Shown piece by piece: positions 1 through 64,000 of a DNA stretch of 64,000 bases; the first letter of the stretch is position 1; each line of letters begins with the position of its first letter. The stretch comes from Desulfomonile tiedjei (GTDB lineage: Bacteria > Desulfobacterota > Desulfomonilia > Desulfomonilales > Desulfomonilaceae). A program made the position numbers and the translations under genes. The DNA is taken from NCBI GenBank assembly GCA_016218715.1, contig JACRDG010000089.1, forward strand, positions 62,001-126,000. Reading direction: 5' to 3'. Under the pieces are notes generated by a model. It worked only from the letters and a program-made list of their open reading frames with translations. It had not been told where the DNA came from and searched no databases.

Positions 1-2
1 AG

Positions 3-1277
3 ACAAACTACTCCTTTCGGATAATCACTAAGTCAGGCCAGACCAAGTGGGTTGAGATCTACTCGAAGACCATTCAGTTCCAGGACCGGAGCGCTAACCT
101 TCTGACTATGATTGACATTACTGGACGTAAACAGGCTGAGGAGCGGCTTCTCCAATCTCAAAAGATGGAAGCCATCGGTACCTTGGCCGGTGGTATAGCA
201 CACGATGTCAACAACCTCCTGCAAATAGTCCTCGGACATGCAGATATGCTTCTCCTGAGAGAAGGAATGGACGAGAAGTCCAGCAGATCAATGGAAGCTA
301 TCCGAAGGGCTGCGCGCAATGGCGCGGATTTGGTGAGCAGGATTCTCACTTTTAGCCGGAAATCTGAGCCCGAGATGAGGGCGATAAACGTCAGCGAGGA
401 GGTACGCAGAGTTGATGAGCTGCTTCGGCGCACTATTCCCAGAATGATCAGCCTTGAAATGTCTCTGGAAGACAACCTGCGGATGATAAATGGTGATCCT
501 TCTCAGATCGAGCAAATTCTGTTGAACCTCGCTGCTAATGCCAGAGATGCCATGCCGGAAGGAGGGAGGCTTGTCTTCGAAACGTCGAATGCCACGATTC
601 GCGAGGAATACTGCCGGACCCACCCTGAAGTCAAACCTGGAAAGTATGTGTTGTTGACCGTTTCCGATACCGGCCAAGGAATGGCGAGAGGGATCCTGGA
701 TCGAATATTCGAGCCTTTTTTCACAACGAAACAGCCTGGAGAAGGAACCGGTCTTGGACTGTCAATGGTATTCGGAGTCGTGAAGAGCCACGGCGGACAT
801 ATCACCTGCTATAGCGAGGCCGGTGTAGGTTCGACCTTCAAGATTTACTTCCCTGTCTTGGAAGAGGGTCTTCAACCCGAACAGGCAACGACCATCGAGA
901 TGCCCGCAGGTGGAACCGAGACGATTCTGCTCGTGGACGACGAAGATGCCGTAAGGACTCTCGGGGCGGAAATGCTGGAATTGGCAGGTTACACAGTGCT
1001 TACCGCGGCGAACGGACGAGAAGCATTGGAAGTCTTTCGCAACAACCGGGAGTCGATAGCCCTGGTGATTTTGGATCTGGTCATGCCTGAGATGAGTGGC
1101 AGGAGGTGCCTTGAAGAGTTGCTCAAGATGAATCCCAGGGCTAAGGTGCTGATTGCGAGCGGGTATGCAGCCAACGGGCCTGCCAAGGAAGCTCGTGAGA
1201 GCGGGGCGGCGGGCTTTGTGAGTAAGCCGTTCGATTTGAAACAGTTTTTGATGGCAATCAGGAGGATTTTGGGGTGA
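3..1277 (+). CDS. Hybrid sensor histidine kinase with C-terminal receiver domain (5' end outside window)
   Basis: The reading frame is open from base 3, so the N-terminus lies beyond the left edge. The first 35 visible residues look like the end of a PAS/PAC domain and run into an H-box (GGIAHDVNNLL, His near visible residue 67). A HATPase_c domain follows, with the N-box (LLNLAANARDA) and G-boxes (DTGQGM, GTGLGLSM). The last ~118 residues are a receiver domain with DD near its start and phospho-acceptor Asp in LVILDLVMPEMSG. It should autophosphorylate and pass phosphate to its own receiver, and is probably cytoplasmic in the visible part. No output domain is attached. An in-frame ATG at 108 exists but sits inside the PAS fold, so it is probably not the start. 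Confidence 0.9.
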   Translation, partial: TNYSFRIITKSGQTKWVEIYSKTIQFQDRSANLLTMIDITGRKQAEERLLQSQKMEAIGTLAGGIAHDVNNLLQIVLGHADMLLLREGMDEKSSRSMEAIRRAARNGADLVSRILTFSRKSEPEMRAINVSEEVRRVDELLRRTIPRMISLEMSLEDNLRMINGDPSQIEQILLNLAANARDAMPEGGRLVFETSNATIREEYCRTHPEVKPGKYVLLTVSDTGQGMARGILDRIFEPFFTTKQPGEGTGLGLSMVFGVVKSHGGHITCYSEAGVGSTFKIYFPVLEEGLQPEQATTIEMPAGGTETILLVDDEDAVRTLGAEMLELAGYTVLTAANGREALEVFRNNRESIALVILDLVMPEMSGRRCLEELLKMNPRAKVLIASGYAANGPAKEARESGAAGFVSKPFDLKQFLMAIRRILG

Positions 1278-1440
1278 ACTCTCGTGACCCAGAAGCCGAC
1301 AGGACAGATCTTTTTCACGCGACCTTCGGGAAAGAGACGATGAATTGTTTCTTGGGGGGCAGGAATGAGTCACATAAAATCGGCAGGTGCCGATGTTTCC
1401 TCTGAGACAGGCTCTTCGGGTCAATCTGCGTGGTACGGTC

Positions 1441-3114
1441 TCACGATCCCTTGCCGAATCGTGCCGTAATCACCAGCCACAGACCCAGCGCAGCCGCAAA
1501 CCCGAAACCCGCGATCCCCAGGACGGGTACCCCCAGCACACGGGGTTCCAGAGCAGAGACCGCGACCACAGCGGATGCGAGAATCAAAGCCGCCATGATT
1601 ATACTGGTGGAAAGCCGGTTGGTGGCCCTTTCCACCTCTCTCAGCGATTCGTTCAGGCCGCTATGGTCCAGGACAATTTTGAAACGGCTCTCCCTCAACT
1701 GATGGGACAGCTCTCGCAGATCTGAAGGGAGATCCCTCAGGAACCGTGCCAGGTCGTAAGCTCCCTGCATGAGCCGCCGAGCGAGAAAGATGGGGCTGTA
1801 CGTGGTGACAACGATTTCGCGCACAAAGGGTTTCGCTACCGCGACCGCCTGGAAGTTGGGGTCCAGCGTCCTGCCCACCCCCTCCAGCGTGACGAGCGCT
1901 TTTCCCACGAGGAGCAGATCCGACGGCACCTGGATGCCGAAGGTGCGAACGAGCCGGACAAGGTCGTTGACGAGCAAATCGAGCTTGATCCGCTTCAGCG
2001 GGAGCCGATAGTACCTTTCCAGAAGGAGATCCGAGTCTCTCAGGAATCTGCGTCGGTCGATATCCTCGGGCAATGCATTCATGTCGGTAAGAATATCGGC
2101 GATCATCTCGGTGTCCTTGCGGATTCCCGCGGAAACGAGCAGGAGGAGATTCTCCCGCATCATTTCGTCCAATCGGCCTACCATGCCGCAGTCCAAAAAG
2201 CAGACGGTGTCCCGCGGGATAACCAGTACGTTGCCGGGATGCGGGTCGCAATGAAAGAACCCGAACTCGAGCACTTGCCGAACAATAGCCTCCGCAAGAT
2301 TGTGAGCCACTCGGGAGTTGTCCACGCCACTGTCTCTCAGTGCCTCGATGTCCGAAATCTTGATCCCCTCCATTCGTTCCATGGTCAGGACCCGTTCCGT
2401 GGTCTGATCCCAATAGACTGCGGGAAAGACCACCAGCGGGTAGGACTGAAAATCGGACCGGAAACGGTCCAGGTTTTGACCTTCCAGGGAAAAGTCCAGC
2501 TCGCCGGTCACCGCGGCGCGGAATTCTTGCACGATCTGAACGGGCCGGTAGTTTCGAGATTCCTCCACGTGTTTTTCCAGAAGCTCCGCGAAGGCTTCCA
2601 GGATGTCGCAATCCTGTAAAAGGGCCGCTTTGATACCTGGTTTCCGCACTTTTACGACCACCCTGTTGCCGTTGAGAGCCAGTCCTGCATGCACCTGTGC
2701 GACGGAAGCGGTGGCGAGAGGCACGGGATCGATTTGCAGGAAGCGCTGCTCGATCGGCCCCAGCTCTTCCTCGATGGTCTTGCGGATAAGCTCGAAATCG
2801 ATAGGAGGCACCTCATCCTGCAGACGGGCCAGTTCTTCAATCCAGTCGGGAGGAAGCAAATCCGGCCTCGTCGAGAGAAGTTGTCCCAGTTTGACGAAAG
2901 CGCCTCCGACTTCTTCCAGTGTCTCACGGAACCGTCTGGGCGTGGTCTTGAGCCTCTTGGAGACGTCATCCTCCAATTCCTCTTTGGCTGCGAGTGATTT
3001 GAGGTAAGACGTAAGGCCGGTTCTCTCCAGGAGGTCCCCGAAACCGTGACGAAACAGGACGGTCAGGATCTCTTGGCCGCGGTGGAGATTCCTCAGGATC
3101 TTGGAAATCGTCAT
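1441..3114 (-). CDS. ABC1/UbiB (AarF) family atypical kinase-like protein
   Basis: The 557-residue protein is full length for the UbiB/ABC1 family, whose members act as ATPases supporting quinone or other isoprenoid lipid biosynthesis. Family marks are visible: the KxGQ motif (KLGQ, residues 75-78) followed by LSTRPDLLP, the catalytic FHCDPHPGN loop, and a CFLDCGMVG segment in the DFG position. The C-terminus carries two hydrophobic segments, suggesting membrane attachment. The ATG at 3114 has a good ribosome binding site (GGAGG, about 5 bases upstream). It converges with the histidine kinase on its 3' side and is divergent from the ferredoxin gene. No ubiquinone or menaquinone gene is nearby, so the pathway is not shown by context. 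Confidence 0.9.
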   Translation of the reverse strand: MTISKILRNLHRGQEILTVLFRHGFGDLLERTGLTSYLKSLAAKEELEDDVSKRLKTTPRRFRETLEEVGGAFVKLGQLLSTRPDLLPPDWIEELARLQDEVPPIDFELIRKTIEEELGPIEQRFLQIDPVPLATASVAQVHAGLALNGNRVVVKVRKPGIKAALLQDCDILEAFAELLEKHVEESRNYRPVQIVQEFRAAVTGELDFSLEGQNLDRFRSDFQSYPLVVFPAVYWDQTTERVLTMERMEGIKISDIEALRDSGVDNSRVAHNLAEAIVRQVLEFGFFHCDPHPGNVLVIPRDTVCFLDCGMVGRLDEMMRENLLLLVSAGIRKDTEMIADILTDMNALPEDIDRRRFLRDSDLLLERYYRLPLKRIKLDLLVNDLVRLVRTFGIQVPSDLLLVGKALVTLEGVGRTLDPNFQAVAVAKPFVREIVVTTYSPIFLARRLMQGAYDLARFLRDLPSDLRELSHQLRESRFKIVLDHSGLNESLREVERATNRLSTSIIMAALILASAVVAVSALEPRVLGVPVLGIAGFGFAAALGLWLVITARFGKGS

Positions 3115-3251
3115 GGTATCCTCCGTTGAAAGATAGGATGCACATATTGCATCTGCCGGTCAAATCCTACTGTTCCGGCTTCACAAGGCCGACTGCGGTG
3201 CGGTCGCACGTATCTTTTGGAGGAGGGGGCGAGGATGTCGCCAACACGTGC

Positions 3252-3280
3252 TTGACAAGACAGGGGAGCGCTCCTAAGCT
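3252..3280 (+). promoter_or_regulatory. Possible sigma-70 promoter for the ferredoxin-domain gene
   Basis: A consensus -35 hexamer TTGACA (3252-3257) is followed after 17 bp by TAAGCT (3275-3280), a weak -10. It lies about 70 bp before the start at 3350. Confidence 0.35.
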
Positions 3281-3349
3281 GAAACAGTTTATAAAGTCTC
3301 TTCACTTGGGCCTACCGCTCCCATCAACGGACTCGCGAGGAGTGCAGTC

Positions 3350-4426
3350 ATGAGCGATGTGTACAGGCGCCTAGCCGAGAAACTGAACCAGTTGCCGAAC
3401 GGGTTCCCTCCTACCGAGAGCGGTGTGGAGTTGAAGATCCTTCAGAAGATCTTCGCCCCGGATGAGGCGGAAATGGCCATGCGCATAAGGCCGATTCCGG
3501 AAACGGTCGAAGCCATTGCCCAGCGCCTTGCCAAATCCCTCGACGAGATGCAGGCGATCCTCGACAACATGGTCGAGAAAGGACAAATCGGTACCGCGAA
3601 AGTGGGCGACCAGCAGGTGTACCTGCTCTTTCCCTTTGTCCTGGGGATCTACGAATTCCAGTTGAACCGTCTGGATAGGGAACTGGCTGAACTATTCGAG
3701 GAATACGCGCCGACGTTGCTCAAGGTGCTGGGGAACTTCAAGCCGGGCTTCTTCAGGGTCATTCCGGTGAATCAGCAGATTAAGGCGCAGCACGAGGTGA
3801 AACCGTACGAGGATGTCCGGCGCATGGTCGAGCGATCCCGCTCGTTCCAGGTGTCGGACTGCATCTGCCGGAAGGAACAGGCGCTCGTGGGCAATCCGTG
3901 CAGCCATCCGCTTGAAACGTGCCTCTCCTTTTCTCGGACCGAGGGCGCGTTCGACAAGCATCGTTCGGGAAGAATCATTTCAAAAGAGGAAGCGCTCGAA
4001 GTCATTGCCAAGGCTGAAGAAGACCGCCTGGTCCACCAGACGTACAACGTGCAGTCCGGGCATATGTTCGTATGCAATTGCTGCTCGTGTTGTTGCGGGG
4101 TGTTGCGCGGGCTCAAACAGTATGCTGCGCCGTACATGGTTGCCGGCAGCAACTTCGTCGCGTCCATCGATCGGGAGACCTGTGAGGCATGCGGTCTCTG
4201 CGCGAACGAGCGGTGCCCGGTCGGGGCCATCGCCGAGGAGAACGACGTTTACACGGTCCAGCCGGAGCGGTGCATTGGCTGCGGGGTATGCACCACGGCC
4301 TGTCCCACCGAATCCATCCAGCTCATTCGGAAGCCCGAATCCCAACGGGACGAGCCCCCGAACAACCTTTTCGAGTGGTACTTCAAGCGCGCTGCGGATC
4401 GCGGCATCAAGATTATGATCGACTGA
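3350..4426 (+). CDS. 4Fe-4S dicluster ferredoxin-domain protein
   Basis: This 358-residue soluble protein has a winged-helix-like N-terminal half. A Cys-rich middle section follows (DCICRKEQ, then CSHPLETC and a CNCCSCCC run). It ends in two ferredoxin-type [4Fe-4S] motifs (CEACGLCANERCP and CIGCGVCTTACP, about residues 275-315). Proteins of this architecture are common in sulfate-reducing and syntrophic Desulfobacterota and are presumed electron carriers, but their partners are not established. No signal peptide is seen. It is a single gene between divergent UbiB and the repeat region at 4.5 kb. Confidence 0.85.
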   Translation: MSDVYRRLAEKLNQLPNGFPPTESGVELKILQKIFAPDEAEMAMRIRPIPETVEAIAQRLAKSLDEMQAILDNMVEKGQIGTAKVGDQQVYLLFPFVLGIYEFQLNRLDRELAELFEEYAPTLLKVLGNFKPGFFRVIPVNQQIKAQHEVKPYEDVRRMVERSRSFQVSDCICRKEQALVGNPCSHPLETCLSFSRTEGAFDKHRSGRIISKEEALEVIAKAEEDRLVHQTYNVQSGHMFVCNCCSCCCGVLRGLKQYAAPYMVAGSNFVASIDRETCEACGLCANERCPVGAIAEENDVYTVQPERCIGCGVCTTACPTESIQLIRKPESQRDEPPNNLFEWYFKRAADRGIKIMID

Positions 4427-4549
4427 GCGCACTATTGCACAAATACGATGCCGCATTTGTCCTCTTCGTCGCAAGCTCATAGGTGATGCGAGCAGCCGGG
4501 AATCGGCTGAGGGAAGAGCGCTGATGGAGTGGACTGTCTCCGGAAGAAT

Positions 4550-4613
4550 GACCGGCAGGATGCCGGCCCCACTGAACGGCCAAGGGCAGGGACCGCAAAG
4601 GAGACACCGTATT
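4550..4613 (+). repeat. Dispersed 64-bp repeat, copy A
   Basis: It matches 53502-53565 at 58 of 64 positions without gaps. The core is the palindrome GCCGGCAGGATGCCGGC-type sequence followed by CCCACTGAAC. Shorter inverted relatives occur at 22926-22965 and 60586-60625. Confidence 0.8.
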
Positions 4614-4736
4614 GCGGGCAAGCTGGGCCGCAGTCGTAGGGTGCCGGTGAGCACGGAGGTGCCGTGCGAACCGCACCGTTCGAGCCTTCAAGCCAAGCCA
4701 TCAAATCGCCCGACGCGAAGATGGGGCTGCCAGTGG

Positions 4737-4755
4737 CGCCGGCATCTTGCCGGCG
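4737..4755. repeat. Palindromic repeat related to the 64-bp family
   Basis: Arms CGCCGGC and GCCGGCG surround ATCTT. The flank CAGTGG matches the inverted orientation of the dispersed repeat core. A decayed relative with similar right flank lies at 48981-49025. Confidence 0.6.
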
Positions 4756-4802
4756 ATGGCCCTCTCGCTCTGGGTAGGGGTGAGGGCGACTATAAAACGC
4801 CT

Positions 4803-5756
4803 TCAATCACCCTGTGATTGCGGCAGCGGCTGCGCCTTGTGGGCTTCGATGGCCAACAGGATGTTTGCAGCAGCCAAATGAAGGACGTAGGCTACGAGGT
4901 GGATCGGCTCATCTTTAGAGACTAGCCCGCCGCCGTGGGCACCGTCCTCGTTCCTAACCGTGAGAAGCCCCAGCAGGAAAGACTGAAGGTAACCGGGGAC
5001 GATACCGCTCTGACAAAATAACTCTACAAGCTTTTTACCGCTCAGGCTTTCGCCTCGCTTATTGCCGCGCTTAGCAAGGATCGCCTTCAGCGTGCTTTCA
5101 AATGCTTTGGCCGCACCCACTATGGCATCGTCGAATTCATCGGGACCCTTACGGTAGTGGTTGTAAGCATCAAGAAACTCTTTCAAAGGTCCCTCAAAGC
5201 CTTCGGCATGCATGAGATGGAGTGCCGGTTGCGTGACTTCCTGGAAAACCAATTGGTCGTCAATCCTTATCAACTGGCCGGATTCAAACTGATACCCGAT
5301 GGCGTGCTCCAGGAAACGTTTGTTGAGCTTAGCTATGGCCTCATCTAGAGTCAGCTTAATGCCCCTGACTTTACGATCACCCGGGGTCATCCGACCAAGA
5401 ACAGGCCCCATGTAACGAAATGATAACTCAACAATATTGAGCGCCCCGTCAGTCGTTCCGTTCAGGAGTTCTTCCTCGCAGCGCACGTAACTGTTCCCGC
5501 CTCCGTTTCCAAGAGATTTCACTCCATATTCCTCGGTCAGGTATTCTTCCACCTTGTCCCAGAACCAATTCATCCTCTGCGGCGGATCCCCATCCTCAAC
5601 TTGCCAATAAGAGCGAGTGGGTCTCTGGCAAAAACCTACCGCGGCTCCCCAGATGTATATTACCTGTTGTCGAAACTCGGGAGGCAAGTTATCGTACTGA
5701 TAGCCTGCGCGGCGTGCTCTTTCTTGACGCTTGGAGAACGGCTCGTAATCGTCCAT
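4803..5756 (-). CDS. STM4504/CBY_0614-like protein with AbiJ-type N-terminal and Abi C-terminal domains
   Basis: I take the ATG at 5756 (protein MDDYEPFSKRQ..., 317 residues) because AAGGAG lies about 12 bases upstream; a longer frame to 5900 has no family-like sequence. The N-terminal ~130 residues (SKRQERARRAG, then QVIYIWG) resemble the AbiJ N-terminal domain type 4. The C-terminal ~110 residues (KAFESTLKAIL, RNEDGAHGGG) resemble the abortive-infection C-terminal domain found in HEPN-like toxins. The function is probably phage or plasmid defence, inferred from the family only. It is a lone gene between repeat-bearing spacers, which is compatible with lateral gain. No antitoxin partner is visible. 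Confidence 0.7.
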   Translation of the reverse strand: MDDYEPFSKRQERARRAGYQYDNLPPEFRQQVIYIWGAAVGFCQRPTRSYWQVEDGDPPQRMNWFWDKVEEYLTEEYGVKSLGNGGGNSYVRCEEELLNGTTDGALNIVELSFRYMGPVLGRMTPGDRKVRGIKLTLDEAIAKLNKRFLEHAIGYQFESGQLIRIDDQLVFQEVTQPALHLMHAEGFEGPLKEFLDAYNHYRKGPDEFDDAIVGAAKAFESTLKAILAKRGNKRGESLSGKKLVELFCQSGIVPGYLQSFLLGLLTVRNEDGAHGGGLVSKDEPIHLVAYVLHLAAANILLAIEAHKAQPLPQSQGD

Positions 5757-5921
5757 GAATCCATGTCGCTCCTTTCGGAGTAGTGGATCAATGGTACTAC
5801 AATGGTTGCCGAGCCGATGCAATGGAAAACGCTGTGGGCTATGTAAGCATTCACGTGTGGGGACTAGGGGCGACCCTGTGAATTCCGTTTCGTGTTTCAC
5901 GGCTGCGGAAAATGCCTGGGA

Positions 5922-6124
5922 ATGCCCCGAAGGGGCATACCGTGAGTAGCCGTGGGTTTCAACCCACGGAACCCGGGGACAAGATCTAACAGATGCGGAC
6001 CCTGAGGGGGTCCACCGATATCGGAATTGGTGGCCATCTTCGGGGTCGGTTTCGAAAAATGGTTGGACGCCTCATTCCACGGGTTGAAACCCGTGGCTAA
6101 TCAAGGTGCGCCCCCTTGGGGCGC
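5922..6124. repeat. REPIN-like composite palindromic element
   Basis: Four perfect or near-perfect hairpins are arranged symmetrically. The outer two are 5922-5938 (ATGCCCC/GGGGCAT) and 6108-6124 (GCGCCCC/GGGGCGC). The inner two are 5950-5969 (CCGTGGGTT/AACCCACGG) and 6077-6096 (CCACGGGTT/AACCCGTGG). The inner hairpins are in opposite orientation, as in REP doublets mobilised by RAYT transposases. No RAYT gene is in the window. It fills most of the gap between the AbiJ-like gene and hoxH. Confidence 0.7.
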
Positions 6125-6183
6125 TCGCCATTATCGGCGCGCCGCCTAACCGAAGGATTCAATGGAAATGCAGGCCCTGAAAT

Positions 6184-7602
6184 CTACCTCACTTCGTCAA
6201 GCACGCTTCCGTCCGGCCCGATGAGTCGTATCCGCAGGGGCATCCGGCCCACCGCGTGCGTCGAGCAGCTCAGGCAGGGGTCGAAAGCCCTGATCACCGC
6301 CTCGACTCGATTCAGCGCTCCTTCGGGGATCTTGTCCCCGTTGATGAACCGCTGAGCGACCTGCAGGATGCCGCGGTTCATGGCGAGGTTGTTGTTGCCC
6401 GTGGCCACGATCATGTTGGCCCAGGTGATCAGGCCGTGATCGTCCACCTGGTAATGATGGAAGAGCGTCCCGCGCGGGGCTTCCACCACGCCGATCCCCT
6501 CATAATGATTCGGCTGCGCCAACGCACGCACGTGTTTGCTCAGGATGTCGGGGTCGTTGAGAAGCTCTTCCATGGTTTCGATGGAGTAGAGGATTTCGAT
6601 GAGCCGGGCGTAATGATTGTAGAACGAACTCATGACCGGCCCGCGTTCGAGCCTGATGAATTCGGCCCATTCCTGGTTCGCTGCGCTGGTGCCGCATCCG
6701 TTGCATACGTTCAGCCGTGCTGCCGGCCCGACACGGTACATGCCGTCAGGATAGCCGGCGGGCTTGTAGTACGGAGATTTGAGGTACGAAAAGGGCTCTG
6801 CCGCTTCTCCGATGTACTGCTGATAGTCAGCGGGGTTGACCTGGTCCGCGACCAAGCGGCCTTTGGCGTCGATGAAACGAAGCACCCCATCGACATGCTC
6901 CAGGTCTCCCTCTTTGTTGACCAGCCCCATGAACATGCTGGGGAAGTTCGCGAAGGTGCGGATTTCTTCGCGATAGTCTTCCAGGCGCGCTTTGAACCGC
7001 TGCAGAGTCCGCCGAGCGATGTCGTAGGCTTCCGGGAGCATGGCGAGCATGGCATCCCGACTCTCTGCCGTCAGTGGTTGGTTGACGCCGCCGGGCACCA
7101 CCCACGACGGATGAATCCTCTTTCCCGCGAACCCCTGGATGATCTCCTGACCGATCTTGCGTAGGCGTATCCCGTCCAGAGCGAAGTTGCGATCCGCCTC
7201 GAGCACGCCGAGGAAATTGCGCTTTGCCGGGTCCGAGTCCATACCTAGGAGCAGGTCCGGGGAGGAGAGGTGGAAGAAACTCAGCGCGTGCGACTGAATG
7301 AATTCGCCGCAGTTCAGCAGGCGCCTGAGTTTTTTCGCGGGTTCGGGGATGCGAACGCCGAGGATCTCGTCGCACGCCTTGGCTGAAGCGAGGGAATGGC
7401 TGATGGGACAGATCCCGCAAATCCGCTCCACCAGCGAAGGCATTTCATAGAACGGCCGCCCTTCGCAGAACTTCTCGAACCCTCTGAACTGCGTGACGTG
7501 GAATTGAGCGCTGGTGACCGTACCTCTTTCGTCTAGCTGTAGCGTGATCCTGGCATGACCCTCGACACGAGTCACCGGTTCGATAACAATTTGTTGCCCC
7601 AT
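6184..7602 (-). CDS. hoxH: NiFe hydrogenase large subunit (HoxH type)
   Basis: This is the catalytic subunit of a cytoplasmic bidirectional NAD-linked NiFe hydrogenase. The L1 motif [10 protein letters not shown] (Cys62, Cys65) and the C-terminal L2 motif DPCLSCSTH (Cys443, Cys446, His449) supply the four Ni-Fe ligands. After the final His there are 23 residues that, by family precedent, are clipped off by a HoxW-type endopeptidase once nickel is in place. Neither that protease nor hyp maturation genes are in the window. The start at 7602 has GGAGG about 7 bases upstream. It is the last gene of hoxEFUYH, separated from hoxY by 112 bp containing a strong hairpin. Confidence 0.95.
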
Positions 7603-7651
7603 GAGAGCGCCTCCACCAGATTATGCCTACTCGAATTCAAAGGAGTGTTCT

Positions 7652-7685
7652 GGGGGGAACTGCTTTGCACAAAGAAGTTCCCCCC
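7652..7685. promoter_or_regulatory. Strong hairpin in the hoxY-hoxH spacer
   Basis: Arms GGGGGGAACT and AGTTCCCCCC flank a loop that itself contains CTTTGCACAAAG. On the mRNA strand it is not followed by a U-run, so it looks like a processing or stability element or attenuator, not a classical terminator. Confidence 0.65.
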
Positions 7686-7714
7686 CAAATAACTCTTTGC
7701 ATTGCGACTTGGTC

Positions 7715-8248
7715 TTATGCCCCGAAACGGGTCTTGCCCTGGACTTCGGGGGTGCGTCCCTCCAGGAGGTCTGTCAGCGCCAGCAGAATGGCTTCGCTGG
7801 GTGGCGGACATCCCGGCAGGAACAGGTCCACCGCGACGAATTCGTGCAGGGGCCGAACACGTTCCAGCAACTTCGGTACGCCTGCATCCGGAACGGCCGG
7901 GTGATGGGAAACATTGTCCACGTATCCTCTTTTCAGCACGTCCTGGAGTTTGAACTGATTGCGCATTGCCGGGACATTGGCCGTCACCGCACAGTCCCCG
8001 AAGGAGATCAGAATGTGCGTTCGTTCGCGGATTCTTTCAAGTTCCTCTCGATCGTGCGCATTGCCGACCGCTCCTTCGACCAGCGTGACGTCGACACCAT
8101 CAGGAAACTCCTTGGCGTCCACGAGCGGGCCGTACACGATTTCGATTCGGTCGGCGACTGCGGCCAACGTCTCGTCCATATCCAGGAAAGACATGTGGCA
8201 ACCCGAGCAGCCATCCAGCCAGGTGGTGGCTATCCGTACCCTGTTCAT
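7715..8248 (-). CDS. hoxY: NiFe hydrogenase small subunit (HoxY type)
   Basis: The 177-residue protein is the small, Tat-signal-free electron-transfer subunit of group 3 NiFe hydrogenases. Proximal-cluster ligands are visible as CSGCH (Cys14, Cys17), a Cys in SFGDCAV (near residue 86) and PGCPPP (near residue 150). The ATG at 8248 overlaps the hoxU stop codon (ATGA), so translation is coupled. A longer frame extends upstream but lies inside hoxU. It pairs with HoxH to form the hydrogenase module fed by the HoxEFU diaphorase. Confidence 0.95.
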
Positions 8249-9036
8249 CGTATGCCCTCCGCTACGGCCCTGCGCCCTTCTCGACGCATCATTTGAAGGT
8301 AGGGCAAGAACTGTCTCCGTTTTATCATTTCCGCGACCGACTTCCCCTTCTCGGAGAGTGCGCCCGTCGGGCAAACCTGAACGCACTTGCCGCAACCGGT
8401 GCAGGTTTCCGAGCTTCCCCACGGCTGGTTCAGGTCCGTGATGACCCGCGACGTGATCCCGCGACCCATGACGTCCCAGGTGTGTGCCCCCTCGATCTCG
8501 TCACATACGCGCACGCAGCGCTGGCAGAGCACACAGCGGTTGTGGTCCACCGAGAACCGCTCGTGGGACGCGTCGATCGCGTGCTTCGGGTAAATGTAAT
8601 CGTACCGGACATGCGTCATACCGAGCACGACCGAGAGGTTCTGCAGCTCGCAATGCCCGTTGGACACGCAGACGGAACAGACGTGGTTCCGCTCGGAGTA
8701 CATGAGCTCCAGGATCTTGCGCCGGTAATCAGCCACCCGGTCGGAATTGGTGGTGACCTCCATGTCCTGGCGGGGAAGGGTGACGCAGGACGGGAGGAGT
8801 TTCGGTGCGCCCTTGACCTCCACGATGCAGAGGCGGCATGCTCCCCGCTCGGACAGGCCGTCCAGGTGACAGAGCGTCGGGATAAAGATGCCGTTCTGAC
8901 GGGCGACCGAAAGAATCGTCTCGTCCTCCCGGGCGCTCACATCGCGGCCGTCAATCGTAAACGTCAGGATACGTACAGGATTGACATCGCGTCGCACGTA
9001 TGGAGTCGGGTCTGGAGTGTATGAGGGCGTTGTCAT
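8245..9036 (-). CDS. hoxU: NAD-linked hydrogenase diaphorase subunit HoxU (NuoG N-terminal-like)
   Basis: The 263-residue protein has an N-terminal plant-type [2Fe-2S] ferredoxin domain (Cys in TLCHLDG, RGACRLC and LLPSCV). A His-Cys [4Fe-4S] region ([15 protein letters not shown]) follows, then two [4Fe-4S] motifs ([13 protein letters not shown] and [14 protein letters not shown]). This is the electron conduit from HoxF to HoxY. The start at 9036 overlaps the hoxF stop by the ATGA arrangement and the 3' end overlaps the hoxY start the same way. The sequence upstream of 9036 in this frame is a shadow of hoxF. Confidence 0.95.
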
Positions 9037-10685
9037 AGTGCCTCCCTGACGCTGCCGATCTTGCAGGCCCCTGCCTGGCAGGTCTTGTCGTCGATATGTT
9101 CGAGGTACTCGTTCCGGAAATATCGAAGCGTGCTGATTACCGGGTTGGGCGCGGTCTGACCGAGGCCGCACAGGCTGGTGTTCTTCACGAGGTCGCACAA
9201 CTCCTCGAGCATGGCGAGGTCCGAGGGTTTGCCCGTGCCGTTGGTGATCTTGCGGAGGAGGTGATAGATTTGCGTGGTTCCAACGCGACAGGGGACGCAC
9301 TTTCCGCATGACTCACTCATGCAGAATTCCATGAAGAACTGTGCTACGTCCACCATGCACGACGCGTCGTCCATGATGATCATGCCGCCTGAACCCATGA
9401 TGGAACCGACCGCGGCAAGGGATTCATAATCCACCGGCATGTCCAGATGCTGTTCGGGTATGCACCCGCCGGACGGCCCGCCGGTTTGGACGGCCTTAAA
9501 TTGACGCCCCTCGGGTATCCCGCCGCCGATGTCAAACACGATGTCGCGCAGGATCGTCCCCATGGGGACTTCGATGAGGCCGGTGTTGTTTACGCGCCCC
9601 GCGAGGGCGAACACCTTTGTTCCTTTGCTCTTTTCGGTGCCGATTCCCGCTAACCATCTTCCGCCGTTACGAACGATCGGCGGTATGTTGGCCAGGGTTT
9701 CAACGTTGTTTATGAGCGTGGGGCAACCCCACAGGCCGAACTCGGCAGGAAAGGGCGGCCGCGGGCGAGGTCTTCCAAGCCTTCCTTCGATGGACGCGAT
9801 CAGGGCGGTCTCTTCACCGCAGACAAAGGCGCCCGCGCCAAGCCTCACCTCTATCTTGAAGTCGAACCGGGTGTTGAAGATGCCGCTCCCCAGTACGCCA
9901 AGGCGTTCCGCCTGAGCGATGGCCGTTCGCACCCGTTTGACGGCCAGGGGGTATTCTGCCCTAACGTAGACGTATCCGTGCCGAGCACCAACTGCATAGG
10001 CTGCAATAGCCATCCCCTCGATAACCCGATGTGGGTCGCTCTCCAGGACGCTGCGATCCATGAACGCGCCTGGGTCGCCTTCGTCTGCATTGCAGATGAC
10101 GAATTTGGTGTTGTTCACCGCCTTAGAGACCGCAGTCCACTTGAGTCCTGACGGAAACCCCGCGCCGCCTCTGCCGCGCATTCCGCTCGCCACCACCTGT
10201 TCGATGACTTCTCCCGGCGTCATGCTTCTCAGGACCGTGTACAGAGCCTCATAGCCTCGTTCCGCGATGTAGTCCTCGATACGTTCCGGATCGATTTTGC
10301 CGCAATTCTCCGTCACGATCCGGTGTTGTCGCGTGAAGAAGGGAGACTGAGCCGGACAGTGGAGACGGCCGATGGGGCTGCCGCCGAGCGAATCGAGGAT
10401 CTCCGAGACATCGGATACGGTGACCCCTTGATAGTAGACACCATCAGGTTCCACGGAAATCAGAGGCCCCGCCGCGCAGAGCCCCAGGCAACCGACCCCT
10501 TTGACCAGGCACCAGTTCTCCATGCCGCGGCGGCCAACCTCTTTTTCCAGCGCTTCCCTGACCAGGCCGCTCTGACAAGACAGACAGCCCGCGGCAATGC
10601 ACACGTTGATCCGGTGCCGGAACCCTTCTTGCCGTTCCTTTTCGATCTTGGCAATCCCTTCGAGGTCTTCAATCGCCAGTGTCAT
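9033..10685 (-). CDS. hoxF: NAD-linked hydrogenase diaphorase subunit HoxF (NuoF-like)
   Basis: This 550-residue subunit binds NAD(H) and FMN. The N-terminal ~110 residues are a thioredoxin-like [2Fe-2S] domain (Cys in CIAAGCLSC and VGCLGLC). The NAD-binding [10 protein letters not shown] motif is near residue 173, with FMN-site residues in [14 protein letters not shown]. The C-terminal [4Fe-4S] motif is [13 protein letters not shown]. The protein stops soon after a final CQAGACK segment and lacks the extra ferredoxin tail found in some HndC-type relatives. The 3' end is translationally coupled to hoxU and the 5' end overlaps hoxE by 17 bp. Confidence 0.95.
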
Positions 10686-11202
10686 GGTTCGTCCACCTCC
10701 GGATTCGCTCGAGCACTGCGGCAGACGTCATCCTGCCGCATATCTGGCCGTCGAAGACCGTCGCAGGGGCCAGGCCGCACGAGCCGAGACACCTGGCGGT
10801 CAGCAATGATATCTGTCCGTCGGAAGTGGTCTCTCCCGGGCCGATCCCGACTTCCTGCTGAATGCTGTCCAAGATTGACGACGCGCCGCCGATGTAACAG
10901 GCGGTTCCTTTGCAGACGACGCACGTGTGCTCACCCGGCGGCTTGAGCGTGAAGTAGTGGTAGAACGTGGCCACTGCGTACACCCGGCTCAAAGGCACGC
11001 GGAGCGCTCCTGCCACGTATTTCAGTGCATCCAGGTCGAGAAAACCGAAATGTTCCTGAACGCTGTGGAGGGTTTCGATCAGGGCATGTGGCTCATTGCC
11101 GTGCATGCGCATGGTCCTGTTCACCAGGCGCCATCGACGGTCCTCCGTTGTCTGCGCGGGTTCCCCGGACGATCGGGAAGATGGTTCACTTTTGATATCC
11201 AT
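10669..11202 (-). CDS. hoxE: NAD-linked hydrogenase subunit HoxE (NuoE-like)
   Basis: The 177-residue protein has the thioredoxin-like [2Fe-2S] fold of NuoE, with Cys ligands in CVVCKGTAC and CLGSCGLAP. I prefer the ATG at 11202 (MDIKSEP...) because AGGAG lies 6 bases upstream; an ATG at 11235 has no ribosome binding site. It is the first hox gene. The 144-bp gap before it separates it from the usp/CBS stress genes on the same strand, so the hydrogenase may share their transcript. Confidence 0.92.
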   Translation of the reverse strand: MDIKSEPSSRSSGEPAQTTEDRRWRLVNRTMRMHGNEPHALIETLHSVQEHFGFLDLDALKYVAGALRVPLSRVYAVATFYHYFTLKPPGEHTCVVCKGTACYIGGASSILDSIQQEVGIGPGETTSDGQISLLTARCLGSCGLAPATVFDGQICGRMTSAAVLERIRRWTNHDTGD

Positions 11203-11264
11203 AGTCTGCTCCTGAATAGGGAGAGCTGTATCCATTCAGTAATACGGAGGGGAAAATTCCCCGA

Positions 11265-11285
11265 GCTCCCTTTAGCGGGGGGAGC
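11265..11285. terminator. Weak hairpin between usp and hoxE
   Basis: Arms GCTCCC and GGGAGC flank a 9-base loop. On the minus strand it is followed by TCGGGGAATTTTCCCC, only partly U-rich, so it may be a partial terminator or attenuator between the stress genes and hoxE. Confidence 0.3.
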
Positions 11286-11346
11286 GAAAAGGCAACGCGG
11301 ACCTCCACTTCATGACGGGCAGGTAGCGACCCGACGGGACCGGTCC

Positions 11347-11820
11347 TCATTCTGCTTCATCCCCCTGGTCCGTCGGCGAACAGGTCCTGACGATGAGCAC
11401 CGGACATTTGGCGGTCCTGACAACTCTTTCCGCGACGCTTCCCAGAAGGAAGTGCTTGACTCCGGTCCAGCCATGCGTCCCCATGACGATGAGATCGATT
11501 TCCCCCTCTCGGGCCACTTGCAGAATCTCATCAGGGGGGAAACCGACTCGGCAATGGGTGGTCACCGCGGGGAGCTTCAGTGCACAGTCCTGGGCGAGCG
11601 TCTCGAGGTCCTTCTGCGCTGATTCTTCAATTCTGGCTACCAGTCGGTTCACATCGACCGGAATCCGGTCGTCGCCGACAGGGAATCCGGCCCAAAAATC
11701 GATCACATGAACAATGGCGAGGCTCCCGGCGAAAGCAGTGGCGTACTCCACGGCTGCGGCGAGAGGCGGCCCGGAGTTTTCCGAAAAGTCCGTACAGAGA
11801 AGGATCTTCTTGCCGGGCAT
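11347..11820 (-). CDS. Universal stress protein (UspA family)
   Basis: This 157-residue single-domain Usp starts MPGKKILLCTDFSENS and carries the ATP-binding signature G-2x-G-9x-GS (GTHGWTGVKHFLLGS) near its C-terminus, followed by CPVLIVR. ATP-binding Usps respond to starvation or redox stress and often bind partner enzymes. It begins 2 bp after the CBS-ACT gene ends, so the two are coexpressed. A highly similar Usp follows the second CBS-ACT gene at 20.1 kb. A short acidic tail (TDQGDEAE) is extra to the fold. Confidence 0.92.
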   Translation of the reverse strand: MPGKKILLCTDFSENSGPPLAAAVEYATAFAGSLAIVHVIDFWAGFPVGDDRIPVDVNRLVARIEESAQKDLETLAQDCALKLPAVTTHCRVGFPPDEILQVAREGEIDLIVMGTHGWTGVKHFLLGSVAERVVRTAKCPVLIVRTCSPTDQGDEAE

Positions 11821-11822
11821 CC

Positions 11823-12548
11823 TCAGTCCTCCTTGCGCGGCGGAACGGCGGCAGGTGAGTCGTCGGATCCCCCGAATTCTTCCCGGTGGTTTTCCCGGTG
11901 GTCGATCCGGTACAGCAAGGTGCCCTTCTTGCTCACCTGGTCGAGCAGATCCTTCAGGTTCCGCCGGTCTATGCCGTAGGTTCGCAGATAAAGGTGCCTG
12001 TATCCTGCCGGCGCCCTCGCGAAGGACGTGAGAAGACTCGCCAGACGGCCGTCGTAGCTGCGGACGATATCGGTGATCTCCTTGATGGATCCGGGCCGAT
12101 CCTCGACGCGTACCGCCAGCTCCATGCCCCGGGATTCGTACCCGCCCAGCGTCATCAAAGCCCACAGAACGTCCTGTTGCGAGATAAGCCCGAGAACCCG
12201 GCCACCCGAATCCACCACCGGGGCTTCCCAGACCTTGCTCAACAGGAGCAGCGCAGCAACTTCGATGAGCGTGTAGTCAGGAGGCGAAGTTACGGGGTCT
12301 TGGGTCATGATCTTATCGACAGTAATCTTTGAGACCGCGTAAGCCAACTCGTGAATGTCCAGGGCCGCGGCATCGGCAACAGAAGCTTTCTTGAGGTTCT
12401 CATCCGAGACGGTGCCGACCAATCGACCGTTCCGCACGACCGGAAGCAGGGTTTGATAGTGTTCTCGCATGCGAACGACCGCTTCCTGGGCCGAATCGTT
12501 GATGTCGATCGTGGCTACCGGGGTTCTCATCCAGTACTTGACCAACAT
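11823..12548 (-). CDS. CBS-domain pair with C-terminal ACT domain (AcuB-like)
   Basis: This 241-residue protein has two CBS motifs (residues ~1-60 and ~75-135, the latter DKIMTQDPVTSPPDYTL) and an ACT-like domain (VRVEDRPGSIKEITDIV, ~145-215). Such proteins sense adenine nucleotides or amino acids and regulate partners. It is closely similar along its length to the gene at 19237-19935, including the start MLVKYWMR, so the two are paralogues. It sits directly before a usp gene, as does its paralogue. Confidence 0.9.
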   Translation of the reverse strand: MLVKYWMRTPVATIDINDSAQEAVVRMREHYQTLLPVVRNGRLVGTVSDENLKKASVADAAALDIHELAYAVSKITVDKIMTQDPVTSPPDYTLIEVAALLLLSKVWEAPVVDSGGRVLGLISQQDVLWALMTLGGYESRGMELAVRVEDRPGSIKEITDIVRSYDGRLASLLTSFARAPAGYRHLYLRTYGIDRRNLKDLLDQVSKKGTLLYRIDHRENHREEFGGSDDSPAAVPPRKED

Positions 12549-12673
12549 GGTGCCGCTCCTTTGCAGGATCTGTAGGCAGAGACTGCGTCAATCGCCTGCA
12601 CGGTAGCAAACTGATTCTGCATCCGATGGCGAGGCATTCGATGCTCGAGCGCTCAACCACTCCCCTACAAGAT

Positions 12674-13129
12674 CTATGCCGTTCGCAAGCTCTTGACCGA
12701 CAACACCGGACAGTGTGCCGTTCTTATGACGTTTTCGGCCGTGGAGCCGAGCAGAAGATGCCGGAGACCGGTCCAGCCGTGGGTTCCTAGCACGATGAGA
12801 TCCGCGGCGTTTTTCATCGAGAAGCGCACGATCTCAACCGCTGGTTGGCCGGATCGCAAGAAGGTTCGGACCGTCGGCAGCCCGAGGGAACACCCCTTGG
12901 CCACCGTTTCGAGTTCCTCGCGTACTATCTGATCGATCGACTGATCCAACTCGGCCAGATCTTCTGCAACCCGATCCTCGAAGGTCGGATAACCAATAAG
13001 CCGAGAACTGACAACATGGAGGATGAGCAATTCCGCGCCAAAGGCTGCGGCGTAGTCAGCGGCAAGCCTGCACGCGGGACGTGAGTTCGGAGAGAAGTCG
13101 GTGCAGAAGAGTATTTTCTTGGGTACCAT
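12674..13129 (-). CDS. Universal stress protein (UspA family)
   Basis: The 151-residue protein begins MVPKKILFCTDFSPNS and has the ATP-site signature GTHGWTGLRHLLLGS followed by AENVIRTAHCPVL. It is the second Usp of the phoU-usp-CBS-usp block, with 125 bp to the CBS-ACT gene and 264 bp from the phoU-like gene. The upstream gap contains only a near-miss to a sigma-54 site, so it may be read from the promoter at 14440. Confidence 0.92.
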   Translation of the reverse strand: MVPKKILFCTDFSPNSRPACRLAADYAAAFGAELLILHVVSSRLIGYPTFEDRVAEDLAELDQSIDQIVREELETVAKGCSLGLPTVRTFLRSGQPAVEIVRFSMKNAADLIVLGTHGWTGLRHLLLGSTAENVIRTAHCPVLSVKSLRTA

Positions 13130-13393
13130 AGCCAGTGCTCCTCCCGTCCAATTCGCGAGGAAAGCCGACCGCCGGTCCTCAATCCTTTAATCTATACCGC
13201 CCAGCGCAGGATCTCGCCTGCAATCAGGCAAGAAAGCGGGCCCCGGACATTCCGGTGTGCCGCGCCCGAGAGCGGGACGAGAAGCACCCTGTCACTCGCC
13301 CCGGACGCCATGCCTGACACGCTGCTCGCTTCACCCTGCCAATCCATCCGAAGTTGCTTCAGGCGGGGATACTCTTCCGCCGGCCAATCGTCA

Positions 13394-14119
13394 TCAGCCC
13401 GCCCGACTTGCGAACGCTTCGCAGTGTTCCAGTTCGTAGAGGGTCTCGCACATTTTGATCATATACTCGCCGGCCAACTTGGCGGAGTCGAGGATGTCCC
13501 GATACATCGAGTGCGCGGCCACATGGCAGAAACCCATTTCCAGTCTTTCCCAATGGGCCAGCTTGAAATCCTCGACCATCTGGTTGAGCTTCTTCCCGTC
13601 GGCGATGATCGATTCGACCAGGACGCAGTTGAAAACCCGTAACACATCCCTCAAGTTGTTCATCATACGCAACATGACGGCGAACAATTGATCCAGTTCC
13701 GCGTGGGCTTTGTCGCTGAAGGGTATCCCCTTGTTCGCTTTGGCACGGCTGCAGTTCAGGATGCTTTCCAGCATGTCGCCTATGCGCTCCAACCGATAGG
13801 GGAACCGAATGACCCCCTTGAGTACTTCCACATCGATCCCTGCCCCGATCAGGTCTTTCGTCAGCACGTCCTCGAGTTCGTCAACTTCGTCGGCCAAGGC
13901 GCTGCATCGGTCCATCTGCTCGTGAGAACCGCTCACGAAGGTCTTGGAAACCAGCCGGGTCATTTCCATGAGTTTGCTGATCATGATCAGGACGCCCTCT
14001 TCCAGAGTCAGCGTCGGGGGAATCGCTCTACTGTGCAGCTCCTCGATTCTGATGGTTTCCGCATCCAGTTTCGGGCTCAGGATCCGGAAGGGGTTGACGA
14101 ATGTGCCTGTCTCTTTCAT
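13394..14119 (-). CDS. PhoU-domain protein
   Basis: The 241-residue all-helical protein has PhoU-like helical repeats (LMEMTRLVSKTF, SALADEVDELEDVL and a second half around MVEDFKLAHWERLEMGF). PhoU proteins modulate phosphate transport and two-component signalling, but no pst or phoR genes are near. This class also resembles the cytoplasmic PhoU tail of Na/Pi cotransporters. I start at the ATG at 14119 (MKETGTF), preceded by AGGAGG at 8 bases; the GTG at 14128 is part of that ribosome binding site. A near-perfect sigma-54 promoter lies about 320 bp upstream. Confidence 0.82.
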   Translation of the reverse strand: MKETGTFVNPFRILSPKLDAETIRIEELHSRAIPPTLTLEEGVLIMISKLMEMTRLVSKTFVSGSHEQMDRCSALADEVDELEDVLTKDLIGAGIDVEVLKGVIRFPYRLERIGDMLESILNCSRAKANKGIPFSDKAHAELDQLFAVMLRMMNNLRDVLRVFNCVLVESIIADGKKLNQMVEDFKLAHWERLEMGFCHVAAHSMYRDILDSAKLAGEYMIKMCETLYELEHCEAFASRAG

Positions 14120-14439
14120 TTCGATCACCTCCTCATTTTGTCCGAGGCCTACTCTGCCTTCGTGACGGTATTTGATTCACCAAAATATCCCAAGAACAAA
14201 AAAGGGTGAAAAGGTCTTGGGTCTTGTCTGCCTCATTGGATCTATCTTCGGATGGGTTTCCCGGTCTTAGCTTCTCCGTCGAGTACCGCGGTCGTGCTCA
14301 CCCCATCGGTGCTTTTGGCTTCGATCTTCTCGTGTCACACCGGACACGGACGTGCGAACAGGTGCGTGATACTCCTGCAGCTACCTTCCACCTTGAGGTA
14401 ACTGCCGTACTCCTTCTTGCTTGTCCCTGACCACAAACG

Positions 14440-14455
14440 AGCATTTTCCGTGCCA
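14440..14455 (-). promoter_or_regulatory. Sigma-54 promoter upstream of the phoU-like/usp/CBS block
   Basis: The minus strand reads TGGCACGGAAAATGCT, with GG and GC separated by exactly 10 bases; the only departure from TGGCACG-N4-TTGCW is ATGC for TTGC. The leader to the phoU-like start would be about 310 nt. Confidence 0.7.
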
Positions 14456-14674
14456 AGGAGATTTGTCCCGCCCGCCTCTCCGCAGGTGTGGCAGCCTACG
14501 CTCTTCTTCACGCAAGTTCGGTCACGTATTTCAGGCGGCGGGGTGGGAAACAAGCCTGTCCCACCAATCCCGTTCCCGAGGCTATGGTGACCGACGGAAA
14601 TCGCATCGTTCGCGGCCCTGTCTCGAACGCTATCCGGGCGACCCCGCGAATCGTCTCTGGATTCTGTCAAAATG

Positions 14675-14691
14675 TTTTACACCCTGTCAAG
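14675..14691. promoter_or_regulatory. Imperfect activator dyad (TTTTACA-N3-TGTCAAG)
   Basis: It resembles the perfect dyads at 18350 and 22760 and lies 219 bp upstream of the sigma-54 site at 14440-14455. It could be an enhancer for that promoter. Confidence 0.4.
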
Positions 14692-14910
14692 TGGTGAATT
14701 GAGCGATCTGCAGCGGGTCCGCGTCCCGATGCCTCCCGCCGGGCTCCAGCACGTGACCTTTCGCCCGAATGAGTGGGGATTCGGATGGCAACAAAACCTC
14801 CTCTGCGTGGTCAATGTACTCAGGGAGAACTCTCGAAAGACAGCGCACTACTATCCGTGAGGATCTTCAGGATCCTTCGGGACCCACCGGATCCGAAAGG
14901 AGGGTTCACC

Positions 14911-15114
14911 ATGGCATCGGTTACCTGCTGGCAATGTGGCGAACGATTTTCCGATCTCGACCTCGCATGTCCCAAGTGTGGGGCGCTGAGCGTCAACGTT
15001 CTGCCCACGAATGAAATCGAAGAACTGGAGGAGCGGTACAATTACTCGAGATTCAATCCCTCTGAAGGCGAGTACGAACCGGAGTTGGACATTCCCCGCG
15101 AAGAGTGGTTCTGA
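14911..15114 (+). CDS. Small zinc-ribbon protein
   Basis: This 67-residue protein starts at the ATG preceded by AAAGGAGG about 6 bases upstream. Two CxxC pairs (CWQCG near residue 6 and CPKCG near residue 20) form a zinc ribbon, followed by an acidic tail (EIEELEERYNYS, ending REEWF). No enzymatic domain is present. It is a single gene convergent with the NtrC-type regulator. The function is unknown; small ribbons of this kind usually bind nucleic acid or protein. Confidence 0.7.
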   Translation: MASVTCWQCGERFSDLDLACPKCGALSVNVLPTNEIEELEERYNYSRFNPSEGEYEPELDIPREEWF

Positions 15115-15309
15115 CGGATTGTCGCGGGACAAGCAGCACTCTGACGAGGCAAGGTGTGGAGAGCTGCGTCCGTGAACGCTTTTCCGCGCACGATCTGCTG
15201 AACGACCGGCGCTGGCGGGACCGATCTATTCCGGTCGCGATGTTTCCGGGTCTCGGCTCTCGGCCATGCTTGTGTGAGGGAGCGGGACCGCTTTGGTGAC
15301 ACTCGGAGG

Positions 15310-16740
15310 TTAGTCGCTCTTGGCAGCGGTTTCGATTTTGATTCCGTATTTGTCGATCTTCGCGAGAAGGGTAGGTCTCGAGAGACCCAGGAGTCGTGCC
15401 GCTTGGGACCGGTTTCCACCAGTGAGGTTGAGCGCCTCGGTGACGAGAAGGCCGGAAAACCTGTCCACGAGATCGGTGAAGATTCTGTCCCCCCCACCTG
15501 TAGAGAGCGCTCTGCTCACCCATTGCTGTGCGGATTCGTTTTCATGGTATTGGGTCGCGTCTGCGGCCTGTCCTTCCCCGCGTATGGCGTGGGAAACTTC
15601 GTCGCCGGAGATCGGCGCGCCTCGACTGAAGATGAGCGACTTCTGAACCGTGTTGGCCAGCTCGCGCACGTTTCCGGGCCAGAAATAGTTGCTCATGATC
15701 GTCTTGGCATCCTCGGTGAAACCAGGACGGTCCACCCCCATCTCCTTGGAGAAACGCATGAGGAAGTAGTCGGCCAGCATGGGGATGTCACCGGCTCTCT
15801 TGCGCAACGGCGGCAGGCTGATGGTCACCACTTTGAGGCGGTAGTACAAGTCTTCTCGAAACCGCCCGTCTGAGAGTGCGGCCTCGAGGTCTCGGTTCGT
15901 CGCGGCGATGACACGAACGTCCACCGGAATGGGCGATCGCCCTCCCAGGCGCTCGATACTCTTTTCCTGGAGCAGTCGCAGGATTTTTGCCTGAATGCTG
16001 AACGGCATGTCGCCGATCTCGTCGAGAAAAGCCGTTCCGTGGTTGGCCTGCTCGATTTTTCCGACTTTTCTCGTGACCGCACCGGTGAACGCCCCTTTCT
16101 CGTACCCAAAGAGTTCACTCTCCAGGAGCGTCTCGGGAATCGCGACGCAGTTGATAACGAGAAAGGGCTTGTTGCTCCGCAAGCTGTGCTGGTAGATCGC
16201 CCGGGCCACCAGTTCCTTACCGGTCCCCGATTCTCCGCGGATCAAGACGGTGGCGTCAGTGGGAGCCGATCGGCCGATGGCTTTGTACACTTCCTGCATC
16301 GCCTTGCTTCGGCCCAGGATGGCTACTTCCGAACCATCTTCGGGGCTGGCATCCATTGCGACCCGAGACCGCATGAACTTTCCCGCGTCCAGGGCCTTTT
16401 CGATCAGCGCCAGCATTTCCGGGATCTCGAACGGCTTGAGCACATAATCGAATGCGCCGAGTTTGGTGGCCTCGATCGCGGTGTCGGTGGTACCGTACGC
16501 GGTCATGATGATGACGGGAAGCTTGGAATCGATCTCGTGCATTGCCTGAAACGTCTGGAGACCGTCCATGCCGGGCAGGCGGACATCCATGATCGCCAGG
16601 TCCGGGCTCTCGGCGCGAACATACTCGAGTCCACTCTCCCCGGTGGCGACTGAGCGCACGGAATGCCCTTCCAAAGTGAGGAGTTTTTCGAAACTGTTCC
16701 TCAGCTGCGCATCATCATCCACGATCAGGATTGTGCCCAA
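15310..16740 (-). CDS. NtrC-family sigma-54-dependent response regulator
   Basis: This is a 476-residue three-domain activator. The receiver domain has acidic residues DDD (8-10) and phospho-acceptor Asp52 ([11 protein letters not shown]). The AAA+ domain has Walker A GESGTGKE (169-176), the sigma-54 contact loop GAFTGA (216-221) and Walker B FLDE (to 241). A Fis-type helix-turn-helix is near residues 443-467 ([19 protein letters not shown]). It is the only protein in the window with an intact GAFTGA loop. Its start overlaps the 3' end of the sensor kinase gene by 16 bp. It is the prime candidate for binding the TTTACA-N3-TGTAAA dyads nearby. Confidence 0.96.
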
Positions 16741-18209
16741 TTCTCATCCTCCCTTGCCGGCAAGGTAATGATGAAGCTGGCCCCTTTTCCTTCCTCAGAC
16801 TTGAGGTCGAGCCAGCCTCCGTGGTCTTCGACGATGCGAGTGGCAATACTGAGCCCGAGGCCCGTTCCTTCTCCTTTGGTACTGAAGAAAGGCTGGAAGA
16901 GTTTGGACTGAATCGCTTCGGGGACTCCCGGTCCATTGTCACTGACTTTGATCACGACCACCGGCCCGACGTTTTCCGAGATGCCGGTCTCTTCCTCGAT
17001 CCGGATCTCGCCTCCTTCCACCATGGCCTCGCATGCGTTCACGATCAAATTGACCAGGACTTCCTTCAACTGATCCGGATCTGCGACGATCGTGGGCAAG
17101 GGGCCGTTGCGGCTTACCTGTACCCGGACGTTGTACGAGTCGAGCCGGTGCTTGAGGAGTTGAAGGGTCATATCTACAGTTTCCGACGGGCTTGCGAGCC
17201 GCATCTTCAGCTTGGGCGGCCTGGAGAACTCGAGAAAATTATTCACGATGGTGTCGATGTGCCGAATTTCTTCGGAGATCACCTCGAAGTCCTCCTTTTC
17301 GCTCGCTTCCAGATGCAAGCTTCGTTCCATGGAGAACAGCCTCATCTTCACCGAAGTCAACGGATTGCGAACGCTGTGGGCCACGCCGGCGGCCAGCTTG
17401 CCGACCATAGCCCACTTCTCGGCCTGCAAAAGGTGCTGTCTGCTCCAGTCCAGCTTCTTCTTGGTCTGATCGACGTCTTTCATCAGCCCGTGAAACCGCA
17501 AGGTTAATGCCTTGACATCGTCTTGGGTCTGGCCGGCGATCTCAGACGCGTCGCCACCCATCGCCAGACGATGAATGGGCTGCAACACATTGCGGATCAG
17601 CGTGGAACCCAGGACTACCCCCAGCACCAGTGCGACGGCCAGGGCGACGAGCGCCATCTGATTGACCGCTCCGGCGCGCTCGTGGATCCTCTTTTGAGCC
17701 TCAAGTACCCTTTCCTCACGGATCTGCTGGAACCGATAGGCCAGGTCGATGATGTTGAAGAACTTCTTCCTAACCCGCCCCTGAAGCTCACGACCCTCGT
17801 CTCGTTTCCCGGCCTTGTACATTCCGAGGACTTCGTCCCGCAAGTGAGCGAACCGAACGTATTGCGCGTCGACTTCACGGAGAATATGCCGTTCCTCTTC
17901 AGTCTCCGCTGTTTGCCGGGTCTTTTCGAGCGTACGCTCGAACTCGGCGTGGCGTTTGGACAGCTCTTCAAGCCATTGAGGGTCCCCGTCCTGAAAGAAG
18001 TAGGTGGCGTACCCTTTTTGCATCACGAGAGAGCTCCTCAGTTCTTCGGCCGCCTTGAGAGAAGGCATGACCGATTCGACCACTTCGTTGAAGAACCTCT
18101 CCATCATGCACGTATGCCAGATCGATGCCACCGCACCCCCAACCGTTATCGTGACCAGTGCCGCCAGCATCAGAATTATGCGAGAAGGTAGACCTACCGG
18201 CTTCCACAT
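16725..18209 (-). CDS. Membrane sensor histidine kinase, partner of the NtrC-type regulator
   Basis: I take the ATG at 18209 (MWKPVGLPSR), preceded by GAGGAG at about 10 bases, giving 494 residues. TM1 spans ~9-31 and TM2 ~185-205. They bracket a helical periplasmic sensor of about 150 residues, and a HAMP-like region follows (~206-258). The H-box is AGVAHSVRNPLTS (His278), followed by the N-box (VNLIVNACEAM) and G-boxes (DNGPGVP, GTGLGLS). The ligand is not evident; the helical periplasmic domain is of a four-helix-bundle type. A sigma-70-like promoter lies at 18259-18287, and the gene is divergent from the GNAT operon across an activator dyad. Confidence 0.93.
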   Translation of the reverse strand: MWKPVGLPSRIILMLAALVTITVGGAVASIWHTCMMERFFNEVVESVMPSLKAAEELRSSLVMQKGYATYFFQDGDPQWLEELSKRHAEFERTLEKTRQTAETEEERHILREVDAQYVRFAHLRDEVLGMYKAGKRDEGRELQGRVRKKFFNIIDLAYRFQQIREERVLEAQKRIHERAGAVNQMALVALAVALVLGVVLGSTLIRNVLQPIHRLAMGGDASEIAGQTQDDVKALTLRFHGLMKDVDQTKKKLDWSRQHLLQAEKWAMVGKLAAGVAHSVRNPLTSVKMRLFSMERSLHLEASEKEDFEVISEEIRHIDTIVNNFLEFSRPPKLKMRLASPSETVDMTLQLLKHRLDSYNVRVQVSRNGPLPTIVADPDQLKEVLVNLIVNACEAMVEGGEIRIEEETGISENVGPVVVIKVSDNGPGVPEAIQSKLFQPFFSTKGEGTGLGLSIATRIVEDHGGWLDLKSEEGKGASFIITLPAREDENWAQS

Positions 18210-18258
18210 ACTCCAGGTACTCCTCTTTTCCAGCACGGTTCGTAGAGATTCGGACAAG

Positions 18259-18287
18259 AGCTTATCCTCGTCGGACAAGCCAGTCAA
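18259..18287 (-). promoter_or_regulatory. Possible sigma-70 promoter for the sensor kinase-regulator operon
   Basis: The minus strand reads TTGACT (18287-18282), a 17-bp spacer, then TAAGCT (18264-18259), about 50 bp before the start codon. The same -10 variant follows TTGACA at 3252. Confidence 0.35.
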
Positions 18288-18349
18288 CGGCGACTTTACC
18301 GGGAAATGGGCATATGGGGCGACAGGGGGGCGGATCCCCGTGACCCTCA

Positions 18350-18366
18350 TTTTACAAAGTGTAAAA
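18350..18366. promoter_or_regulatory. Perfect activator dyad TTTTACA-N3-TGTAAAA
   Basis: The sequence is TTTTACAAAGTGTAAAA. It lies 101 bp upstream of the sigma-54 promoter at 18468 and about 140 bp upstream of the sensor kinase start. It is followed by an inverted CCTGACAG...CTGTCAGG pair (18370-18405). Confidence 0.65.
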
Positions 18367-18467
18367 AAACCTGACAGGTACTTTGCGTTCAACGATTTCT
18401 GTCAGGCGATCCGCGCTACGATCCGTCGCGGGAAGGTCAATCGTCGCCGTCTGCCCAGTCTTTTCAC

Positions 18468-18483
18468 TGGCATGCAGGTTGCA
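18468..18483 (+). promoter_or_regulatory. Sigma-54 promoter of the GNAT-CBS-usp operon
   Basis: TGGCATGCAGGTTGCA has GG and GC separated by 10 bases and fits the -24/-12 consensus. It lies 113 bp before the GNAT start. Confidence 0.75.
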
Positions 18484-18596
18484 TACTCTTCGGGTAGCCC
18501 CACCATGAAAGCCCCTCATGCGGGGTGCCCGGAGCCGGAAAGCCATCTTGGTCTCCTTGCCCGGACGCGGAAGGCGCTCTTTCAGGAGGTGCTGTT

Positions 18597-19208
18597 ATGG
18601 TTTGCCCCTTCAAATCCAAGGGCCGGCGTTCTGCGGGTGCCTGCCGCATTCCTGGGCTATTGGATGTATTGAGCGCCCCTTACCCGTCGCAGTACGAAAA
18701 GCTATTTTACGAGATGGAAGGCTCCCGAATCGTGCTCAGGCCGATTAAGCCGGACGATGCCCGCCTGCTCGTGGAATTCTTCAACACCTTGTCCCGCGAG
18801 ACGATTTTAAACCGTTTCCTGCGAAAGATAGATATAATTCCAGCGGAGTGGGTCCAGCGGTTCACTTGCATCGATTACGAGCGGGACGTCGCCATGGTGG
18901 CGATTGAACAGACTGATGCAGGTGAGCGAATTCTCGGCGTGTGCCGCATCATGAGATATCCATTTTCCAACAAAGGGGAGGTCGCCGTTGTGGTTGGGGA
19001 CCTATGGCAAGGGAGAGGCATAGGGACGAAGCTGCTCGAGACGAGCATCGCCATCGCCCGAGACCTGGAAATGAGGTCTCTTTGGGCCATAACGTCGGCA
19101 ACCAACCAACAAGTTCTGGATATGGCCGAGAAATTTGGATTCACCATCAACATCGATGCTGGTTCCAGTCTGTGCGAGCTTGAAATGACCCTGGCTCGGA
19201 AGGGCTGA
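18597..19208 (+). CDS. GNAT-family N-acetyltransferase
   Basis: The ATG at 18597 follows AGGAGG by 7 bases and gives a 203-residue protein; in-frame sequence upstream is not protein-like. A GNAT core is visible: RIVLRPIKPDDARLLVEFF, the beta4 strand AVVVGDLWQGRGIGTKLL (acetyl-CoA pyrophosphate loop QGRGIG) and the C-terminal strand. It resembles the GNAT half of Pat-type protein acetyltransferases, without the nucleotide- or cAMP-binding part. It is the first gene of GNAT-CBS-usp, 28 bp before the CBS-ACT gene. A role in protein acetylation under stress is an inference. Confidence 0.82.
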   Translation: MVCPFKSKGRRSAGACRIPGLLDVLSAPYPSQYEKLFYEMEGSRIVLRPIKPDDARLLVEFFNTLSRETILNRFLRKIDIIPAEWVQRFTCIDYERDVAMVAIEQTDAGERILGVCRIMRYPFSNKGEVAVVVGDLWQGRGIGTKLLETSIAIARDLEMRSLWAITSATNQQVLDMAEKFGFTINIDAGSSLCELEMTLARKG

Positions 19209-19236
19209 ACCGCCTCTTCCCTTAAGGAGGAAAGCC

Positions 19237-19935
19237 ATGCTGGTGAAATACTGGATGCGAAGAACCGTCGTGACCGCGGATATTGACGATTCCATGCAGG
19301 AAGGGATCAATCGTGTTAAGGAACACAACCTGAGCTTGCTACCAATTCTGCAGGATGGGCATCTCGTCGGAATCGTCACGGACCGCGATATCAAGAGGGC
19401 CTCCGCCTCGGATGCAACCGCTCTGGAAGTTCATGAGTTGCTGTACCTTCTTTCGACCATCAGGCTGGGCAGCATCATGACGAAGGACCCCGTGACCATA
19501 CCGGCAGACTACACTCTGGAGGAAGCGGCCCAATTGCTCCTGAAGAATCAGATTTCGGGGGCGCCGGTTGTCGATAGTCACGGCACAATCGTTGGCACCA
19601 TCGGCCAACGGGAGATATTCTCCGCGTTGGTGGCCTTAACCGGGTTGGAGAAGCGAGGAATACAATTTGCCTTTCAAGTGGAGGATCGGCCCGGATCCAT
19701 CAAAGAGGTCACGGATGTCATCAGACGGTACAACGGCCGCCTCGCGAGCATTCTCACCTCCTACGAGAGGGCGCCTAGCGGGTTCAGACATGTCTACGTT
19801 CGCGCGTACCAGGTCGATCGCGGGAAGTTGCAGGAGTTGATCGACAATCTGAGAAAACAGGTGGTGATCCTCTACATGGTGGACCTTCGTGACAATAAGC
19901 GGGTAGAATATGTAGAATCCTATCGAGTGGCCTGA
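19237..19935 (+). CDS. CBS-domain pair with C-terminal ACT domain (AcuB-like)
   Basis: The 232-residue protein is a paralogue of the gene at 11823-12548 and shares its start (MLVKYWMR), CBS motifs (SIMTKDPVTIPADYTL) and ACT segment (QVEDRPGSIKEVTDVI). The second CBS region ends near residue 140 and the ACT-like domain fills 145-215. The start follows AAGGAGG by 7 bases. It probably senses a nucleotide or amino acid ligand and regulates a partner, possibly the adjacent acetyltransferase or Usp. Confidence 0.9.
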   Translation: MLVKYWMRRTVVTADIDDSMQEGINRVKEHNLSLLPILQDGHLVGIVTDRDIKRASASDATALEVHELLYLLSTIRLGSIMTKDPVTIPADYTLEEAAQLLLKNQISGAPVVDSHGTIVGTIGQREIFSALVALTGLEKRGIQFAFQVEDRPGSIKEVTDVIRRYNGRLASILTSYERAPSGFRHVYVRAYQVDRGKLQELIDNLRKQVVILYMVDLRDNKRVEYVESYRVA

Positions 19936-20112
19936 AAGTGCGGAAAGGGCCGCCTCACCCCCCGCGGTCACACCGCAGGAACGAAAAGGGGGTGATCTCC
20001 GATCCGCTCCATCGAGCCGTCCACCGTACCAGGCGGCTGCCTGCCGGGCTGGGTCGCACGTTGAAGACGGCGGTCCGCCCAGTCTCTTCTCTTCGCGCGA
20101 GGAGGTTGCGCC

Positions 20113-20568
20113 ATGGCAGTAAAGAAGATCCTCTTTTGCACCGATTTCTCAGAAAACTCCCGCCCCGCGAGGGATTACGCCGTCCAGTTTGCGAAATTGT
20201 TCGGCGCGGAGCTGCTCGTTCTCAACGTGGTCAACATTCCCGTCATGGGCCAGTCCGCGTGGACGGGCGGCCTGCCTGTGGATATGTCCGCGGTGGAGCA
20301 GCAGATCCGGGCTGCGGCCGAGAAACAGGTGGAGCTTCTCGCCGAGGAATGCAGGCGCGAACTTCCGGAGGTCATGGCCGTTTCTCGCCCTGGGATTCCC
20401 ACCGCTGCCGAGATCGTCCGATTCGCGGACCAGGAGGGGGTCGATCTCATCGTGCTGGGGACCCATGGATGGACCGGGATCAAACACCTGGTCATGGGGA
20501 GCACAGCGGAGAATGTGGTGAGGACAGCCAACTGCCCGGTTCTTACTGTCAGGGTACCGGGAGATTAG
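20113..20568 (+). CDS. Universal stress protein (UspA family)
   Basis: The 151-residue Usp begins MAVKKILFCTDFSENSRPA and carries the ATP signature GTHGWTGIKHLVMGS followed by AENVVRTANCPVLTV. It lies 177 bp after the CBS-ACT gene with AGGAGG about 9 bases before the ATG. It is very like the Usps at 11347 and 12674, and more like them in sequence than distant Usp families, suggesting duplication of a CBS-usp module. It converges with the beta-propeller gene. Confidence 0.92.
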   Translation: MAVKKILFCTDFSENSRPARDYAVQFAKLFGAELLVLNVVNIPVMGQSAWTGGLPVDMSAVEQQIRAAAEKQVELLAEECRRELPEVMAVSRPGIPTAAEIVRFADQEGVDLIVLGTHGWTGIKHLVMGSTAENVVRTANCPVLTVRVPGD

Positions 20569-20626
20569 CTCTCAGAGGAGTCTGAAGTGTCCGGCGACGA
20601 ACCGACCATCCGTCGCCAGCCGAGTC

Positions 20627-21700
20627 TCATGCATTGACCGCATAGATGTTCCCATCACCGCCGCCAAAGTAGACCATGCCCTGAGTTATCAAGGGGGTGG
20701 AGACGATCCATCGCGTCGTTTCGAAGCGCCATCGCTCCTTCCCGCGATGGAGGTCCACAGCATAGAGGATGCCGTCGCCGGAGCCGAAATACACGGTGTC
20801 GGCCAGTACCGACGGAGTGCAAATGACCCAGCTCTTCGTTTTGAACTTCCATTTCTGTTTCTGTTCGCGGGTGTCCACTGCATAGAGGTGGTGGTCGTTG
20901 CTCCCGAACAGAACGAGCTCCTCGACAACTACCGGTCGAGAGATGATAGGATGCGACGTCCACCAGTCTCCGGTCTCGTGTCGCCAGAGTTCATGCCCCG
21001 TGCCGGCGTCTACTGCGTATAGGTTACCGTCACGGCTGCCGCAATATACGACACCGAGGTGCACCGACGCGCCGGTGACATCACCGCCGGTGCGGAAAAC
21101 CCACTTCTCAACATTGCTTTGGATATCGACTGCATGGAGTCTGGCATCTCCGCTGCCGAAATAGAGCATGCCACCGGCAACGGCCGGCGGGGAGACCGTC
21201 CCGTGTGGGGCGCGATGTCGCCACACTTCCTTGCCGGTCTTCGCGTCGATTCCGTAGAGCAGTCGGTTATTGGTTGCGAAATAGATTACTTCGCCAACTG
21301 CCAAGGCCGAACTGCCCACGGGGTCGAGTGTCTTGAACTTCCAGGCGAGCTCGCCGGACTGTGCCTGAACTGCGTACAAGCAGCCGTCATTGCTGCCGAA
21401 ACATATCAAGTTCCCGCACGTCACCGGTGAGCCTTCGATCCGGTCACCCGCGCGGAATGCCCAACGTTGCAGCGCGGTGTTCGCGTCGAGGGCATAGAGG
21501 AAGCCGTCTCTGCTTCCACAGAAAACAGTGTCGGTCAGAGCGCAGGGGGAGCAGGTTACCGAAGCATCCGTGCGAAATACCCATCGCTGGCGTTCGCTAG
21601 GGAGTGGAAACAGCAAGTCCTTGTAAAACTCGGGTAAGTCCTCTCCCCGTTCTACCAGTTGGATGATGTTTCGGCGTTCGGCCTCGGTAAGCCTGCGCAT
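20627..21700 (-). CDS. PQQ-type beta-propeller repeat protein, apparently cytoplasmic
   Basis: The ATG at 21700 (MRRLTEAERRN) follows GGGGGAG by 8 bases and gives 357 residues. After ~50 residues there are about eight propeller blades of the form VYFGSxDGxLYAVDxxTGxxxWRF (for example FCGSRDGFLYALDA, YFGSGDGILYAVD). No signal peptide is present, although most PQQ-repeat proteins of this type are exported. The N-terminal helix-rich segment (TEAERRNIIQLVERGEDLP) resembles one I recall from some adenine-specific DNA methyltransferases. The ligand is unknown. It lies downstream of the ankyrin gene on the same strand and is probably in its sigma-54 operon. Confidence 0.85.
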   Translation of the reverse strand: MRRLTEAERRNIIQLVERGEDLPEFYKDLLFPLPSERQRWVFRTDASVTCSPCALTDTVFCGSRDGFLYALDANTALQRWAFRAGDRIEGSPVTCGNLICFGSNDGCLYAVQAQSGELAWKFKTLDPVGSSALAVGEVIYFATNNRLLYGIDAKTGKEVWRHRAPHGTVSPPAVAGGMLYFGSGDARLHAVDIQSNVEKWVFRTGGDVTGASVHLGVVYCGSRDGNLYAVDAGTGHELWRHETGDWWTSHPIISRPVVVEELVLFGSNDHHLYAVDTREQKQKWKFKTKSWVICTPSVLADTVYFGSGDGILYAVDLHRGKERWRFETTRWIVSTPLITQGMVYFGGGDGNIYAVNA

Positions 21701-21724
21701 CGTACGTGCTCCCCCTTGAACGGC

Positions 21725-21762
21725 AAGCCGGCCAAGCACACGAGGTACAATACGGCCGGCTT
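21725..21762. promoter_or_regulatory. Inverted repeat between the ankyrin and beta-propeller genes
   Basis: Perfect 9-base arms AAGCCGGCC (21725-21733) and GGCCGGCTT (21754-21762) flank 20 bases, about 25 bp before the beta-propeller start. It could be an RNA hairpin or an operator. Confidence 0.5.
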
Positions 21763-21861
21763 CCCATGAACGGAGATCCCGAGGAGAGGAGGGGACGTAT
21801 AGGGATCAGTGGGCCATCCCGCCGGATTTCGCCCCCAAAAGCCCTCACCAGAGCTTCGCGG

Positions 21862-22458
21862 TCAGTGGATTCTGGGACTTTTCCCTTTTGCGCTGTGCGC
21901 TTTCAGGAGCTCTACTACCTCAGTGTGTCTCATCGATGTAGCCCACATGAGAGCGGTCCAGCCGTTTCTGTCGGTGGCCTGGGTGTAGGCTCCGCGCTCC
22001 AGGAGTTCCCGAACCACGCCGGCATGCCCCTCGGCCGCAGCCATGATGAGTGCGGTTGCGCCATATTGATCCTGTTCTTCCAAGCTTGCGCCGTGATCGA
22101 CGAGGATCTTGACCACGTCCAAATAGCCGCGGCGGGCCGCCCTCATGAGAGCGGTCCACCCGAATTCGTCACCCGCGTTAACGTCCGCGCCTTCTTCGAG
22201 GAGGAGTTTCACGACCTCACCGAAACCGCGGCGTGATGCTTTCATGAGAGCGGTGGCACCATACTGGTCCACGGCGTCAGCCTGGGCGCCGCTCTTGAGG
22301 AGCATTTCGACGGCATCGGGGAACCCGTTGGCAGCCGCCCACATCAGGGGTGTCCATCCGAAGGCATCGCGAACTTCGGCGTCGGCCCCCGATGTCAACA
22401 GTGCTCTCAGCTCCGCCAGATTGCCCGACGTGGCCGCACTGAGAATCTTGTCGCTCAT
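21862..22458 (-). CDS. Ankyrin-repeat protein
   Basis: The ATG at 22458 (MSDKILSAATSGNLAEL) follows GGAGG by 8 bases, giving 198 residues. About five ankyrin repeats fill the chain, each with the pattern DxxGWTALMxAxxxGxxxxVxxLLxxGAdv. No enzymatic domain, membrane segment or signal is seen, so it is likely a cytoplasmic protein-binding module. It is the first gene after a consensus sigma-54 promoter (22644-22659) with a dyad upstream, and is followed by the beta-propeller gene. Confidence 0.92.
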   Translation of the reverse strand: MSDKILSAATSGNLAELRALLTSGADAEVRDAFGWTPLMWAAANGFPDAVEMLLKSGAQADAVDQYGATALMKASRRGFGEVVKLLLEEGADVNAGDEFGWTALMRAARRGYLDVVKILVDHGASLEEQDQYGATALIMAAAEGHAGVVRELLERGAYTQATDRNGWTALMWATSMRHTEVVELLKAHSAKGKSPRIH

Positions 22459-22643
22459 GGCAGTGTCCTCCTGAAGTTTCTGTCCGCCGCAGTAACGCGG
22501 CAATTTCGTTGGAACGTCTTGGAGGAGTCTCCTGCTCAGGGAGCCTCCTTCGAGAGTCATCGCGTTTTGACCGGCCCGACGAGCAAGGTACTCGCTGCAT
22601 CGGTATCTATCAGCCGGGAAGGTTCTCTTCTGTCCTTTGGTAA

Positions 22644-22659
22644 AGCAATCACCGTGCCA
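22644..22659 (-). promoter_or_regulatory. Sigma-54 promoter of the ankyrin/beta-propeller operon
   Basis: The minus strand reads TGGCACGGTGATTGCT, an exact match to TGGCACG-N4-TTGCW. It lies about 185 bp before the ankyrin start. Confidence 0.8.
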
Positions 22660-22759
22660 ACGGTTTGGCGGTAAACAGCGAGGGTCAACGCGGCGATCGG
22701 GTCGTCGCGGACGGTCTGCGCGCTGCTCAAACTGCTCCGAACACCCCTGTGTCGGGATT

Positions 22760-22776
22760 CTTTACAAGATGTAAAG
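22760..22776. promoter_or_regulatory. Perfect activator dyad CTTTACA-N3-TGTAAAG
   Basis: CTTTACAAGATGTAAAG lies 100 bp upstream of the sigma-54 promoter at 22644-22659, the same placement as the dyad at 18350 relative to its promoter. Confidence 0.65.
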
Positions 22777-22925
22777 GAGGCCCATGCCATGTCTCCTCTC
22801 CCTGGAGTGCACTCCCACAGCCCAACTACCACTCTAGGGCCACGGGTCAACGCCTTTGGGAAACCGAGCGCTAACTACTCGGGGTCGCTCGTACCGTGGC
22901 TTCGCGGCGGTCGCTGTCCCGGGTT

Positions 22926-22965
22926 GTTCGGTGGGGCCGGCATCCTGCCAGCCGCGGCCAGGGAG
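22926..22965 (-). repeat. Dispersed repeat, shorter inverted copy
   Basis: Read on the minus strand it matches the core of the 64-bp repeat (GGCAGGATGCCGGCCCCAC, then GAACA), with divergence in the left arm. Confidence 0.55.
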
Positions 22966-23281
22966 ATCGTCGCGCCGAGGTCGGATGCGTACGCATACGC
23001 GACCCGATATCGCATCAGAGTCCTTATACGTGTGGCAAGATTTCTGACACATATAGTCGCCGAAAACGGGTCACCATTCCGAAATCAAGATCGATGCGAC
23101 AGGCGCCTCTCCGGTTCATGAACGACGTGCAAGATGCCCGTCCCACTGCAGCCATTCCTCTTATAGGACATTTATTTTGTCAATCACGAGAACTGCAGGA
23201 TCTGGGACGAAGGAGACCAGAAATGTAGGCAAGGCAGGTGCGGAAACGGGTAGGAAGGGAGGGAAAGGGATCCAAGAAAAC

Positions 23282-23308
23282 GTGACCCCTTTTCGAGAAA
23301 GGGGCCAC
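23282..23308 (-). terminator. Rho-independent-like terminator of the TauE operon
   Basis: A long stem GTGrCCCCTTT/AAAGGGGyCAC with a 5-base loop lies about 100 bp past the last minus-strand gene. On that strand it is followed by GTTTTCTT. Confidence 0.55.
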
Positions 23309-23408
23309 GAGAAAAGTATCAGCGCTTCATTTTACAGATCGTCAGGTTTTTTGACACCAAGCAAGAAACGACATGGTATCAAATGGTTATCAACGAAAAC
23401 GCGCCGAT

Positions 23409-24116
23409 CTACACCTCTTTCTTTGCACCGGCCTTCATCTGGAGGCCGAACCCCTCGAAGAGCATCAGAATCCCGATGCCCCACCATAAGGTGTAAATGA
23501 CGTAAAAGACGAGTGAAAAAGCCAGGATGCCGGCCTTCGAGCTCGCTGTCTCCGGTACGATATTGGCGAAATTATACCCCAGCTCCACCCCTTTCTTGAT
23601 CACGGTGTCAAGGAACTTGGCTTCCTTGAACAGCTTTTGTTTCTTCAGGCTCTTGTCAATCTCCTTAAAAGCCCCGTGCCACGCGAAGAGGGCTTCCTTG
23701 CCGCGCATTCCGTACTTGGAGGAGACTTCGGTTTCCCGATTGTTGAACATGGCGTCCGCATCATTCAGCGCCGCAATAATCACACCGCCGAGATCTCCCT
23801 TGACCTCGAGCTCATTTTCCTTGGGAGTTACCTGAGCGCCGGCCGTGGTGAGGAGCTTGGTCACTTTCTGTGTCATTTCCGGGCTTTTCAGTTTGATGGT
23901 GGCGTCCAACGCCTTGCCTTTGAAGGCGTCCGCTTGCTTCTTGATGCCCGGAATGTAGTTGGCCGATCCCTTGGCAATAGAGTTGAACAGGTCGTCTGAT
24001 GCTTCGAGGGCATTCTTGCCGTTGACAAGGGGCATAAACATCAAGAAGAGGACCACGAGAAAGCTTATGAACAGGAGAAATCCCTTGAGAAATTCTCCTT
24101 TGTGTTTGATCAACAT
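23409..24116 (-). CDS. Membrane protein accompanying the TauE/SafE exporter
   Basis: This 235-residue protein has an N-terminal membrane segment (~12-32, FLLFISFLVVLFLMFMPLV), a soluble ~165-residue middle region and a C-terminal membrane segment (~203-225). The middle part has no recognised enzyme motif. It begins 4 bp after the exporter stop with GGAGG about 9 bases before its ATG, so it is cotranscribed. Similar proteins are known next to TauE-type exporters in sulfate reducers, but their role is not established; a partner or accessory subunit is the natural guess. Confidence 0.7.
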   Translation of the reverse strand: MLIKHKGEFLKGFLLFISFLVVLFLMFMPLVNGKNALEASDDLFNSIAKGSANYIPGIKKQADAFKGKALDATIKLKSPEMTQKVTKLLTTAGAQVTPKENELEVKGDLGGVIIAALNDADAMFNNRETEVSSKYGMRGKEALFAWHGAFKEIDKSLKKQKLFKEAKFLDTVIKKGVELGYNFANIVPETASSKAGILAFSLVFYVIYTLWWGIGILMLFEGFGLQMKAGAKKEV

Positions 24117-24120
24117 GATG

Positions 24121-25401
24121 TCATACCTCCCCTCTGAGCTGCCTCAGGCTTCCGAGGAACTTGGCGATCACCCACACGGCGAAAATGCCGATGACGAGAA
24201 AGAACAGCCACGTCCCGATCTCCGTCAACGTCTTGGCCAGCGAGTCGGATATATTGATGATCTCCATCTGGTTGAGTTTTTCCGGCAGGGCAAAAAACCG
24301 ATTCACGAATCCGGAAAGGATCGCAAGGGCGTAGAAGCCTCTGATGTAGATCCCTTTCACCACCTTGGTCGTGAGCGCGCCGACCTGAACGCCTATGAGC
24401 GAGCCCAGGAGCATTCCCATGGCCAGGGTGTAGAAGATGAAACCGTAGATCGCATACTGGGCGATCGACGCATAGCCCGCAGTGAAGATGATCTGCAGGA
24501 TGTCCGTGCCGACCGTGGTAAACGACGAGACTCCCAGCACGTACACGAAAATGGGGAAGGTCAGAAATCCGCCGCCGACTCCCATGATCGCTGCGGCAAA
24601 GCCGACCACCGCTCCGCATAAGGCAACGAACAGAGCCGGGATCTTCTTTCCGCCGGGAACGAGATCCTCGTCGAAGGTGATGAGCGGAGGAATATTGGCA
24701 GACTGCAATTTGGCCGGCAGCCCAACTTTTCCGGAAGCCGCCGCCTCACCGTGTGGGCTCTCTCCTCCGTGGGCTCCCACGTCGCCGCCGGCTTTTCTCA
24801 GCCTGAGAAAGTCGATGAGAGCGTAAAATCCCAGGAATCCGAGCAAGACCACGTAGACGATACTTATGAACGTGTCGCTCAGGACAGGGTTTTGTTCATA
24901 GATCGCCCGGTTTATGACACCGCCTCCGGTCACGCCGACCCCCGAGCCCACGAGAAATGCTATGGCAAGGGCTACCGAAACGTTTCCCAGTTTCCTGTGA
25001 ACGGCAGTTCCCATAATTGCTTTAGCAAAGATGTGAAAGAGGTCGGTCCCCACTGCCAGAATGCCTTTCACGCCCGCGCTCATGAGGGCCGGTGTGATGA
25101 TGAACCCGCCTCCGGCCCCGATACAGCCGGTAATCAATCCGGCACAGAGGCCGATAATCGTCGAGACGAGGAAGATGTTCGTAGAATAGTATGCTGGTGA
25201 GTACGCCTTGTGACCGCCCAGAATCTCAGGTAAGTCGTCGGCGAAGGCCACCGACAAAACGATGATAGGCGCCAGCATCAGTCCTAGAATGCAGATCTTC
25301 CGCTTGTCCCGCAGGATGCTCAAAGAGGTCTCATAATCCCATCGTGCATGGGCTATCGAGGCAGCCATGAACATCCGGTACAGCTCTTTGCCCCATTTCA
25401 T
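24121..25401 (-). CDS. TauE/SafE-family membrane transporter (putative sulfite/sulfonate exporter)
   Basis: I start at the ATG at 25401 (MKWGKELYRM), which follows AAAGGAG by 8 bases; this gives 426 residues. Many hydrophobic segments are visible, with the duplicated family motif GxxxGxxGxGGGF (GLITGCIGAGGGFIITPAL and AAIMGVGGGFLTFP). The family moves sulfite, sulfonates or other organic anions. The loop between halves (residues ~215-260) is unusually long and hydrophilic. A consensus sigma-54 promoter lies about 150 bp upstream, divergent from a response regulator and PAS kinase operon that has its own. Confidence 0.88.
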   Translation of the reverse strand: MKWGKELYRMFMAASIAHARWDYETSLSILRDKRKICILGLMLAPIIVLSVAFADDLPEILGGHKAYSPAYYSTNIFLVSTIIGLCAGLITGCIGAGGGFIITPALMSAGVKGILAVGTDLFHIFAKAIMGTAVHRKLGNVSVALAIAFLVGSGVGVTGGGVINRAIYEQNPVLSDTFISIVYVVLLGFLGFYALIDFLRLRKAGGDVGAHGGESPHGEAAASGKVGLPAKLQSANIPPLITFDEDLVPGGKKIPALFVALCGAVVGFAAAIMGVGGGFLTFPIFVYVLGVSSFTTVGTDILQIIFTAGYASIAQYAIYGFIFYTLAMGMLLGSLIGVQVGALTTKVVKGIYIRGFYALAILSGFVNRFFALPEKLNQMEIINISDSLAKTLTEIGTWLFFLVIGIFAVWVIAKFLGSLRQLRGEV

Positions 25402-25548
25402 TCCATGAACTCCTTTCCGGTGATTCTGCATAGAGCGGATTGCCGTCCGTCATGCTCCGAGGATCCACGGCAGTGGTCCCCCGCACCCGTTGATCCCTCC
25501 TCGCAAGTTCGTCGATCGGCATATCGATCCTTCCGCCTCGCGAATCGA

Positions 25549-25564
25549 AGCAAGGATCATGCCA
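25549..25564 (-). promoter_or_regulatory. Sigma-54 promoter of the TauE operon
   Basis: The minus strand reads TGGCATGATCCTTGCT, with GG-N10-GC spacing and a full -12 element. Confidence 0.75.
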
Positions 25565-25601
25565 CGGATACAGGCTTCCAGCATCTAGCTCCTCGCGCGA
25601 T

Positions 25602-25617
25602 TGGCATCCAAATTGCA
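25602..25617 (+). promoter_or_regulatory. Sigma-54 promoter of the response regulator-PAS kinase operon
   Basis: TGGCATCCAAATTGCA has GG-N10-GC spacing and lies about 270 bp before the regulator start. Confidence 0.72.
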
Positions 25618-25887
25618 AATCAGGAAGCAGAGAGGGACCACCGGCGCTGGTGTGTCCAGGGTTGTACCGTGACCGCTCCCAATGTCCGAACTTGGGAAAA
25701 GGGGGCCAATCACGGGGACTACCGCCGGCTCATCAGGAAGGCTGTGCCTGTAATGCGTCCGGTGTCCGTTACCATCCCGACCACGATTTACCGTGTTATT
25801 CGTTCCTCTCTCGATAGTGCATACCGGTCGCCCAGTGTGGCGCAAAAGGAACCTACGCGGAAATGACCCCTGAAAAGGAGATCAAAG

Positions 25888-26322
25888 ATGGCCGTCGTCA
25901 AAGTGATGCTTGTGGACGATGAAGTTCCCTTCGTAGAGGCCATGACGAAGCGGCTTACCAAGAGGGATCTCTCGGTGGTTACCGCGTTCAGTGGCACAGA
26001 CGCTCTCGATAAGCTCCAAAAAAACGACGACATAGACATCGTTATCCTGGACGTCAAGATGCCGGGTGTGGATGGAGTTCAAACCCTGCGAGACATAAAG
26101 AAAGATCATCCACTGGTGGAAGTGATCCTCCTTACGGGGAATGCCACGGTGGAATCGGCGATCGAAGGCATGAAACTGGGAGCGTACGACTACCTGATGA
26201 AACCGTGCGACATGGACCTCCTGATGGCCAAGATCGCGGAGGCCGAATCAAAGAAGGCTTCTCAGGAAGAAAGGATCCTCGAAGCACGACTCAGGGAGAT
26301 CACGCTCCGGCAAGGATCCTGA
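25888..26322 (+). CDS. Single-domain response regulator
   Basis: The 144-residue protein is a receiver domain with Asp10, Asp11 and phospho-acceptor Asp55 (VILDVKMPGVDG), Thr in LLTGNAT and Lys in LMKPCD. About 25 charged residues follow and no output domain. It follows AAGGAG by 9 bases and is 22 bp upstream of a PAS kinase. It may act as a phosphate shuttle or bind a protein target. Its promoter is sigma-54 type. Confidence 0.92.
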   Translation: MAVVKVMLVDDEVPFVEAMTKRLTKRDLSVVTAFSGTDALDKLQKNDDIDIVILDVKMPGVDGVQTLRDIKKDHPLVEVILLTGNATVESAIEGMKLGAYDYLMKPCDMDLLMAKIAEAESKKASQEERILEARLREITLRQGS

Positions 26323-26344
26323 AGCCGCGGGAACGGCTCGTCAC

Positions 26345-28027
26345 ATGACAGACACGACGCCAGAGAGACAGGAGACGGCAGGGGGAAGGAGGAGCAACGA
26401 ACCTCCCGAAACCCAAGGAGCGAGCCTCCGAATTCTCCTGGATCAGTTGCCCGACGTGGTGTTTTCCCTGGACTGCGCGGGCAGATTCATGTTCGTCAAT
26501 GCGAAGGCGGAGGAATCACTGGGGCGGGAGATCGGGGAGATCCTCGGAACGCGGCTCTCCGACTATGCTGTCAGCGGAGATAGACCCTTGGCAAGGAGCC
26601 TTCTCAAGGCCGGACAGGGAACTGTCTGGGACCGGGAGCTGGACATTCGGGCTGCGAACGGGGTGCAGAAACACGTGCGTATCAGATGCGTGGCCACGTT
26701 CGATCGCGGGGGTGAGAAGACCGGATACGCGGGGGTGATGCGTGACCGAACCGCTCAGCGTAAGCTGGAGGAGGAGGTCAAGAAGTACCAGCAGTCGCTG
26801 AAGGAGTCTGAAGAACGCCATCGACGTCTCGTGGAAGAATTGCCGGACGTCCTCTTTCAGCTCGATTTCGCAGGGAGGTTTACGTATCTCAACTCACGGG
26901 CTGCGGAGCTGCTCGGGTACCCGGTTTCCCAGATGCTCATGACATCCCTGAGGGAGTATGCCGCGCCCGAGTACAGGACCCTGGCCGATTCCGTCATTCG
27001 TGCCGAGCCGGGCAGCGTCTGGGACGAGCAGATGGCACTCGTGGACGCCAAGGAAGAGAGGCGCTGGGTCCGGATACGGTGCAAAGCTTGTCTGGACCGA
27101 CAGGGACGAATGGTCGGATTCGAGGGGACGATTCGCGACCGGACCGCCACGAAGAGACTGGAAGAAGATCTGATGGCCTCCAAACAGGAGATCATGGATA
27201 AGATCAAGATTATTGACGACTTGTACGAGCATATCGTTCAGTCGGAAAAAGCCAAAGCGATTGCGTCGCACACCGCTGAAGTGGCTCATGAACTCAGGCA
27301 ACCGTTGGCTATCATAGGAGGATTTGCTCGGAGGATGGTGAAGCAATTAGGGGCCTGCCACAAGCTCGACCCGGAACAACAGCGTGAGTGTTTCGGGGTC
27401 ATATTGAAGGAAGTGGAGCGACTGGAACGGATATTGGGCGGGCTGGTCGATTTCACGAGCCAGCGCCCCGTGAGCCTTCAAAGCATCGATCCGACGGATG
27501 TAATTGAAAAGGTGCTGCTCCTTTATGAGGAGCTGTTCAGGGAGAAAGACTTGAGGCTCGAGATCGATTTCGGGGCCGAAGTAACCGACGCCTGCATCGA
27601 CCCGGACCGTTTCGAACAGATTGTGAGAAACCTCGTCACGTACGCCGTTGACGTTTCCCCTCGCCGCGGGGTCGTACGCATCGAAACGAAAGCCTTTCAG
27701 CCAAGCGGCAAAGTTCAAGCAGCAGGCGGGTTAAAAGCCTCCGCCTACTTTGAAATGAAAATCCACCACCACGGGCATGCGATCTTGCCGGAGGACCTCC
27801 AGAAGATCTTCGATCCATTCTCCACTACCAAGGATTACGGAGCGGGGATCGGACTCACCATATCCAAGAAGATGGCTGAAGAGCAGAACGGATCGCTTTC
27901 CGTCAAATCCGACGAAACCGGCACGGTCTTCTGCGTTTGGATCCCTCTGAGGCCGGTTGGTGTGTCCTGTCCCGCATCACTTCCGGAAACCGGCGCGGCC
28001 AAGAGTGCCGCCGGGCAAGACACCTGA
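26345..28027 (+). CDS. Cytoplasmic histidine kinase with two PAS domains
   Basis: This 560-residue kinase has PAS1 (~28-140) and PAS2 (~160-275), which are similar to each other (LPDVVFSLDCAGRF versus LPDVLFQLDFAGRF). The dimerisation H-box is AEVAHELRQPL (His315) and an ATPase domain follows. The N-box is somewhat degenerate (IVRNLVTYAVDVS), while the G2 region AGIGLTISKK is kept. No transmembrane segment is seen, so it senses an internal signal, perhaps redox or a bound cofactor. It is cotranscribed with the single-domain regulator. Confidence 0.9.
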   Translation: MTDTTPERQETAGGRRSNEPPETQGASLRILLDQLPDVVFSLDCAGRFMFVNAKAEESLGREIGEILGTRLSDYAVSGDRPLARSLLKAGQGTVWDRELDIRAANGVQKHVRIRCVATFDRGGEKTGYAGVMRDRTAQRKLEEEVKKYQQSLKESEERHRRLVEELPDVLFQLDFAGRFTYLNSRAAELLGYPVSQMLMTSLREYAAPEYRTLADSVIRAEPGSVWDEQMALVDAKEERRWVRIRCKACLDRQGRMVGFEGTIRDRTATKRLEEDLMASKQEIMDKIKIIDDLYEHIVQSEKAKAIASHTAEVAHELRQPLAIIGGFARRMVKQLGACHKLDPEQQRECFGVILKEVERLERILGGLVDFTSQRPVSLQSIDPTDVIEKVLLLYEELFREKDLRLEIDFGAEVTDACIDPDRFEQIVRNLVTYAVDVSPRRGVVRIETKAFQPSGKVQAAGGLKASAYFEMKIHHHGHAILPEDLQKIFDPFSTTKDYGAGIGLTISKKMAEEQNGSLSVKSDETGTVFCVWIPLRPVGVSCPASLPETGAAKSAAGQDT

Positions 28028-28115
28028 AATCCTCGGACGTCGCGATAACCCTCAGCACTCATCGCTATCCGTTTGGGATACTGAAATGGGATTCCGAGGG
28101 AGGTTCGCAATCGTG

Positions 28116-29162
28116 CTAAAACCATGACTTGTGGGTCCAGATATCCTGTTCCAGATGTCTCTTGTCCTCCTGGAGCATCAGGTACATGGACGCGTTCTGG
28201 ATCGCCAATCCGCCCTGATCCGCTACAGCTTCGACGAGCTTTATCATGTCCTCAGGGAATTCTCTCTTCACCCCGCTACAGAGCTTCATCATCCCGATGA
28301 CCTCCTCCCCGGACTGAATCGGCACGGCCAGGACCGAGGCAATCCCTTCCTTTAGGGCCTCTTTCCGGTACTGGACGCGGGGATCGGTCGCTATATCGTT
28401 GATGACCACCGAGGTTCCCTGGAGGGCCTCGATTACGCCGCCTCGCGCGGACAACGGCCCTTTGGCGAGGAACTCCTCACTCAAGCCGTAGCTTGCCACA
28501 AGATCGAGGGTGCGGCTGTCTTTGTTCAGCAGGCGAATGGTGACCCCTTTCATGCCGAAGGCTTCGGCCACGTCCGCGGTGAGTATGTGCAAAATGTGCT
28601 TTATGTCGAGGCTGGAGTTTATTGTCCGGGCCAGATCGTGAAAGAGTTCGACGTTGTCGTTGATCCGCTTGAACAACCGCGCCCGCTGGATGGCGATGCC
28701 TCCCGCCTCGGCCAGCGCTCTCAGGAAATCCGCCTCATCTTTGGTGAAGTCTCTCGGCACGCCGGAGTAGAGCGAGAGCACGCCGATCGCCTTGTCGCTG
28801 ACAATGACCGGCACCACCAGGATCGAGGCGATCCCCTCGGCCTTTTTCTCTTCGTGATTCTGCAGCCTGGGATCGGTGGCGGCGTCGTGGATGGACAGGT
28901 ATCCTCCTGTCAGGACCGTTTCCACCACCCTTCGAGCCTGCATGGGAGAAGAATGAAGGTAGTTGTGCGACAATCCCTTCTGGGCCATCGGCACAAAGAC
29001 ATCTTGCTCTTCATCGGCCAGGAAAAGACAGGATGCCTTTCCGCTCATGGTCTCGATCGCGCTGGTCACGATCAGGTCCAACAGTTCTGCCTGACCGAGA
29101 GTAGTGCCGAATGCGTTGCTCACTCTGCAAAAAGCCTTGAAGTAATCGGTTTCGCCAGTCAT
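28116..29162 (-). CDS. Protein with two GAF domains
   Basis: The 348-residue protein consists of two GAF domains (~15-160 and ~175-330) that resemble each other (GIASILVVPVIVSDKAIGVLSLYSG and GIASVLAVPIQSGEEVIGMMKLCSG, each split by several residues). It has no kinase, cyclase or DNA-binding output, so it is an orphan sensor or regulatory partner. It follows phaC by 48 bp on the same strand and its start has GAGGAG about 8 bases upstream, suggesting it belongs to the phaEC transcript. The ligand could be a cyclic nucleotide or small metabolite. Confidence 0.85.
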   Translation of the reverse strand: MTGETDYFKAFCRVSNAFGTTLGQAELLDLIVTSAIETMSGKASCLFLADEEQDVFVPMAQKGLSHNYLHSSPMQARRVVETVLTGGYLSIHDAATDPRLQNHEEKKAEGIASILVVPVIVSDKAIGVLSLYSGVPRDFTKDEADFLRALAEAGGIAIQRARLFKRINDNVELFHDLARTINSSLDIKHILHILTADVAEAFGMKGVTIRLLNKDSRTLDLVASYGLSEEFLAKGPLSARGGVIEALQGTSVVINDIATDPRVQYRKEALKEGIASVLAVPIQSGEEVIGMMKLCSGVKREFPEDMIKLVEAVADQGGLAIQNASMYLMLQEDKRHLEQDIWTHKSWF

Positions 29163-29210
29163 TCTTCGTCTCCTCGCTCGTCGGTATCCCTTCGGCCGCG
29201 GGCGTGTCGC

Positions 29211-30365
29211 CTAAATCATTGCCGGCACGGCTTCGGCTTGGGCGGCTACACCTCCCATGACGATCTCTTTCTCCTCGGGTATCTCGGCGGTATCTCTCTG
29301 CTGGAGCCATTTTACTATCTTGGGTGCGAACTCCTTCTGGCATTTCCCGCTCACGTAGATTCCAATGTGTCCGGTATCGAGGCGCACGTCCTCCGTATCG
29401 GTGCTGCCGACGCGGCTGGTAAGCAGTTCGCAGGCGCCGGGTGGTACGAGGTGGTCGAAGCTCCCGTAAAAGTTCAGCACGGGCATGGTGATCTTCCCGA
29501 GATCGACCCGCCGGTCCCCAATCTCGAGCCTGTTCTTGATCAGGAGGTTCTGCTGGTACAAGTCCTTAATAAACTGGCGGAACGTTTCTCCCGGCACGTC
29601 CGGGCTGTCAAATATCCATTTTTCCATGCGGACGAAGTTTTCCACAAACGATCTGTCGTCCATGTGTTCCAGGAACCCCACGTACTTGTCAATCACCAGG
29701 CGGGCAGGATTCAAGAGGAGGAACCCGAAATTCATCATATCTCCCGGCATGTTGCCGAACGCGTCAACCAAGCGGTCCACGTCGAGGTGTCTCATCCAGA
29801 TATGCAGCAGCCCCTCGTCGGTATCGAAGTTCGTCGGGGTAACCGTCGTGATCAGGTTCTTGACTTTGTCCGGATGCAGAGCCGAATAGATGACGGAAAA
29901 AGTGCCGCCCATGCAGATGCCCATGAGGTTGATCGTGGGAACCTTGTGCTTTTTCCTGACAAAGTCCACGACATTGTCCATGTACCCATTCACGTGGTCG
30001 TCGATGGTCAGGAACTTGTCTTTGCGCGTGGGGTATCCCCAGTCGATCATGTATAGGTCTATCCCGGATTTCAGGAACGTCTGTACCACGCTCCTCCCAG
30101 GTTGGAGATCGAGCATGGTTTCCCGATTGATCAGGGCGTAAACGACGAGAAGCGGCGTTTTGAACCGAGTCTCCGCGATCGGGTAGTAGTGCTTCAGCTT
30201 CACCCGATCTTCCTGATAGACGACCTCGTACGGGGTCGTCGCTATGTCCGTGTGCAGAGGTTCGAGAAATACGTCGGAAGCCTTTTGAACCTTTTCCTGC
30301 GCCTTTTCCGCATCCTCAGCCAAACTCGCCAGAATAAGATCCACTCGAATTTTTGACTGCGTCAT
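29211..30365 (-). CDS. phaC: Class III poly(3-hydroxyalkanoate) synthase subunit PhaC
   Basis: The ATG at 30365 (MTQSKIRVD) follows GGGGG by 7 bases, giving 384 residues, in the usual class III range. The lipase-like box GICMGG carries the nucleophile Cys151. The acid is Asp in FYGSFDHLVPP and the base is His in LDTGHIG. It polymerises hydroxyacyl-CoA into storage polyester together with PhaE, encoded immediately upstream. No phaA, phaB or phasin gene is in the window, so monomer supply comes from elsewhere. Confidence 0.94.
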   Translation of the reverse strand: MTQSKIRVDLILASLAEDAEKAQEKVQKASDVFLEPLHTDIATTPYEVVYQEDRVKLKHYYPIAETRFKTPLLVVYALINRETMLDLQPGRSVVQTFLKSGIDLYMIDWGYPTRKDKFLTIDDHVNGYMDNVVDFVRKKHKVPTINLMGICMGGTFSVIYSALHPDKVKNLITTVTPTNFDTDEGLLHIWMRHLDVDRLVDAFGNMPGDMMNFGFLLLNPARLVIDKYVGFLEHMDDRSFVENFVRMEKWIFDSPDVPGETFRQFIKDLYQQNLLIKNRLEIGDRRVDLGKITMPVLNFYGSFDHLVPPGACELLTSRVGSTDTEDVRLDTGHIGIYVSGKCQKEFAPKIVKWLQQRDTAEIPEEKEIVMGGVAAQAEAVPAMI

Positions 30366-30426
30366 TATGCATCCCCCTTCTATCAGTAGCTTGGGGAGCG
30401 GATCGACCAAGGTATGTGCTATTCAG

Positions 30427-31350
30427 TCAATCGGGTTTCTCAGTTGCGGTCGCTCCGTTCCCGTCCTGGTTCTTTTCGAGTGCCTTGATTCTCTTCTTTA
30501 GGAGGTAAATTTCTCGGTAAAGTTCGTCCATCTCCTTCTGGCTGGGCACCGGGAGGGCTTGCATTGCATCCTGCAGAATCTCCTGCCTGGCCACCATATA
30601 GTCTCCCAGCGAATCCAGGATCCTCCTGAGAGTCTGGTTGTATTCCGGTGACTTGAAGAGGGTCATGTAGTGACCTTCCAGGATCTTCACCCAGATGCGA
30701 TAGTATTCTTTCGTTTTTTCCGGCAGCTCACCTCCTTCGGCCATTTGGGCTACCTGGTCTTGCAGGACTTTGAAGGACTTCTCCACGGGCAGGTAGAGGA
30801 GGGAAAAAAACTCGGCCATGGTCGTCTGGAAGATCTGGAACTTGTCCGCTCCTTGACTCAGTCGTTCCTGGTACGCACGGGTCAGTCCCAGTTGCGGAAC
30901 ATTGAGGAACTGCCTGAACTCACGCTCGTATATCTCGCGCCAGACCTTGAAGACATCTCGGTCTATGTCCTCATACTTGTATGCAGCGGTCGATTTTCCT
31001 ATGCGGCCGGCACGGTCCACCCATTCCCGCTGCATGTGGAAAAGTCCCTCCCATACAGGCTTTATAAGTTTAGACGCGATCTCGGGAAACGCGGCGATCC
31101 CGCGCATGGCCCCTTCGATCCCCTCGGGCTTCTCCATCACGGATGCCAGAACCTGGAACGACCTGAACATCGCTTCGTACGACTCCTGCATCCGGCCCGA
31201 TTGTGCGGCCCGGGAAGGGTCGGTGTTGCTCCCTTCGTCCGTCGCATGCGGCCAGAGCCGCATGGACGATTGCCAGAATTCCGAGGTGGCGTCCAACCAC
31301 ATTTCCAGGAGCGACTTAGTGCCGGCGTTACTCTGTCGGTCTTCGGTCAT
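30427..31350 (-). CDS. phaE: Class III PHA synthase subunit PhaE
   Basis: This 307-residue protein is the non-catalytic partner of class III PhaC. It is largely helical, with Trp/Phe-rich N-terminal residues (MWLDATSEFWQSSMRLW) and a C-terminal coiled coil (EMDELYREIYLLKKRIKALE). It has no enzyme motif, as expected. It lies 61 bp before phaC. The ATG at 31350 has a weak GGGTG-type ribosome binding site, and a sigma-54 consensus sits only 15 bp upstream, so the transcription start relative to this codon is unclear. Confidence 0.88.
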   Translation of the reverse strand: MTEDRQSNAGTKSLLEMWLDATSEFWQSSMRLWPHATDEGSNTDPSRAAQSGRMQESYEAMFRSFQVLASVMEKPEGIEGAMRGIAAFPEIASKLIKPVWEGLFHMQREWVDRAGRIGKSTAAYKYEDIDRDVFKVWREIYEREFRQFLNVPQLGLTRAYQERLSQGADKFQIFQTTMAEFFSLLYLPVEKSFKVLQDQVAQMAEGGELPEKTKEYYRIWVKILEGHYMTLFKSPEYNQTLRRILDSLGDYMVARQEILQDAMQALPVPSQKEMDELYREIYLLKKRIKALEKNQDGNGATATEKPD

Positions 31351-31788
31351 TATTCACCCCGCCCAGCAATTTTGGTGCCTGCCATGCCGCCGTCTCCCAG
31401 ACAGACGGCCATCCAATGGGCCGTTCCCCGCGGCAGCCCCTGTGGAAGGTACAACGAAGCATGTAAGTGGCAGCGGCCACGGAGCGAGCAGCGCATGGCG
31501 TCGAGTGAAGGGATAAAGGTCACTTTCATAGGAATCCGTTCCGATCATCGGTCGATTCCCGAAGGAGTTTGACGGTCTGGCCGCCCTGTGTCTGAAAAAG
31601 AGCAGATAATCCCCCATGTTATGGATCTATGTTGACCGCCGGAGTACAGAATGTCAAACAAAAAAAGACTGGTGGAAGCGGCCGGAAAATAGATCAACTA
31701 TCTCAAGTGATTACCAGCAAAGGGATTCCGCAGTGCCGAAGCGGCCGGCGGCCTCTCGGAGGCCTGTCATCATCAAATGCACTCACGA
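31351..31788. other. Spacer between phaE and the PAS protein
   Basis: No gene was seen apart from the sigma-54 match at 31365. A GGCCTC/GAGGCC hairpin with a 3-base loop (31752-31766) near the end of the PAS gene has no U-run. Confidence 0.5.
31365..31380 (-). promoter_or_regulatory. Sigma-54 consensus very close to the phaE start
   Basis: The minus strand reads AGGCACCAAAATTGCT with correct GG-N10-GC spacing. A transcript from it would begin about 4 nt before the proposed phaE ATG, so either the mRNA is nearly leaderless or the match is fortuitous. Confidence 0.4.
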
Positions 31789-32841
31789 TCAGAGGGGGTC
31801 GGAGGGCACCAGTTCTGCGGTAGAAGGAGGGAGGGGTTTGCACGTCACGAGATAGTCCCCGTCGGGCAGCTTCACCGATCGGAACGCCACGGTAATTCGA
31901 TCCCCCTCTCTGAGGACGACCTCGAACGTTCGCAGTTCTCTCTCGCGGCCGTCGTTGACGCTGATGGCTTCCAGCCATTCCAGGACGGTTCCGTACGTCC
32001 TGTCGGTTTCCGGAAGAATTCTCGTGAACCACTCGGTTCCGTGCGGGAGGCTTTCCGAGTGCCAGCCGAACAGTTCTTTGAATTTGCCGTTCAGATAACG
32101 GAAGCCTCCTTCGGTGTCGATGACCGCTACGCCGAAGGGGATCTGTTCGGTCAACGCGTCGAATTTCCGTCTTGCATCGCGCAGGCTCTCTCGAGTACGT
32201 TCGTGCCGCGTGAGTTCTTTCTCAAGCCTGTCGGCGGTCGCCATCCGTTCCTCGGAGCTGTCCGACGCGAGTTTTTCCAGTTCCTCGAGCTTGCGCCTGA
32301 TCTGCTTCCAATCTCGCTGGTTGAGCAGGAGCTGGGTCCTCTCGGATGTGAGGTCTTCGACCAGAATCATCGTATATCGGTCCCGGCCGATCCTGATAGA
32401 ACTGAAGTGCAGACGACCCCACACTTTCTTAGTTTCAAATTCGAGGATCCCGTCTGCCACGTGCGGTTTTCGGGTTGAAAATACCCGTCTCAGGAGCAAC
32501 TGGGCTTTTTCCGCGTTGCGGGGTCGCGGGACGAGGGTAGCGAAAGGAACACCGCGCACTTTGTCATAATTGGGACTTATCTTACCGCAGGCGCGGTTGA
32601 CGAAGACGACCGAGTAGGAACCGTCCACCAGAAGCGTCGGAATCGGCAGAGCGTCCAGGAGCTTTCCGAAAGCTTCTATTGCGAGGATCCCCAGATCGAA
32701 GCTGCCGGAAGAGGTCAAGTCCGACGAAAACCATTGGTCGAGATCGACGGTTTGCGTACAAAGCTCGGTCTCGTCAGGAAGGGGCTCCGCGCACATGACA
32801 TGTTCCGGTGTGCTGGATACCTCGATTTCTTTGTCGATCAT
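31789..32841 (-). CDS. PAS-coiled-coil-PAS protein without output domain
   Basis: The ATG at 32841 (MIDKEIEV) follows AGGGACAGAGGA and gives about 350 residues; a GTG at 32868 is an alternative. PAS1 spans ~60-170, a heptad-like helix ~170-230 (NQRDWKQIRRKLEELEKL) and PAS2 ~230-345 (GVAVIDTEGGFRYLNGKFKELFGW). There is no kinase, cyclase, GGDEF or DNA-binding domain. It may sense a signal and act on a neighbour. The gene directly upstream on the same strand is the cNMP-AAA+-polyferredoxin fusion, 94 bp away. Confidence 0.8.
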   Translation of the reverse strand: MIDKEIEVSSTPEHVMCAEPLPDETELCTQTVDLDQWFSSDLTSSGSFDLGILAIEAFGKLLDALPIPTLLVDGSYSVVFVNRACGKISPNYDKVRGVPFATLVPRPRNAEKAQLLLRRVFSTRKPHVADGILEFETKKVWGRLHFSSIRIGRDRYTMILVEDLTSERTQLLLNQRDWKQIRRKLEELEKLASDSSEERMATADRLEKELTRHERTRESLRDARRKFDALTEQIPFGVAVIDTEGGFRYLNGKFKELFGWHSESLPHGTEWFTRILPETDRTYGTVLEWLEAISVNDGRERELRTFEVVLREGDRITVAFRSVKLPDGDYLVTCKPLPPSTAELVPSDPL

Positions 32842-32935
32842 TCCTCTGTCCCTTAGAATGCGCCACACCTGGACATCCTATGGTAATTTGTAACATTTCG
32901 GTCACAGTTCGTCAAGCCCGGACTGGCTCCCGATC

Positions 32936-35566
32936 CTACTGATAGAAAGCAGACTGGATACCCTCCAAGATCAAGGCCGCCATGATGGCTGCCGCTGCCG
33001 CATGCGGGAGCGATCCGAGCAGTGAGCGAACAAGCCCCTTTTGACTTGCTCGTCCCAGGCGGTAGACGATCATGAGGGTCCATGCCAAACCGGCAACCAC
33101 GAGCAGTACCTGCACGAAATGTGTGGTGGTGGGAGGAACTACGATCACCAGGTTCCGAAAGACCTCCATGCCGAGGGTCTGGCTCAGCAGGGCGGGCAAC
33201 TGAACCCCCAGATGAAGTAGGTAGTAGGTATGAAAGGCCATGAAGGAGGTCAGGGCTAACGGAATCAAAGCCAGGCCGTGACGGCAATAGTTTTCCTCGA
33301 AGGCATTGCCGTGAACCTTGCTGGAGACCGCTGATACGACCACCATCATAGCGTTCATGGCCAAGAGCATTCCCAGAAATACGATCGTGAAGTTGCCGAT
33401 CGGCTGGAACGGGAGGACAGCCATCAAGCGCCCCCACAGAGGGGCCTTGCTCAGCATTTCGCTCAGCAGGCCTCCGATCATGCCGATGACCAGAAACGCC
33501 GTACCAGTATTGGCCCTGCGCATCTCCCAGATCTCTCTGGCCGGAATACGGAGATTCAGGGCTATTGCGTCGTGCGGGCAGTTCTTGACACAGATGCCGC
33601 AGAGTTTGCACACGCGATTGCTGTCAAGTCTCGGCACGGTCTGACCGAAGGGACACCCGGGCCGGTCCCCTGTCCCGGTGTAGCACTCGGTGGATCGGCA
33701 ATGGGTCATGCATACGCTCCGATCCGCACGCAATTCCACGATCGACGCCTTGGCCGCAACGCCGACCATCCCACCCATCCCGCACAGATGTTGACACCAC
33801 GTCTCCCGCTCGAATATGACCGCGGCAGCAATAGCGGACCCGAGCATCGCAAGCAACAGGAACCCAAGATTGGCAGGCGAATCCCTGATCTTCGTGGCGG
33901 TCTCGAACCAGATTACGGACAGTACGGCCGCGGCGATGAGAAAATCGCTCCGCTCCTTGAGGAAATCCGGGAAAGGCAATTCGAAGGAGACGACCTTCTT
34001 CGCGAGGCGACTCAGGGCGGCGATAGGACACAGCGAGCACCAGAAACGAGCCCACAAGAACGCGCCCAGGATCAGACCGGGCCAACCCACAGCCCAGGCA
34101 AAAAGCGCGGCAGGGTTGTTCATGGGGTCCGCGGGGCCGAGAAACAAGAGCGCCACCACGATGAGAAAGAGCGGCACCGCTGCGCTCTGGAGGATCGCCG
34201 GATAGAGCGGGCTCAACAGCACTCTCTTGATCGGTTTGAACTTGAGGAGATTGTACTTGCCTCGACTGTCTGCCGTCTTGAGATCGAAGTAAAGGTCCTT
34301 CGGTCTGAGCACTCCTCCCATAGAGATGAGAACCGCTCGCCTGAGTGTGTTGGCAAGCTCCATGTCGTTCCCCGGCCAAGAATGCGCGACCAATAGGCGG
34401 CGGGTTTCTTCCGGGACTTCCACCATGCCTTTGCCGAACTCCTTGCTGTACTTGCCGACGTAGTGGTCGATCAGGTCGGGTATTTCTCCGCAGCGGTTCC
34501 TCAAAGGCGGAATCGCGATGGATCGCTCGGAAAGGCCATGGATCAGTGGGTATTGCGCTCCGTCGATCTCCACGGGGGGGTACCGAGTGGTGAGGATGAG
34601 TCGCAGCCTCGCCTTTATCGAAGCGCTGCCGCGGAATCGTCGAAAGGTACCAGTCTTGATCACGGTGACCAGTGCCTCTTGCACGGCGCGGGTGAGGAGA
34701 TGAGCGCCCCGAATCAGGAGGGTACCTTCCTCGCTCAGGTCCAGGTAACCCGGAACCTCTCGCGTTGTCCCGTCGTGGGTTATCTCTTCCGAACCGAACA
34801 GGAGACGCATTTGTCCCGCGGTCGCGTCTGCGTCGGGTTGGTCGGGTTCCCGGTCGGGGTAGCGGACGAAGCGTTGCGCGCGCGGGCTGAAGAGATCGAG
34901 CTGGAGAAATATCCCCTTGTAATCTTGGCTCTCACCATAGATCGAGTGCGCGACGTACTCTTTGCCCACCCCACTCTCCCCGACTATCAGCACCGGTCCG
35001 TCGGTGTGAGCCAACTCCTCAACGCGAGCGGTCAGGCGGCTGCGAACGTAATCGCTGAGGACATAGTCGGGAAACACGCGCTCTTGGGGGCTAATGAGTG
35101 ACTGGAGCAATTGTTTCTTGCGGCGGCTTTCAAACAAGGTTCGGTGAAGTCGCATTATCCGGTCGGTCAGGTCATCGACCAGCCTGGACGAAAGCTCCGG
35201 ATAACCCGCCAGAAGATCCCGGAAGCGCTCCGCAGAGATCTCGAGCACCTCGCTTCGCTGAGCAGCGACCAGCGCAGCGTCGGGCCAGGAAAGGTCCGCG
35301 CCGACGAAACGGGTACCGCCGAAGAGGTCCCAGGGGCCCAGATGGTCCACCGCGACCTCGCGATGATCCCGGTCCTGCACCAGGACGGTCGCGGCGCCGG
35401 AAACCATGAGCCACACTCGCTCGTGGCCCTCGTTGGAGACCGCGATCAACGCTCCCGCCTCGTGTTGCCGTACAACCCCCGCCTGAAACAGGAGGTGCTG
35501 AAGGTCTTCAGGAAAAGGCTCGGGCGGCCTTGCCGACCTATCGCTGTGGCTGGAGATCCTGGTCAT
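32936..35566 (-). CDS. Fusion of cNMP-binding domain, degenerate sigma-54-type AAA+ domain and membrane polyferredoxin
   Basis: From the ATG at 35566 the protein has 876 residues (GTG at 35578 is an alternative; neither has a clear ribosome binding site). Residues ~20-130 form a CRP-like cyclic-nucleotide-binding domain. Residues ~165-430 are an NtrC-type AAA+ domain with Walker A GESGVGKE (196-203), but the GAFTGA loop is absent (LLFGSEEITHDGTTR at 255-269) and Walker B Asp-Glu is replaced (TLLIRGAH). From ~450 there are about eight membrane segments of NapH/CcoG type with WCSLCP (510-513), WCQHLCG (591-595), Cys619/623/628/638 and a [4Fe-4S] motif CKLCGICVKNCP (653-663). It may couple a cytosolic signal to membrane electron flow. 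A nucleotide cyclase gene lies just upstream, divergent. Confidence 0.88.
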   Translation of the reverse strand: MTRISSHSDRSARPPEPFPEDLQHLLFQAGVVRQHEAGALIAVSNEGHERVWLMVSGAATVLVQDRDHREVAVDHLGPWDLFGGTRFVGADLSWPDAALVAAQRSEVLEISAERFRDLLAGYPELSSRLVDDLTDRIMRLHRTLFESRRKKQLLQSLISPQERVFPDYVLSDYVRSRLTARVEELAHTDGPVLIVGESGVGKEYVAHSIYGESQDYKGIFLQLDLFSPRAQRFVRYPDREPDQPDADATAGQMRLLFGSEEITHDGTTREVPGYLDLSEEGTLLIRGAHLLTRAVQEALVTVIKTGTFRRFRGSASIKARLRLILTTRYPPVEIDGAQYPLIHGLSERSIAIPPLRNRCGEIPDLIDHYVGKYSKEFGKGMVEVPEETRRLLVAHSWPGNDMELANTLRRAVLISMGGVLRPKDLYFDLKTADSRGKYNLLKFKPIKRVLLSPLYPAILQSAAVPLFLIVVALLFLGPADPMNNPAALFAWAVGWPGLILGAFLWARFWCSLCPIAALSRLAKKVVSFELPFPDFLKERSDFLIAAAVLSVIWFETATKIRDSPANLGFLLLAMLGSAIAAAVIFERETWCQHLCGMGGMVGVAAKASIVELRADRSVCMTHCRSTECYTGTGDRPGCPFGQTVPRLDSNRVCKLCGICVKNCPHDAIALNLRIPAREIWEMRRANTGTAFLVIGMIGGLLSEMLSKAPLWGRLMAVLPFQPIGNFTIVFLGMLLAMNAMMVVVSAVSSKVHGNAFEENYCRHGLALIPLALTSFMAFHTYYLLHLGVQLPALLSQTLGMEVFRNLVIVVPPTTTHFVQVLLVVAGLAWTLMIVYRLGRASQKGLVRSLLGSLPHAAAAAIMAALILEGIQSAFYQ

Positions 35567-35606
35567 GAATTGGAGCACGTTCCGATGCGCAGGGAGAGCT
35601 GCGATG

Positions 35607-35808
35607 CTAGGAGGCTGTTGCGTAACGCAATGCTTTCCGGAAACCCTAGCACGATGGTATCGATTTCGACAGAGCTTCGTCGATGCCGCTACCTGAAAAG
35701 CTTAGTGTGTCAGCCTCATAGGAGCCTCCCGACCGAAAACGAGGGTGTGATTATGCGCGGATCTGCCATCATTTCTCCGATGTGACAGGTTACGCAACGG
35801 GCTCCTAG
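35607..35808. mobile_element. 202-bp MITE-like element with 20-bp terminal inverted repeats
   Basis: The left end CTAGGAGGCTGTTGCGTAAC (35607-35626) and right end GTTACGCAACGGGCTCCTAG (35789-35808) are inverted copies with two mismatches. The left end also contains the palindrome TTGCGTAACGCAA. No transposase is inside. The ends resemble those of some insertion sequences with a GGCTGTTGC terminus; a parent element is not in the window. Confidence 0.65.
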
Positions 35809-35892
35809 ACTGTTCCCGGGACTGCCGACGCCACCGAGCGCATGGTTCGCCAGCAGAGGTCCTACCCGCAGAACCGAAGCTGGGAAAGAAAT

Positions 35893-35923
35893 TTGCACCC
35901 GCCCGGCAGCGTTATTGTATACT
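35893..35923 (+). promoter_or_regulatory. Possible sigma-70 promoter for the cyclase gene
   Basis: TTGCAC (35893-35898) and TATACT (35918-35923) are separated by 19 bp, longer than ideal, about 215 bp before the start codon. Confidence 0.25.
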
Positions 35924-36137
35924 CGCCACGGCACGGGGTCAATCGGCTATAGCAGGTTGGGGCGGTTGAGGGCAAAGGGAGCCTTTGCCTTCACTCTTTT
36001 ATACTCATGTGCGATCATGCGGACAGGAGGAACTGTATTCGATAACTCACCGACGCGGCGGCGAGGGTTCCGTGACGACGAGAAAGTCCTGGTCTGGCCG
36101 GTCTCCAGCCGGTCCGGACCTACGGAGAGCAAGACAC

Positions 36138-37793
36138 ATGGACGATGCGAGAATCTCACTGGCGATCAACCGTTTGAAGGTCGTACCGGCCATCAACCTG
36201 GTCGGCAACTTGGTCGGCGCTGCGGTCACTTTTGCCTGGTTCGCCATTATCAGGCCAGGATTCGTACCGGGCGCGGAATCTGCCGACTTTCACGCGAAGA
36301 TGGTCTTTTTCGGTCTGTCCATCATCTTCTTTATGGCCGCGGTGGCTCCAGTCAACATGAGTTGGTGGCGAGCGACGATCCGGAACCTGCGAAATCTGCC
36401 ACGTCACGAAAGCGGCAGGTCTCTTTCCGGAGCGGAGGTCCATAAGCTCGCCGGGGTTGCCGGTGAGATCGTGGATCTCCCTGTGAAATTGGTGTCCACG
36501 TCGTCCGTAGGCTGGGTGTTGTGCGGATTGGCCTTTTTCGCATTGCCCGCCCTGTCCCCGGCTTTGCTCCCCTGGGATGCTTGTTCCATACGGAAAATGG
36601 GCGTGTGGGTGATCTTCGCGGGAGCCCCCACCACGGCGGCCTTCACGTTCTTGCTCCAGGAGCGGTGGCTGAGGTCCACGATCGTGAAGACGTTTCCTCC
36701 AGAGGCCTTGCGGAAGGTGTCCGGATCTTTCAAAATCAACGTTCTCCCGAAGATGCTGGGGGTAACGCTGCTGGTCGGCACGTTGCCCGCTGCAATCATC
36801 AGTCACACCACGCTTGAACAGATTCATGAAATTCAGGCAAACCCGGAGTTGCTATCGACTTTCCTCACGCAGATGCCGCTTGCCATTGGCTTCCTCTTGA
36901 TGTTGGCGATCGCCCTGGCCATCGGCTTGGCGGTATTCATGGCCAAGAGCGTGTCCGAACCGCTGCAAACGGTGGGCGCTTCCATGGAGATGGTGGGGAC
37001 GGGAAATCTCACAGTGAGCGTTCCCGTCGTCTGCAACGACGAGATCGGAGCTCTGGCAGAGGGCTTCAACCGCATGCTGGATGATTACCGGAAGCTGGAG
37101 TCCGTGAGAGATACCTTTGGACGTTACGTCAGCACGGAAGTCGTCACGGAGATCCTCAAGTCGCCCGCAGGGGTCAAACTCGGGGGTGAATTGCGGGACA
37201 TGACCGTCCTCGTCGCCGATCTGCGCGGGTTCACCCGCCTGACCGAGGCCCTCGACCCTCAGACCGTGCTGGAGATCCTCAACCGTTTCCTGGAGAGCAT
37301 GACAGAGATCATCATGAAGCACGGCGGGACCATCGACGAGTTTACCGGGGACGGCATCCTCGTGTTTTTCGGTGCGCCGCGCAACCTGCCGGATCACGCA
37401 CTCTGCGCGGTGGCCTGTGCGGTGGAGATGCAGGAGGCCCTCAGTACCTTGAACAGGGAAGGGGACCGCCTGGGGTTGCCGGCACTCGGGATGGGGATCG
37501 GAATTAATTGCGGGGAATTGGTGGTGGGAAACATAGGCTGCGAAAAACGCAGGAAATACGGTGCGCTGGGTACTGCGATCAATGTCGCTTTCCGGGTCGA
37601 AGCGCTTACCCAGGCGGGGGAGATTCTCCTGACCGCGACCGTGCATGACAAGCTCGCGGGAATACTTAATGTATCTGCCACGCGAGAGGTCAGCCTCAAG
37701 GGGATAGAAACCCCGGTGACACTGTACCAGGTCCTCGGGCTGCGTGCCCAAGACTGGCCATCACAGCGGAAGGCGGGAACGGCCGCCTGCTGA
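36138..37793 (+). CDS. Class III adenylate/guanylate cyclase with membrane N-terminus and HAMP linker
   Basis: I choose the ATG at 36138 (MDDARISLAIN; GGAG about 10 bases upstream), giving 551 residues. Several membrane segments fill the first ~280 residues (for example ~17-38 and ~56-70), then a HAMP-like segment (~285-335). The cyclase domain is at ~350-520, with metal-binding Asp in VADLRGFTRL and FTGDGILVFFG and the usual NCGELVVGNIG strand. It makes cyclic AMP or GMP from NTP; substrate residues were not assigned. It is divergent from the cNMP-domain fusion protein, a likely receptor. Confidence 0.9.
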   Translation: MDDARISLAINRLKVVPAINLVGNLVGAAVTFAWFAIIRPGFVPGAESADFHAKMVFFGLSIIFFMAAVAPVNMSWWRATIRNLRNLPRHESGRSLSGAEVHKLAGVAGEIVDLPVKLVSTSSVGWVLCGLAFFALPALSPALLPWDACSIRKMGVWVIFAGAPTTAAFTFLLQERWLRSTIVKTFPPEALRKVSGSFKINVLPKMLGVTLLVGTLPAAIISHTTLEQIHEIQANPELLSTFLTQMPLAIGFLLMLAIALAIGLAVFMAKSVSEPLQTVGASMEMVGTGNLTVSVPVVCNDEIGALAEGFNRMLDDYRKLESVRDTFGRYVSTEVVTEILKSPAGVKLGGELRDMTVLVADLRGFTRLTEALDPQTVLEILNRFLESMTEIIMKHGGTIDEFTGDGILVFFGAPRNLPDHALCAVACAVEMQEALSTLNREGDRLGLPALGMGIGINCGELVVGNIGCEKRRKYGALGTAINVAFRVEALTQAGEILLTATVHDKLAGILNVSATREVSLKGIETPVTLYQVLGLRAQDWPSQRKAGTAAC

Positions 37794-37928
37794 CAGTCGG
37801 CTATGAGCGGGACGATCAGCGGGCAAGGTTGTGTTGCCCCACAGATCCTCCAAAAGAGTGGTAGAATCCGGGCGCACAGACTTCCGCAGGGCGCACGCAG
37901 ATCATCATACTCTACCGAGGCGCGGACA

Positions 37929-39428
37929 ATGACTCCCAACGAGGCGTACGACCGATTATCCACCCGCAGCAAGGAAATAGCGTACCTCAGCTCAGCCACG
38001 GCGGTCCTGCACTGGGACCTGAGAACCACAATCCCTCATAAGGGCCATGCGCACAGGGCCGAGCAACTCTCTGCCCTGGCGAAAATTCGGCATTCCATGG
38101 CAACGGACCCGGAGATCGGCGAACTCCTTGCGGTGGTGGAAGGTACTCACCTGACTCGGGACCCGCTCGCGGTCGAGGCTGTCAACATCCGCGAGTGGCG
38201 CAGGACCTACGATCGAGCGGTCAAGATTCCCCAGACACTGGCCGTCGAGCTTGTCCGAGCCGCTGCCGAAGGACAGACGGTGTGGGAACAGGCGCGACGG
38301 GAAGACGACTGGAACCGGTTCCGACCTTCTCTGGAGCGGATCGTTGCCCTCAAGGTGGAGGAAGCGCAAGCGCTCGGCTACGAAGAGGAACCGTACGATG
38401 CTCTCCTGGAATACTACGAGCAGGGAGAAACCGCCCGGAACCTGGAATCTCTCTTCAATCGGCTTCGTCCGCCGCTGGTCGATCTGGTCCAACGCATTCA
38501 GGACCGCGGGTCCCGCGAGGAACCCTCGGTCCTGCATCGCCACTTTCCCATCAGAGATCAGGAGGCCTTTGCAACCGAAGTAGCTCGCCACCTGGGATAC
38601 GACATGGATGCAGGGCGACTCGATGTCTCCGCGCATCCTTTCACCACCGGGATCGGGCCTGGTGATGTCCGAATCACCACCAGGTACAGCCAAGACTATT
38701 TCAACGAGGCATTCTTCGCGGTCATTCACGAGGCCGGACACGCGATGTATCATCAGGGGCTGCCCCTGGAACACTGGGGGACTCCGTTCTGCAGCCCGAT
38801 CTCACTGGGGATAAATGAATCCCAGTCGCGAATGTGGGAAAACATGGTCGCCAGATCGGAACCTTTCTGGCGCTACTTCTATCCCCGGGCTCAGGCCAGG
38901 TTCGCATCACTGGCGGACGTGCCCCTGGATCGGTTCGTGGACGCCGTTAATGAGGTCAGCCCCAATTTGATCAGAGTGGAGAGTGATGAAGTTACCTACA
39001 ACCTGCATATCTTCCTTCGCTTCGAGCTGGAAGTCCTGTTGTGCCGGCGCGAACTGAGCGTGAAGGATTTGCCGGAAGCCTGGAACGCCCGCATGAAGGA
39101 TTACCTGGGATTGACGCCTCCCGACTTTGCGACAGGAGTCATGCAAGACGTCCACTGGTCCTCGGGCGCGATAGGCTACTTTCCCACATACACGCTCGGC
39201 AATCTTTACGCGGCCCAATTCTACCGGAGCGCCGCTCACGCATTTGGCGATCTAGACGGGGCCATGACAGAGGGTAACTTTGAGGGGTTGCGAGGGTGGT
39301 TGAGAGAACAGATCCACTCACAGGGCTCCAGGTACCGGCCCCGCGACCTCGTGAAAACCGTCACCAGCGAAGACTTGAACCCGCAGTACCTCGTCGAGTA
39401 CCTCGGGCGGAAATATCTCGGTCGATGA
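37929..39428 (+). CDS. M32 family metallocarboxypeptidase (carboxypeptidase Taq type)
   Basis: The ATG at 37929 (MTPNEAYDRL) gives 499 residues, the usual family length. The zinc site is HEAGH (267-271), with the third ligand Glu in GINESQSRMWEN. The family substrate motif DVRITTRY and the C-terminal GYFPTYTLGNLYAAQ are present. It removes C-terminal residues from peptides in the cytoplasm. The frame extends upstream to 37803 without family resemblance. It lies 135 bp after the cyclase gene and 124 bp before a PilZ-like protein gene. Confidence 0.94.
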   Translation: MTPNEAYDRLSTRSKEIAYLSSATAVLHWDLRTTIPHKGHAHRAEQLSALAKIRHSMATDPEIGELLAVVEGTHLTRDPLAVEAVNIREWRRTYDRAVKIPQTLAVELVRAAAEGQTVWEQARREDDWNRFRPSLERIVALKVEEAQALGYEEEPYDALLEYYEQGETARNLESLFNRLRPPLVDLVQRIQDRGSREEPSVLHRHFPIRDQEAFATEVARHLGYDMDAGRLDVSAHPFTTGIGPGDVRITTRYSQDYFNEAFFAVIHEAGHAMYHQGLPLEHWGTPFCSPISLGINESQSRMWENMVARSEPFWRYFYPRAQARFASLADVPLDRFVDAVNEVSPNLIRVESDEVTYNLHIFLRFELEVLLCRRELSVKDLPEAWNARMKDYLGLTPPDFATGVMQDVHWSSGAIGYFPTYTLGNLYAAQFYRSAAHAFGDLDGAMTEGNFEGLRGWLREQIHSQGSRYRPRDLVKTVTSEDLNPQYLVEYLGRKYLGR

Positions 39429-39552
39429 CAAGAGCTCGGCCCGTAGCCGGACGAGTGAAATTCGGTGAAGGAACCTGAGGACGACAGGCGCAGGACTACC
39501 ACCTGTTCGACAGCTCGGTGGCAAGAAACTGGCGAACACGAGGAGGGCGAGG

Positions 39553-40116
39553 ATGACGACCCGCAGCAAAGAAATCGGTATCGCAGACTTTCTCAGCGAT
39601 GTTCGTTCGGGACTGGGCAGCCGGGACCTCATGGGGAAATACGATCTCAGCGAACATGGACTCGACGAATTCTTCGCACGTCTCCTGAAGGATCGGAGCA
39701 TAACCTCGGAGGAGTTCTACTGCTGGTCGCTCCTGTTCAATAACGAGCTGAGTTGCGTCGAGAGCGTGCGGCTCCTCTCGCGAGAAAGCCTGGGAGGACT
39801 CGTCTCCGTGTACGACGAGGAAGAGCCGGAAAACGAAGGGGTCGCGTTCAACATCTGCTCGAACGGCCTCGGCGTGAGAGGGATCGTGGCCGCGGTCAAT
39901 GAAGTCAAGACCCTGGTGATCGTGCCCGATCTGTCCACAGGGGGCGAGGAAGTGGTGGTGGACGCGCGCTGTCGCTGGATCGAGAGCGCCACATCTCAAG
40001 ACGAATCCGTAGGGGGGTTCGAGATCATCGGAACGCTCGAAGGGAGGATGGCCGACCTGATACAATTCGTCAAAGAGAGTCAGGCTCTTAGACCGAATCG
40101 TCGCCCCAGGGCATAA
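39553..40116 (+). CDS. Protein with Desulfobacterota-type small helical domain and PilZ-like C-terminus
   Basis: The 187-residue protein starts at an ATG with AGGAGG 6 bases upstream. Residues ~10-60 (FLSDVRSGLGSRDLMGKYDL, continuing LSEHGLDEFFARLL) match the only domain of the small protein at 60656-60907 (DLRSGMDDQELMTKFSLSY, continuing QLQRLFRKLI). Residues ~90-165 (NICSNGLGVRGI, then DARCRWIES) look like a PilZ-type beta-barrel, which may bind cyclic di-GMP. The typical RxxxR motif is not clear, so ligand binding is uncertain. The function is unknown. Confidence 0.6.
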   Translation: MTTRSKEIGIADFLSDVRSGLGSRDLMGKYDLSEHGLDEFFARLLKDRSITSEEFYCWSLLFNNELSCVESVRLLSRESLGGLVSVYDEEEPENEGVAFNICSNGLGVRGIVAAVNEVKTLVIVPDLSTGGEEVVVDARCRWIESATSQDESVGGFEIIGTLEGRMADLIQFVKESQALRPNRRPRA

Positions 40117-40153
40117 TTTCCCAGCCTATTCAGAGATATCTGGGATCCCCGTC

Positions 40154-41092
40154 TCATTTCCGGCCGAAAAAGTCGAGCTGATGGGCGATGTACACCAGGA
40201 TTCCCTGCTCTATCTGCCGGTGCCGCTGCTCTACCCAGTCGGAGAGCGCTCGGGCATCCAGGTCTGGATGGCCCGCGAGGGCTAGACCGACCGTGTGAAC
40301 GAGAAAGTGCAGGAAATACGCCTCGTCTCCGTGGTACCCGTCCGGCCCGGCAAATACCACCCAATCCGAGGCTCCCGCGGCGAGGATGTGGGCTCCGGCC
40401 GACCGGGCATGCTGGAAGAAGTGCCGTCCCGTTCGGCTATCCCCCGAGGGTTTGCCGCGGATGATCCGGCGATCCATGGTGTCGTGGTACAGCTCTTCTA
40501 TTTGCCCATCGAGGAGAGGATCCAGCTCCGGCTGAAAGATTGTGCCTCCGTCGAAGTTGATCGTGAAGTAGAAGAATCCGGCCGGCCTCAGGAGAGCGAG
40601 GAGATCCGGGAGGGCGGAAGGAATGTCCACCAGGTCCAGGAATGCGTTCGCGATAAGGAGATCCCAATCCCCAGAGCCTTTGACGGTTGCCATAAAGTCG
40701 AAGACGTCCGCAACCTGAAGAGTCACGAGGACATCCGCCTCTCCGCGGCGAAGGCGAATGCTCCCCGCTGCTGCGGTCTCTACAGTGTACTCGTGATCCT
40801 TTCCCCACTCCGGGAGTCTCCTAGCAGCCTCCGCGATGTTTTCCGGCTCCGAGTCGAGCGCTGTGTAGGTCGCTCGGGTCACCAATCCCCAATCGAGGAG
40901 CCGTTCCACCATGGTGCCGATGCCGGCTCCGATCTCGAGCACCCGAAGGGGCTTCGATGTCCCTGCCGCGGTCAGTTCGCGTGCCATGCTTTGGAACACG
41001 TTTCGATTTAAGGCACGGTCATCTACCGTCTTCTTTGCCGAAAGGTATCTCGGAAAGCTGTACGTCGCCTCGTATGTCATGCTTCGACCCAT
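40154..41092 (-). CDS. SAM-dependent methyltransferase (class I), last gene of the pterin-like cluster
   Basis: The 312-residue protein has a Rossmann methyltransferase fold with motif I VLEIGAGIGTM (51-61), an acidic residue in ALDSEPENI and a motif in DWDLLIANAFLDLVD. The start at 41092 has GGAG at 6 bases and follows the glycosyltransferase stop by 12 bp. The substrate is unknown. Together with the glycosyltransferase it could decorate a product of the upstream reductase, dehydrogenase and PTPS-like enzymes. Confidence 0.85.
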   Translation of the reverse strand: MGRSMTYEATYSFPRYLSAKKTVDDRALNRNVFQSMARELTAAGTSKPLRVLEIGAGIGTMVERLLDWGLVTRATYTALDSEPENIAEAARRLPEWGKDHEYTVETAAAGSIRLRRGEADVLVTLQVADVFDFMATVKGSGDWDLLIANAFLDLVDIPSALPDLLALLRPAGFFYFTINFDGGTIFQPELDPLLDGQIEELYHDTMDRRIIRGKPSGDSRTGRHFFQHARSAGAHILAAGASDWVVFAGPDGYHGDEAYFLHFLVHTVGLALAGHPDLDARALSDWVEQRHRQIEQGILVYIAHQLDFFGRK

Positions 41093-41104
41093 TGCGGCTC
41101 CGCT

Positions 41105-42199
41105 TCAGTGAAGCCCGGAAGTGTTTACAATCTGTCTGAGAAATTGAGCGATCGTCTCGCATGATTCGCCCCACGTGGGATGCCGTGCATAGCGGCCCAG
41201 CGCGTTGACTCCCAGCTGCACGACCTCCTCCCGATCCGTCGCGAGTTTCTCAAGATGCTGCGCCAGAGTCGCTGCATCTCCCGGCGTTACCAGGAAGCCA
41301 TCCTCACCGTGCGTGATGATCTCGTGGGCTGCTCCCGCGGAGGAAGCGATGCCGGGCAACCCGAACCCCATCCCTTCGAGGTAGACGATCCCGAAACCTT
41401 CATAAGACGACGGCACAGCCAGAACGTGGCTCTCGGAGTAATGCGTCTCCAGGTCGGAACCGGTGACGGTCCCAAGGAGCCTCACACATTCTGTCAACGC
41501 GAGGCGCTCGATCTGTCGTCGAATATCGGACACGTAGGGCGGATCGGTGGTCAGGCTGCCAACCACGTCGAGGACCGCGAGATCCTTCGGCAGCAGGGCC
41601 AGCGCTGCGATAAGGGTGTGGAGTTCTTTCCGGGGAATGAGGCTCCCCACAAAGAGGACGCGAAGAGGCCCGCGAGCTTCAGCGCGGCGCCGGACTCCGC
41701 TGGCATCAATCTCCGGCTTTACCTTATCCCGGCCAGGATACGCGACAACCGACCGGGTCCGTTCCCCGATCAATCGCCGAACCGCGGAACGGGTCGTCTC
41801 GCTGTTGAAGATGAAGGCATCCGCGGTCGAGAGATAGCTTTTCTCCACCAACCGGTACAATGCGTTCTGCCAGTCAGGCCGCAGTTCACACGAGCGCAGA
41901 TGGTGGACAATCGACACGATGGGCCGATTCAGTCTCTGTTTCAGCCTGCGATTCACGAGGAAGAGGGACGGATGATTCAGCTCGTCCTGCAGGAGCAGGT
42001 CCACGTCGGCATCTGACAGCGTGTGGAGGAGACTCCCCGAGGCGTTGTCCAGGAGATGCGCGGGGTAGTGACGCCACGGCAGTGAAAAGACCTCCACCGA
42101 GTCACCGTTGGATCGCAAATGCTCGACGAGCATCCGATCGTAGAGGAAGCCGCCGGTAACGATGTCGAGACTGCCGTAGATGACCAGACCGGTCTTCAA
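41105..42199 (-). CDS. Glycosyltransferase family 4 protein
   Basis: This 364-residue GT-B glycosyltransferase has the C-terminal nucleotide-sugar site typical of GT4 (SSYEGFGIVYLEGMGFGLP with the E-x7-E pair, then HEIITHGEDGFLV). It likely transfers a sugar from an NDP-sugar to a small-molecule or lipid acceptor. The start is TTG at 42199, whose TTGA overlaps the stop of the PTPS-like gene, so translation is coupled. Placement inside a pterin-like cluster, not a polysaccharide locus, is unusual for GT4. Confidence 0.88.
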   Translation of the reverse strand: MKTGLVIYGSLDIVTGGFLYDRMLVEHLRSNGDSVEVFSLPWRHYPAHLLDNASGSLLHTLSDADVDLLLQDELNHPSLFLVNRRLKQRLNRPIVSIVHHLRSCELRPDWQNALYRLVEKSYLSTADAFIFNSETTRSAVRRLIGERTRSVVAYPGRDKVKPEIDASGVRRRAEARGPLRVLFVGSLIPRKELHTLIAALALLPKDLAVLDVVGSLTTDPPYVSDIRRQIERLALTECVRLLGTVTGSDLETHYSESHVLAVPSSYEGFGIVYLEGMGFGLPGIASSAGAAHEIITHGEDGFLVTPGDAATLAQHLEKLATDREEVVQLGVNALGRYARHPTWGESCETIAQFLRQIVNTSGLH

Positions 42200-42600
42200 T
42201 GACGTTCCCGGCTAAAAGCGGCCCAGGCGATCTCGTTCTCCCAGATTCTCACGGTGACGGTCCCGATGTTGGGAGCAGTGATACGCTCCGAGAATGCGAC
42301 GCAGAAAAACCGGGACAAGCGCTCGATACTGGGGTTGAGTCCCGAGAATTCCGGCAAATCGTTTAACGTCTGGTCGCGATAGTGGGCCACCAATTCTTCC
42401 AGCGCGGCCTCGATCTCCACGATGTCCACCAAGTACCCGTGCTGATCCAGCGCGACACCCTCCAACTGCACCTCGACCTTGTAATGGTGAGAATGCAGCT
42501 CGTTTTCCAACCCCCAGTCGCCGCCGAACAGGAAGTGCTGGGCTATAAAGTCGCGGCTGACGGCCACGACATAGGCTGATTGGCTCTTGGTTGAGTTCAT
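42196..42600 (-). CDS. PTPS/QueD-like 6-pyruvoyl-tetrahydropterin synthase homologue with altered active site
   Basis: The 134-residue protein has the T-fold of PTPS/QueD: FIAQH (zinc His) and ELHSHHYKVEV (two further His), then the LNDLPEFSGLNPSIERLS segment and the pterin-anchor Glu in IWENE. The position of the catalytic Cys in CxxxHGH is Glu (ENELHSH), as reported for the PTPS-III type. The catalytic Asp-His pair before LND is replaced (RDQTLND). It is therefore probably not a standard QueD; a hydroxymethylpterin or other product is possible. The start overlaps the dehydrogenase stop (ATGA). Confidence 0.78.
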   Translation of the reverse strand: MNSTKSQSAYVVAVSRDFIAQHFLFGGDWGLENELHSHHYKVEVQLEGVALDQHGYLVDIVEIEAALEELVAHYRDQTLNDLPEFSGLNPSIERLSRFFCVAFSERITAPNIGTVTVRIWENEIAWAAFSRERH

Positions 42601-43634
42601 TTCGAATCCTCGTAGGTCAGCACGACCTGAATGGCCTTGTCAGGGTGTTCGTGCAAAAGCCGGTAAGCCTCAGGAGCCCTTGAAACAGGGAAGCGGTGGG
42701 TGATCAGCGCCTGAGGGTTTATGGTCCGAAGCATGCGCAGAGCGATCTGCAGGCGCCGGATCTTGGTCCAAAGGCCGGTGAATCCGGGTGCGATCCTGGA
42801 TACCTGGCTGCTCAGAAGCTGAATGCGACTCCGATGAAAGCGGCCGCCCAGGTCGATGTTCGCACGCTTGGCGCCGTACCAGGAACCAATGACTACTCGC
42901 CCGGAGAATCCGGTTACCGCAATGGCCTGATCCAAGGCTGCCGGGCTGCCGGACAGCTCATACGTCAAATCGGTTCCCTCCGTAAATTGGCTGGCGTCTA
43001 CCAACCTGCGGACTTCTTCCACGACTGTGGGTTCGGCAGGGTCGAGACTTGCAGCGGCCCCAAGCTTGAGCGCCGCGTCTCGCCGTAACGGGTACCGGTC
43101 AAGAGTGACGAGGTTTCCGAGCGGCATGCGAGCCAGCAGAGCGGTGGTGAGCAACCCCACGATCCCCTGGCCGAAGACCGCGACCTGTTCGCCGATCACG
43201 GGTCTCCCGTCCATGAGGAAGCTTATCGCGGTCTCCATATTGGGGAGGAGCGCTCCGACTTCCGGCGACATCGACGCGGGAAGGGGTATCAGATGTTCTG
43301 GTGAGGCAAGGAAGCGGCTCTGATGGGCATGGAAGGCGAATACCAGCCGGCTGAGCCACTCTCCCGGAACGTCGCGGCCTATGGCCTCGACCACTCCTAC
43401 CGTGGAGTAGCCGTACCGGACAGGGTACTGAAATTCCCGTGCAAGGCCGGGTATCGTCTCATCCACCGGGAGCCCCTGCGGCCACTCCCCGCGGTATACG
43501 AGCAGCTCGGTTCCCGGGCTGATCGCGGAGACCAGCACTCTCACCATCACCTGACCGGTATCGGGCAACCTGAGCGTTTCTTCCTGGATCGAAACCCGGT
43601 GGGGAGCATCGAATTGAAGGGCCAGGACTTTCAT
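42597..43634 (-). CDS. Zinc-type medium-chain alcohol dehydrogenase-like oxidoreductase
   Basis: Starting at the ATG at 43634 (MKVLALQFDAP), this has 345 residues and the MDR fold, with VLVSAISPGTELLVYRG in the N-terminal domain and the Rossmann segment VAVFGQGIVGLLTTALLARM. The catalytic-zinc Cys of classical alcohol dehydrogenases is not evident at the SAISPGTE position, as in the BchC-like branch. The gene overlaps the PTPS-like gene and starts 2 bp after the RibD-like stop. It probably reduces or oxidises a carbonyl/alcohol in the cluster's product. Confidence 0.82.
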   Translation of the reverse strand: MKVLALQFDAPHRVSIQEETLRLPDTGQVMVRVLVSAISPGTELLVYRGEWPQGLPVDETIPGLAREFQYPVRYGYSTVGVVEAIGRDVPGEWLSRLVFAFHAHQSRFLASPEHLIPLPASMSPEVGALLPNMETAISFLMDGRPVIGEQVAVFGQGIVGLLTTALLARMPLGNLVTLDRYPLRRDAALKLGAAASLDPAEPTVVEEVRRLVDASQFTEGTDLTYELSGSPAALDQAIAVTGFSGRVVIGSWYGAKRANIDLGGRFHRSRIQLLSSQVSRIAPGFTGLWTKIRRLQIALRMLRTINPQALITHRFPVSRAPEAYRLLHEHPDKAIQVVLTYEDSK

Positions 43635-43636
43635 GC

Positions 43637-44338
43637 TCACGTCAGGTCGCCCCAAAGAATGATGTCTTCCCCAAGCCTCTTGAAGTTGCAGTGGCTCAAA
43701 CGAAGGTAGTTCTCAGGCAGTGTCGCCCCAAGATCCTGAACCCCTTTCAATCCGTTGAGGATGACCGGGGCCATGGTCAGCACAAGCGAGTTCGCCAGGT
43801 GGTCCATGAGAAAATTGGTAATGATCCTCGAGCCCCCTTCCACCATAATGCTGTTGATCCCGAGTTCGCCGAGCTTTTCGAGCATGAGGTCGAGGCGTAA
43901 CAGGCAACGGGAGTTCGAGGGTATCGAGATGATCCTGGCACCCGACGATTCGATGGCTTTCCGGGTGTCGTGGTCAGGGTTCTCGCCGGTTACTACCCAG
44001 AGCTTTCGGCGGTTTTCCGTCAGGAGTTTGGCGTTCAGGGGAATGCGGAGCCGGCTGTCCACGACGATCGGACGAGGGTTCTTGCCGTCGACAAGCCTTA
44101 CGTTCAGACGTGGGTCGTCCGAGAATACGGTCCCGATCCCGACCAGGATCGCGTCATGGCGCGCCCGGAGTTGATGGGTGAGCACCAGGGATCGCCGACC
44201 GCTGAGAGCGAGCCCCACTCCGGGACGCCCGGTGATGCATCCGTCGAGACTCTGGGCATAACTGAGCGTTACAAAGGGACGCCCGGTTTTCCTGCGATGT
44301 TCTGCGGCAACTGCCGGAAGTGATCTAATGAATTCCAT
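43637..44338 (-). CDS. RibD C-terminal / dihydrofolate-reductase-like reductase
   Basis: This 233-residue protein is the reductase half of RibD without the deaminase domain. Visible family segments are VTLSYAQSLDGCIT, HQLRARHDAILVGIGTV, DDPRLNVR, PRPIVVDSRLRIP and MVEGGSRIITNFL. It should reduce a pteridine- or pyrimidine-type substrate with NADPH. It is the first gene of the five-gene minus-strand cluster (44338 to 40154), whose junctions overlap or nearly overlap. Riboflavin genes are absent, so a role in riboflavin synthesis is unlikely. Confidence 0.85.
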   Translation of the reverse strand: MEFIRSLPAVAAEHRRKTGRPFVTLSYAQSLDGCITGRPGVGLALSGRRSLVLTHQLRARHDAILVGIGTVFSDDPRLNVRLVDGKNPRPIVVDSRLRIPLNAKLLTENRRKLWVVTGENPDHDTRKAIESSGARIISIPSNSRCLLRLDLMLEKLGELGINSIMVEGGSRIITNFLMDHLANSLVLTMAPVILNGLKGVQDLGATLPENYLRLSHCNFKRLGEDIILWGDLT

Positions 44339-44821
44339 GATTTGAACAACGAGTCACTGGACCGACATTCAAGACTCTCCGGAAAGCAATTGCCTCACGT
44401 CGTGTCAACTGGGGGGGCACCCTATCACACGGGAGCGAAATACTCAAGAATGTGTGGGGATTATCCGATAAATCCTTGCGGCTCTTGCGGGGCCGTAACC
44501 ATTCCGCTATCCGAGGCAACCGGTCAACTCCGTTCGTCCAAGGATAATCCCGCGGCTCCAGGTCGTCACACCGGCGAAGGCCGGGGTCCAGTAGATGTCG
44601 AACCCCGCGAAGCGCGGGACTGGATTCCGACCTCCGCAGGAATGGCGGAGAAAGGAGTACGCTTTCTTGGAGTCGAGATTGAGTACTCAACTGCCCCGCG
44701 GAAGTGAATGGATACGCGGAGGAGCAGTATTTTCTTGAAAGAAACTCCATGAGACACTATGGTGAACTGTTGAGCATCGGAGCTATCGCGGTTGGCCGGG
44801 CAGCCGGAATGGAACACCGGA
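44339..44821. other. Divergent spacer with REP-like sequence
   Basis: Apart from the repeat at 44563-44645, no gene or clear promoter was recognised. Confidence 0.45.
44563..44645. repeat. REP-like palindromic repeat
   Basis: It begins CGTCACACCGGCGAAGGCC and continues with GGGTCCAG, then an inverted partner CTGGATTCCGACCTCCGCAG leading to GAATGG. This is the layout of a widespread bacterial REP family (GTCATTCCGGCGAAAGCCGG type). Confidence 0.6.
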
Positions 44822-45385
44822 ATGATGTCGTTGATGCGACGATACATCGAGACGCAAACCCGTTCCGAACAGGAGACGGTAAGCCTGGGACGCGCACTGG
44901 GGCAAATGCTCCAGGCAGGGGACGTCATCTACCTCATCGGGGACCTCGGTTCCGGGAAAACGAGGCTGGCCAAAGGGATCGTCTCCGCAGCCGCAGGGGT
45001 TGACCCGGACGACGTGGTCAGCCCAACGTTTACCCTCGTCAACAGTTACCAGGGTGAGCGGCTCGTCTCCCACGCGGATCTGTACCGGCTGGATGCCGGA
45101 GGCATCGACGACATCGGACTCGATGACACGATCGAGGCCGGTGGAGCGCTCATTATCGAGTGGGCGGAACGGATGCCGGAGTTCGCGTCAGATCCCTTGG
45201 TCGTGACCATAACGTCGTGTGGAGACGAGAACTGCCGAAAGTTTCTCATCGAGTGGACGGCGGACGGCACCTGGAACGAACGGCTCACAACTTGGCTTGC
45301 GCTGAGCGAGACGGATTTCGCTGCTTCTCTGACGGACCGCTCCGGGTGTTCTGAAAAGCCGACAAGTCACTGTGTAGGAGAGTGA
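44822..45385 (+). CDS. tsaE: tRNA threonylcarbamoyladenosine biosynthesis ATPase TsaE
   Basis: The protein has Walker A GDLGSGKT (residues ~40-47 from the ATG at 44822), the family motifs SPTFTLVNSY and HADLYRLDAG, and Walker B-like LIIEWAERMPE. TsaE powers turnover of the TsaBD complex making t6A37 in tRNA. The start is uncertain: 44822 has GGAA at 7 bases, while 44834 (MRRYIETQ) is equally plausible from length. The C-terminal ~40 residues are longer than typical. It is 5 bp upstream of lysC. Confidence 0.9.
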   Translation: MMSLMRRYIETQTRSEQETVSLGRALGQMLQAGDVIYLIGDLGSGKTRLAKGIVSAAAGVDPDDVVSPTFTLVNSYQGERLVSHADLYRLDAGGIDDIGLDDTIEAGGALIIEWAERMPEFASDPLVVTITSCGDENCRKFLIEWTADGTWNERLTTWLALSETDFAASLTDRSGCSEKPTSHCVGE

Positions 45386-45390
45386 ACCGA

Positions 45391-46614
45391 ATGGCGTTGA
45401 TTGTGCAAAAGTACGGCGGGACCTCCGTCGGCGATCTCGAGCGGATTGCCAACGTGGCCCGGAGAGTCGCCCAACGGAAGAACGAAGGGAACGACATGGT
45501 GGTCGTAGTCTCGGCTATGGCGGGTGAGACGGATCGCCTGATAGATCTTGCGAAGAAGATCGCTCCAATCCCCAACGAACGAGAACTTGATACGATCATG
45601 GCCACGGGCGAGCAGGTTACCATCGGCCTTCTCGCGATCACGCTCGAGGCCATGGGGTATGCGGCTAAGTCGTACTGCGGATGGCAGATTCCCATTCTCA
45701 CGGACAACGCGTACGGGGCAGCTCGCATCGCCGAGGTGAAGGCCGATGCCATCAAGGCGGACCTTTCAGCAGGGCGCATCGTGATCGTGGCTGGTTTCCA
45801 GGGGCTCAGCGCGGATGGGAACGTCTCGACCCTTGGCAGGGGAGGGTCGGATACCTCCGCCGTGGCGGTGGCAGCCGCGTTGAAAGCCGATGCCTGCGAG
45901 ATTTTCACGGACGTGGACGGGGTGTACACAACCGATCCGAACATAACCAGTAAGGCCCGCAAGATCCGGAAGATAGCGTACGAGGAGATGCTGGAGATGG
46001 CAGCGCTCGGCGCTAAGGTCTTGAACATTCGGTCCGTCGAATTTGCCATGCGCTATGGTGTGCCACTGTTCGTGCGTTCGAGTTTCAATGACAACGAAGG
46101 CACACTGGTCACGAAGGAGAGCGAGGACATGGAAAAAGAGATAATCAGGGCAGTAACGAGCAGCACCAAAGAGGCCAAGATAACCTTCACGGGAGTGCAG
46201 GACAAACCGGGTGTCGCAAGTCAGATCTTTTCCGCGATGGCGGACGCCAACGTGGTGTTGGACATGATCATTCAGAATTCCAGTGCCGACGGGATTACCG
46301 ACATCACCTTCACCATTCCCGAAGCGGATCTTGAAAAGAGCCTGGTGATATGCCGAGGAATCGCGGAAAAGCTCGGTGCCGCCACGGTTACCGGATCGAA
46401 CGACATAGCCAAGGTCTCCATTGTCGGTTTGGGCATGCGCTCCTATTCTGGCGTTGCCGCGAAGATGTTTACCGCCCTGGCCGCGGAGGGAATCAACATA
46501 GAGATGATCTCGACCTCGGAGATCAAGATCTCCTGCGTCATTCGCAAGAAGTATATGGAGTTGGCAGTTCGTGTGCTCCACGATGCCTTTGAACTTGAAA
46601 AAGCTGCGGTGTAG
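45391..46614 (+). CDS. lysC: Aspartate kinase
   Basis: The 407-residue enzyme catalyses ATP-dependent phosphorylation of aspartate, the entry to Lys, Thr and Met synthesis. The kinase domain has KYGGTSV (7-13), FQGLSADGNVSTLGRGGSD and the TDVDGVYTTDPNI segment; two ACT domains fill the last ~140 residues (FTGVQDKPGVASQIFSAM and VSIVGLGMRSYSGVAAKMF). The ATG at 45391 has GGAG at 10 bases; a GTG at 45382 is the longer alternative. It is likely feedback-controlled by lysine and/or threonine through the ACT domains. Confidence 0.95.
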   Translation: MALIVQKYGGTSVGDLERIANVARRVAQRKNEGNDMVVVVSAMAGETDRLIDLAKKIAPIPNERELDTIMATGEQVTIGLLAITLEAMGYAAKSYCGWQIPILTDNAYGAARIAEVKADAIKADLSAGRIVIVAGFQGLSADGNVSTLGRGGSDTSAVAVAAALKADACEIFTDVDGVYTTDPNITSKARKIRKIAYEEMLEMAALGAKVLNIRSVEFAMRYGVPLFVRSSFNDNEGTLVTKESEDMEKEIIRAVTSSTKEAKITFTGVQDKPGVASQIFSAMADANVVLDMIIQNSSADGITDITFTIPEADLEKSLVICRGIAEKLGAATVTGSNDIAKVSIVGLGMRSYSGVAAKMFTALAAEGINIEMISTSEIKISCVIRKKYMELAVRVLHDAFELEKAAV

Positions 46615-46740
46615 GGCTCTGAGGAAGTCGGGTGAGGGATTGGTACTGCCGTTCACCGGCGCCGGAGTGCCAGGCCGACATCAGGCTACCTGAGAGTTGA
46701 GAGATGCTCAAGACCGATCTTACTGCCAGGGAGACGACCG

Positions 46741-48318
46741 TTGAATCCCGTTGAACTGTACGACACGACCCTCAGAGATGGAGCCCAGACATGGGGAATC
46801 ACCTTTTCGCTGGAAGACAAGCTGAGAATTGCCCAGAAGCTCGATGAAATCGGCATCGACCTTATTGAAGGTGGCTATCCGGGCTCTAATCCCAAGGACA
46901 AGCTGTTCTTCAGCAAAGTGAAGAATATCCGGTTCAAGAATGCACGACCGGTTGCGTTCGGCAGCACCTGCCGCGCGGACCTGTCCCCGGACAGAGATCC
47001 TCAGATCCAGAGCCTCCTCGATTCGGGGACCGAAGTGGTGACCATAGTCGGCAAGAGCTGGGTGCTGCACGTGCATGAGATCCTCGCCATATCTCTGGAG
47101 AAGAACCTCCAGATGATCGCGGATTCGCTGCGCTATCTCAGGCCTCACTTTTCCCGGGTGATCTACGACGCGGAGCATTTCTTCGACGGTTTCAAGCACG
47201 ATCGTGACTATGCGTTGGCGACCCTCCAGGCCGCTGTTGCGGGCGGAGCGGACGTTCTCGCACTCTGCGACACCAACGGCGGCACGCTGCCACCGGAGAT
47301 GGTGCAGATCATCCAGAGCGTGAGGGAGAATGTCCAGGCGCCGCTGGGGATCCACTGCCACGACGATTCCGGCACCGCGGTAGCCAACACCTTGATGGCC
47401 GTAGAGGCCGGCGTGGTCCACGTGCAGGGGACGATCAACGGGATCGGCGAACGTTGCGGAAACGCCAACCTGATCTCAGTCATTCCGGCCCTGGCACTCA
47501 AAATGGGGAGAATCGACCCCGGCGCGGAGCGGTTGAGGCGTCTGAAACACGTGGCCGACTTTGTGGACGAGATGGCCAACCGCACGCCGAGGAAGTCGCA
47601 GCCGTACGTCGGCGCGGCAGCCTTTGCGCACAAGGGAGGATTGCACACGTCCGCGGTCGTCAAGAACGCCAGGGCGTACGAGCATATCGACCCGGGTCTC
47701 GTGGGAAACAGCCGGTCCTTCCCCGTTTCCGAGCAGGCTGGAAGGGCGGCTATCGTCCAGAAGGCCTCGGAGTACGGGATTCAGCTCAGGCCGGACGAGC
47801 CCAGGACAGCCGAGATCCTGAAATGTATGAAGGACCTGGAGGCTCAGGGCGCGACGTACGACGTGGCCGACGGCTCGTTCGAGCTGCTGCTGAAGCGAAT
47901 GCTGGGCCTGCACAAGAAGTTTTTCACGCTTCACGGGTTCCAGGTCAACAATTCCAAGAGGCAGGGGGACACCAAGACCTATTCCGAGGCGATCGTCCGG
48001 ATTGTGGTCGGTGACAAGATGGAGTTTTCCGCGGCCGAAGGGAACGGCCCGGTCAACGCGCTGGACGCCGCGTTCCGCAAGGCGCTGGAAGCGTTCTATC
48101 CCAATGTAACGGAAGTGCGTCTGACCGACTTCAAGGTTCGCGTGCTTGAAGGAACCTCCGGGACAGGAGCGACCGTGCGCGTTTTGATCGAGTCGAGCGA
48201 CGGTGACGGCAGTTGGTGGACCGTGGGGTTCAGCGAGAACGTAATCCAGGCATCGTGGGACGCTCTGGTGGATAGTATCGACTACAAGCTCCAGAAGGAC
48301 CTGGTGGGGCAGCCATGA
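46741..48318 (+). CDS. cimA: (R)-citramalate synthase
   Basis: The 525-residue enzyme condenses pyruvate and acetyl-CoA into citramalate for isoleucine synthesis. The HMGL-type TIM barrel has the catalytic DTTLRDGAQTWG near the N-terminus, and the metal-binding HCHDD and VQGTINGIGERCGN segments. A C-terminal LeuA-type regulatory domain follows (~390-515). The start codon is TTG at 46741 with AGGGAG 7 bases upstream. It follows lysC by 126 bp and overlaps the ComEA-like gene by ATGA. The order tsaE-lysC-cimA is familiar from Geobacter-type genomes. Confidence 0.93.
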   Translation: MNPVELYDTTLRDGAQTWGITFSLEDKLRIAQKLDEIGIDLIEGGYPGSNPKDKLFFSKVKNIRFKNARPVAFGSTCRADLSPDRDPQIQSLLDSGTEVVTIVGKSWVLHVHEILAISLEKNLQMIADSLRYLRPHFSRVIYDAEHFFDGFKHDRDYALATLQAAVAGGADVLALCDTNGGTLPPEMVQIIQSVRENVQAPLGIHCHDDSGTAVANTLMAVEAGVVHVQGTINGIGERCGNANLISVIPALALKMGRIDPGAERLRRLKHVADFVDEMANRTPRKSQPYVGAAAFAHKGGLHTSAVVKNARAYEHIDPGLVGNSRSFPVSEQAGRAAIVQKASEYGIQLRPDEPRTAEILKCMKDLEAQGATYDVADGSFELLLKRMLGLHKKFFTLHGFQVNNSKRQGDTKTYSEAIVRIVVGDKMEFSAAEGNGPVNALDAAFRKALEAFYPNVTEVRLTDFKVRVLEGTSGTGATVRVLIESSDGDGSWWTVGFSENVIQASWDALVDSIDYKLQKDLVGQP

Positions 48319-48911
48319 CCGTACCCGGGACAAGTCGATCCCGCGAGTTTCCCGTGCGCGGCCTGATTATGATCGGGGTGGGGGTGGTGCTTGCCGGGAT
48401 TGCCTCGTCTCTGGCTCAGGTCTGGCTCTGGTCGGGGGTGACCAAAGGCCCGGGGAGAGGAGACTGCGTCTACCAGGTTATCCGGGATGGCGAGTGTCTT
48501 GGCGCTGTGTTCCTGGACGACCCTGCGACCGCTCAGGATATCGGCCGGCGAATCGGCCTCGCTGATCAGATCGGGGGTTCAGACCCCGGCAATATGATTC
48601 CGTGCGGGAGTCGCCTTCACCTGCAGGCCGCGTCGGGGACGCTGATCGTCGGGAGGATTCCTGGCGGAGGACTCGTTGCCGCGGGAAAACCCATCGACCT
48701 GAACAGCGCCAAGGAATCCGACCTCGTTGCGGTCCCGGGTATCGGACCGGTGCTGGCGAAACGGATCGTGGAGACACGAGATCGGCAGGGCGGTTTTTCC
48801 AGGGTTGAGAATCTCGGGGCAATTCAGGGGATACACAAGAAGAAACTCGCCACGTTCAGGCCGTGGATCATGGTCGCACCTCGAGAACCGCGGGGGCACT
48901 CCGACCGATAA
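48315..48911 (+). CDS. Membrane-anchored ComEA-like helix-hairpin-helix protein
   Basis: The 198-residue protein has an N-terminal membrane segment (~16-38, LIMIGVGVVLAGIASSLAQV), a linker of ~90 residues and a C-terminal ComEA helix-hairpin-helix domain (IDLNSAKESDLVAVPGIGP, then AKRIVETRDRQGGF) at ~125-185. ComEA domains bind double-stranded DNA without sequence specificity and support uptake or recombination. The start overlaps the cimA stop. It has no other competence gene beside it, and could equally be a housekeeping DNA-binding protein at the membrane. Confidence 0.82.
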   Translation: MTVPGTSRSREFPVRGLIMIGVGVVLAGIASSLAQVWLWSGVTKGPGRGDCVYQVIRDGECLGAVFLDDPATAQDIGRRIGLADQIGGSDPGNMIPCGSRLHLQAASGTLIVGRIPGGGLVAAGKPIDLNSAKESDLVAVPGIGPVLAKRIVETRDRQGGFSRVENLGAIQGIHKKKLATFRPWIMVAPREPRGHSDR

Positions 48912-48980
48912 TATGATTCCGAACTCAGGCGGTGAAGTTAGCCAACCTTCGTCCTGTCACTCGGTGAGAGGGAACTGTTT

Positions 48981-49025
48981 GCGGCGCCGACATCTTGCCC
49001 TTGATTTCCCTATCCCTCTGGGAGA
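48981..49025. repeat. Decayed copy of the palindromic dispersed repeat
   Basis: GCGGCGCCGACATCTTGCCC followed by a CCCTCTGGGAGAGG stretch resembles the palindrome and right flank at 4735-4780, with the right arm degraded. Confidence 0.4.
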
Positions 49026-49052
49026 GGATCGGAGTGATGGAATCAGGATTCC

Positions 49053-50600
49053 CTACTTCTTCGTCGCCTGAGCGACCGGTTTCCCCTTTTTCACCTTAAT
49101 TTGCAGCAACGTTGCTTCACCGGAACGAATCTTGATGTTCTCGACGGTTCGGGAAGACGCCTTGATTCCGGCTACGGTGGGGAGAACCAGGCTGTAGGTC
49201 CCAGGCGAGAGAGGGATCTCCTGATCCGGGGTGGCAGTCACTACCCCTTTCTCGCCTTTCACTTCCATCTTCTCCATCATCGGCGCTTGCAGGATCTTCT
49301 TGTACCGGGCGAGGACCTTCTCAGCTTCCGCCGGTCGATCGATCGCGAAGAAGGCCCCGTGGGTCCTTTCCACTAGGTTCGCGTACCCGCGTTTGCGCTT
49401 CGGGTGCATGCCAAAGGCAAAGACGTCCACGCGGACCTTGTCGCGGCCAATATTCTTCTCGATGACGTGGAGTACCTCGCTGGACGCACACCGCGTGTAA
49501 CCGTTCGTGAAGATAACGATCCTCGCGCTCAATCCTTCGCCGGCCGCGAAATCCCGCTTCAAGGTGAACGCGGCGGCCGCACATGGATCGCTCTTCCCTC
49601 CGGGACTCGCTCCGTTGAGCTTGTCCTGGAGACCCGAGAATGGCGCGTCATTCCAGTCGTAAAGCATGTGACTCGGGCAGGAAGCGGTAGATTTCTTGCC
49701 GTCAGAGCTGCACAGGAAGTCCCGGACGGCCAATTTCGAACCGGGGGTGAACGCTTCCGGGAGCTTGCCGATCAGGCCAGCAGCCGATTCTGCTCGACTC
49801 GATCCCCAGCTTTTCAGTTTCTTGGACATCGAAGCGGAGTCGTCGAAGATTACCATGGCTCGCCACTTGGGCAACGTTCCGGTATAGTTGTGAATTTTTA
49901 CCACAAGCGATCCAGGGAGCTGGAACTGTTCCGACTGCGGCGGATCCTCCGCTGCCGCCTGGACCTTGTTGGGTGACCCTTTTGCCTCTTCCTGCGATTT
50001 TTGTCTGTCTTCGAACCGTTCCGCCGACGCCTGGGGGCGCCGGATCGCGCCGGAAGGTTTCTGCTTGCCCGCGGTCAACTCACCGGGCTGGCTGGTGTCG
50101 CCTGCCTCCTTCTCCGGGCTTCGCTCGGATACCGTGGGTCCGGCTCCGGGCGGCGTTTCGCCGAAAGCCGGGGGCACGGAGGGCCTCCCTTCCGCGTCCG
50201 GCGGATGCGCCGATGTCCCTTTCTCCGAAGGAGTTGCCCCGGTGGCCTTTTTGGCATCCTCAGGCGATAGGGTCTTCTCCAATACGGGAAACAGCACCTT
50301 GGACGGGTCGACAGGGCTGCGTCCCACGGCTCGAAGGATTTCCTCCGACGAGACGAGGTTCTCCACCGCTGCTCGGCCGAATAACGGGCCGAGCTTACGG
50401 CCGGAATCGAAAAAGCTTCCGAGCCGGAACTTCTGAGGGATGAGTTCTGTGGCGTACACGACGTACAGCAACGCCGCAACTGCCACTACGAAGAGGAGGA
50501 ACAGAAGTCGGAATGGCTTTCGCTGCTGAGTCTTCGTTTGCGGTGCAGCTACGGTCTCTCCATTCTCTTTACGCTCGTCGCCTGGTGGCTTTTCGGTCAT
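49053..50600 (-). CDS. Membrane-anchored von Willebrand factor A domain protein
   Basis: The 515-residue protein has a short cytoplasmic tail, one membrane segment (~29-50, FRLLFLLFVVAVAALLYVVY) and a Pro/Glu-rich linker (~110-220). A vWA domain (~235-430) has the MIDAS motif DDSASMS, plus the acidic DWNDAPFSG and a Thr in IVIFTNGYTR. A C-terminal beta-rich tail (LSPGTYSLVLPTVAG) may be a PEGA-like domain. It likely binds a ligand through a divalent metal outside the cytoplasm. It starts about 16 bp after the 3' end of the RNase P RNA. Confidence 0.85.
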   Translation of the reverse strand: MTEKPPGDERKENGETVAAPQTKTQQRKPFRLLFLLFVVAVAALLYVVYATELIPQKFRLGSFFDSGRKLGPLFGRAAVENLVSSEEILRAVGRSPVDPSKVLFPVLEKTLSPEDAKKATGATPSEKGTSAHPPDAEGRPSVPPAFGETPPGAGPTVSERSPEKEAGDTSQPGELTAGKQKPSGAIRRPQASAERFEDRQKSQEEAKGSPNKVQAAAEDPPQSEQFQLPGSLVVKIHNYTGTLPKWRAMVIFDDSASMSKKLKSWGSSRAESAAGLIGKLPEAFTPGSKLAVRDFLCSSDGKKSTASCPSHMLYDWNDAPFSGLQDKLNGASPGGKSDPCAAAAFTLKRDFAAGEGLSARIVIFTNGYTRCASSEVLHVIEKNIGRDKVRVDVFAFGMHPKRKRGYANLVERTHGAFFAIDRPAEAEKVLARYKKILQAPMMEKMEVKGEKGVVTATPDQEIPLSPGTYSLVLPTVAGIKASSRTVENIKIRSGEATLLQIKVKKGKPVAQATKK

Positions 50601-50616
50601 GGGTTCCCCCTTGTGG

Positions 50617-50979
50617 GGTCCGGGGCGGCAATAAGCCGAATTCTGTCCCCGAAAAACGGGTGGCGATCATTCATCTAGGACGACGGTCTCCCGCCGCCTC
50701 AAGCAACCTACCCGGAAGCATCGGACGGGCCGCCCTCAAGCGCTTCCCTATTTGGTCTTGCTCCAGATGGGGTTTACCTGGCTTCCCGTGTTGCCACGAG
50801 AACCGGTGAGCTCTTACCTCACCTTTTCACCCTTACCCTCGGATATCCGGGGGCGGTTTGCTTTCTGTGGCACTTTCCTTAGGGTTACCCCCTCCGGGAG
50901 TTACCCGGCATCTTGCCCTGCGGAGTTCGGACTTTCCTCCCGCGCTTTTGCGCCGGCGATCGCCTCGCCACCCCAGACC
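50617..50979 (-). ncRNA. rnpB: RNase P RNA, bacterial type A
   Basis: Minus-strand sequence shows conserved features: GAGGAAAGTCCG (CR I region), CGCAGGGCAAGATGCC, GGGTAACCC with AAGGAAAGTGCCACAGAAA (CR II-III), AAGGGTGAAAAGGTG, and the 3' part ACAGAATTCGGCTTAT. The ends pair as helix P1 (GGTCTGGGGTGGC with GCCGCCCCGGACC, one G-U or two). The boundaries were set from that helix and are good to a few bases. It is the catalytic RNA maturing tRNA 5' ends. Confidence 0.93.
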
Positions 50980-50985
50980 ACGCGC

Positions 50986-51014
50986 CTTATATGACATCGA
51001 AGGAAAAAAAGCAA
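50986..51014 (-). promoter_or_regulatory. Sigma-70 promoter of rnpB
   Basis: The minus strand reads TTGCTT (51014-51009), a 17-bp spacer, then TATAAG (50991-50986). The expected start is near 50979, coinciding with the 5' end of helix P1. Confidence 0.6.
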
Positions 51015-51108
51015 GAGAAGTGAAATACCGAAAAAAAGCGTTGAAATACCGAAATTTGAATGGTAGTACTTAATTGGTTTATTAGCTCCTCGCTGGAGGA
51101 AGCAGCTC

Positions 51109-52083
51109 ATGCCCAGATGTTACTCCGTCCTTCTCGTCGTCCTTCTCACGATCGGCATAATCCCGGCAGCAACCAACGCCACACCGCCCGAAAACGGGCC
51201 TCCGACCGGGATCACGGGTCCCATACTCCTCGCACAGGCCGGGCCCGGCACGATGGATACCTCCCTGCCCCCGGCGGGAACTCCGCGATCCGGAGGCGAA
51301 GGCTTCCGTTTGCCCTTCCAGGGCACGGGGACCACACCCTCTCCCGTGACCGCAGTGGCCCCCACCGCTCCGCCGGTGGCTCCTGAACCTGCGGGGAAAC
51401 CTACAGCGGAGGTCACCGGTCCAGTAAGACGCCCGGCGAGTACGAGTCCGGGTACGCCCGCATCCGCAGCGACCAAACCAAAACCCAAGCGATCCGAACG
51501 GGCGGCCAACACCGCACAACGGTCAGGTACAGAGGCCAAGCGTAAGGCAAGCACAGCGAAACCGACTGGAACCTCTTCGGTAGCAGGTGAACAGCCCGGC
51601 CGTCCGGCGAGTTCATCCGGAACGCCTTCCGCTTCGGTTTCAGAGGCGGGGACTGTGAAATCGCTCCCACCACTCCCTCCGGCGCTTCCGTACGTTCCGC
51701 CTGGCGGCAGAGCGCCGGGTACCCCCGGCGTCGTGCCAGGGACGGATGGGACGATTATGGCACGAATGCCCAAGTCGGCTCCGCCATTTCCTGGAAGGAT
51801 CGCCCGCCCTTCCGAACCGCAGAGCGACTCTTCGGGTACATTGCCGCAGGCTCAGCCGCTCACGTCAACCAATCCGATATCCGGCTTTATCCTCGACTCC
51901 TTTCCCACCGAGCGACCTCGTCCGATCGAGCCGCCGGCTGCTGAAAAAGGGGCGGCTCCCCAGCGACAGTCCCCTGGCGGGACCGGCCCAGCTACCACCA
52001 TACTCGGACAATTAGCTCATGATGTAAGGCAATTGGGTCAAGGAATAAAAGGAGCGGTCGGCCAGTTGATTCCCGGGCAGTAG
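51109..52083 (+). CDS. Secreted or periplasmic Pro/Thr/Ser-rich protein of unknown function
   Basis: The 324-residue protein starts at an ATG with GGAGG about 9 bases upstream. It has a signal peptide (~1-24, VLLVVLLTIGIIPAATNA) and a long low-complexity chain rich in Pro, Gly, Ser, Thr and Ala. Only the last ~40 residues (TTILGQLAHDVRQLGQGIKG) look helical. No known domain was recognised. It could be a cell-envelope linker. Its compositional bias makes function prediction unsafe; the signal peptide and good ribosome binding site argue that it is real. Confidence 0.65.
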   Translation: MPRCYSVLLVVLLTIGIIPAATNATPPENGPPTGITGPILLAQAGPGTMDTSLPPAGTPRSGGEGFRLPFQGTGTTPSPVTAVAPTAPPVAPEPAGKPTAEVTGPVRRPASTSPGTPASAATKPKPKRSERAANTAQRSGTEAKRKASTAKPTGTSSVAGEQPGRPASSSGTPSASVSEAGTVKSLPPLPPALPYVPPGGRAPGTPGVVPGTDGTIMARMPKSAPPFPGRIARPSEPQSDSSGTLPQAQPLTSTNPISGFILDSFPTERPRPIEPPAAEKGAAPQRQSPGGTGPATTILGQLAHDVRQLGQGIKGAVGQLIPGQ

Positions 52084-52132
52084 CGAGGGACCGTGTCCCA
52101 GACAAGCCGGGTGCATGGCCCGCACTGCGGCT

Positions 52133-52684
52133 TCACAGGACTTCTACGGGCGTCAGCGGGTCAAGCCTGACCAGGACCGTCTGGTTGAACATCTCTACGG
52201 ATAGAGCCAGCTGTCGCACCTGCGGTTTTCCCACCACCACCCCCTCGGTCCCTTCGAGGGGACCAGCCAGGATCAGTACCCGCTTTCCCGGGACCAGTCC
52301 GCCGCGAATGGCGAGGTGCTCTCCGCTCGCGATCGCTCTGGCCACGGCACTCAATTCCTTTACGAAGCTCTCCTGATCTTCCACTTTGATGATCCGCACG
52401 AGTTTGTCGGTCCCGTAGAGCAGGTGGTGGTCTTCTTTGCTCAGGGCGAAGCAGATGTACCCCTTGAAGACGGGCACTGCGGCTAGTCTCATCCGCCCGA
52501 GATTCCCCACGCGAGTCTTTCTCGTGTACGTGGGGAAGTAATAGCTGACGTTCCTGGTCATCAGGTAAGAGGCCATCTTTTTTTCGCAATTCGGTTTTAT
52601 GTGCATGACCCACCAAGCGCCCAGGTCCGCGTCGAGAGAGCGGTCGTCAGGGTACCGTGTGGGAATGGTCTCTTTCGGAATCAT
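52133..52684 (-). CDS. NusG-like transcription antitermination factor (NGN + KOW)
   Basis: The ATG at 52684 (MIPKETIPTRYPDD) gives 183 residues. The NGN domain is at ~30-120 (WWVMHIKPNCEKKMASYL, then PVFKGYICFAL). A KOW motif lies in the last ~55 residues (GLVPGKRVLILAGPLEG, then VVVGK). It is a specialised NusG paralogue, because housekeeping nusG normally sits with secE and ribosomal genes. Such paralogues (RfaH/LoaP/UpxY-like) relieve polarity in long operons. No polysaccharide locus is adjacent, so its target is unknown. Confidence 0.85.
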   Translation of the reverse strand: MIPKETIPTRYPDDRSLDADLGAWWVMHIKPNCEKKMASYLMTRNVSYYFPTYTRKTRVGNLGRMRLAAVPVFKGYICFALSKEDHHLLYGTDKLVRIIKVEDQESFVKELSAVARAIASGEHLAIRGGLVPGKRVLILAGPLEGTEGVVVGKPQVRQLALSVEMFNQTVLVRLDPLTPVEVL

Positions 52685-53003
52685 TGTATGCCTTGCCACC
52701 GCACGTGGGCTTGCCCGTCGGCAGATTCGACGAGCCGCTTCGACCGAAGTATTTACCAAGAGTCTTGCACCTGTCAATCTTCGGTTCATCCGGATTCAGG
52801 CGTTGTTCGCCGGGTTTTTCGGGACGGGTCGAGGCGTTGTGACAAAGCTGCCTCCAGTCCTGATTCCGCCTTGACCTTTGCCTCAGAATCCTTAATAACC
52901 AGAGCGCAGGAGGACCCGGTACCGTCGGGACGGCAGTCCCGTCCGATCGTTACGGGAGGCGTCGCAGAACGCGGATGCTGCCGACCTGGACAAGGGAGGA
53001 GTT
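52685..53003. other. Divergent spacer between the NusG paralogue and the STAS-like gene
   Basis: A possible promoter is at 52871. A GGGAC/GTCCC hairpin lies near 52927-52941. No gene was seen. Confidence 0.4.
52871..52898 (+). promoter_or_regulatory. Possible sigma-70 promoter for the STAS-like gene
   Basis: TTGACC (52871-52876) and TAATAA (52893-52898) are separated by 16 bp, about 105 bp before the start. Confidence 0.3.
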
Positions 53004-53387
53004 ATGAAGACCGTAGCATCGCACGACTTCTACGAGATTGCCGTTGATGGGGCAAAGAATCGCATCCATCTGACCAATCGGGGTTCCTGGACCAGCACGA
53101 AACAGATTGAAGGCTGGCTCGATGATCTTGCCGCTGCCGCCAAACTCTGCACCCCCGGTTTCACCGCGCTCATCGACTGGACACAGAGTACTGGGATTTT
53201 GCTTACGGATCGGGTTGCCGAAGCTCAACAACTCTTGATGAAGGCCGGGCTGCGTAAAGCCGCACGGCTTTTCGACAGAGAGACCTTCCTCAAGTATCAG
53301 ATGGACCAGGTGAGCCAGCAAACAGGGTTTCCCGTCGAGTCTTTCTTCGATCGCAGAGAAGCTGAGGCCTGGCTCGACACGGCTTAG
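53004..53387 (+). CDS. STAS/SpoIIAA-like small protein
   Basis: The 127-residue protein starts after GGGAGGAG. Its alternating strand-helix pattern (FYEIAVDGAKNRIHLTNRGSW, split over strands; GFTALIDWTQSTGILL; EAQQLLMKAGLRKAARLF) fits the STAS-like SpoIIAA fold seen in many Desulfobacterota proteins. No catalytic motif is present. It may be a small protein-interaction module. It is a single gene followed by a repeat-bearing spacer. Confidence 0.6.
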   Translation: MKTVASHDFYEIAVDGAKNRIHLTNRGSWTSTKQIEGWLDDLAAAAKLCTPGFTALIDWTQSTGILLTDRVAEAQQLLMKAGLRKAARLFDRETFLKYQMDQVSQQTGFPVESFFDRREAEAWLDTA

Positions 53388-53471
53388 TACGCCAATTCAT
53401 AAATACGGTCGCAGATTTCCACGGGATGCTGTTTGTGTTAACCACCGCGGCCTCCCTGGCTGTATTGGTGG

Positions 53472-53490
53472 GACAGGCGTCCCGCCTGTC
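53472..53490. repeat. Short perfect hairpin of REP type
   Basis: Arms GACAGGCG and CGCCTGTC flank TCC, immediately before dispersed repeat copy B. Confidence 0.55.
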
Positions 53491-53501
53491 ATTTCCTCAT
53501 G

Positions 53502-53565
53502 GACCGGCAAGATGCCGGCCCCACTGAACAGCCAAGGCCAGGGACCCCAAGGGAGACAGCGTATT
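53502..53565 (+). repeat. Dispersed 64-bp repeat, copy B
   Basis: Identical in length and 58 of 64 positions to copy A at 4550-4613. Confidence 0.8.
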
Positions 53566-53841
53566 TGTGCAACACTGCACGTAAGGCAATCGACTTCCCT
53601 GGCGCCCATACACCAGTTCGCTGCTTCCGATGAGCACCCACGAGCTCCGAAAAAGAAGCTCGCTTGTACGTCGACTTCACGACCATCCCATCAGGCGCAT
53701 GATCGACGTGACCGTCCCGCCGACCAACATTGCGCCGTACCCGGCCGCTTTACCTCCATAGGGAAATATGATAAGTCATCGGGCACTTTCGAGTCACCGG
53801 GCGTTGCAGGAACGGGCATATTCAGCGTGGAGGCCATGGCC

Positions 53842-54813
53842 ATGAAGCTGAGAGATGTTGCGGTGTTGAGCCTGATCGGAGTTGGCTGCCTCGGTATTGC
53901 TTCCGCGGGAGAAGACCGCCCGATCCGGATCGGTATCACCCAGATCGTGGAGCACCCGGCGCTCGACGCCACGCGCAAGGGGTTTCTGGACGACCTGGAC
54001 GAGCACGGTTTTCCTAGCGGGAAACGCGTGGACTACGACCACAAGAACGCGCAGAACAACCGGGCTGTATCAGGGCAGATAGCCAGGAAATTCGTCGGCG
54101 ACCGGCTCGATCTGATCCTGGCGATCTCCACGCCGTCAGCGCAGGATGCTGCCGCGGCGACAAAGGAAATACCCATATTCTTCAGCGCCGTCACTGACCC
54201 CGTGTCCGCCGGTCTCGTCAAGGCATTGGACAGTCCGGGCGGGAATCTCTCGGGAACGACGGATCGGTCACCGACAGCCCGGCAGGTAGACCTGATTCTC
54301 GAAATCCTCCCTCCGGTCAAGAGATTGGGGACGATTTTCAATCCCGGAGAGGTGAATTCCGTCATTTCCGTGAAGGAATTGGAGGACGAGACCGCCAAGC
54401 GAGGCATCATGCTCCTGAAGGCCCCGGCAACTTCGTCCAGCGCGGTGAAGATGGCAGCGGAAAGCCTCGTGGGCAAAGTTGAGGCCATACATGTTCCCAC
54501 AGACAATACAGTAGTGCTCGCGATCGAGTCGGTGGTGCGGGTGTGTCAGGAGAACAAGATCCCGCTTTTTGCCGCTGATGTCGATTCCGTCACCCGCGGC
54601 GCCGTGGCTGCACTCGCGGTGGACTACTACCAGCTCGGCCGGCAGACCGGCGCAATGGCACGGAAAGTCCTCGAAGGAAGAATCAAGGTTTCCGAGCTGC
54701 CGGTCGAACACCAGAAAGAATTGTTGCTCCATCTCAACCCCGGCCAGGCTGCCAAGATGGGAGTGAACCTATCGGACGCGATCGTCCGCAAAGCCTCCAA
54801 AATCGTCCCGTAA
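53842..54813 (+). CDS. ABC transporter substrate-binding protein (TrpX/DUF534-like family)
   Basis: The ATG at 53842 (MKLRDVAVLS) has GGAGG at 8 bases and gives 323 residues. A signal peptide covers ~1-24 (ending near SAGE). The mature protein shows the family order: IRIGITQIVEHPALDATRKG, a hinge with ILAISTPSAQDAAAAT, DPVSAGLVKALDSPGGN, LGTIFNPGEVNS and PLFAADVDSVTRGAVAALAV. Members bind aromatic amino acids or other small ligands in the periplasm. Neither permease nor ATPase genes are adjacent, so it is an orphan and may serve a transporter encoded elsewhere or a sensor. Confidence 0.88.
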   Translation: MKLRDVAVLSLIGVGCLGIASAGEDRPIRIGITQIVEHPALDATRKGFLDDLDEHGFPSGKRVDYDHKNAQNNRAVSGQIARKFVGDRLDLILAISTPSAQDAAAATKEIPIFFSAVTDPVSAGLVKALDSPGGNLSGTTDRSPTARQVDLILEILPPVKRLGTIFNPGEVNSVISVKELEDETAKRGIMLLKAPATSSSAVKMAAESLVGKVEAIHVPTDNTVVLAIESVVRVCQENKIPLFAADVDSVTRGAVAALAVDYYQLGRQTGAMARKVLEGRIKVSELPVEHQKELLLHLNPGQAAKMGVNLSDAIVRKASKIVP

Positions 54814-54844
54814 GTTGTCCCGTCCGATCGGACGTAAAGAACCT

Positions 54845-56002
54845 ATGCGATTCATCCACACCGCCGATTGGCATCTCGGGCGAACCCTCCACGGGGCTTG
54901 CCTCATCGATGACCAGGCTCACGCACTCGAACAAGTCATACACCTCGCGCGTGACGCTCGGCCGCAAGCTGTTCTCGTGTGTGGGGACGTGTACGACCGG
55001 GCCATTCCGAACGCAGATGCCGTGAAACTCCTTGACGAGGTTCTCTCGCGGCTCGCGCTCGATCTGGGGATAACGACCATACTGATCGCCGGAAACCACG
55101 ACAGCTCGCAACGCCTGGGATTCGCTTCACGCGTGCTGGCCAGAGGCGGAATTCACGTCTTCGGGTCCGTGGGAAGAGAGGTGGAATCAGTCACGCTGAG
55201 CGACGAAGCCGGTCTGGTCCACTTCTATCCATTGCCCTACGCGGAACCGGCACTGGTTCGGGAGCGGCTCGACTGGGAACGTCCGCTGGATCACGAAGAA
55301 GCGATGAAGATCATGGTCGAACGGATCCTGGCCCGCCACCCCCGAGGGGAGAGGTCGGTGATGCTCTCCCACGTATTCGTGACCGGCGGTATGACAGCTG
55401 ATTCGGAACGACCGCTCTCCATCGGTGGGTCGGATCAGGTGGCCTCGTCTTGTTTTGCCGGTTTCGACTACGTTGCACTCGGGCATCTGCACAGGCCCCA
55501 AAAGGCGGGCGAGGCCCATATACGCTATTCCGGAGCACTGTTGAAATATTCATTCTCAGAGGCCGATCAAAGCAAAGGGGTGCATCTGGTGGAGATGGAT
55601 GCCCGCGGCCGATGCGGGGTCGAGACGATCCCCCTCAGTCCACGAAGAGATGTTCGGTGCGTGGAAGGGCTGCTGAAAGAGGTGCTTGCCGGGCCGGGTC
55701 CGGGAGAAAACGCGGAGGATTACCTGCTGGTCAGGCTGCAGGATCGCGGCCCGATCCTGGATGTCATGGGGAAGCTCCGAAAGGTGTACCCCAACGTCCT
55801 CCATGTCGAGCGCCCGTTCTTCGGTTCACGGGTCAACGAGAACCAACCGCGCCCCGATCGGACCCGGCTCAACGACGCAGAACTCTTCCGGGCGTTCTTT
55901 CGGGAGGCAGCCGGGCACGATCTCAACGAGGAAGAAGCCGCTGCTTATGAATCGGTTGTGGACGAGCTGCGCCGGCGAGAACGGGAGGCCGGTGAGGGAT
56001 GA
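54845..56002 (+). CDS. sbcD: Exonuclease subunit SbcD
   Basis: The ATG at 54845 (MRFIHTADWHLG) gives 385 residues. The metallophosphoesterase motifs are DWHLG, GDVYDR, GNHDS, SHVF and GHLHRPQ, followed by a C-terminal capping domain. With SbcC it forms the ATP-dependent nuclease that opens DNA hairpins and processes double-strand breaks. It overlaps sbcC by ATGA, so the two subunits are coupled. It starts 31 bp after the substrate-binding protein gene. Confidence 0.95.
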   Translation: MRFIHTADWHLGRTLHGACLIDDQAHALEQVIHLARDARPQAVLVCGDVYDRAIPNADAVKLLDEVLSRLALDLGITTILIAGNHDSSQRLGFASRVLARGGIHVFGSVGREVESVTLSDEAGLVHFYPLPYAEPALVRERLDWERPLDHEEAMKIMVERILARHPRGERSVMLSHVFVTGGMTADSERPLSIGGSDQVASSCFAGFDYVALGHLHRPQKAGEAHIRYSGALLKYSFSEADQSKGVHLVEMDARGRCGVETIPLSPRRDVRCVEGLLKEVLAGPGPGENAEDYLLVRLQDRGPILDVMGKLRKVYPNVLHVERPFFGSRVNENQPRPDRTRLNDAELFRAFFREAAGHDLNEEEAAAYESVVDELRRREREAGEG

Positions 56003-59000
56003 GGCCGATAAACCTGACCATGCGGGCATTCGGACCGTACGCGGGCGAACAGGTCCTCGATTTCCGAAGCCTCGGGCTCCATACACTCTTCCTCGTACAT
56101 GGCCCGACCGGGTCCGGCAAAACGACCATCTTCGACGCCATGACGTTCGCCCTGTACGGGGTCTGTTCAGGAGCAGACCGCGATCCGAGACGCGTGCGCA
56201 GCGACCATGCGGATCCCGATCTACCCACGGAAGCTATATTCGATTTCAGCCTGGGACCCGACCGCTACCGGGTCTATCGGCGTCCGGAACAGGAGCGGCC
56301 CAAGAAGAGAGGGGAGGGGACCGCTACCCTTCGCGCCCTGGCGACCTTATGGCGAATCACGGGCGAGAAGGAAGAAGTGGTCGAGGATCATTGGAAACGC
56401 GTCACCGAACGCATCGAAAGTCTCCTGGGCTTTCGGAGCGAACAGTTCAGGCAAGTGGTCATGCTGCCTCAAGGGGAATTTCGCCAATTTCTTCTGGCTG
56501 ACTCGAAGCAGCGACAAGAGATCCTCGAGGTTCTTTTTGAGACGCAATTCTATCGACTCGTCGAGGAAGCGCTCAAGGAGGCGGCCAGAGAGGTCAAGGC
56601 CCAAGCCAAGGAGACGCAGGCTCGCCTGAAATTCATTCTGGACCAGGCCGAGGTTGAATCGGAGGAACAACTCTCGGAACAGGAAAACGAGGTGAGCGCC
56701 CATTTGGAACAGCGGCGCGGCCGTCTTGCCGAGCTTTCCCTGAGAGAAAAGGAATCGCAGCAGCGGTGGAACGAAGGGAAAGGCGTTCTCGAGAAGCTTT
56801 TGGAGCTGAAGACATCCGAGGCGGCGCTAAACGCGCTCAACGACCAGGTCCATGAGATCACCGAGAACCGGTCCCTTCTCCTGCGGGCGCAGCAGGCGCA
56901 GACGATTGTCCCGTACGAGAAGGTCCTGGAATCGAGAACCCGCGATTCGGACCAGGCCGAGCGGAAGCTGCAACAGGCAAAGGCTGACAAGAAACTGGCC
57001 GAACAGACCTGGCAGGACGCGGACCAGGCCTTGATTCTTGAGAACCAGCGGGATCGGAAGCGGGAGGAATTGCGCCGGTGCCTCACCGTCCTGGACGAAC
57101 GAAGCGATCAAGTTGCCAAGCTCGAACAGGCGGAAGTGGCACTCTCACGGGCAAAGAAGGAACTGGACTCGCGGACCGGGGAACTGGAGACAGCCAATAA
57201 AGCTGTCGAAGACTGCATCGGCTCTCTGGAGAATTTGAGCAGAGAACGCGAGGAAGCCGAAGCAACCGGCGGCCGGGTCGAATTGCTGGCCCTCAAAATC
57301 CGCGACCTGGAGCGGTCGGCCAAACAGCTCAAGGACCTCACCGCTCTCAGGACCGACCACGCGAAGGTCACGAAACAACTGGCGGAGAGCCGTCAGGCCG
57401 CGGCAGCGGGTGACCGAGCGCTCGTACGTGCCCTGGCCGAGCGAAAATCCCTTGAAACGGCCTGGATCGGAGGACAGGCAGCCATCCTCGCGGAAAGACT
57501 TGCTCCAGGAGAGGCGTGCCCTGTGTGCGGATCGCGCGACCATCCCTCCCCGGCGGTTTCCGATCTGCCTCTTCCGAGTGCGGAGATCATCGAAGCAAAG
57601 ACACGAGAAACCGAAGATCTCACCGAACAGCAGGAGCGGGCACGCACGCATCTCCACCAGCTCGAAACGCAGATCTCCGAGATTGCGGGCAAGGTCCGCT
57701 CTGTCGAGGAGGCCCTGGGCGAAAGTACAGACCTGCCCGTGCCTGAGATTGAGACCGACCTGAAAAAACAGAAAGCGGCCCTGCGCAACGCCGAGGCGGC
57801 GAACGCCCGCGCGGCAGGTCTGATCGAACAGGCACAGCAACTCGAAGATCGACTCTCTGCTGCCCGGGCGAAGTTCCAGGCGCACCAGGAAAAGCGAGAC
57901 AGGGCACTCGGCCAGTTGCAGCACGCTCAAGGTGAACTAACCACCCGGCGCAGCGGCATCCCCGAAGAGCTTCAGAAACCGGGAGCGCTGATGCAGGCCC
58001 GGAAATCCGCGACCAACGAGCTGCGAGCGCTGGAAAAGACCCTGGACACCGCGCAGAAAGCCGTGACCGAGGCACATGCGAAGCTTGCGGCGTCCCGAGC
58101 GGGTCAGGAAGCTGCTCAAGACGCGGTGGCTCTCGCCTCGGTCCACCTGCTATCCGCGCGCGAGGATTTTAAGGCAAGACTCGCTGCGGGCGGTTTCCTA
58201 GACGAGAAGATTTTCCGGGCATCCAAGCGGAGTCAGGCCGAGATCGAACAGCTCGATCGGAGTCTGCAGAAGTTCGACCAGGCCATGAGTTCAGCCCGAG
58301 ACCGGCATGAACGGGCGCGTCAGGCGGCGGCAAACCTGCAGGCCCCCGATATGGATGCGCTCGAGGCGGCCGCGGCTCAGGCCAAGAAAGAGCTGGAAGC
58401 AACTTTGCAAGAAGTGGGCACCTTGGTTAAGACGCTCGCGCAGGTTCAGAGCTGGGTGGCGGAACATAGGAGTACTAAGGCGACGCTGGATAGGCTCGAG
58501 GCCGCATACGCGATCAAGGGAGCCCTGGCCGAGACTGCCGCGGGAAGCAACCCGAAGAGGATCACGTTCCAAAGATTCGTATTGGCCTCGTTGCTCGACG
58601 ACGTGCTGGGAGCGGCCTCCAAGAGGCTACACCTCATGAGCAACGGCCGATTTCAGCTCGAACGCTCCCCGGATGTGGCGGACCGGCGCTCCGCGGGCGG
58701 TCTCGATCTCGCGGTGAGCGACGCGTACACTGGTACCAACAGGCCCGTGGCCACCCTCTCCGGTGGGGAGAGTTTTCTCGCGTCTCTCTCCTTGGCGCTG
58801 GGGCTGGCCGACGTGGTTCAGGCCTATTCCGGCGGTATTCGCCTCGACTCGGTCTTTTTGGACGAGGGATTCGGCAGCCTGGACTCGGAGACGCTGGATC
58901 TCGCGCTCAAGGCGCTTATCGACCTTCAGCGAGACGGTCGTCTCGTCGGGATCATCTCTCATATCGGTACGTTGCAGGAAGTTATACGCGCTCGGCTTGA

Positions 59001-59049
59001 AGTTACCGCGCACCGGGACGGGAGCGCTGCGAGGTTTGTGGTGCCTTGA
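55999..59049 (+). CDS. sbcC: Exonuclease subunit SbcC (SMC-like ATPase)
   Basis: The 1016-residue protein has N-terminal Walker A GPTGSGKT (near residue 38), the RQVVMLPQGEFRQFL segment, two long coiled coils (~190-490 and ~540-830) and a central zinc hook CPVCGSRDHPSP (~507). The C-terminal ATPase half has the signature LSGGESFLASLSLALGLAD and Walker B DSVFLDEGFGSLD. It pairs with SbcD. Its last 47 bp overlap, in antisense, the end of a small secreted-protein gene. Confidence 0.95.
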   Translation: MRPINLTMRAFGPYAGEQVLDFRSLGLHTLFLVHGPTGSGKTTIFDAMTFALYGVCSGADRDPRRVRSDHADPDLPTEAIFDFSLGPDRYRVYRRPEQERPKKRGEGTATLRALATLWRITGEKEEVVEDHWKRVTERIESLLGFRSEQFRQVVMLPQGEFRQFLLADSKQRQEILEVLFETQFYRLVEEALKEAAREVKAQAKETQARLKFILDQAEVESEEQLSEQENEVSAHLEQRRGRLAELSLREKESQQRWNEGKGVLEKLLELKTSEAALNALNDQVHEITENRSLLLRAQQAQTIVPYEKVLESRTRDSDQAERKLQQAKADKKLAEQTWQDADQALILENQRDRKREELRRCLTVLDERSDQVAKLEQAEVALSRAKKELDSRTGELETANKAVEDCIGSLENLSREREEAEATGGRVELLALKIRDLERSAKQLKDLTALRTDHAKVTKQLAESRQAAAAGDRALVRALAERKSLETAWIGGQAAILAERLAPGEACPVCGSRDHPSPAVSDLPLPSAEIIEAKTRETEDLTEQQERARTHLHQLETQISEIAGKVRSVEEALGESTDLPVPEIETDLKKQKAALRNAEAANARAAGLIEQAQQLEDRLSAARAKFQAHQEKRDRALGQLQHAQGELTTRRSGIPEELQKPGALMQARKSATNELRALEKTLDTAQKAVTEAHAKLAASRAGQEAAQDAVALASVHLLSAREDFKARLAAGGFLDEKIFRASKRSQAEIEQLDRSLQKFDQAMSSARDRHERARQAAANLQAPDMDALEAAAAQAKKELEATLQEVGTLVKTLAQVQSWVAEHRSTKATLDRLEAAYAIKGALAETAAGSNPKRITFQRFVLASLLDDVLGAASKRLHLMSNGRFQLERSPDVADRRSAGGLDLAVSDAYTGTNRPVATLSGGESFLASLSLALGLADVVQAYSGGIRLDSVFLDEGFGSLDSETLDLALKALIDLQRDGRLVGIISHIGTLQEVIRARLEVTAHRDGSAARFVVP

Positions 59050-59326
59050 CGGTGTTGCCGCCATTCGGAACCGGCCCACATTCAGGAGGCATGGGGCGGT
59101 AGATCACGCACGCGTGTTCCGGCGCCACCGGCCACACGCAGAGCTTCTCAGGTGCGACGGGCCATTGGCACAGGGTTTCCGGCACGACCGGCGGCGCACA
59201 ATACGGAGCAGGCACTACCAGCACGGTCTGCGGACAGCCCGATTTCATCGGGTGACTGGGCCCGCCGTACGCTTGGCCCGACAAGATCAAGAGAGCCCCG
59301 AGGAAATAAAGAATCGAATTCTTCAT
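59003..59326 (-). CDS. Small secreted Cys/Pro-rich repeat protein
   Basis: The 107-residue protein has a signal peptide (~1-20, ILYFLGALLILSGQAYG). A mature part follows with an irregular repeat of about 11 residues: VVPETLCQWP, VAPEKLCVWP, VAPEHACVIY, MPPECGPVP. One Cys per repeat suggests disulfides or metal binding outside the cytoplasm. No family is recognised. Its tail overlaps the end of sbcC antisense, so the last ~15 residues are read through constrained sequence. The ribosome binding site is weak; the signal peptide and repeats support a real gene. Confidence 0.5.
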   Translation of the reverse strand: MKNSILYFLGALLILSGQAYGGPSHPMKSGCPQTVLVVPAPYCAPPVVPETLCQWPVAPEKLCVWPVAPEHACVIYRPMPPECGPVPNGGNTVKAPQTSQRSRPGAR

Positions 59327-59439
59327 GAGACTTTGGTTACTTTCTTTGCCCGCGCCTGTCTGAGATGGTGTATTTTAGCACTCTGCTCGAGTTGTAGCAA
59401 GCAAAACTCAGCCCCCATTGGAGTAGGACGAGGTCAGCT

Positions 59440-60366
59440 ATGAAAAACAGCCTTCATCGATCCATGCTAATTCTCCCTATACACGTTCGCCAATTCGTGG
59501 ACAAGGCGCACTTGAGAGGGGCCGACGCAGTGGTCCTGGACTTGGAAGACGCGGTACCGCCCGCCGAGAAGCAGGCGGCACGGAGGTTCGTGGAAGAATC
59601 CGTCCAACTCGTCGGACGCGGTGGAGCGGATGTTCTGGTCCGAGTGAACAATGACCCGGGGCTCATTACTGACGATCTCCAGGCCAGTGTGTGCCCGGGT
59701 GTTAATGGTGTCTTCCTTCCCAAGGTCGAGTCGGCCAATGACGTGTCCCGGGTGGGAGCGCGTTTGGCGGAGTTGGAAGCGGCCAAAGGGATGCCGGCGG
59801 GTGGGATAAAACTCTCCATTCACGTAGAGAGCCCTGCCGGGCTGTTGAAGATCCAGGAGATAGCGGCTGCGAGCCCGAGGATAGAGTCGATGAGCCTCGG
59901 CATGGACGATTACCGCCTCGAACTGGGGGTGGAGCCGTCAGAAGACGGGATCGAAGTGTTGTTCCCACTCTCCTTGATGATCACGGTTTGCAAGGCCCAC
60001 GGTATCAGCCCCCTGGGGATCCTGGGCAGCGTTGCCCGCGTGCGCGATCTGGACGGGTTCGAGCGTGCAGCGGAGCGGGCACGCCAGTTGGGATGTGTCG
60101 GAGCGTTTTGCGTCCATCCTGATCAGGTGGCGATCTTGAATCGCGTCTTCTCCCCGTCTCCGAGGGACGTGGAACATGCTCGCCGCGTGGTCGCTGCCTT
60201 CGAAGAGGGTTCCAAGGTCGGGCGGGCCGCGGTGACCCTCGATGGCGGGATGGTGGATACCCCGATCTACAAGCGAGCCCAGGTCGTGCTGGAGCGGCTC
60301 GAAGCAGTCGGGGAAGTCGAACGTCGGAAGCGCGAGGCCTTGGAACGACTGGGGAATCCGAACTAG
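59440..60366 (+). CDS. HpcH/HpaI aldolase/citrate lyase family protein (CitE-like)
   Basis: The 308-residue protein starts after GAGG. CitE-type segments are visible: LRGADAVVLDLEDAVPPAEK, VLVRVNN, GVFLPKVESANDV and LSIHVESPAG with acidic metal ligands, and CVHPDQVAILNRVF near the end. Members act on malyl-CoA, citramalyl-CoA or related acyl-CoA esters, releasing acetyl- or other CoA products with Mg2+. No citrate lyase alpha or gamma subunit is adjacent, so it is a stand-alone CitE-like enzyme. A citramalyl-CoA role would fit the presence of cimA in the window, but this is only a guess. Confidence 0.88.
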   Translation: MKNSLHRSMLILPIHVRQFVDKAHLRGADAVVLDLEDAVPPAEKQAARRFVEESVQLVGRGGADVLVRVNNDPGLITDDLQASVCPGVNGVFLPKVESANDVSRVGARLAELEAAKGMPAGGIKLSIHVESPAGLLKIQEIAAASPRIESMSLGMDDYRLELGVEPSEDGIEVLFPLSLMITVCKAHGISPLGILGSVARVRDLDGFERAAERARQLGCVGAFCVHPDQVAILNRVFSPSPRDVEHARRVVAAFEEGSKVGRAAVTLDGGMVDTPIYKRAQVVLERLEAVGEVERRKREALERLGNPN

Positions 60367-60585
60367 GAGGCAGGTTCACTCTGAGCTTGCCACTACGGGG
60401 ACTATACCGGTTGCCGAAAATCCTGTCTTCTTCGATTTAGCCTTTGGCACCAGAGGATCCTGGTTTGGCTGCCACTGAGGGCTTTTCCAGCAGCGCATGC
60501 CCAGGAAACACTGCTGAACAAGCCAGCAGGGGCACTCCCTGCGCAGTGCCGCGTCAGCGCGGGAGGCTCCTGGCCCCGGTCTTTT

Positions 60586-60625
60586 CAGTGGGGCCGGTAT
60601 CTTGCCGGCCGCTACCAAGGGAGAC
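60586..60625 (-). repeat. Dispersed repeat, inverted copy
   Basis: On the minus strand it reads as the core GGCCGGCAAGATACCGGCC followed by CCACTG, related to copies A and B, with a flanking GTCTCCCTTGG that echoes their right side. Confidence 0.55.
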
Positions 60626-60655
60626 CCCCAATTCAGCTCCCGCGACGGAGTGCCT

Positions 60656-60907
60656 TCAAAGATCGTCGAGGTCTTTTGCGACCTTGGCTACTCCGTCCAG
60701 GGTCTCGGTTATCTGACTTTCCGTGACACAAAGTCTGCTCGCGAGCTCCAGCGGAGAAATCAGGTCGGCAAGGATCAGCTTGCGAAACAGTCGCTGGAGT
60801 TGCCGGTACGACAGGCTGAACTTGGTCATCAGCTCCTGGTCGTCCATCCCGGATCTCAAATCCCGGAGCACCTCTCTGGCATCTATTCTGATTTTCGGCT
60901 TCGCCAT
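60656..60907 (-). CDS. Small helical protein with the domain shared with the PilZ-like protein
   Basis: The 83-residue protein MAKPKIRIDAREVLRDLRSG is entirely composed of a helical domain (VLRDLRSGMDDQELMTKFSL, then QLQRLFRKLI and two more helices). It matches residues ~10-60 of the protein at 39553-40116, and could be a helix-turn-helix-like DNA-binding or protein-binding module. It is oriented against the upstream CitE-like gene. No ribosome binding site stands out (AGCATCC before the ATG). Confidence 0.6.
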   Translation of the reverse strand: MAKPKIRIDAREVLRDLRSGMDDQELMTKFSLSYRQLQRLFRKLILADLISPLELASRLCVTESQITETLDGVAKVAKDLDDL

Positions 60908-61416
60908 GCGGATGCTTCCTCGCGCGGTTCACAGATGGCCTCGGGACGACCGAAGTTACGGTAAGAGGCCATGCACACGAAGAGAAAGACGCGGGGTGCC
61001 CGTTCACCGGGATAGTCCCAACCGCCCGGAATTACGATGGGAGAGGCTTGGAGGCGGAGATGCGTCTCCCCCTCCGTGCTTACCGGGCGTGGAGCCGCCT
61101 CAAGCCCGACGAACTATCACGACGCCCGAGACATGGAAGCGCATACTTCCGGCCCCCGACAGAAGGAGACTGGAGCGCCGACGACCGAAAGCCAGGCTTC
61201 GGCGTGATCTACACCGGATTTAACCCTGCCGCGATTTTCAAGGGAATTACTATAGCTCTTTGCCCTTACCATTGCAATGCGAGTTTCACGGGCGCTACCG
61301 AGGCTGTCGAGAGCGCACGCGGTGCTGATGTATTCTCCAGACAGACAATCCAGGGGATTCCTGGGCCAAGGCTATAACCATCTCGCCTGGGGTGCCGGAT
61401 CAGGCAGAAGCTATCC
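60908..61416. other. Gene-free stretch
   Basis: Open frames here lack a ribosome binding site and known motifs. No repeat or clear promoter was recognised. Confidence 0.45.
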
Positions 61417-61959
61417 TCACCATCTGGGAATGAGGAACGGGGTTTTTTGCCGGTATTCGTCGTACTCCTTACCGTACTTGGCAAGCAGCCGCTTCTCTTC
61501 GTAGAACTTGTGGTAACCGCCGGCCAATATAAGGGTAAGCACGAACATCACCAGACCGATCCTGAACGATCCAAAATAGGTTCCCAGGCCGAAGTAGTAG
61601 ATCATGGCGCCGAGTTGCAGAGGATTCCGGCAGAACCGATACGGTCCGGTCACCATCAACTTCTGCGAGGGCACGAGGGGCACAGGTGTCCCTTGTCCGG
61701 TCGTCACGTGTGTCAGTGCGCCCCAAGCCAGGATGAAGAGCCCTAGCAGGAGGCTCCCGACGGACAGGACAGACTTCAAGGAAGGGAGCCAATGGAGCAG
61801 GAACCATTGGTAAAGTGCGCCCGACGCGAGATAGAGAACCCCTGGAATCACCGCGACGAACACCACGCCACCGATCACTACTGCCACGGCCTTCGTGGAA
61901 GCCGACGCTCCTTCAGGAGTCACTTGAACTCCTTCCTCTTCTTGGGGACTTGCCGACAT
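61417..61959 (-). CDS. Isoprenylcysteine carboxyl methyltransferase-like membrane protein
   Basis: The ATG at 61959 (MSASPQEEEG) follows AGGAGGTG and gives 180 residues. About four membrane segments are seen. The family SAM-binding part is SQKLMVTGPYRFCRNPLQLG (~105-125) and the C-terminal EEKRLLAKYGKEYDEYRQK-type segment follows. Members of the ICMT/PEMT group methylate lipids or prenylated groups at the membrane; many bacterial ones have unknown substrates. It follows the large ankyrin gene by 35 bp on the same strand. Confidence 0.8.
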   Translation of the reverse strand: MSASPQEEEGVQVTPEGASASTKAVAVVIGGVVFVAVIPGVLYLASGALYQWFLLHWLPSLKSVLSVGSLLLGLFILAWGALTHVTTGQGTPVPLVPSQKLMVTGPYRFCRNPLQLGAMIYYFGLGTYFGSFRIGLVMFVLTLILAGGYHKFYEEKRLLAKYGKEYDEYRQKTPFLIPRW

Positions 61960-61994
61960 GATCACCTCCTGTTGTCTTCAATCTGCTCTCGCGG

Positions 61995-63731
61995 CTACGT
62001 GGCACCGTGTTGCTTGAGCAGTTGGACGATCCGCGCGTGACCCCGCAAGGATGCCTCGGTAAGGGCCGTGAACCCGGTCTCTTCGGCTGCCGTTACGTCG
62101 GCTCCGTGGTCGAGAAGGAGCTGGACCACTTCTGGGCAACCGACCCTCGAGGCTTCGATGAGCGCGGTAGTACCAAAAATGTCTTCGCGAGCGTTAACGT
62201 CAGCTCCTCGCTCCAGCAGCATCGTGACTACTTCCTGATGGCAGTTCACCGCGGCCAATCGCAACGCGGTGGTCCCGTCGAGGGTTCTCCCGTTCGGGTC
62301 GGCTCCTGCATCCAGAATCAGTTCGACTACCTCGCGATGGCCTTTCGCCGCTGCCTCCATCAGAGCAGTGGACTCGAACAGGGTGTCTTTCTCTCGAACG
62401 TCCGCTCCCGCGTCCAGGAGAATGCTGACGAGCCCCGTATGCCCTTCCCGGGCTGCGGCCATCAAAGGAGTCACTCCGTTAAAGGCTTTCGCTCTTGCAC
62501 TCACCCCGAGCTCGAGCAGAAGCTTGAGAAGGTCCTCATGCCCAGACATGGCAGCCTTGACCAGGGCTGTTTCAGCTAGCGGATCTCTCGGATCGAAGTG
62601 GATCTCCTTGTTCCTGAACCTCTGGAGAAGCTCTTCGTGCCCATGGGCCACGGCGAATATCAGGGAAGTGATGGTGTCCCGTTCTTCCAGTTCGGCATTC
62701 AAGGCCCGTTCGACCAGGAGATCGACCAATTCCCCGTGACCGCCGGCCACCGCTGCTGACAGGGCTGTGTTCCCCGCGTTGTCGGGGGGATCGAGCGCAC
62801 CATGGTCCAGCAAGAGCTCTGCAATATCTCGGTGCCCCATGTACGCGGCAAAGAGGAGAGCGGTGATCCCCAATCGGTTCGTGGCATTGACGTTGGCTCC
62901 CCGAACCAGGAGCATGCCCACGATGTCCGCATATCCGGCGAACGCTGCCTTCATCAGAGCTGTTTGACCGAGGTTATTTGCCGCTTCCGTATCTGCCCCC
63001 CGGTCGAGAAGGGCTTCCACCATCGGCGCTCGCCCCGCCCCCGCGGCTTCCAGCAGTGCTGAGTTACCATTCACGTCGCAGGCATTGACGTCTGCCCCGC
63101 GGTCGAGGAGCAGCACGACTGCGTCGAGGTGACCGTGGGTCGCCGCTTCCATGAGCGCGGTGAAGCCCCTGCGATTGTGGGCGTTCACTTCGAACCCCGA
63201 GTCGAGATACACTTCAAGGGCGGTTGTTCGCCCCTCACGGGCAGCCTTGAGGAGTGCGGGGTTGCCGACGGCCAGGATATCCCTGACCTGGATCGCCTCA
63301 CCGAGGAGGCGGGTCTCCATAAGTTGGACGACCTCCGTGTGGCCCTGCATCGCCGCTTCCATGAGCGCCGTGTAGTAGGCAAATGCCTCTTGCTGGGGCT
63401 GAACCACTGCCCCTTCCTTGAAGAGGAGTTTCACGATTTGCACGTGACCCGACCGGCAAGCCTCCATTAATGCGGTTTCGCCTCTGACATTTCTGGCGTT
63501 GACTTCCGCACCGTGGTCGAGAAGGATTTGGACCACCTTCGCGTGACCGTTGCGGGCAGCCTCTATGAGGGGAGTCGTTTCGTGGCTGCCTTTGACGCTT
63601 GGGTCAGCCCCCTCGGCGAGCAGGCTTTGTACCTCGCTGATTCGGCCCACCGCACAGGCTTCGATCAAGGATGAACTTCCGGAGCCCGATCTCTTGTGCA
63701 ATGCGCAGCCTCCGATGCCCTGCCCCAACAT
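61995..63731 (-). CDS. Large ankyrin-repeat protein
   Basis: From the ATG at 63731 (MLGQGIGGCALH) the protein has 578 residues; a GTG at 63746 is possible, and neither has a strong ribosome binding site. Nearly the whole chain is tandem ankyrin repeats, about 17, with the pattern GxTALMEAxxxGHxxVVxLLLDxGADVNAxD. There is no signal peptide or membrane segment. One repeat region (~130-165) is less regular. It probably acts as a cytoplasmic protein-binding scaffold. It is preceded by a zinc-ribbon gene and followed by a membrane methyltransferase gene, all on the minus strand. Confidence 0.92.
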   Translation of the reverse strand: MLGQGIGGCALHKRSGSGSSSLIEACAVGRISEVQSLLAEGADPSVKGSHETTPLIEAARNGHAKVVQILLDHGAEVNARNVRGETALMEACRSGHVQIVKLLFKEGAVVQPQQEAFAYYTALMEAAMQGHTEVVQLMETRLLGEAIQVRDILAVGNPALLKAAREGRTTALEVYLDSGFEVNAHNRRGFTALMEAATHGHLDAVVLLLDRGADVNACDVNGNSALLEAAGAGRAPMVEALLDRGADTEAANNLGQTALMKAAFAGYADIVGMLLVRGANVNATNRLGITALLFAAYMGHRDIAELLLDHGALDPPDNAGNTALSAAVAGGHGELVDLLVERALNAELEERDTITSLIFAVAHGHEELLQRFRNKEIHFDPRDPLAETALVKAAMSGHEDLLKLLLELGVSARAKAFNGVTPLMAAAREGHTGLVSILLDAGADVREKDTLFESTALMEAAAKGHREVVELILDAGADPNGRTLDGTTALRLAAVNCHQEVVTMLLERGADVNAREDIFGTTALIEASRVGCPEVVQLLLDHGADVTAAEETGFTALTEASLRGHARIVQLLKQHGAT

Positions 63732-63771
63732 GCCGGGACCGGCCACCGTTCAGAGGGGAGGATTACGAACA

Positions 63772-63999
63772 TCAATCCAGATCTACTGGTTCTTGACAGC
63801 TCCTGCAGCGCCTCGCCCCTCTGAAGAGCCGGTACCCGCAGTGCGGGCAATGGTACCGTTTCTCTTCTTCAGCGACCCATTGTTCGGTCCCCAATTCACG
63901 CCAGGAGGGGATGGCGCGGGCAATAACTTTCTTTCCCACGGGATAGGGGAAGTTTTGCAGGAACTCACACGGGAAGTCATTGCACTGATGGCAGCCCTC
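63772..63999 (-). CDS. DUF3795-like zinc-ribbon protein (C-terminal part; 5' end outside window)
   Basis: A minus-strand frame enters at the right edge and ends at 63772 with no internal start needed, encoding 75 visible residues. It reads GCHQCNDFPCEFLQNFP, then VIARAIPSWRELGTEQWVA, EEKRYHCPHCGYRLFRGA and RRCRSCQEPVDLD. The CxxC pairs and the R-x2-P-x-W-x-E-L-G segment are typical of the DUF3795 family of putative zinc-binding proteins. It lies about 40 bp before the ankyrin gene start, likely in the same operon. The function is unknown. Confidence 0.82.
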   Translation of the reverse strand, partial: EGCHQCNDFPCEFLQNFPYPVGKKVIARAIPSWRELGTEQWVAEEEKRYHCPHCGYRLFRGARRCRSCQEPVDLD

Positions 64000-64000
64000 A

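Follow-up and report, generated by a model that had tools for sequence, protein, structure and literature searches.

The bEBPs of the NtrC family, such as Aquifex NtrC1 (1ny5), follow the order of input domain, AAA+ domain and DNA-binding output, and their AAA+ fold with its lid carries the Walker A, PPLR and WPGN motifs as well as GAFTGA, the Walker B pair [D/N]E and an arginine finger. Among membrane electron-transfer proteins, NapH, NosR and RdhC have in common a four-segment membrane module with two CX3CP motifs (PMC5928378). In NosR this module is paired with a separate head, and the heads of NosR and of RdhC/PceC are exocytoplasmic FMN domains. The cAMP receptors CRP and Vfr consist of a CRP-like beta-barrel domain, in which a Glu and an Arg hold the ligand, and an HTH.

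The protein described here resembles each of these systems in a part of its length. It is encoded by Desulfomonile tiedjei (assembly GCA_016218715.1, contig JACRDG010000089.1, positions 62,001-126,000 of the forward strand), in a stretch of 64,000 nt that was analysed as a whole and is referred to below as the window; all coordinates are counted within it. The fusion ORF, the product of which we call the window protein, occupies positions 32936-35578 of the minus strand and comprises 880 uninterrupted codons, counted from a putative GTG start. In the original prediction the gene ended at 35566, where an in-frame ATG, four codons inward, is an alternative start; the longest frame extends to the GTG at 35578. 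The Pfam domains of the window protein are, in order, cNMP_binding, Sigma54_activat, AAA_lid_14, Fer4_5 and Fer4. Judged by its sequence, the protein is a sigma-54-type regulator whose DNA-binding output appears to have been replaced by a membrane polyferredoxin, and it represents an undescribed protein family. The features of the locus are as follows.

32936-35578, minus strand: ORF of the fusion protein, 880 aa, intact, with the same domain order in paralogues and orthologues
35207-35470, minus strand: CRP-like domain (cNMP_binding), residues 37-124 (Pfam E 9.1e-9; alignment with Vfr)
34502-35038, minus strand: degenerate NtrC-type AAA+ domain, residues 181-359 (Pfam; predicted fold similar to NtrC1, 1ny5)
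34961-34981, minus strand: Walker A motif GESGVGK, residues 200-206, kept (AAA+ alignment)
34766-34783, minus strand: position of GAFTGA (L1 loop), here ITHDGT, residues 266-271, motif lost (AAA+ alignment)
34706-34717, minus strand: position of Walker B FLDE, here LIRG, residues 288-291, motif lost (AAA+ alignment)
34262-34501, minus strand: AAA_lid_14, residues 360-439, sensor II Arg lost (GNDMEL) (Pfam and alignment)
32939-34258, minus strand: membrane module of the polyferredoxin type (residues 441-880) with some ten hydrophobic segments and without an HTH (Pfam, NapH profile, hydropathy)
34028-34039, minus strand: Cys motif 1, C514-x2-C517-P, after hydrophobic segment 2 (alignment)
33782-33796, minus strand: Cys motif 2, C595-x3-C599, after hydrophobic segment 4 (alignment)
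33653-33712, minus strand: Cys motif 3, C623-x3-C627-x4-C632-x9-C642 (alignment)
33578-33610, minus strand: Cys motif 4, ferredoxin-type, C657-x2-C660-x2-C663-x3-C667 (Pfam and alignment)
35985-37793, plus strand: membrane protein with HAMP and class III nucleotide cyclase domains, divergent neighbour (Pfam; comparison with Cya2)
31789-32868, minus strand: protein with two PAS domains, no output domain found, downstream of the fusion gene (ORF list and Pfam)

The fusion is not confined to this locus. The same genome encodes a second full-length fusion (G000 C4; L036), which is 46% identical to the window protein, and a third copy, lacking its N-terminus, at the start of contig C19 (L037); the missing part may be the CRP-like fragment with which contig C38 (L038) ends. 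Counted with the window copy, this makes three fusion copies in one genome, the third of them cut by a contig end. Five relatives with 36-51% identity come from a deltaproteobacterial MAG, Desulfomonile tiedjei and a Syntrophaceae MAG. Within the phylum, 297 genomes from 199 genera were sampled, and strong matches (E 1e-60 or better), nearly all of them full-length, are present in 15 genomes that belong to 13 genera. Outside the phylum, the full-length fusion resides on two cyanobacterial plasmids, one of Pseudanabaena galeata and one of Aulosira laxa, and the same Pfam domain order was confirmed in the Aulosira copy. Since paralogues and many other genomes have conserved the fusion, a chance joining of its parts is excluded. 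The three-part arrangement of CRP-like, AAA+ and membrane regions is thus real: the ORF is intact, and the identical order in two paralogues of the same genome and in other genomes leads us to reject a frameshift or an assembly artefact. With this, the fusion also stands against the doubts that the original prediction had itself raised, namely a frameshift or orthologues that are encoded separately. In line with the original prediction, our searches found no characterised protein of this order, and the literature searched, which left most subscription journals outside its coverage, contains no description of this domain combination. While the parts are known, their combination, the conserved loss of AAA+ catalysis and the spread of the family were not found described there.

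The AAA+ domain of the window protein matches the Sigma54_activat family (PF00158) with 61.9 bits against a cut-off of 20.2, the best stretch being residues 181-228, and the predicted head is similar in structure to NtrC1 (1ny5; Z 24.2, rmsd 3.2, 244 residues aligned). Comparison of 26 fusion AAA+ domains with those of 25 bEBPs from the window protein's own genome, taken as an internal control, indicates which motifs have been lost. The Walker A Lys is present in 25 of the 26 fusions, whereas GAFTGA (close variants allowed), the acidic Walker B pair [D/N]E and the arginine finger occur in none of them and in all 25 bEBPs; the sensor II Arg, also found in every bEBP, is kept in three fusions. 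In the window protein, REDLYYR is changed to QYPLIHG and GNVREL to GNDMEL. The presence of Walker A (GESGVGK) and the absence of GAFTGA and of the Walker B Asp-Glu (ITHDGT and LIRG), as originally noted for this protein, are properties of a family in which neither of the latter two is found in any of the 26 members. The PPLR and WPGN motifs of the lid are conserved, as is the Walker A Lys, while the other motifs vary among the fusions. The fusion protein thus has the AAA+ fold, the lid and the Walker A, PPLR and WPGN motifs in common with the NtrC-family bEBPs, but differs from them in the lack of GAFTGA, the Walker B pair, the arginine finger and an HTH, and in the possession of a membrane module.

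This motif pattern fits a domain that may have kept nucleotide binding without hydrolysis. Three of the 26 members have an impaired Walker A motif (GELGTEK, GEPGTWK and GETGVGT), so that nucleotide binding is not universal in the family. Remnants of the old loop in two distant members (GTFATA and GAIPSA) suggest that the AAA+ domain of the fusions derives from a working bEBP. In an unrooted tree of 51 AAA+ domains, one branch (support 99/97) separates the fusions from the bEBPs, a grouping compatible with a single origin.

No DNA-binding domain was detected by Pfam in the window protein and ten relatives (11 members scanned), as is likewise the case for some working bEBPs. The lid leads straight into the membrane module, and the polyferredoxin takes the place of the DNA-binding domain. 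We therefore reject the function of a sigma-54 activator for a protein in which the contact loop, Walker B and the arginine finger are lost and no HTH is present. The argument against transcription activation that had been drawn from the loss of the contact loop is in this way strengthened by the absence of a DNA-binding domain.

According to the hydropathy scan of the C-terminal half, about ten segments from residue 462 on could plausibly span the membrane; one more, at 598-616, is doubtful and shares residues with a Cys motif. Fer4_5 is matched at residues 493-536, and Fer4, slightly below the Pfam cut-off, near residues 657-672. The several Cys clusters predicted for the membrane part amount to 12 Cys in four motifs, the last of the ferredoxin type (514, 517, 595, 599, 623, 627, 632, 642, 657, 660, 663 and 667), each conserved in 29 or all 30 of the aligned rows (for two of them, in 29 of 29). 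Such conservation of the Cys across almost the whole family means that the redox half is under selection. From their pattern, about three [4Fe-4S]-type sites are predicted at the cytoplasmic face. In the Cys region, two structure predictions have pLDDT values mostly under 50, and a PDB fold search with the full model, of low confidence there, returned almost only AAA+ matches.

The nearest curated family is NapH/MauN (TIGR02163), the weak match to which (27.2 bits, E 2.6e-6) covers the ferredoxin part and lies far under the NCBIfam cut-off of 213.05 bits. Like NapH, the fusion has two Cys motifs between transmembrane segments in addition to the ferredoxin Cys, but it has about four or more additional C-terminal hydrophobic segments and a signalling head. 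The location of its Cys motifs after hydrophobic segments 2 and 4 fits that in the module of NapH, NosR and RdhC, but motif 1 is of the form CX2CP, with two residues between C514 and C517 instead of three, and motif 2 is of the form CX3C, with G after C599 in the window protein and P at this position in many relatives. NosR likewise combines a separate head with its electron-transfer module. However, the Pfam scan found no FMN-binding domain in the window protein, and its CRP-like and AAA+ head is expected to be cytoplasmic, unlike the exocytoplasmic heads of NosR and RdhC/PceC.

The N-terminal domain matches PF00027 (cNMP_binding) with 35.6 bits against a cut-off of 27.5 and Vfr with E 2.3e-7. 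Although it has the signature of the CRP-like fold, it carries FGG where cyclic-nucleotide receptors have FGE, and the phosphate-binding Arg is absent from it as well as from most close relatives. As the Glu and Arg that hold the ligand are missing, the description of this domain as a cNMP sensor is not supported, and the binding of a cyclic nucleotide by the window protein is doubtful. Both residues of the phosphate-binding cassette are kept in certain distant members (L023/L049, L026/L052 and L027/L053; e.g., FGEMALLTGAPRSAS), some of which are likely to bind cyclic nucleotides. The N-terminal inputs differ between members, being according to Pfam the CRP-like domain alone or with GAF (L046, L048) or FHA (L047), while the core of AAA+ domain and polyferredoxin is constant across relatives.

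The divergent cyclase encoded next to the fusion gene is a possible functional partner of the fusion, and the two-PAS protein is a possible operon partner. The cyclase is closest to the Synechocystis guanylyl cyclase Cya2, the Glu of which specifies GTP and the E488K variant of which is an adenylate cyclase (PMC5995499). Since the window cyclase carries this Glu, in the motif GGTIDEF, it is predicted to make cGMP rather than cAMP. A second class III cyclase gene, with Lys at the position of the GTP-specifying Glu, is located divergently 318 bp from a distant member (L049). Class III cyclase domains number 12 in the window genome and four in the L049 genome; if about one gene per kb is assumed, about 0.06 adjacent cyclases are expected over all members examined and two were seen (Poisson ~0.002, counted after the cases had been seen), so that chance is an unlikely cause of both neighbours. 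The FHA-bearing member (L047, 7766-12740) is followed 44 bp downstream by a gene for a Ser/Thr kinase with TPR repeats, and selA is located near one member. Each of the two cyanobacterial plasmid copies (L032, L033) is directly upstream of a cysteine synthase gene, with rhodanese, DsrE, glutaredoxin or Rieske genes around them, surroundings which hint at sulfur or redox metabolism. A neighbour in L053 (5200-7368) encodes a protein with HAMP, PAS and RNase T-type exonuclease domains. A single conserved operon that would name the electron partner was not found; the neighbouring genes vary among genomes, and no partner can be named for this reason.

In the window itself, a pair of genes for class III polyhydroxyalkanoate synthase, PhaE and PhaC, lies downstream of both the fusion gene and the gene for the PAS protein (29211-31350, minus strand). 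No sigma-54 promoter match is listed within 35579-35984, before the fusion gene. An exact sigma-54 promoter consensus, TGGCACGGTGATTGCT, is located at 22644-22659 (minus strand), about 84 bases upstream of the ORF 21862-22560 (minus strand).

Our favoured reading, to which we tentatively give a little under half of our confidence, is that of a signal-gated electron-transfer protein in which the ATPase-dead bEBP head serves as transmission. The N-terminal part would receive a signal in the form of a ligand bound by the CRP-like domain, be it a cyclic nucleotide or some other molecule; relatives would receive signals through GAF or FHA inputs as well. The AAA+ core would bind ATP, or sense ATP/ADP, without hydrolysis and would act as a conformational and oligomerisation switch, which in turn would open or close an electron path through the predicted iron-sulfur sites, linking the quinone pool to a partner that is either soluble or in the membrane. 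Because bEBPs have their output after the AAA+ domain, the polyferredoxin is the output by position, and the domain order in relatives favours gating over the sensing of electron transfer.

The main rival to gating is a redox-controlled anti-activator, with the flow of information reversed: the polyferredoxin would sense the redox state of the membrane, and the dead AAA+ head would mix with NtrC-type activators, holding them at the membrane or releasing them in a manner comparable to NifL or PspA. The genes directly upstream of two paralogous members (L012 and L040), on the same strand, accord with such a role, as they encode a histidine kinase together with a response regulator of the NtrC type that is intact, GAFTGA, FLDE and REDLYYR all being kept, and so does the presence of sigma-54 in all 15 fusion genomes of the phylum. 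However, this two-component pair adjoins some members only, and the GAF and FHA inputs are N-terminal, as in proteins that receive signals. The occurrence of the fusion on cyanobacterial plasmids argues further against a general role of this kind; to our knowledge, sigma-54 is absent from cyanobacteria, and a sigma-54 search gave no match in Synechococcus elongatus, the sole cyanobacterium seen among the control genomes. On balance, we consider the reversed flow rather unlikely.

Also unlikely, in our estimation, is a protein of the NapH/NosR/CcoG kind that acts constitutively in electron transfer or maturation and whose head is a structural or oligomerising relic. The membrane half does stand alone in Deinococcus ficus and Natronorubrum, where it is of a separate, shorter kind, and the head of the window protein lacks both the cNMP ligands and the AAA+ catalytic motifs. 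Nevertheless, the conservation of the Walker A Lys, PPLR and WPGN and the new addition of input domains in relatives would be unexpected of a relic. A membrane-anchored transcription regulator independent of sigma-54 is highly improbable, since the GAFTGA-less NtrC proteins of Caulobacter and Rhodobacter capsulatus, which share the loss of the sigma-54 contact loop and show that such regulators can act at sigma-70 promoters (PMC10274813), are transcription factors, whereas no DNA-binding domain occurs among the 11 Pfam-scanned members of the fusion family and their lid joins the membrane module directly.

To return to the gating of electron transfer, we regard it as possible, if somewhat doubtful, that the flow of electrons in the membrane is under the direct control of second-messenger, phosphopeptide or GAF signals, within one protein, through an ATP-binding but non-hydrolysing core of the bEBP type, with neither transcription nor phosphorylation of a redox enzyme being involved. 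Members of the family are deposited in databases under names like 'nitrogen assimilation regulatory protein', and the family is spread widely enough for study. If the proposed mechanism is true, these proteins would connect cell signals directly to membrane electron transport, and an AAA+ transcription motor, having lost its motor function, would have been reused as a switch.
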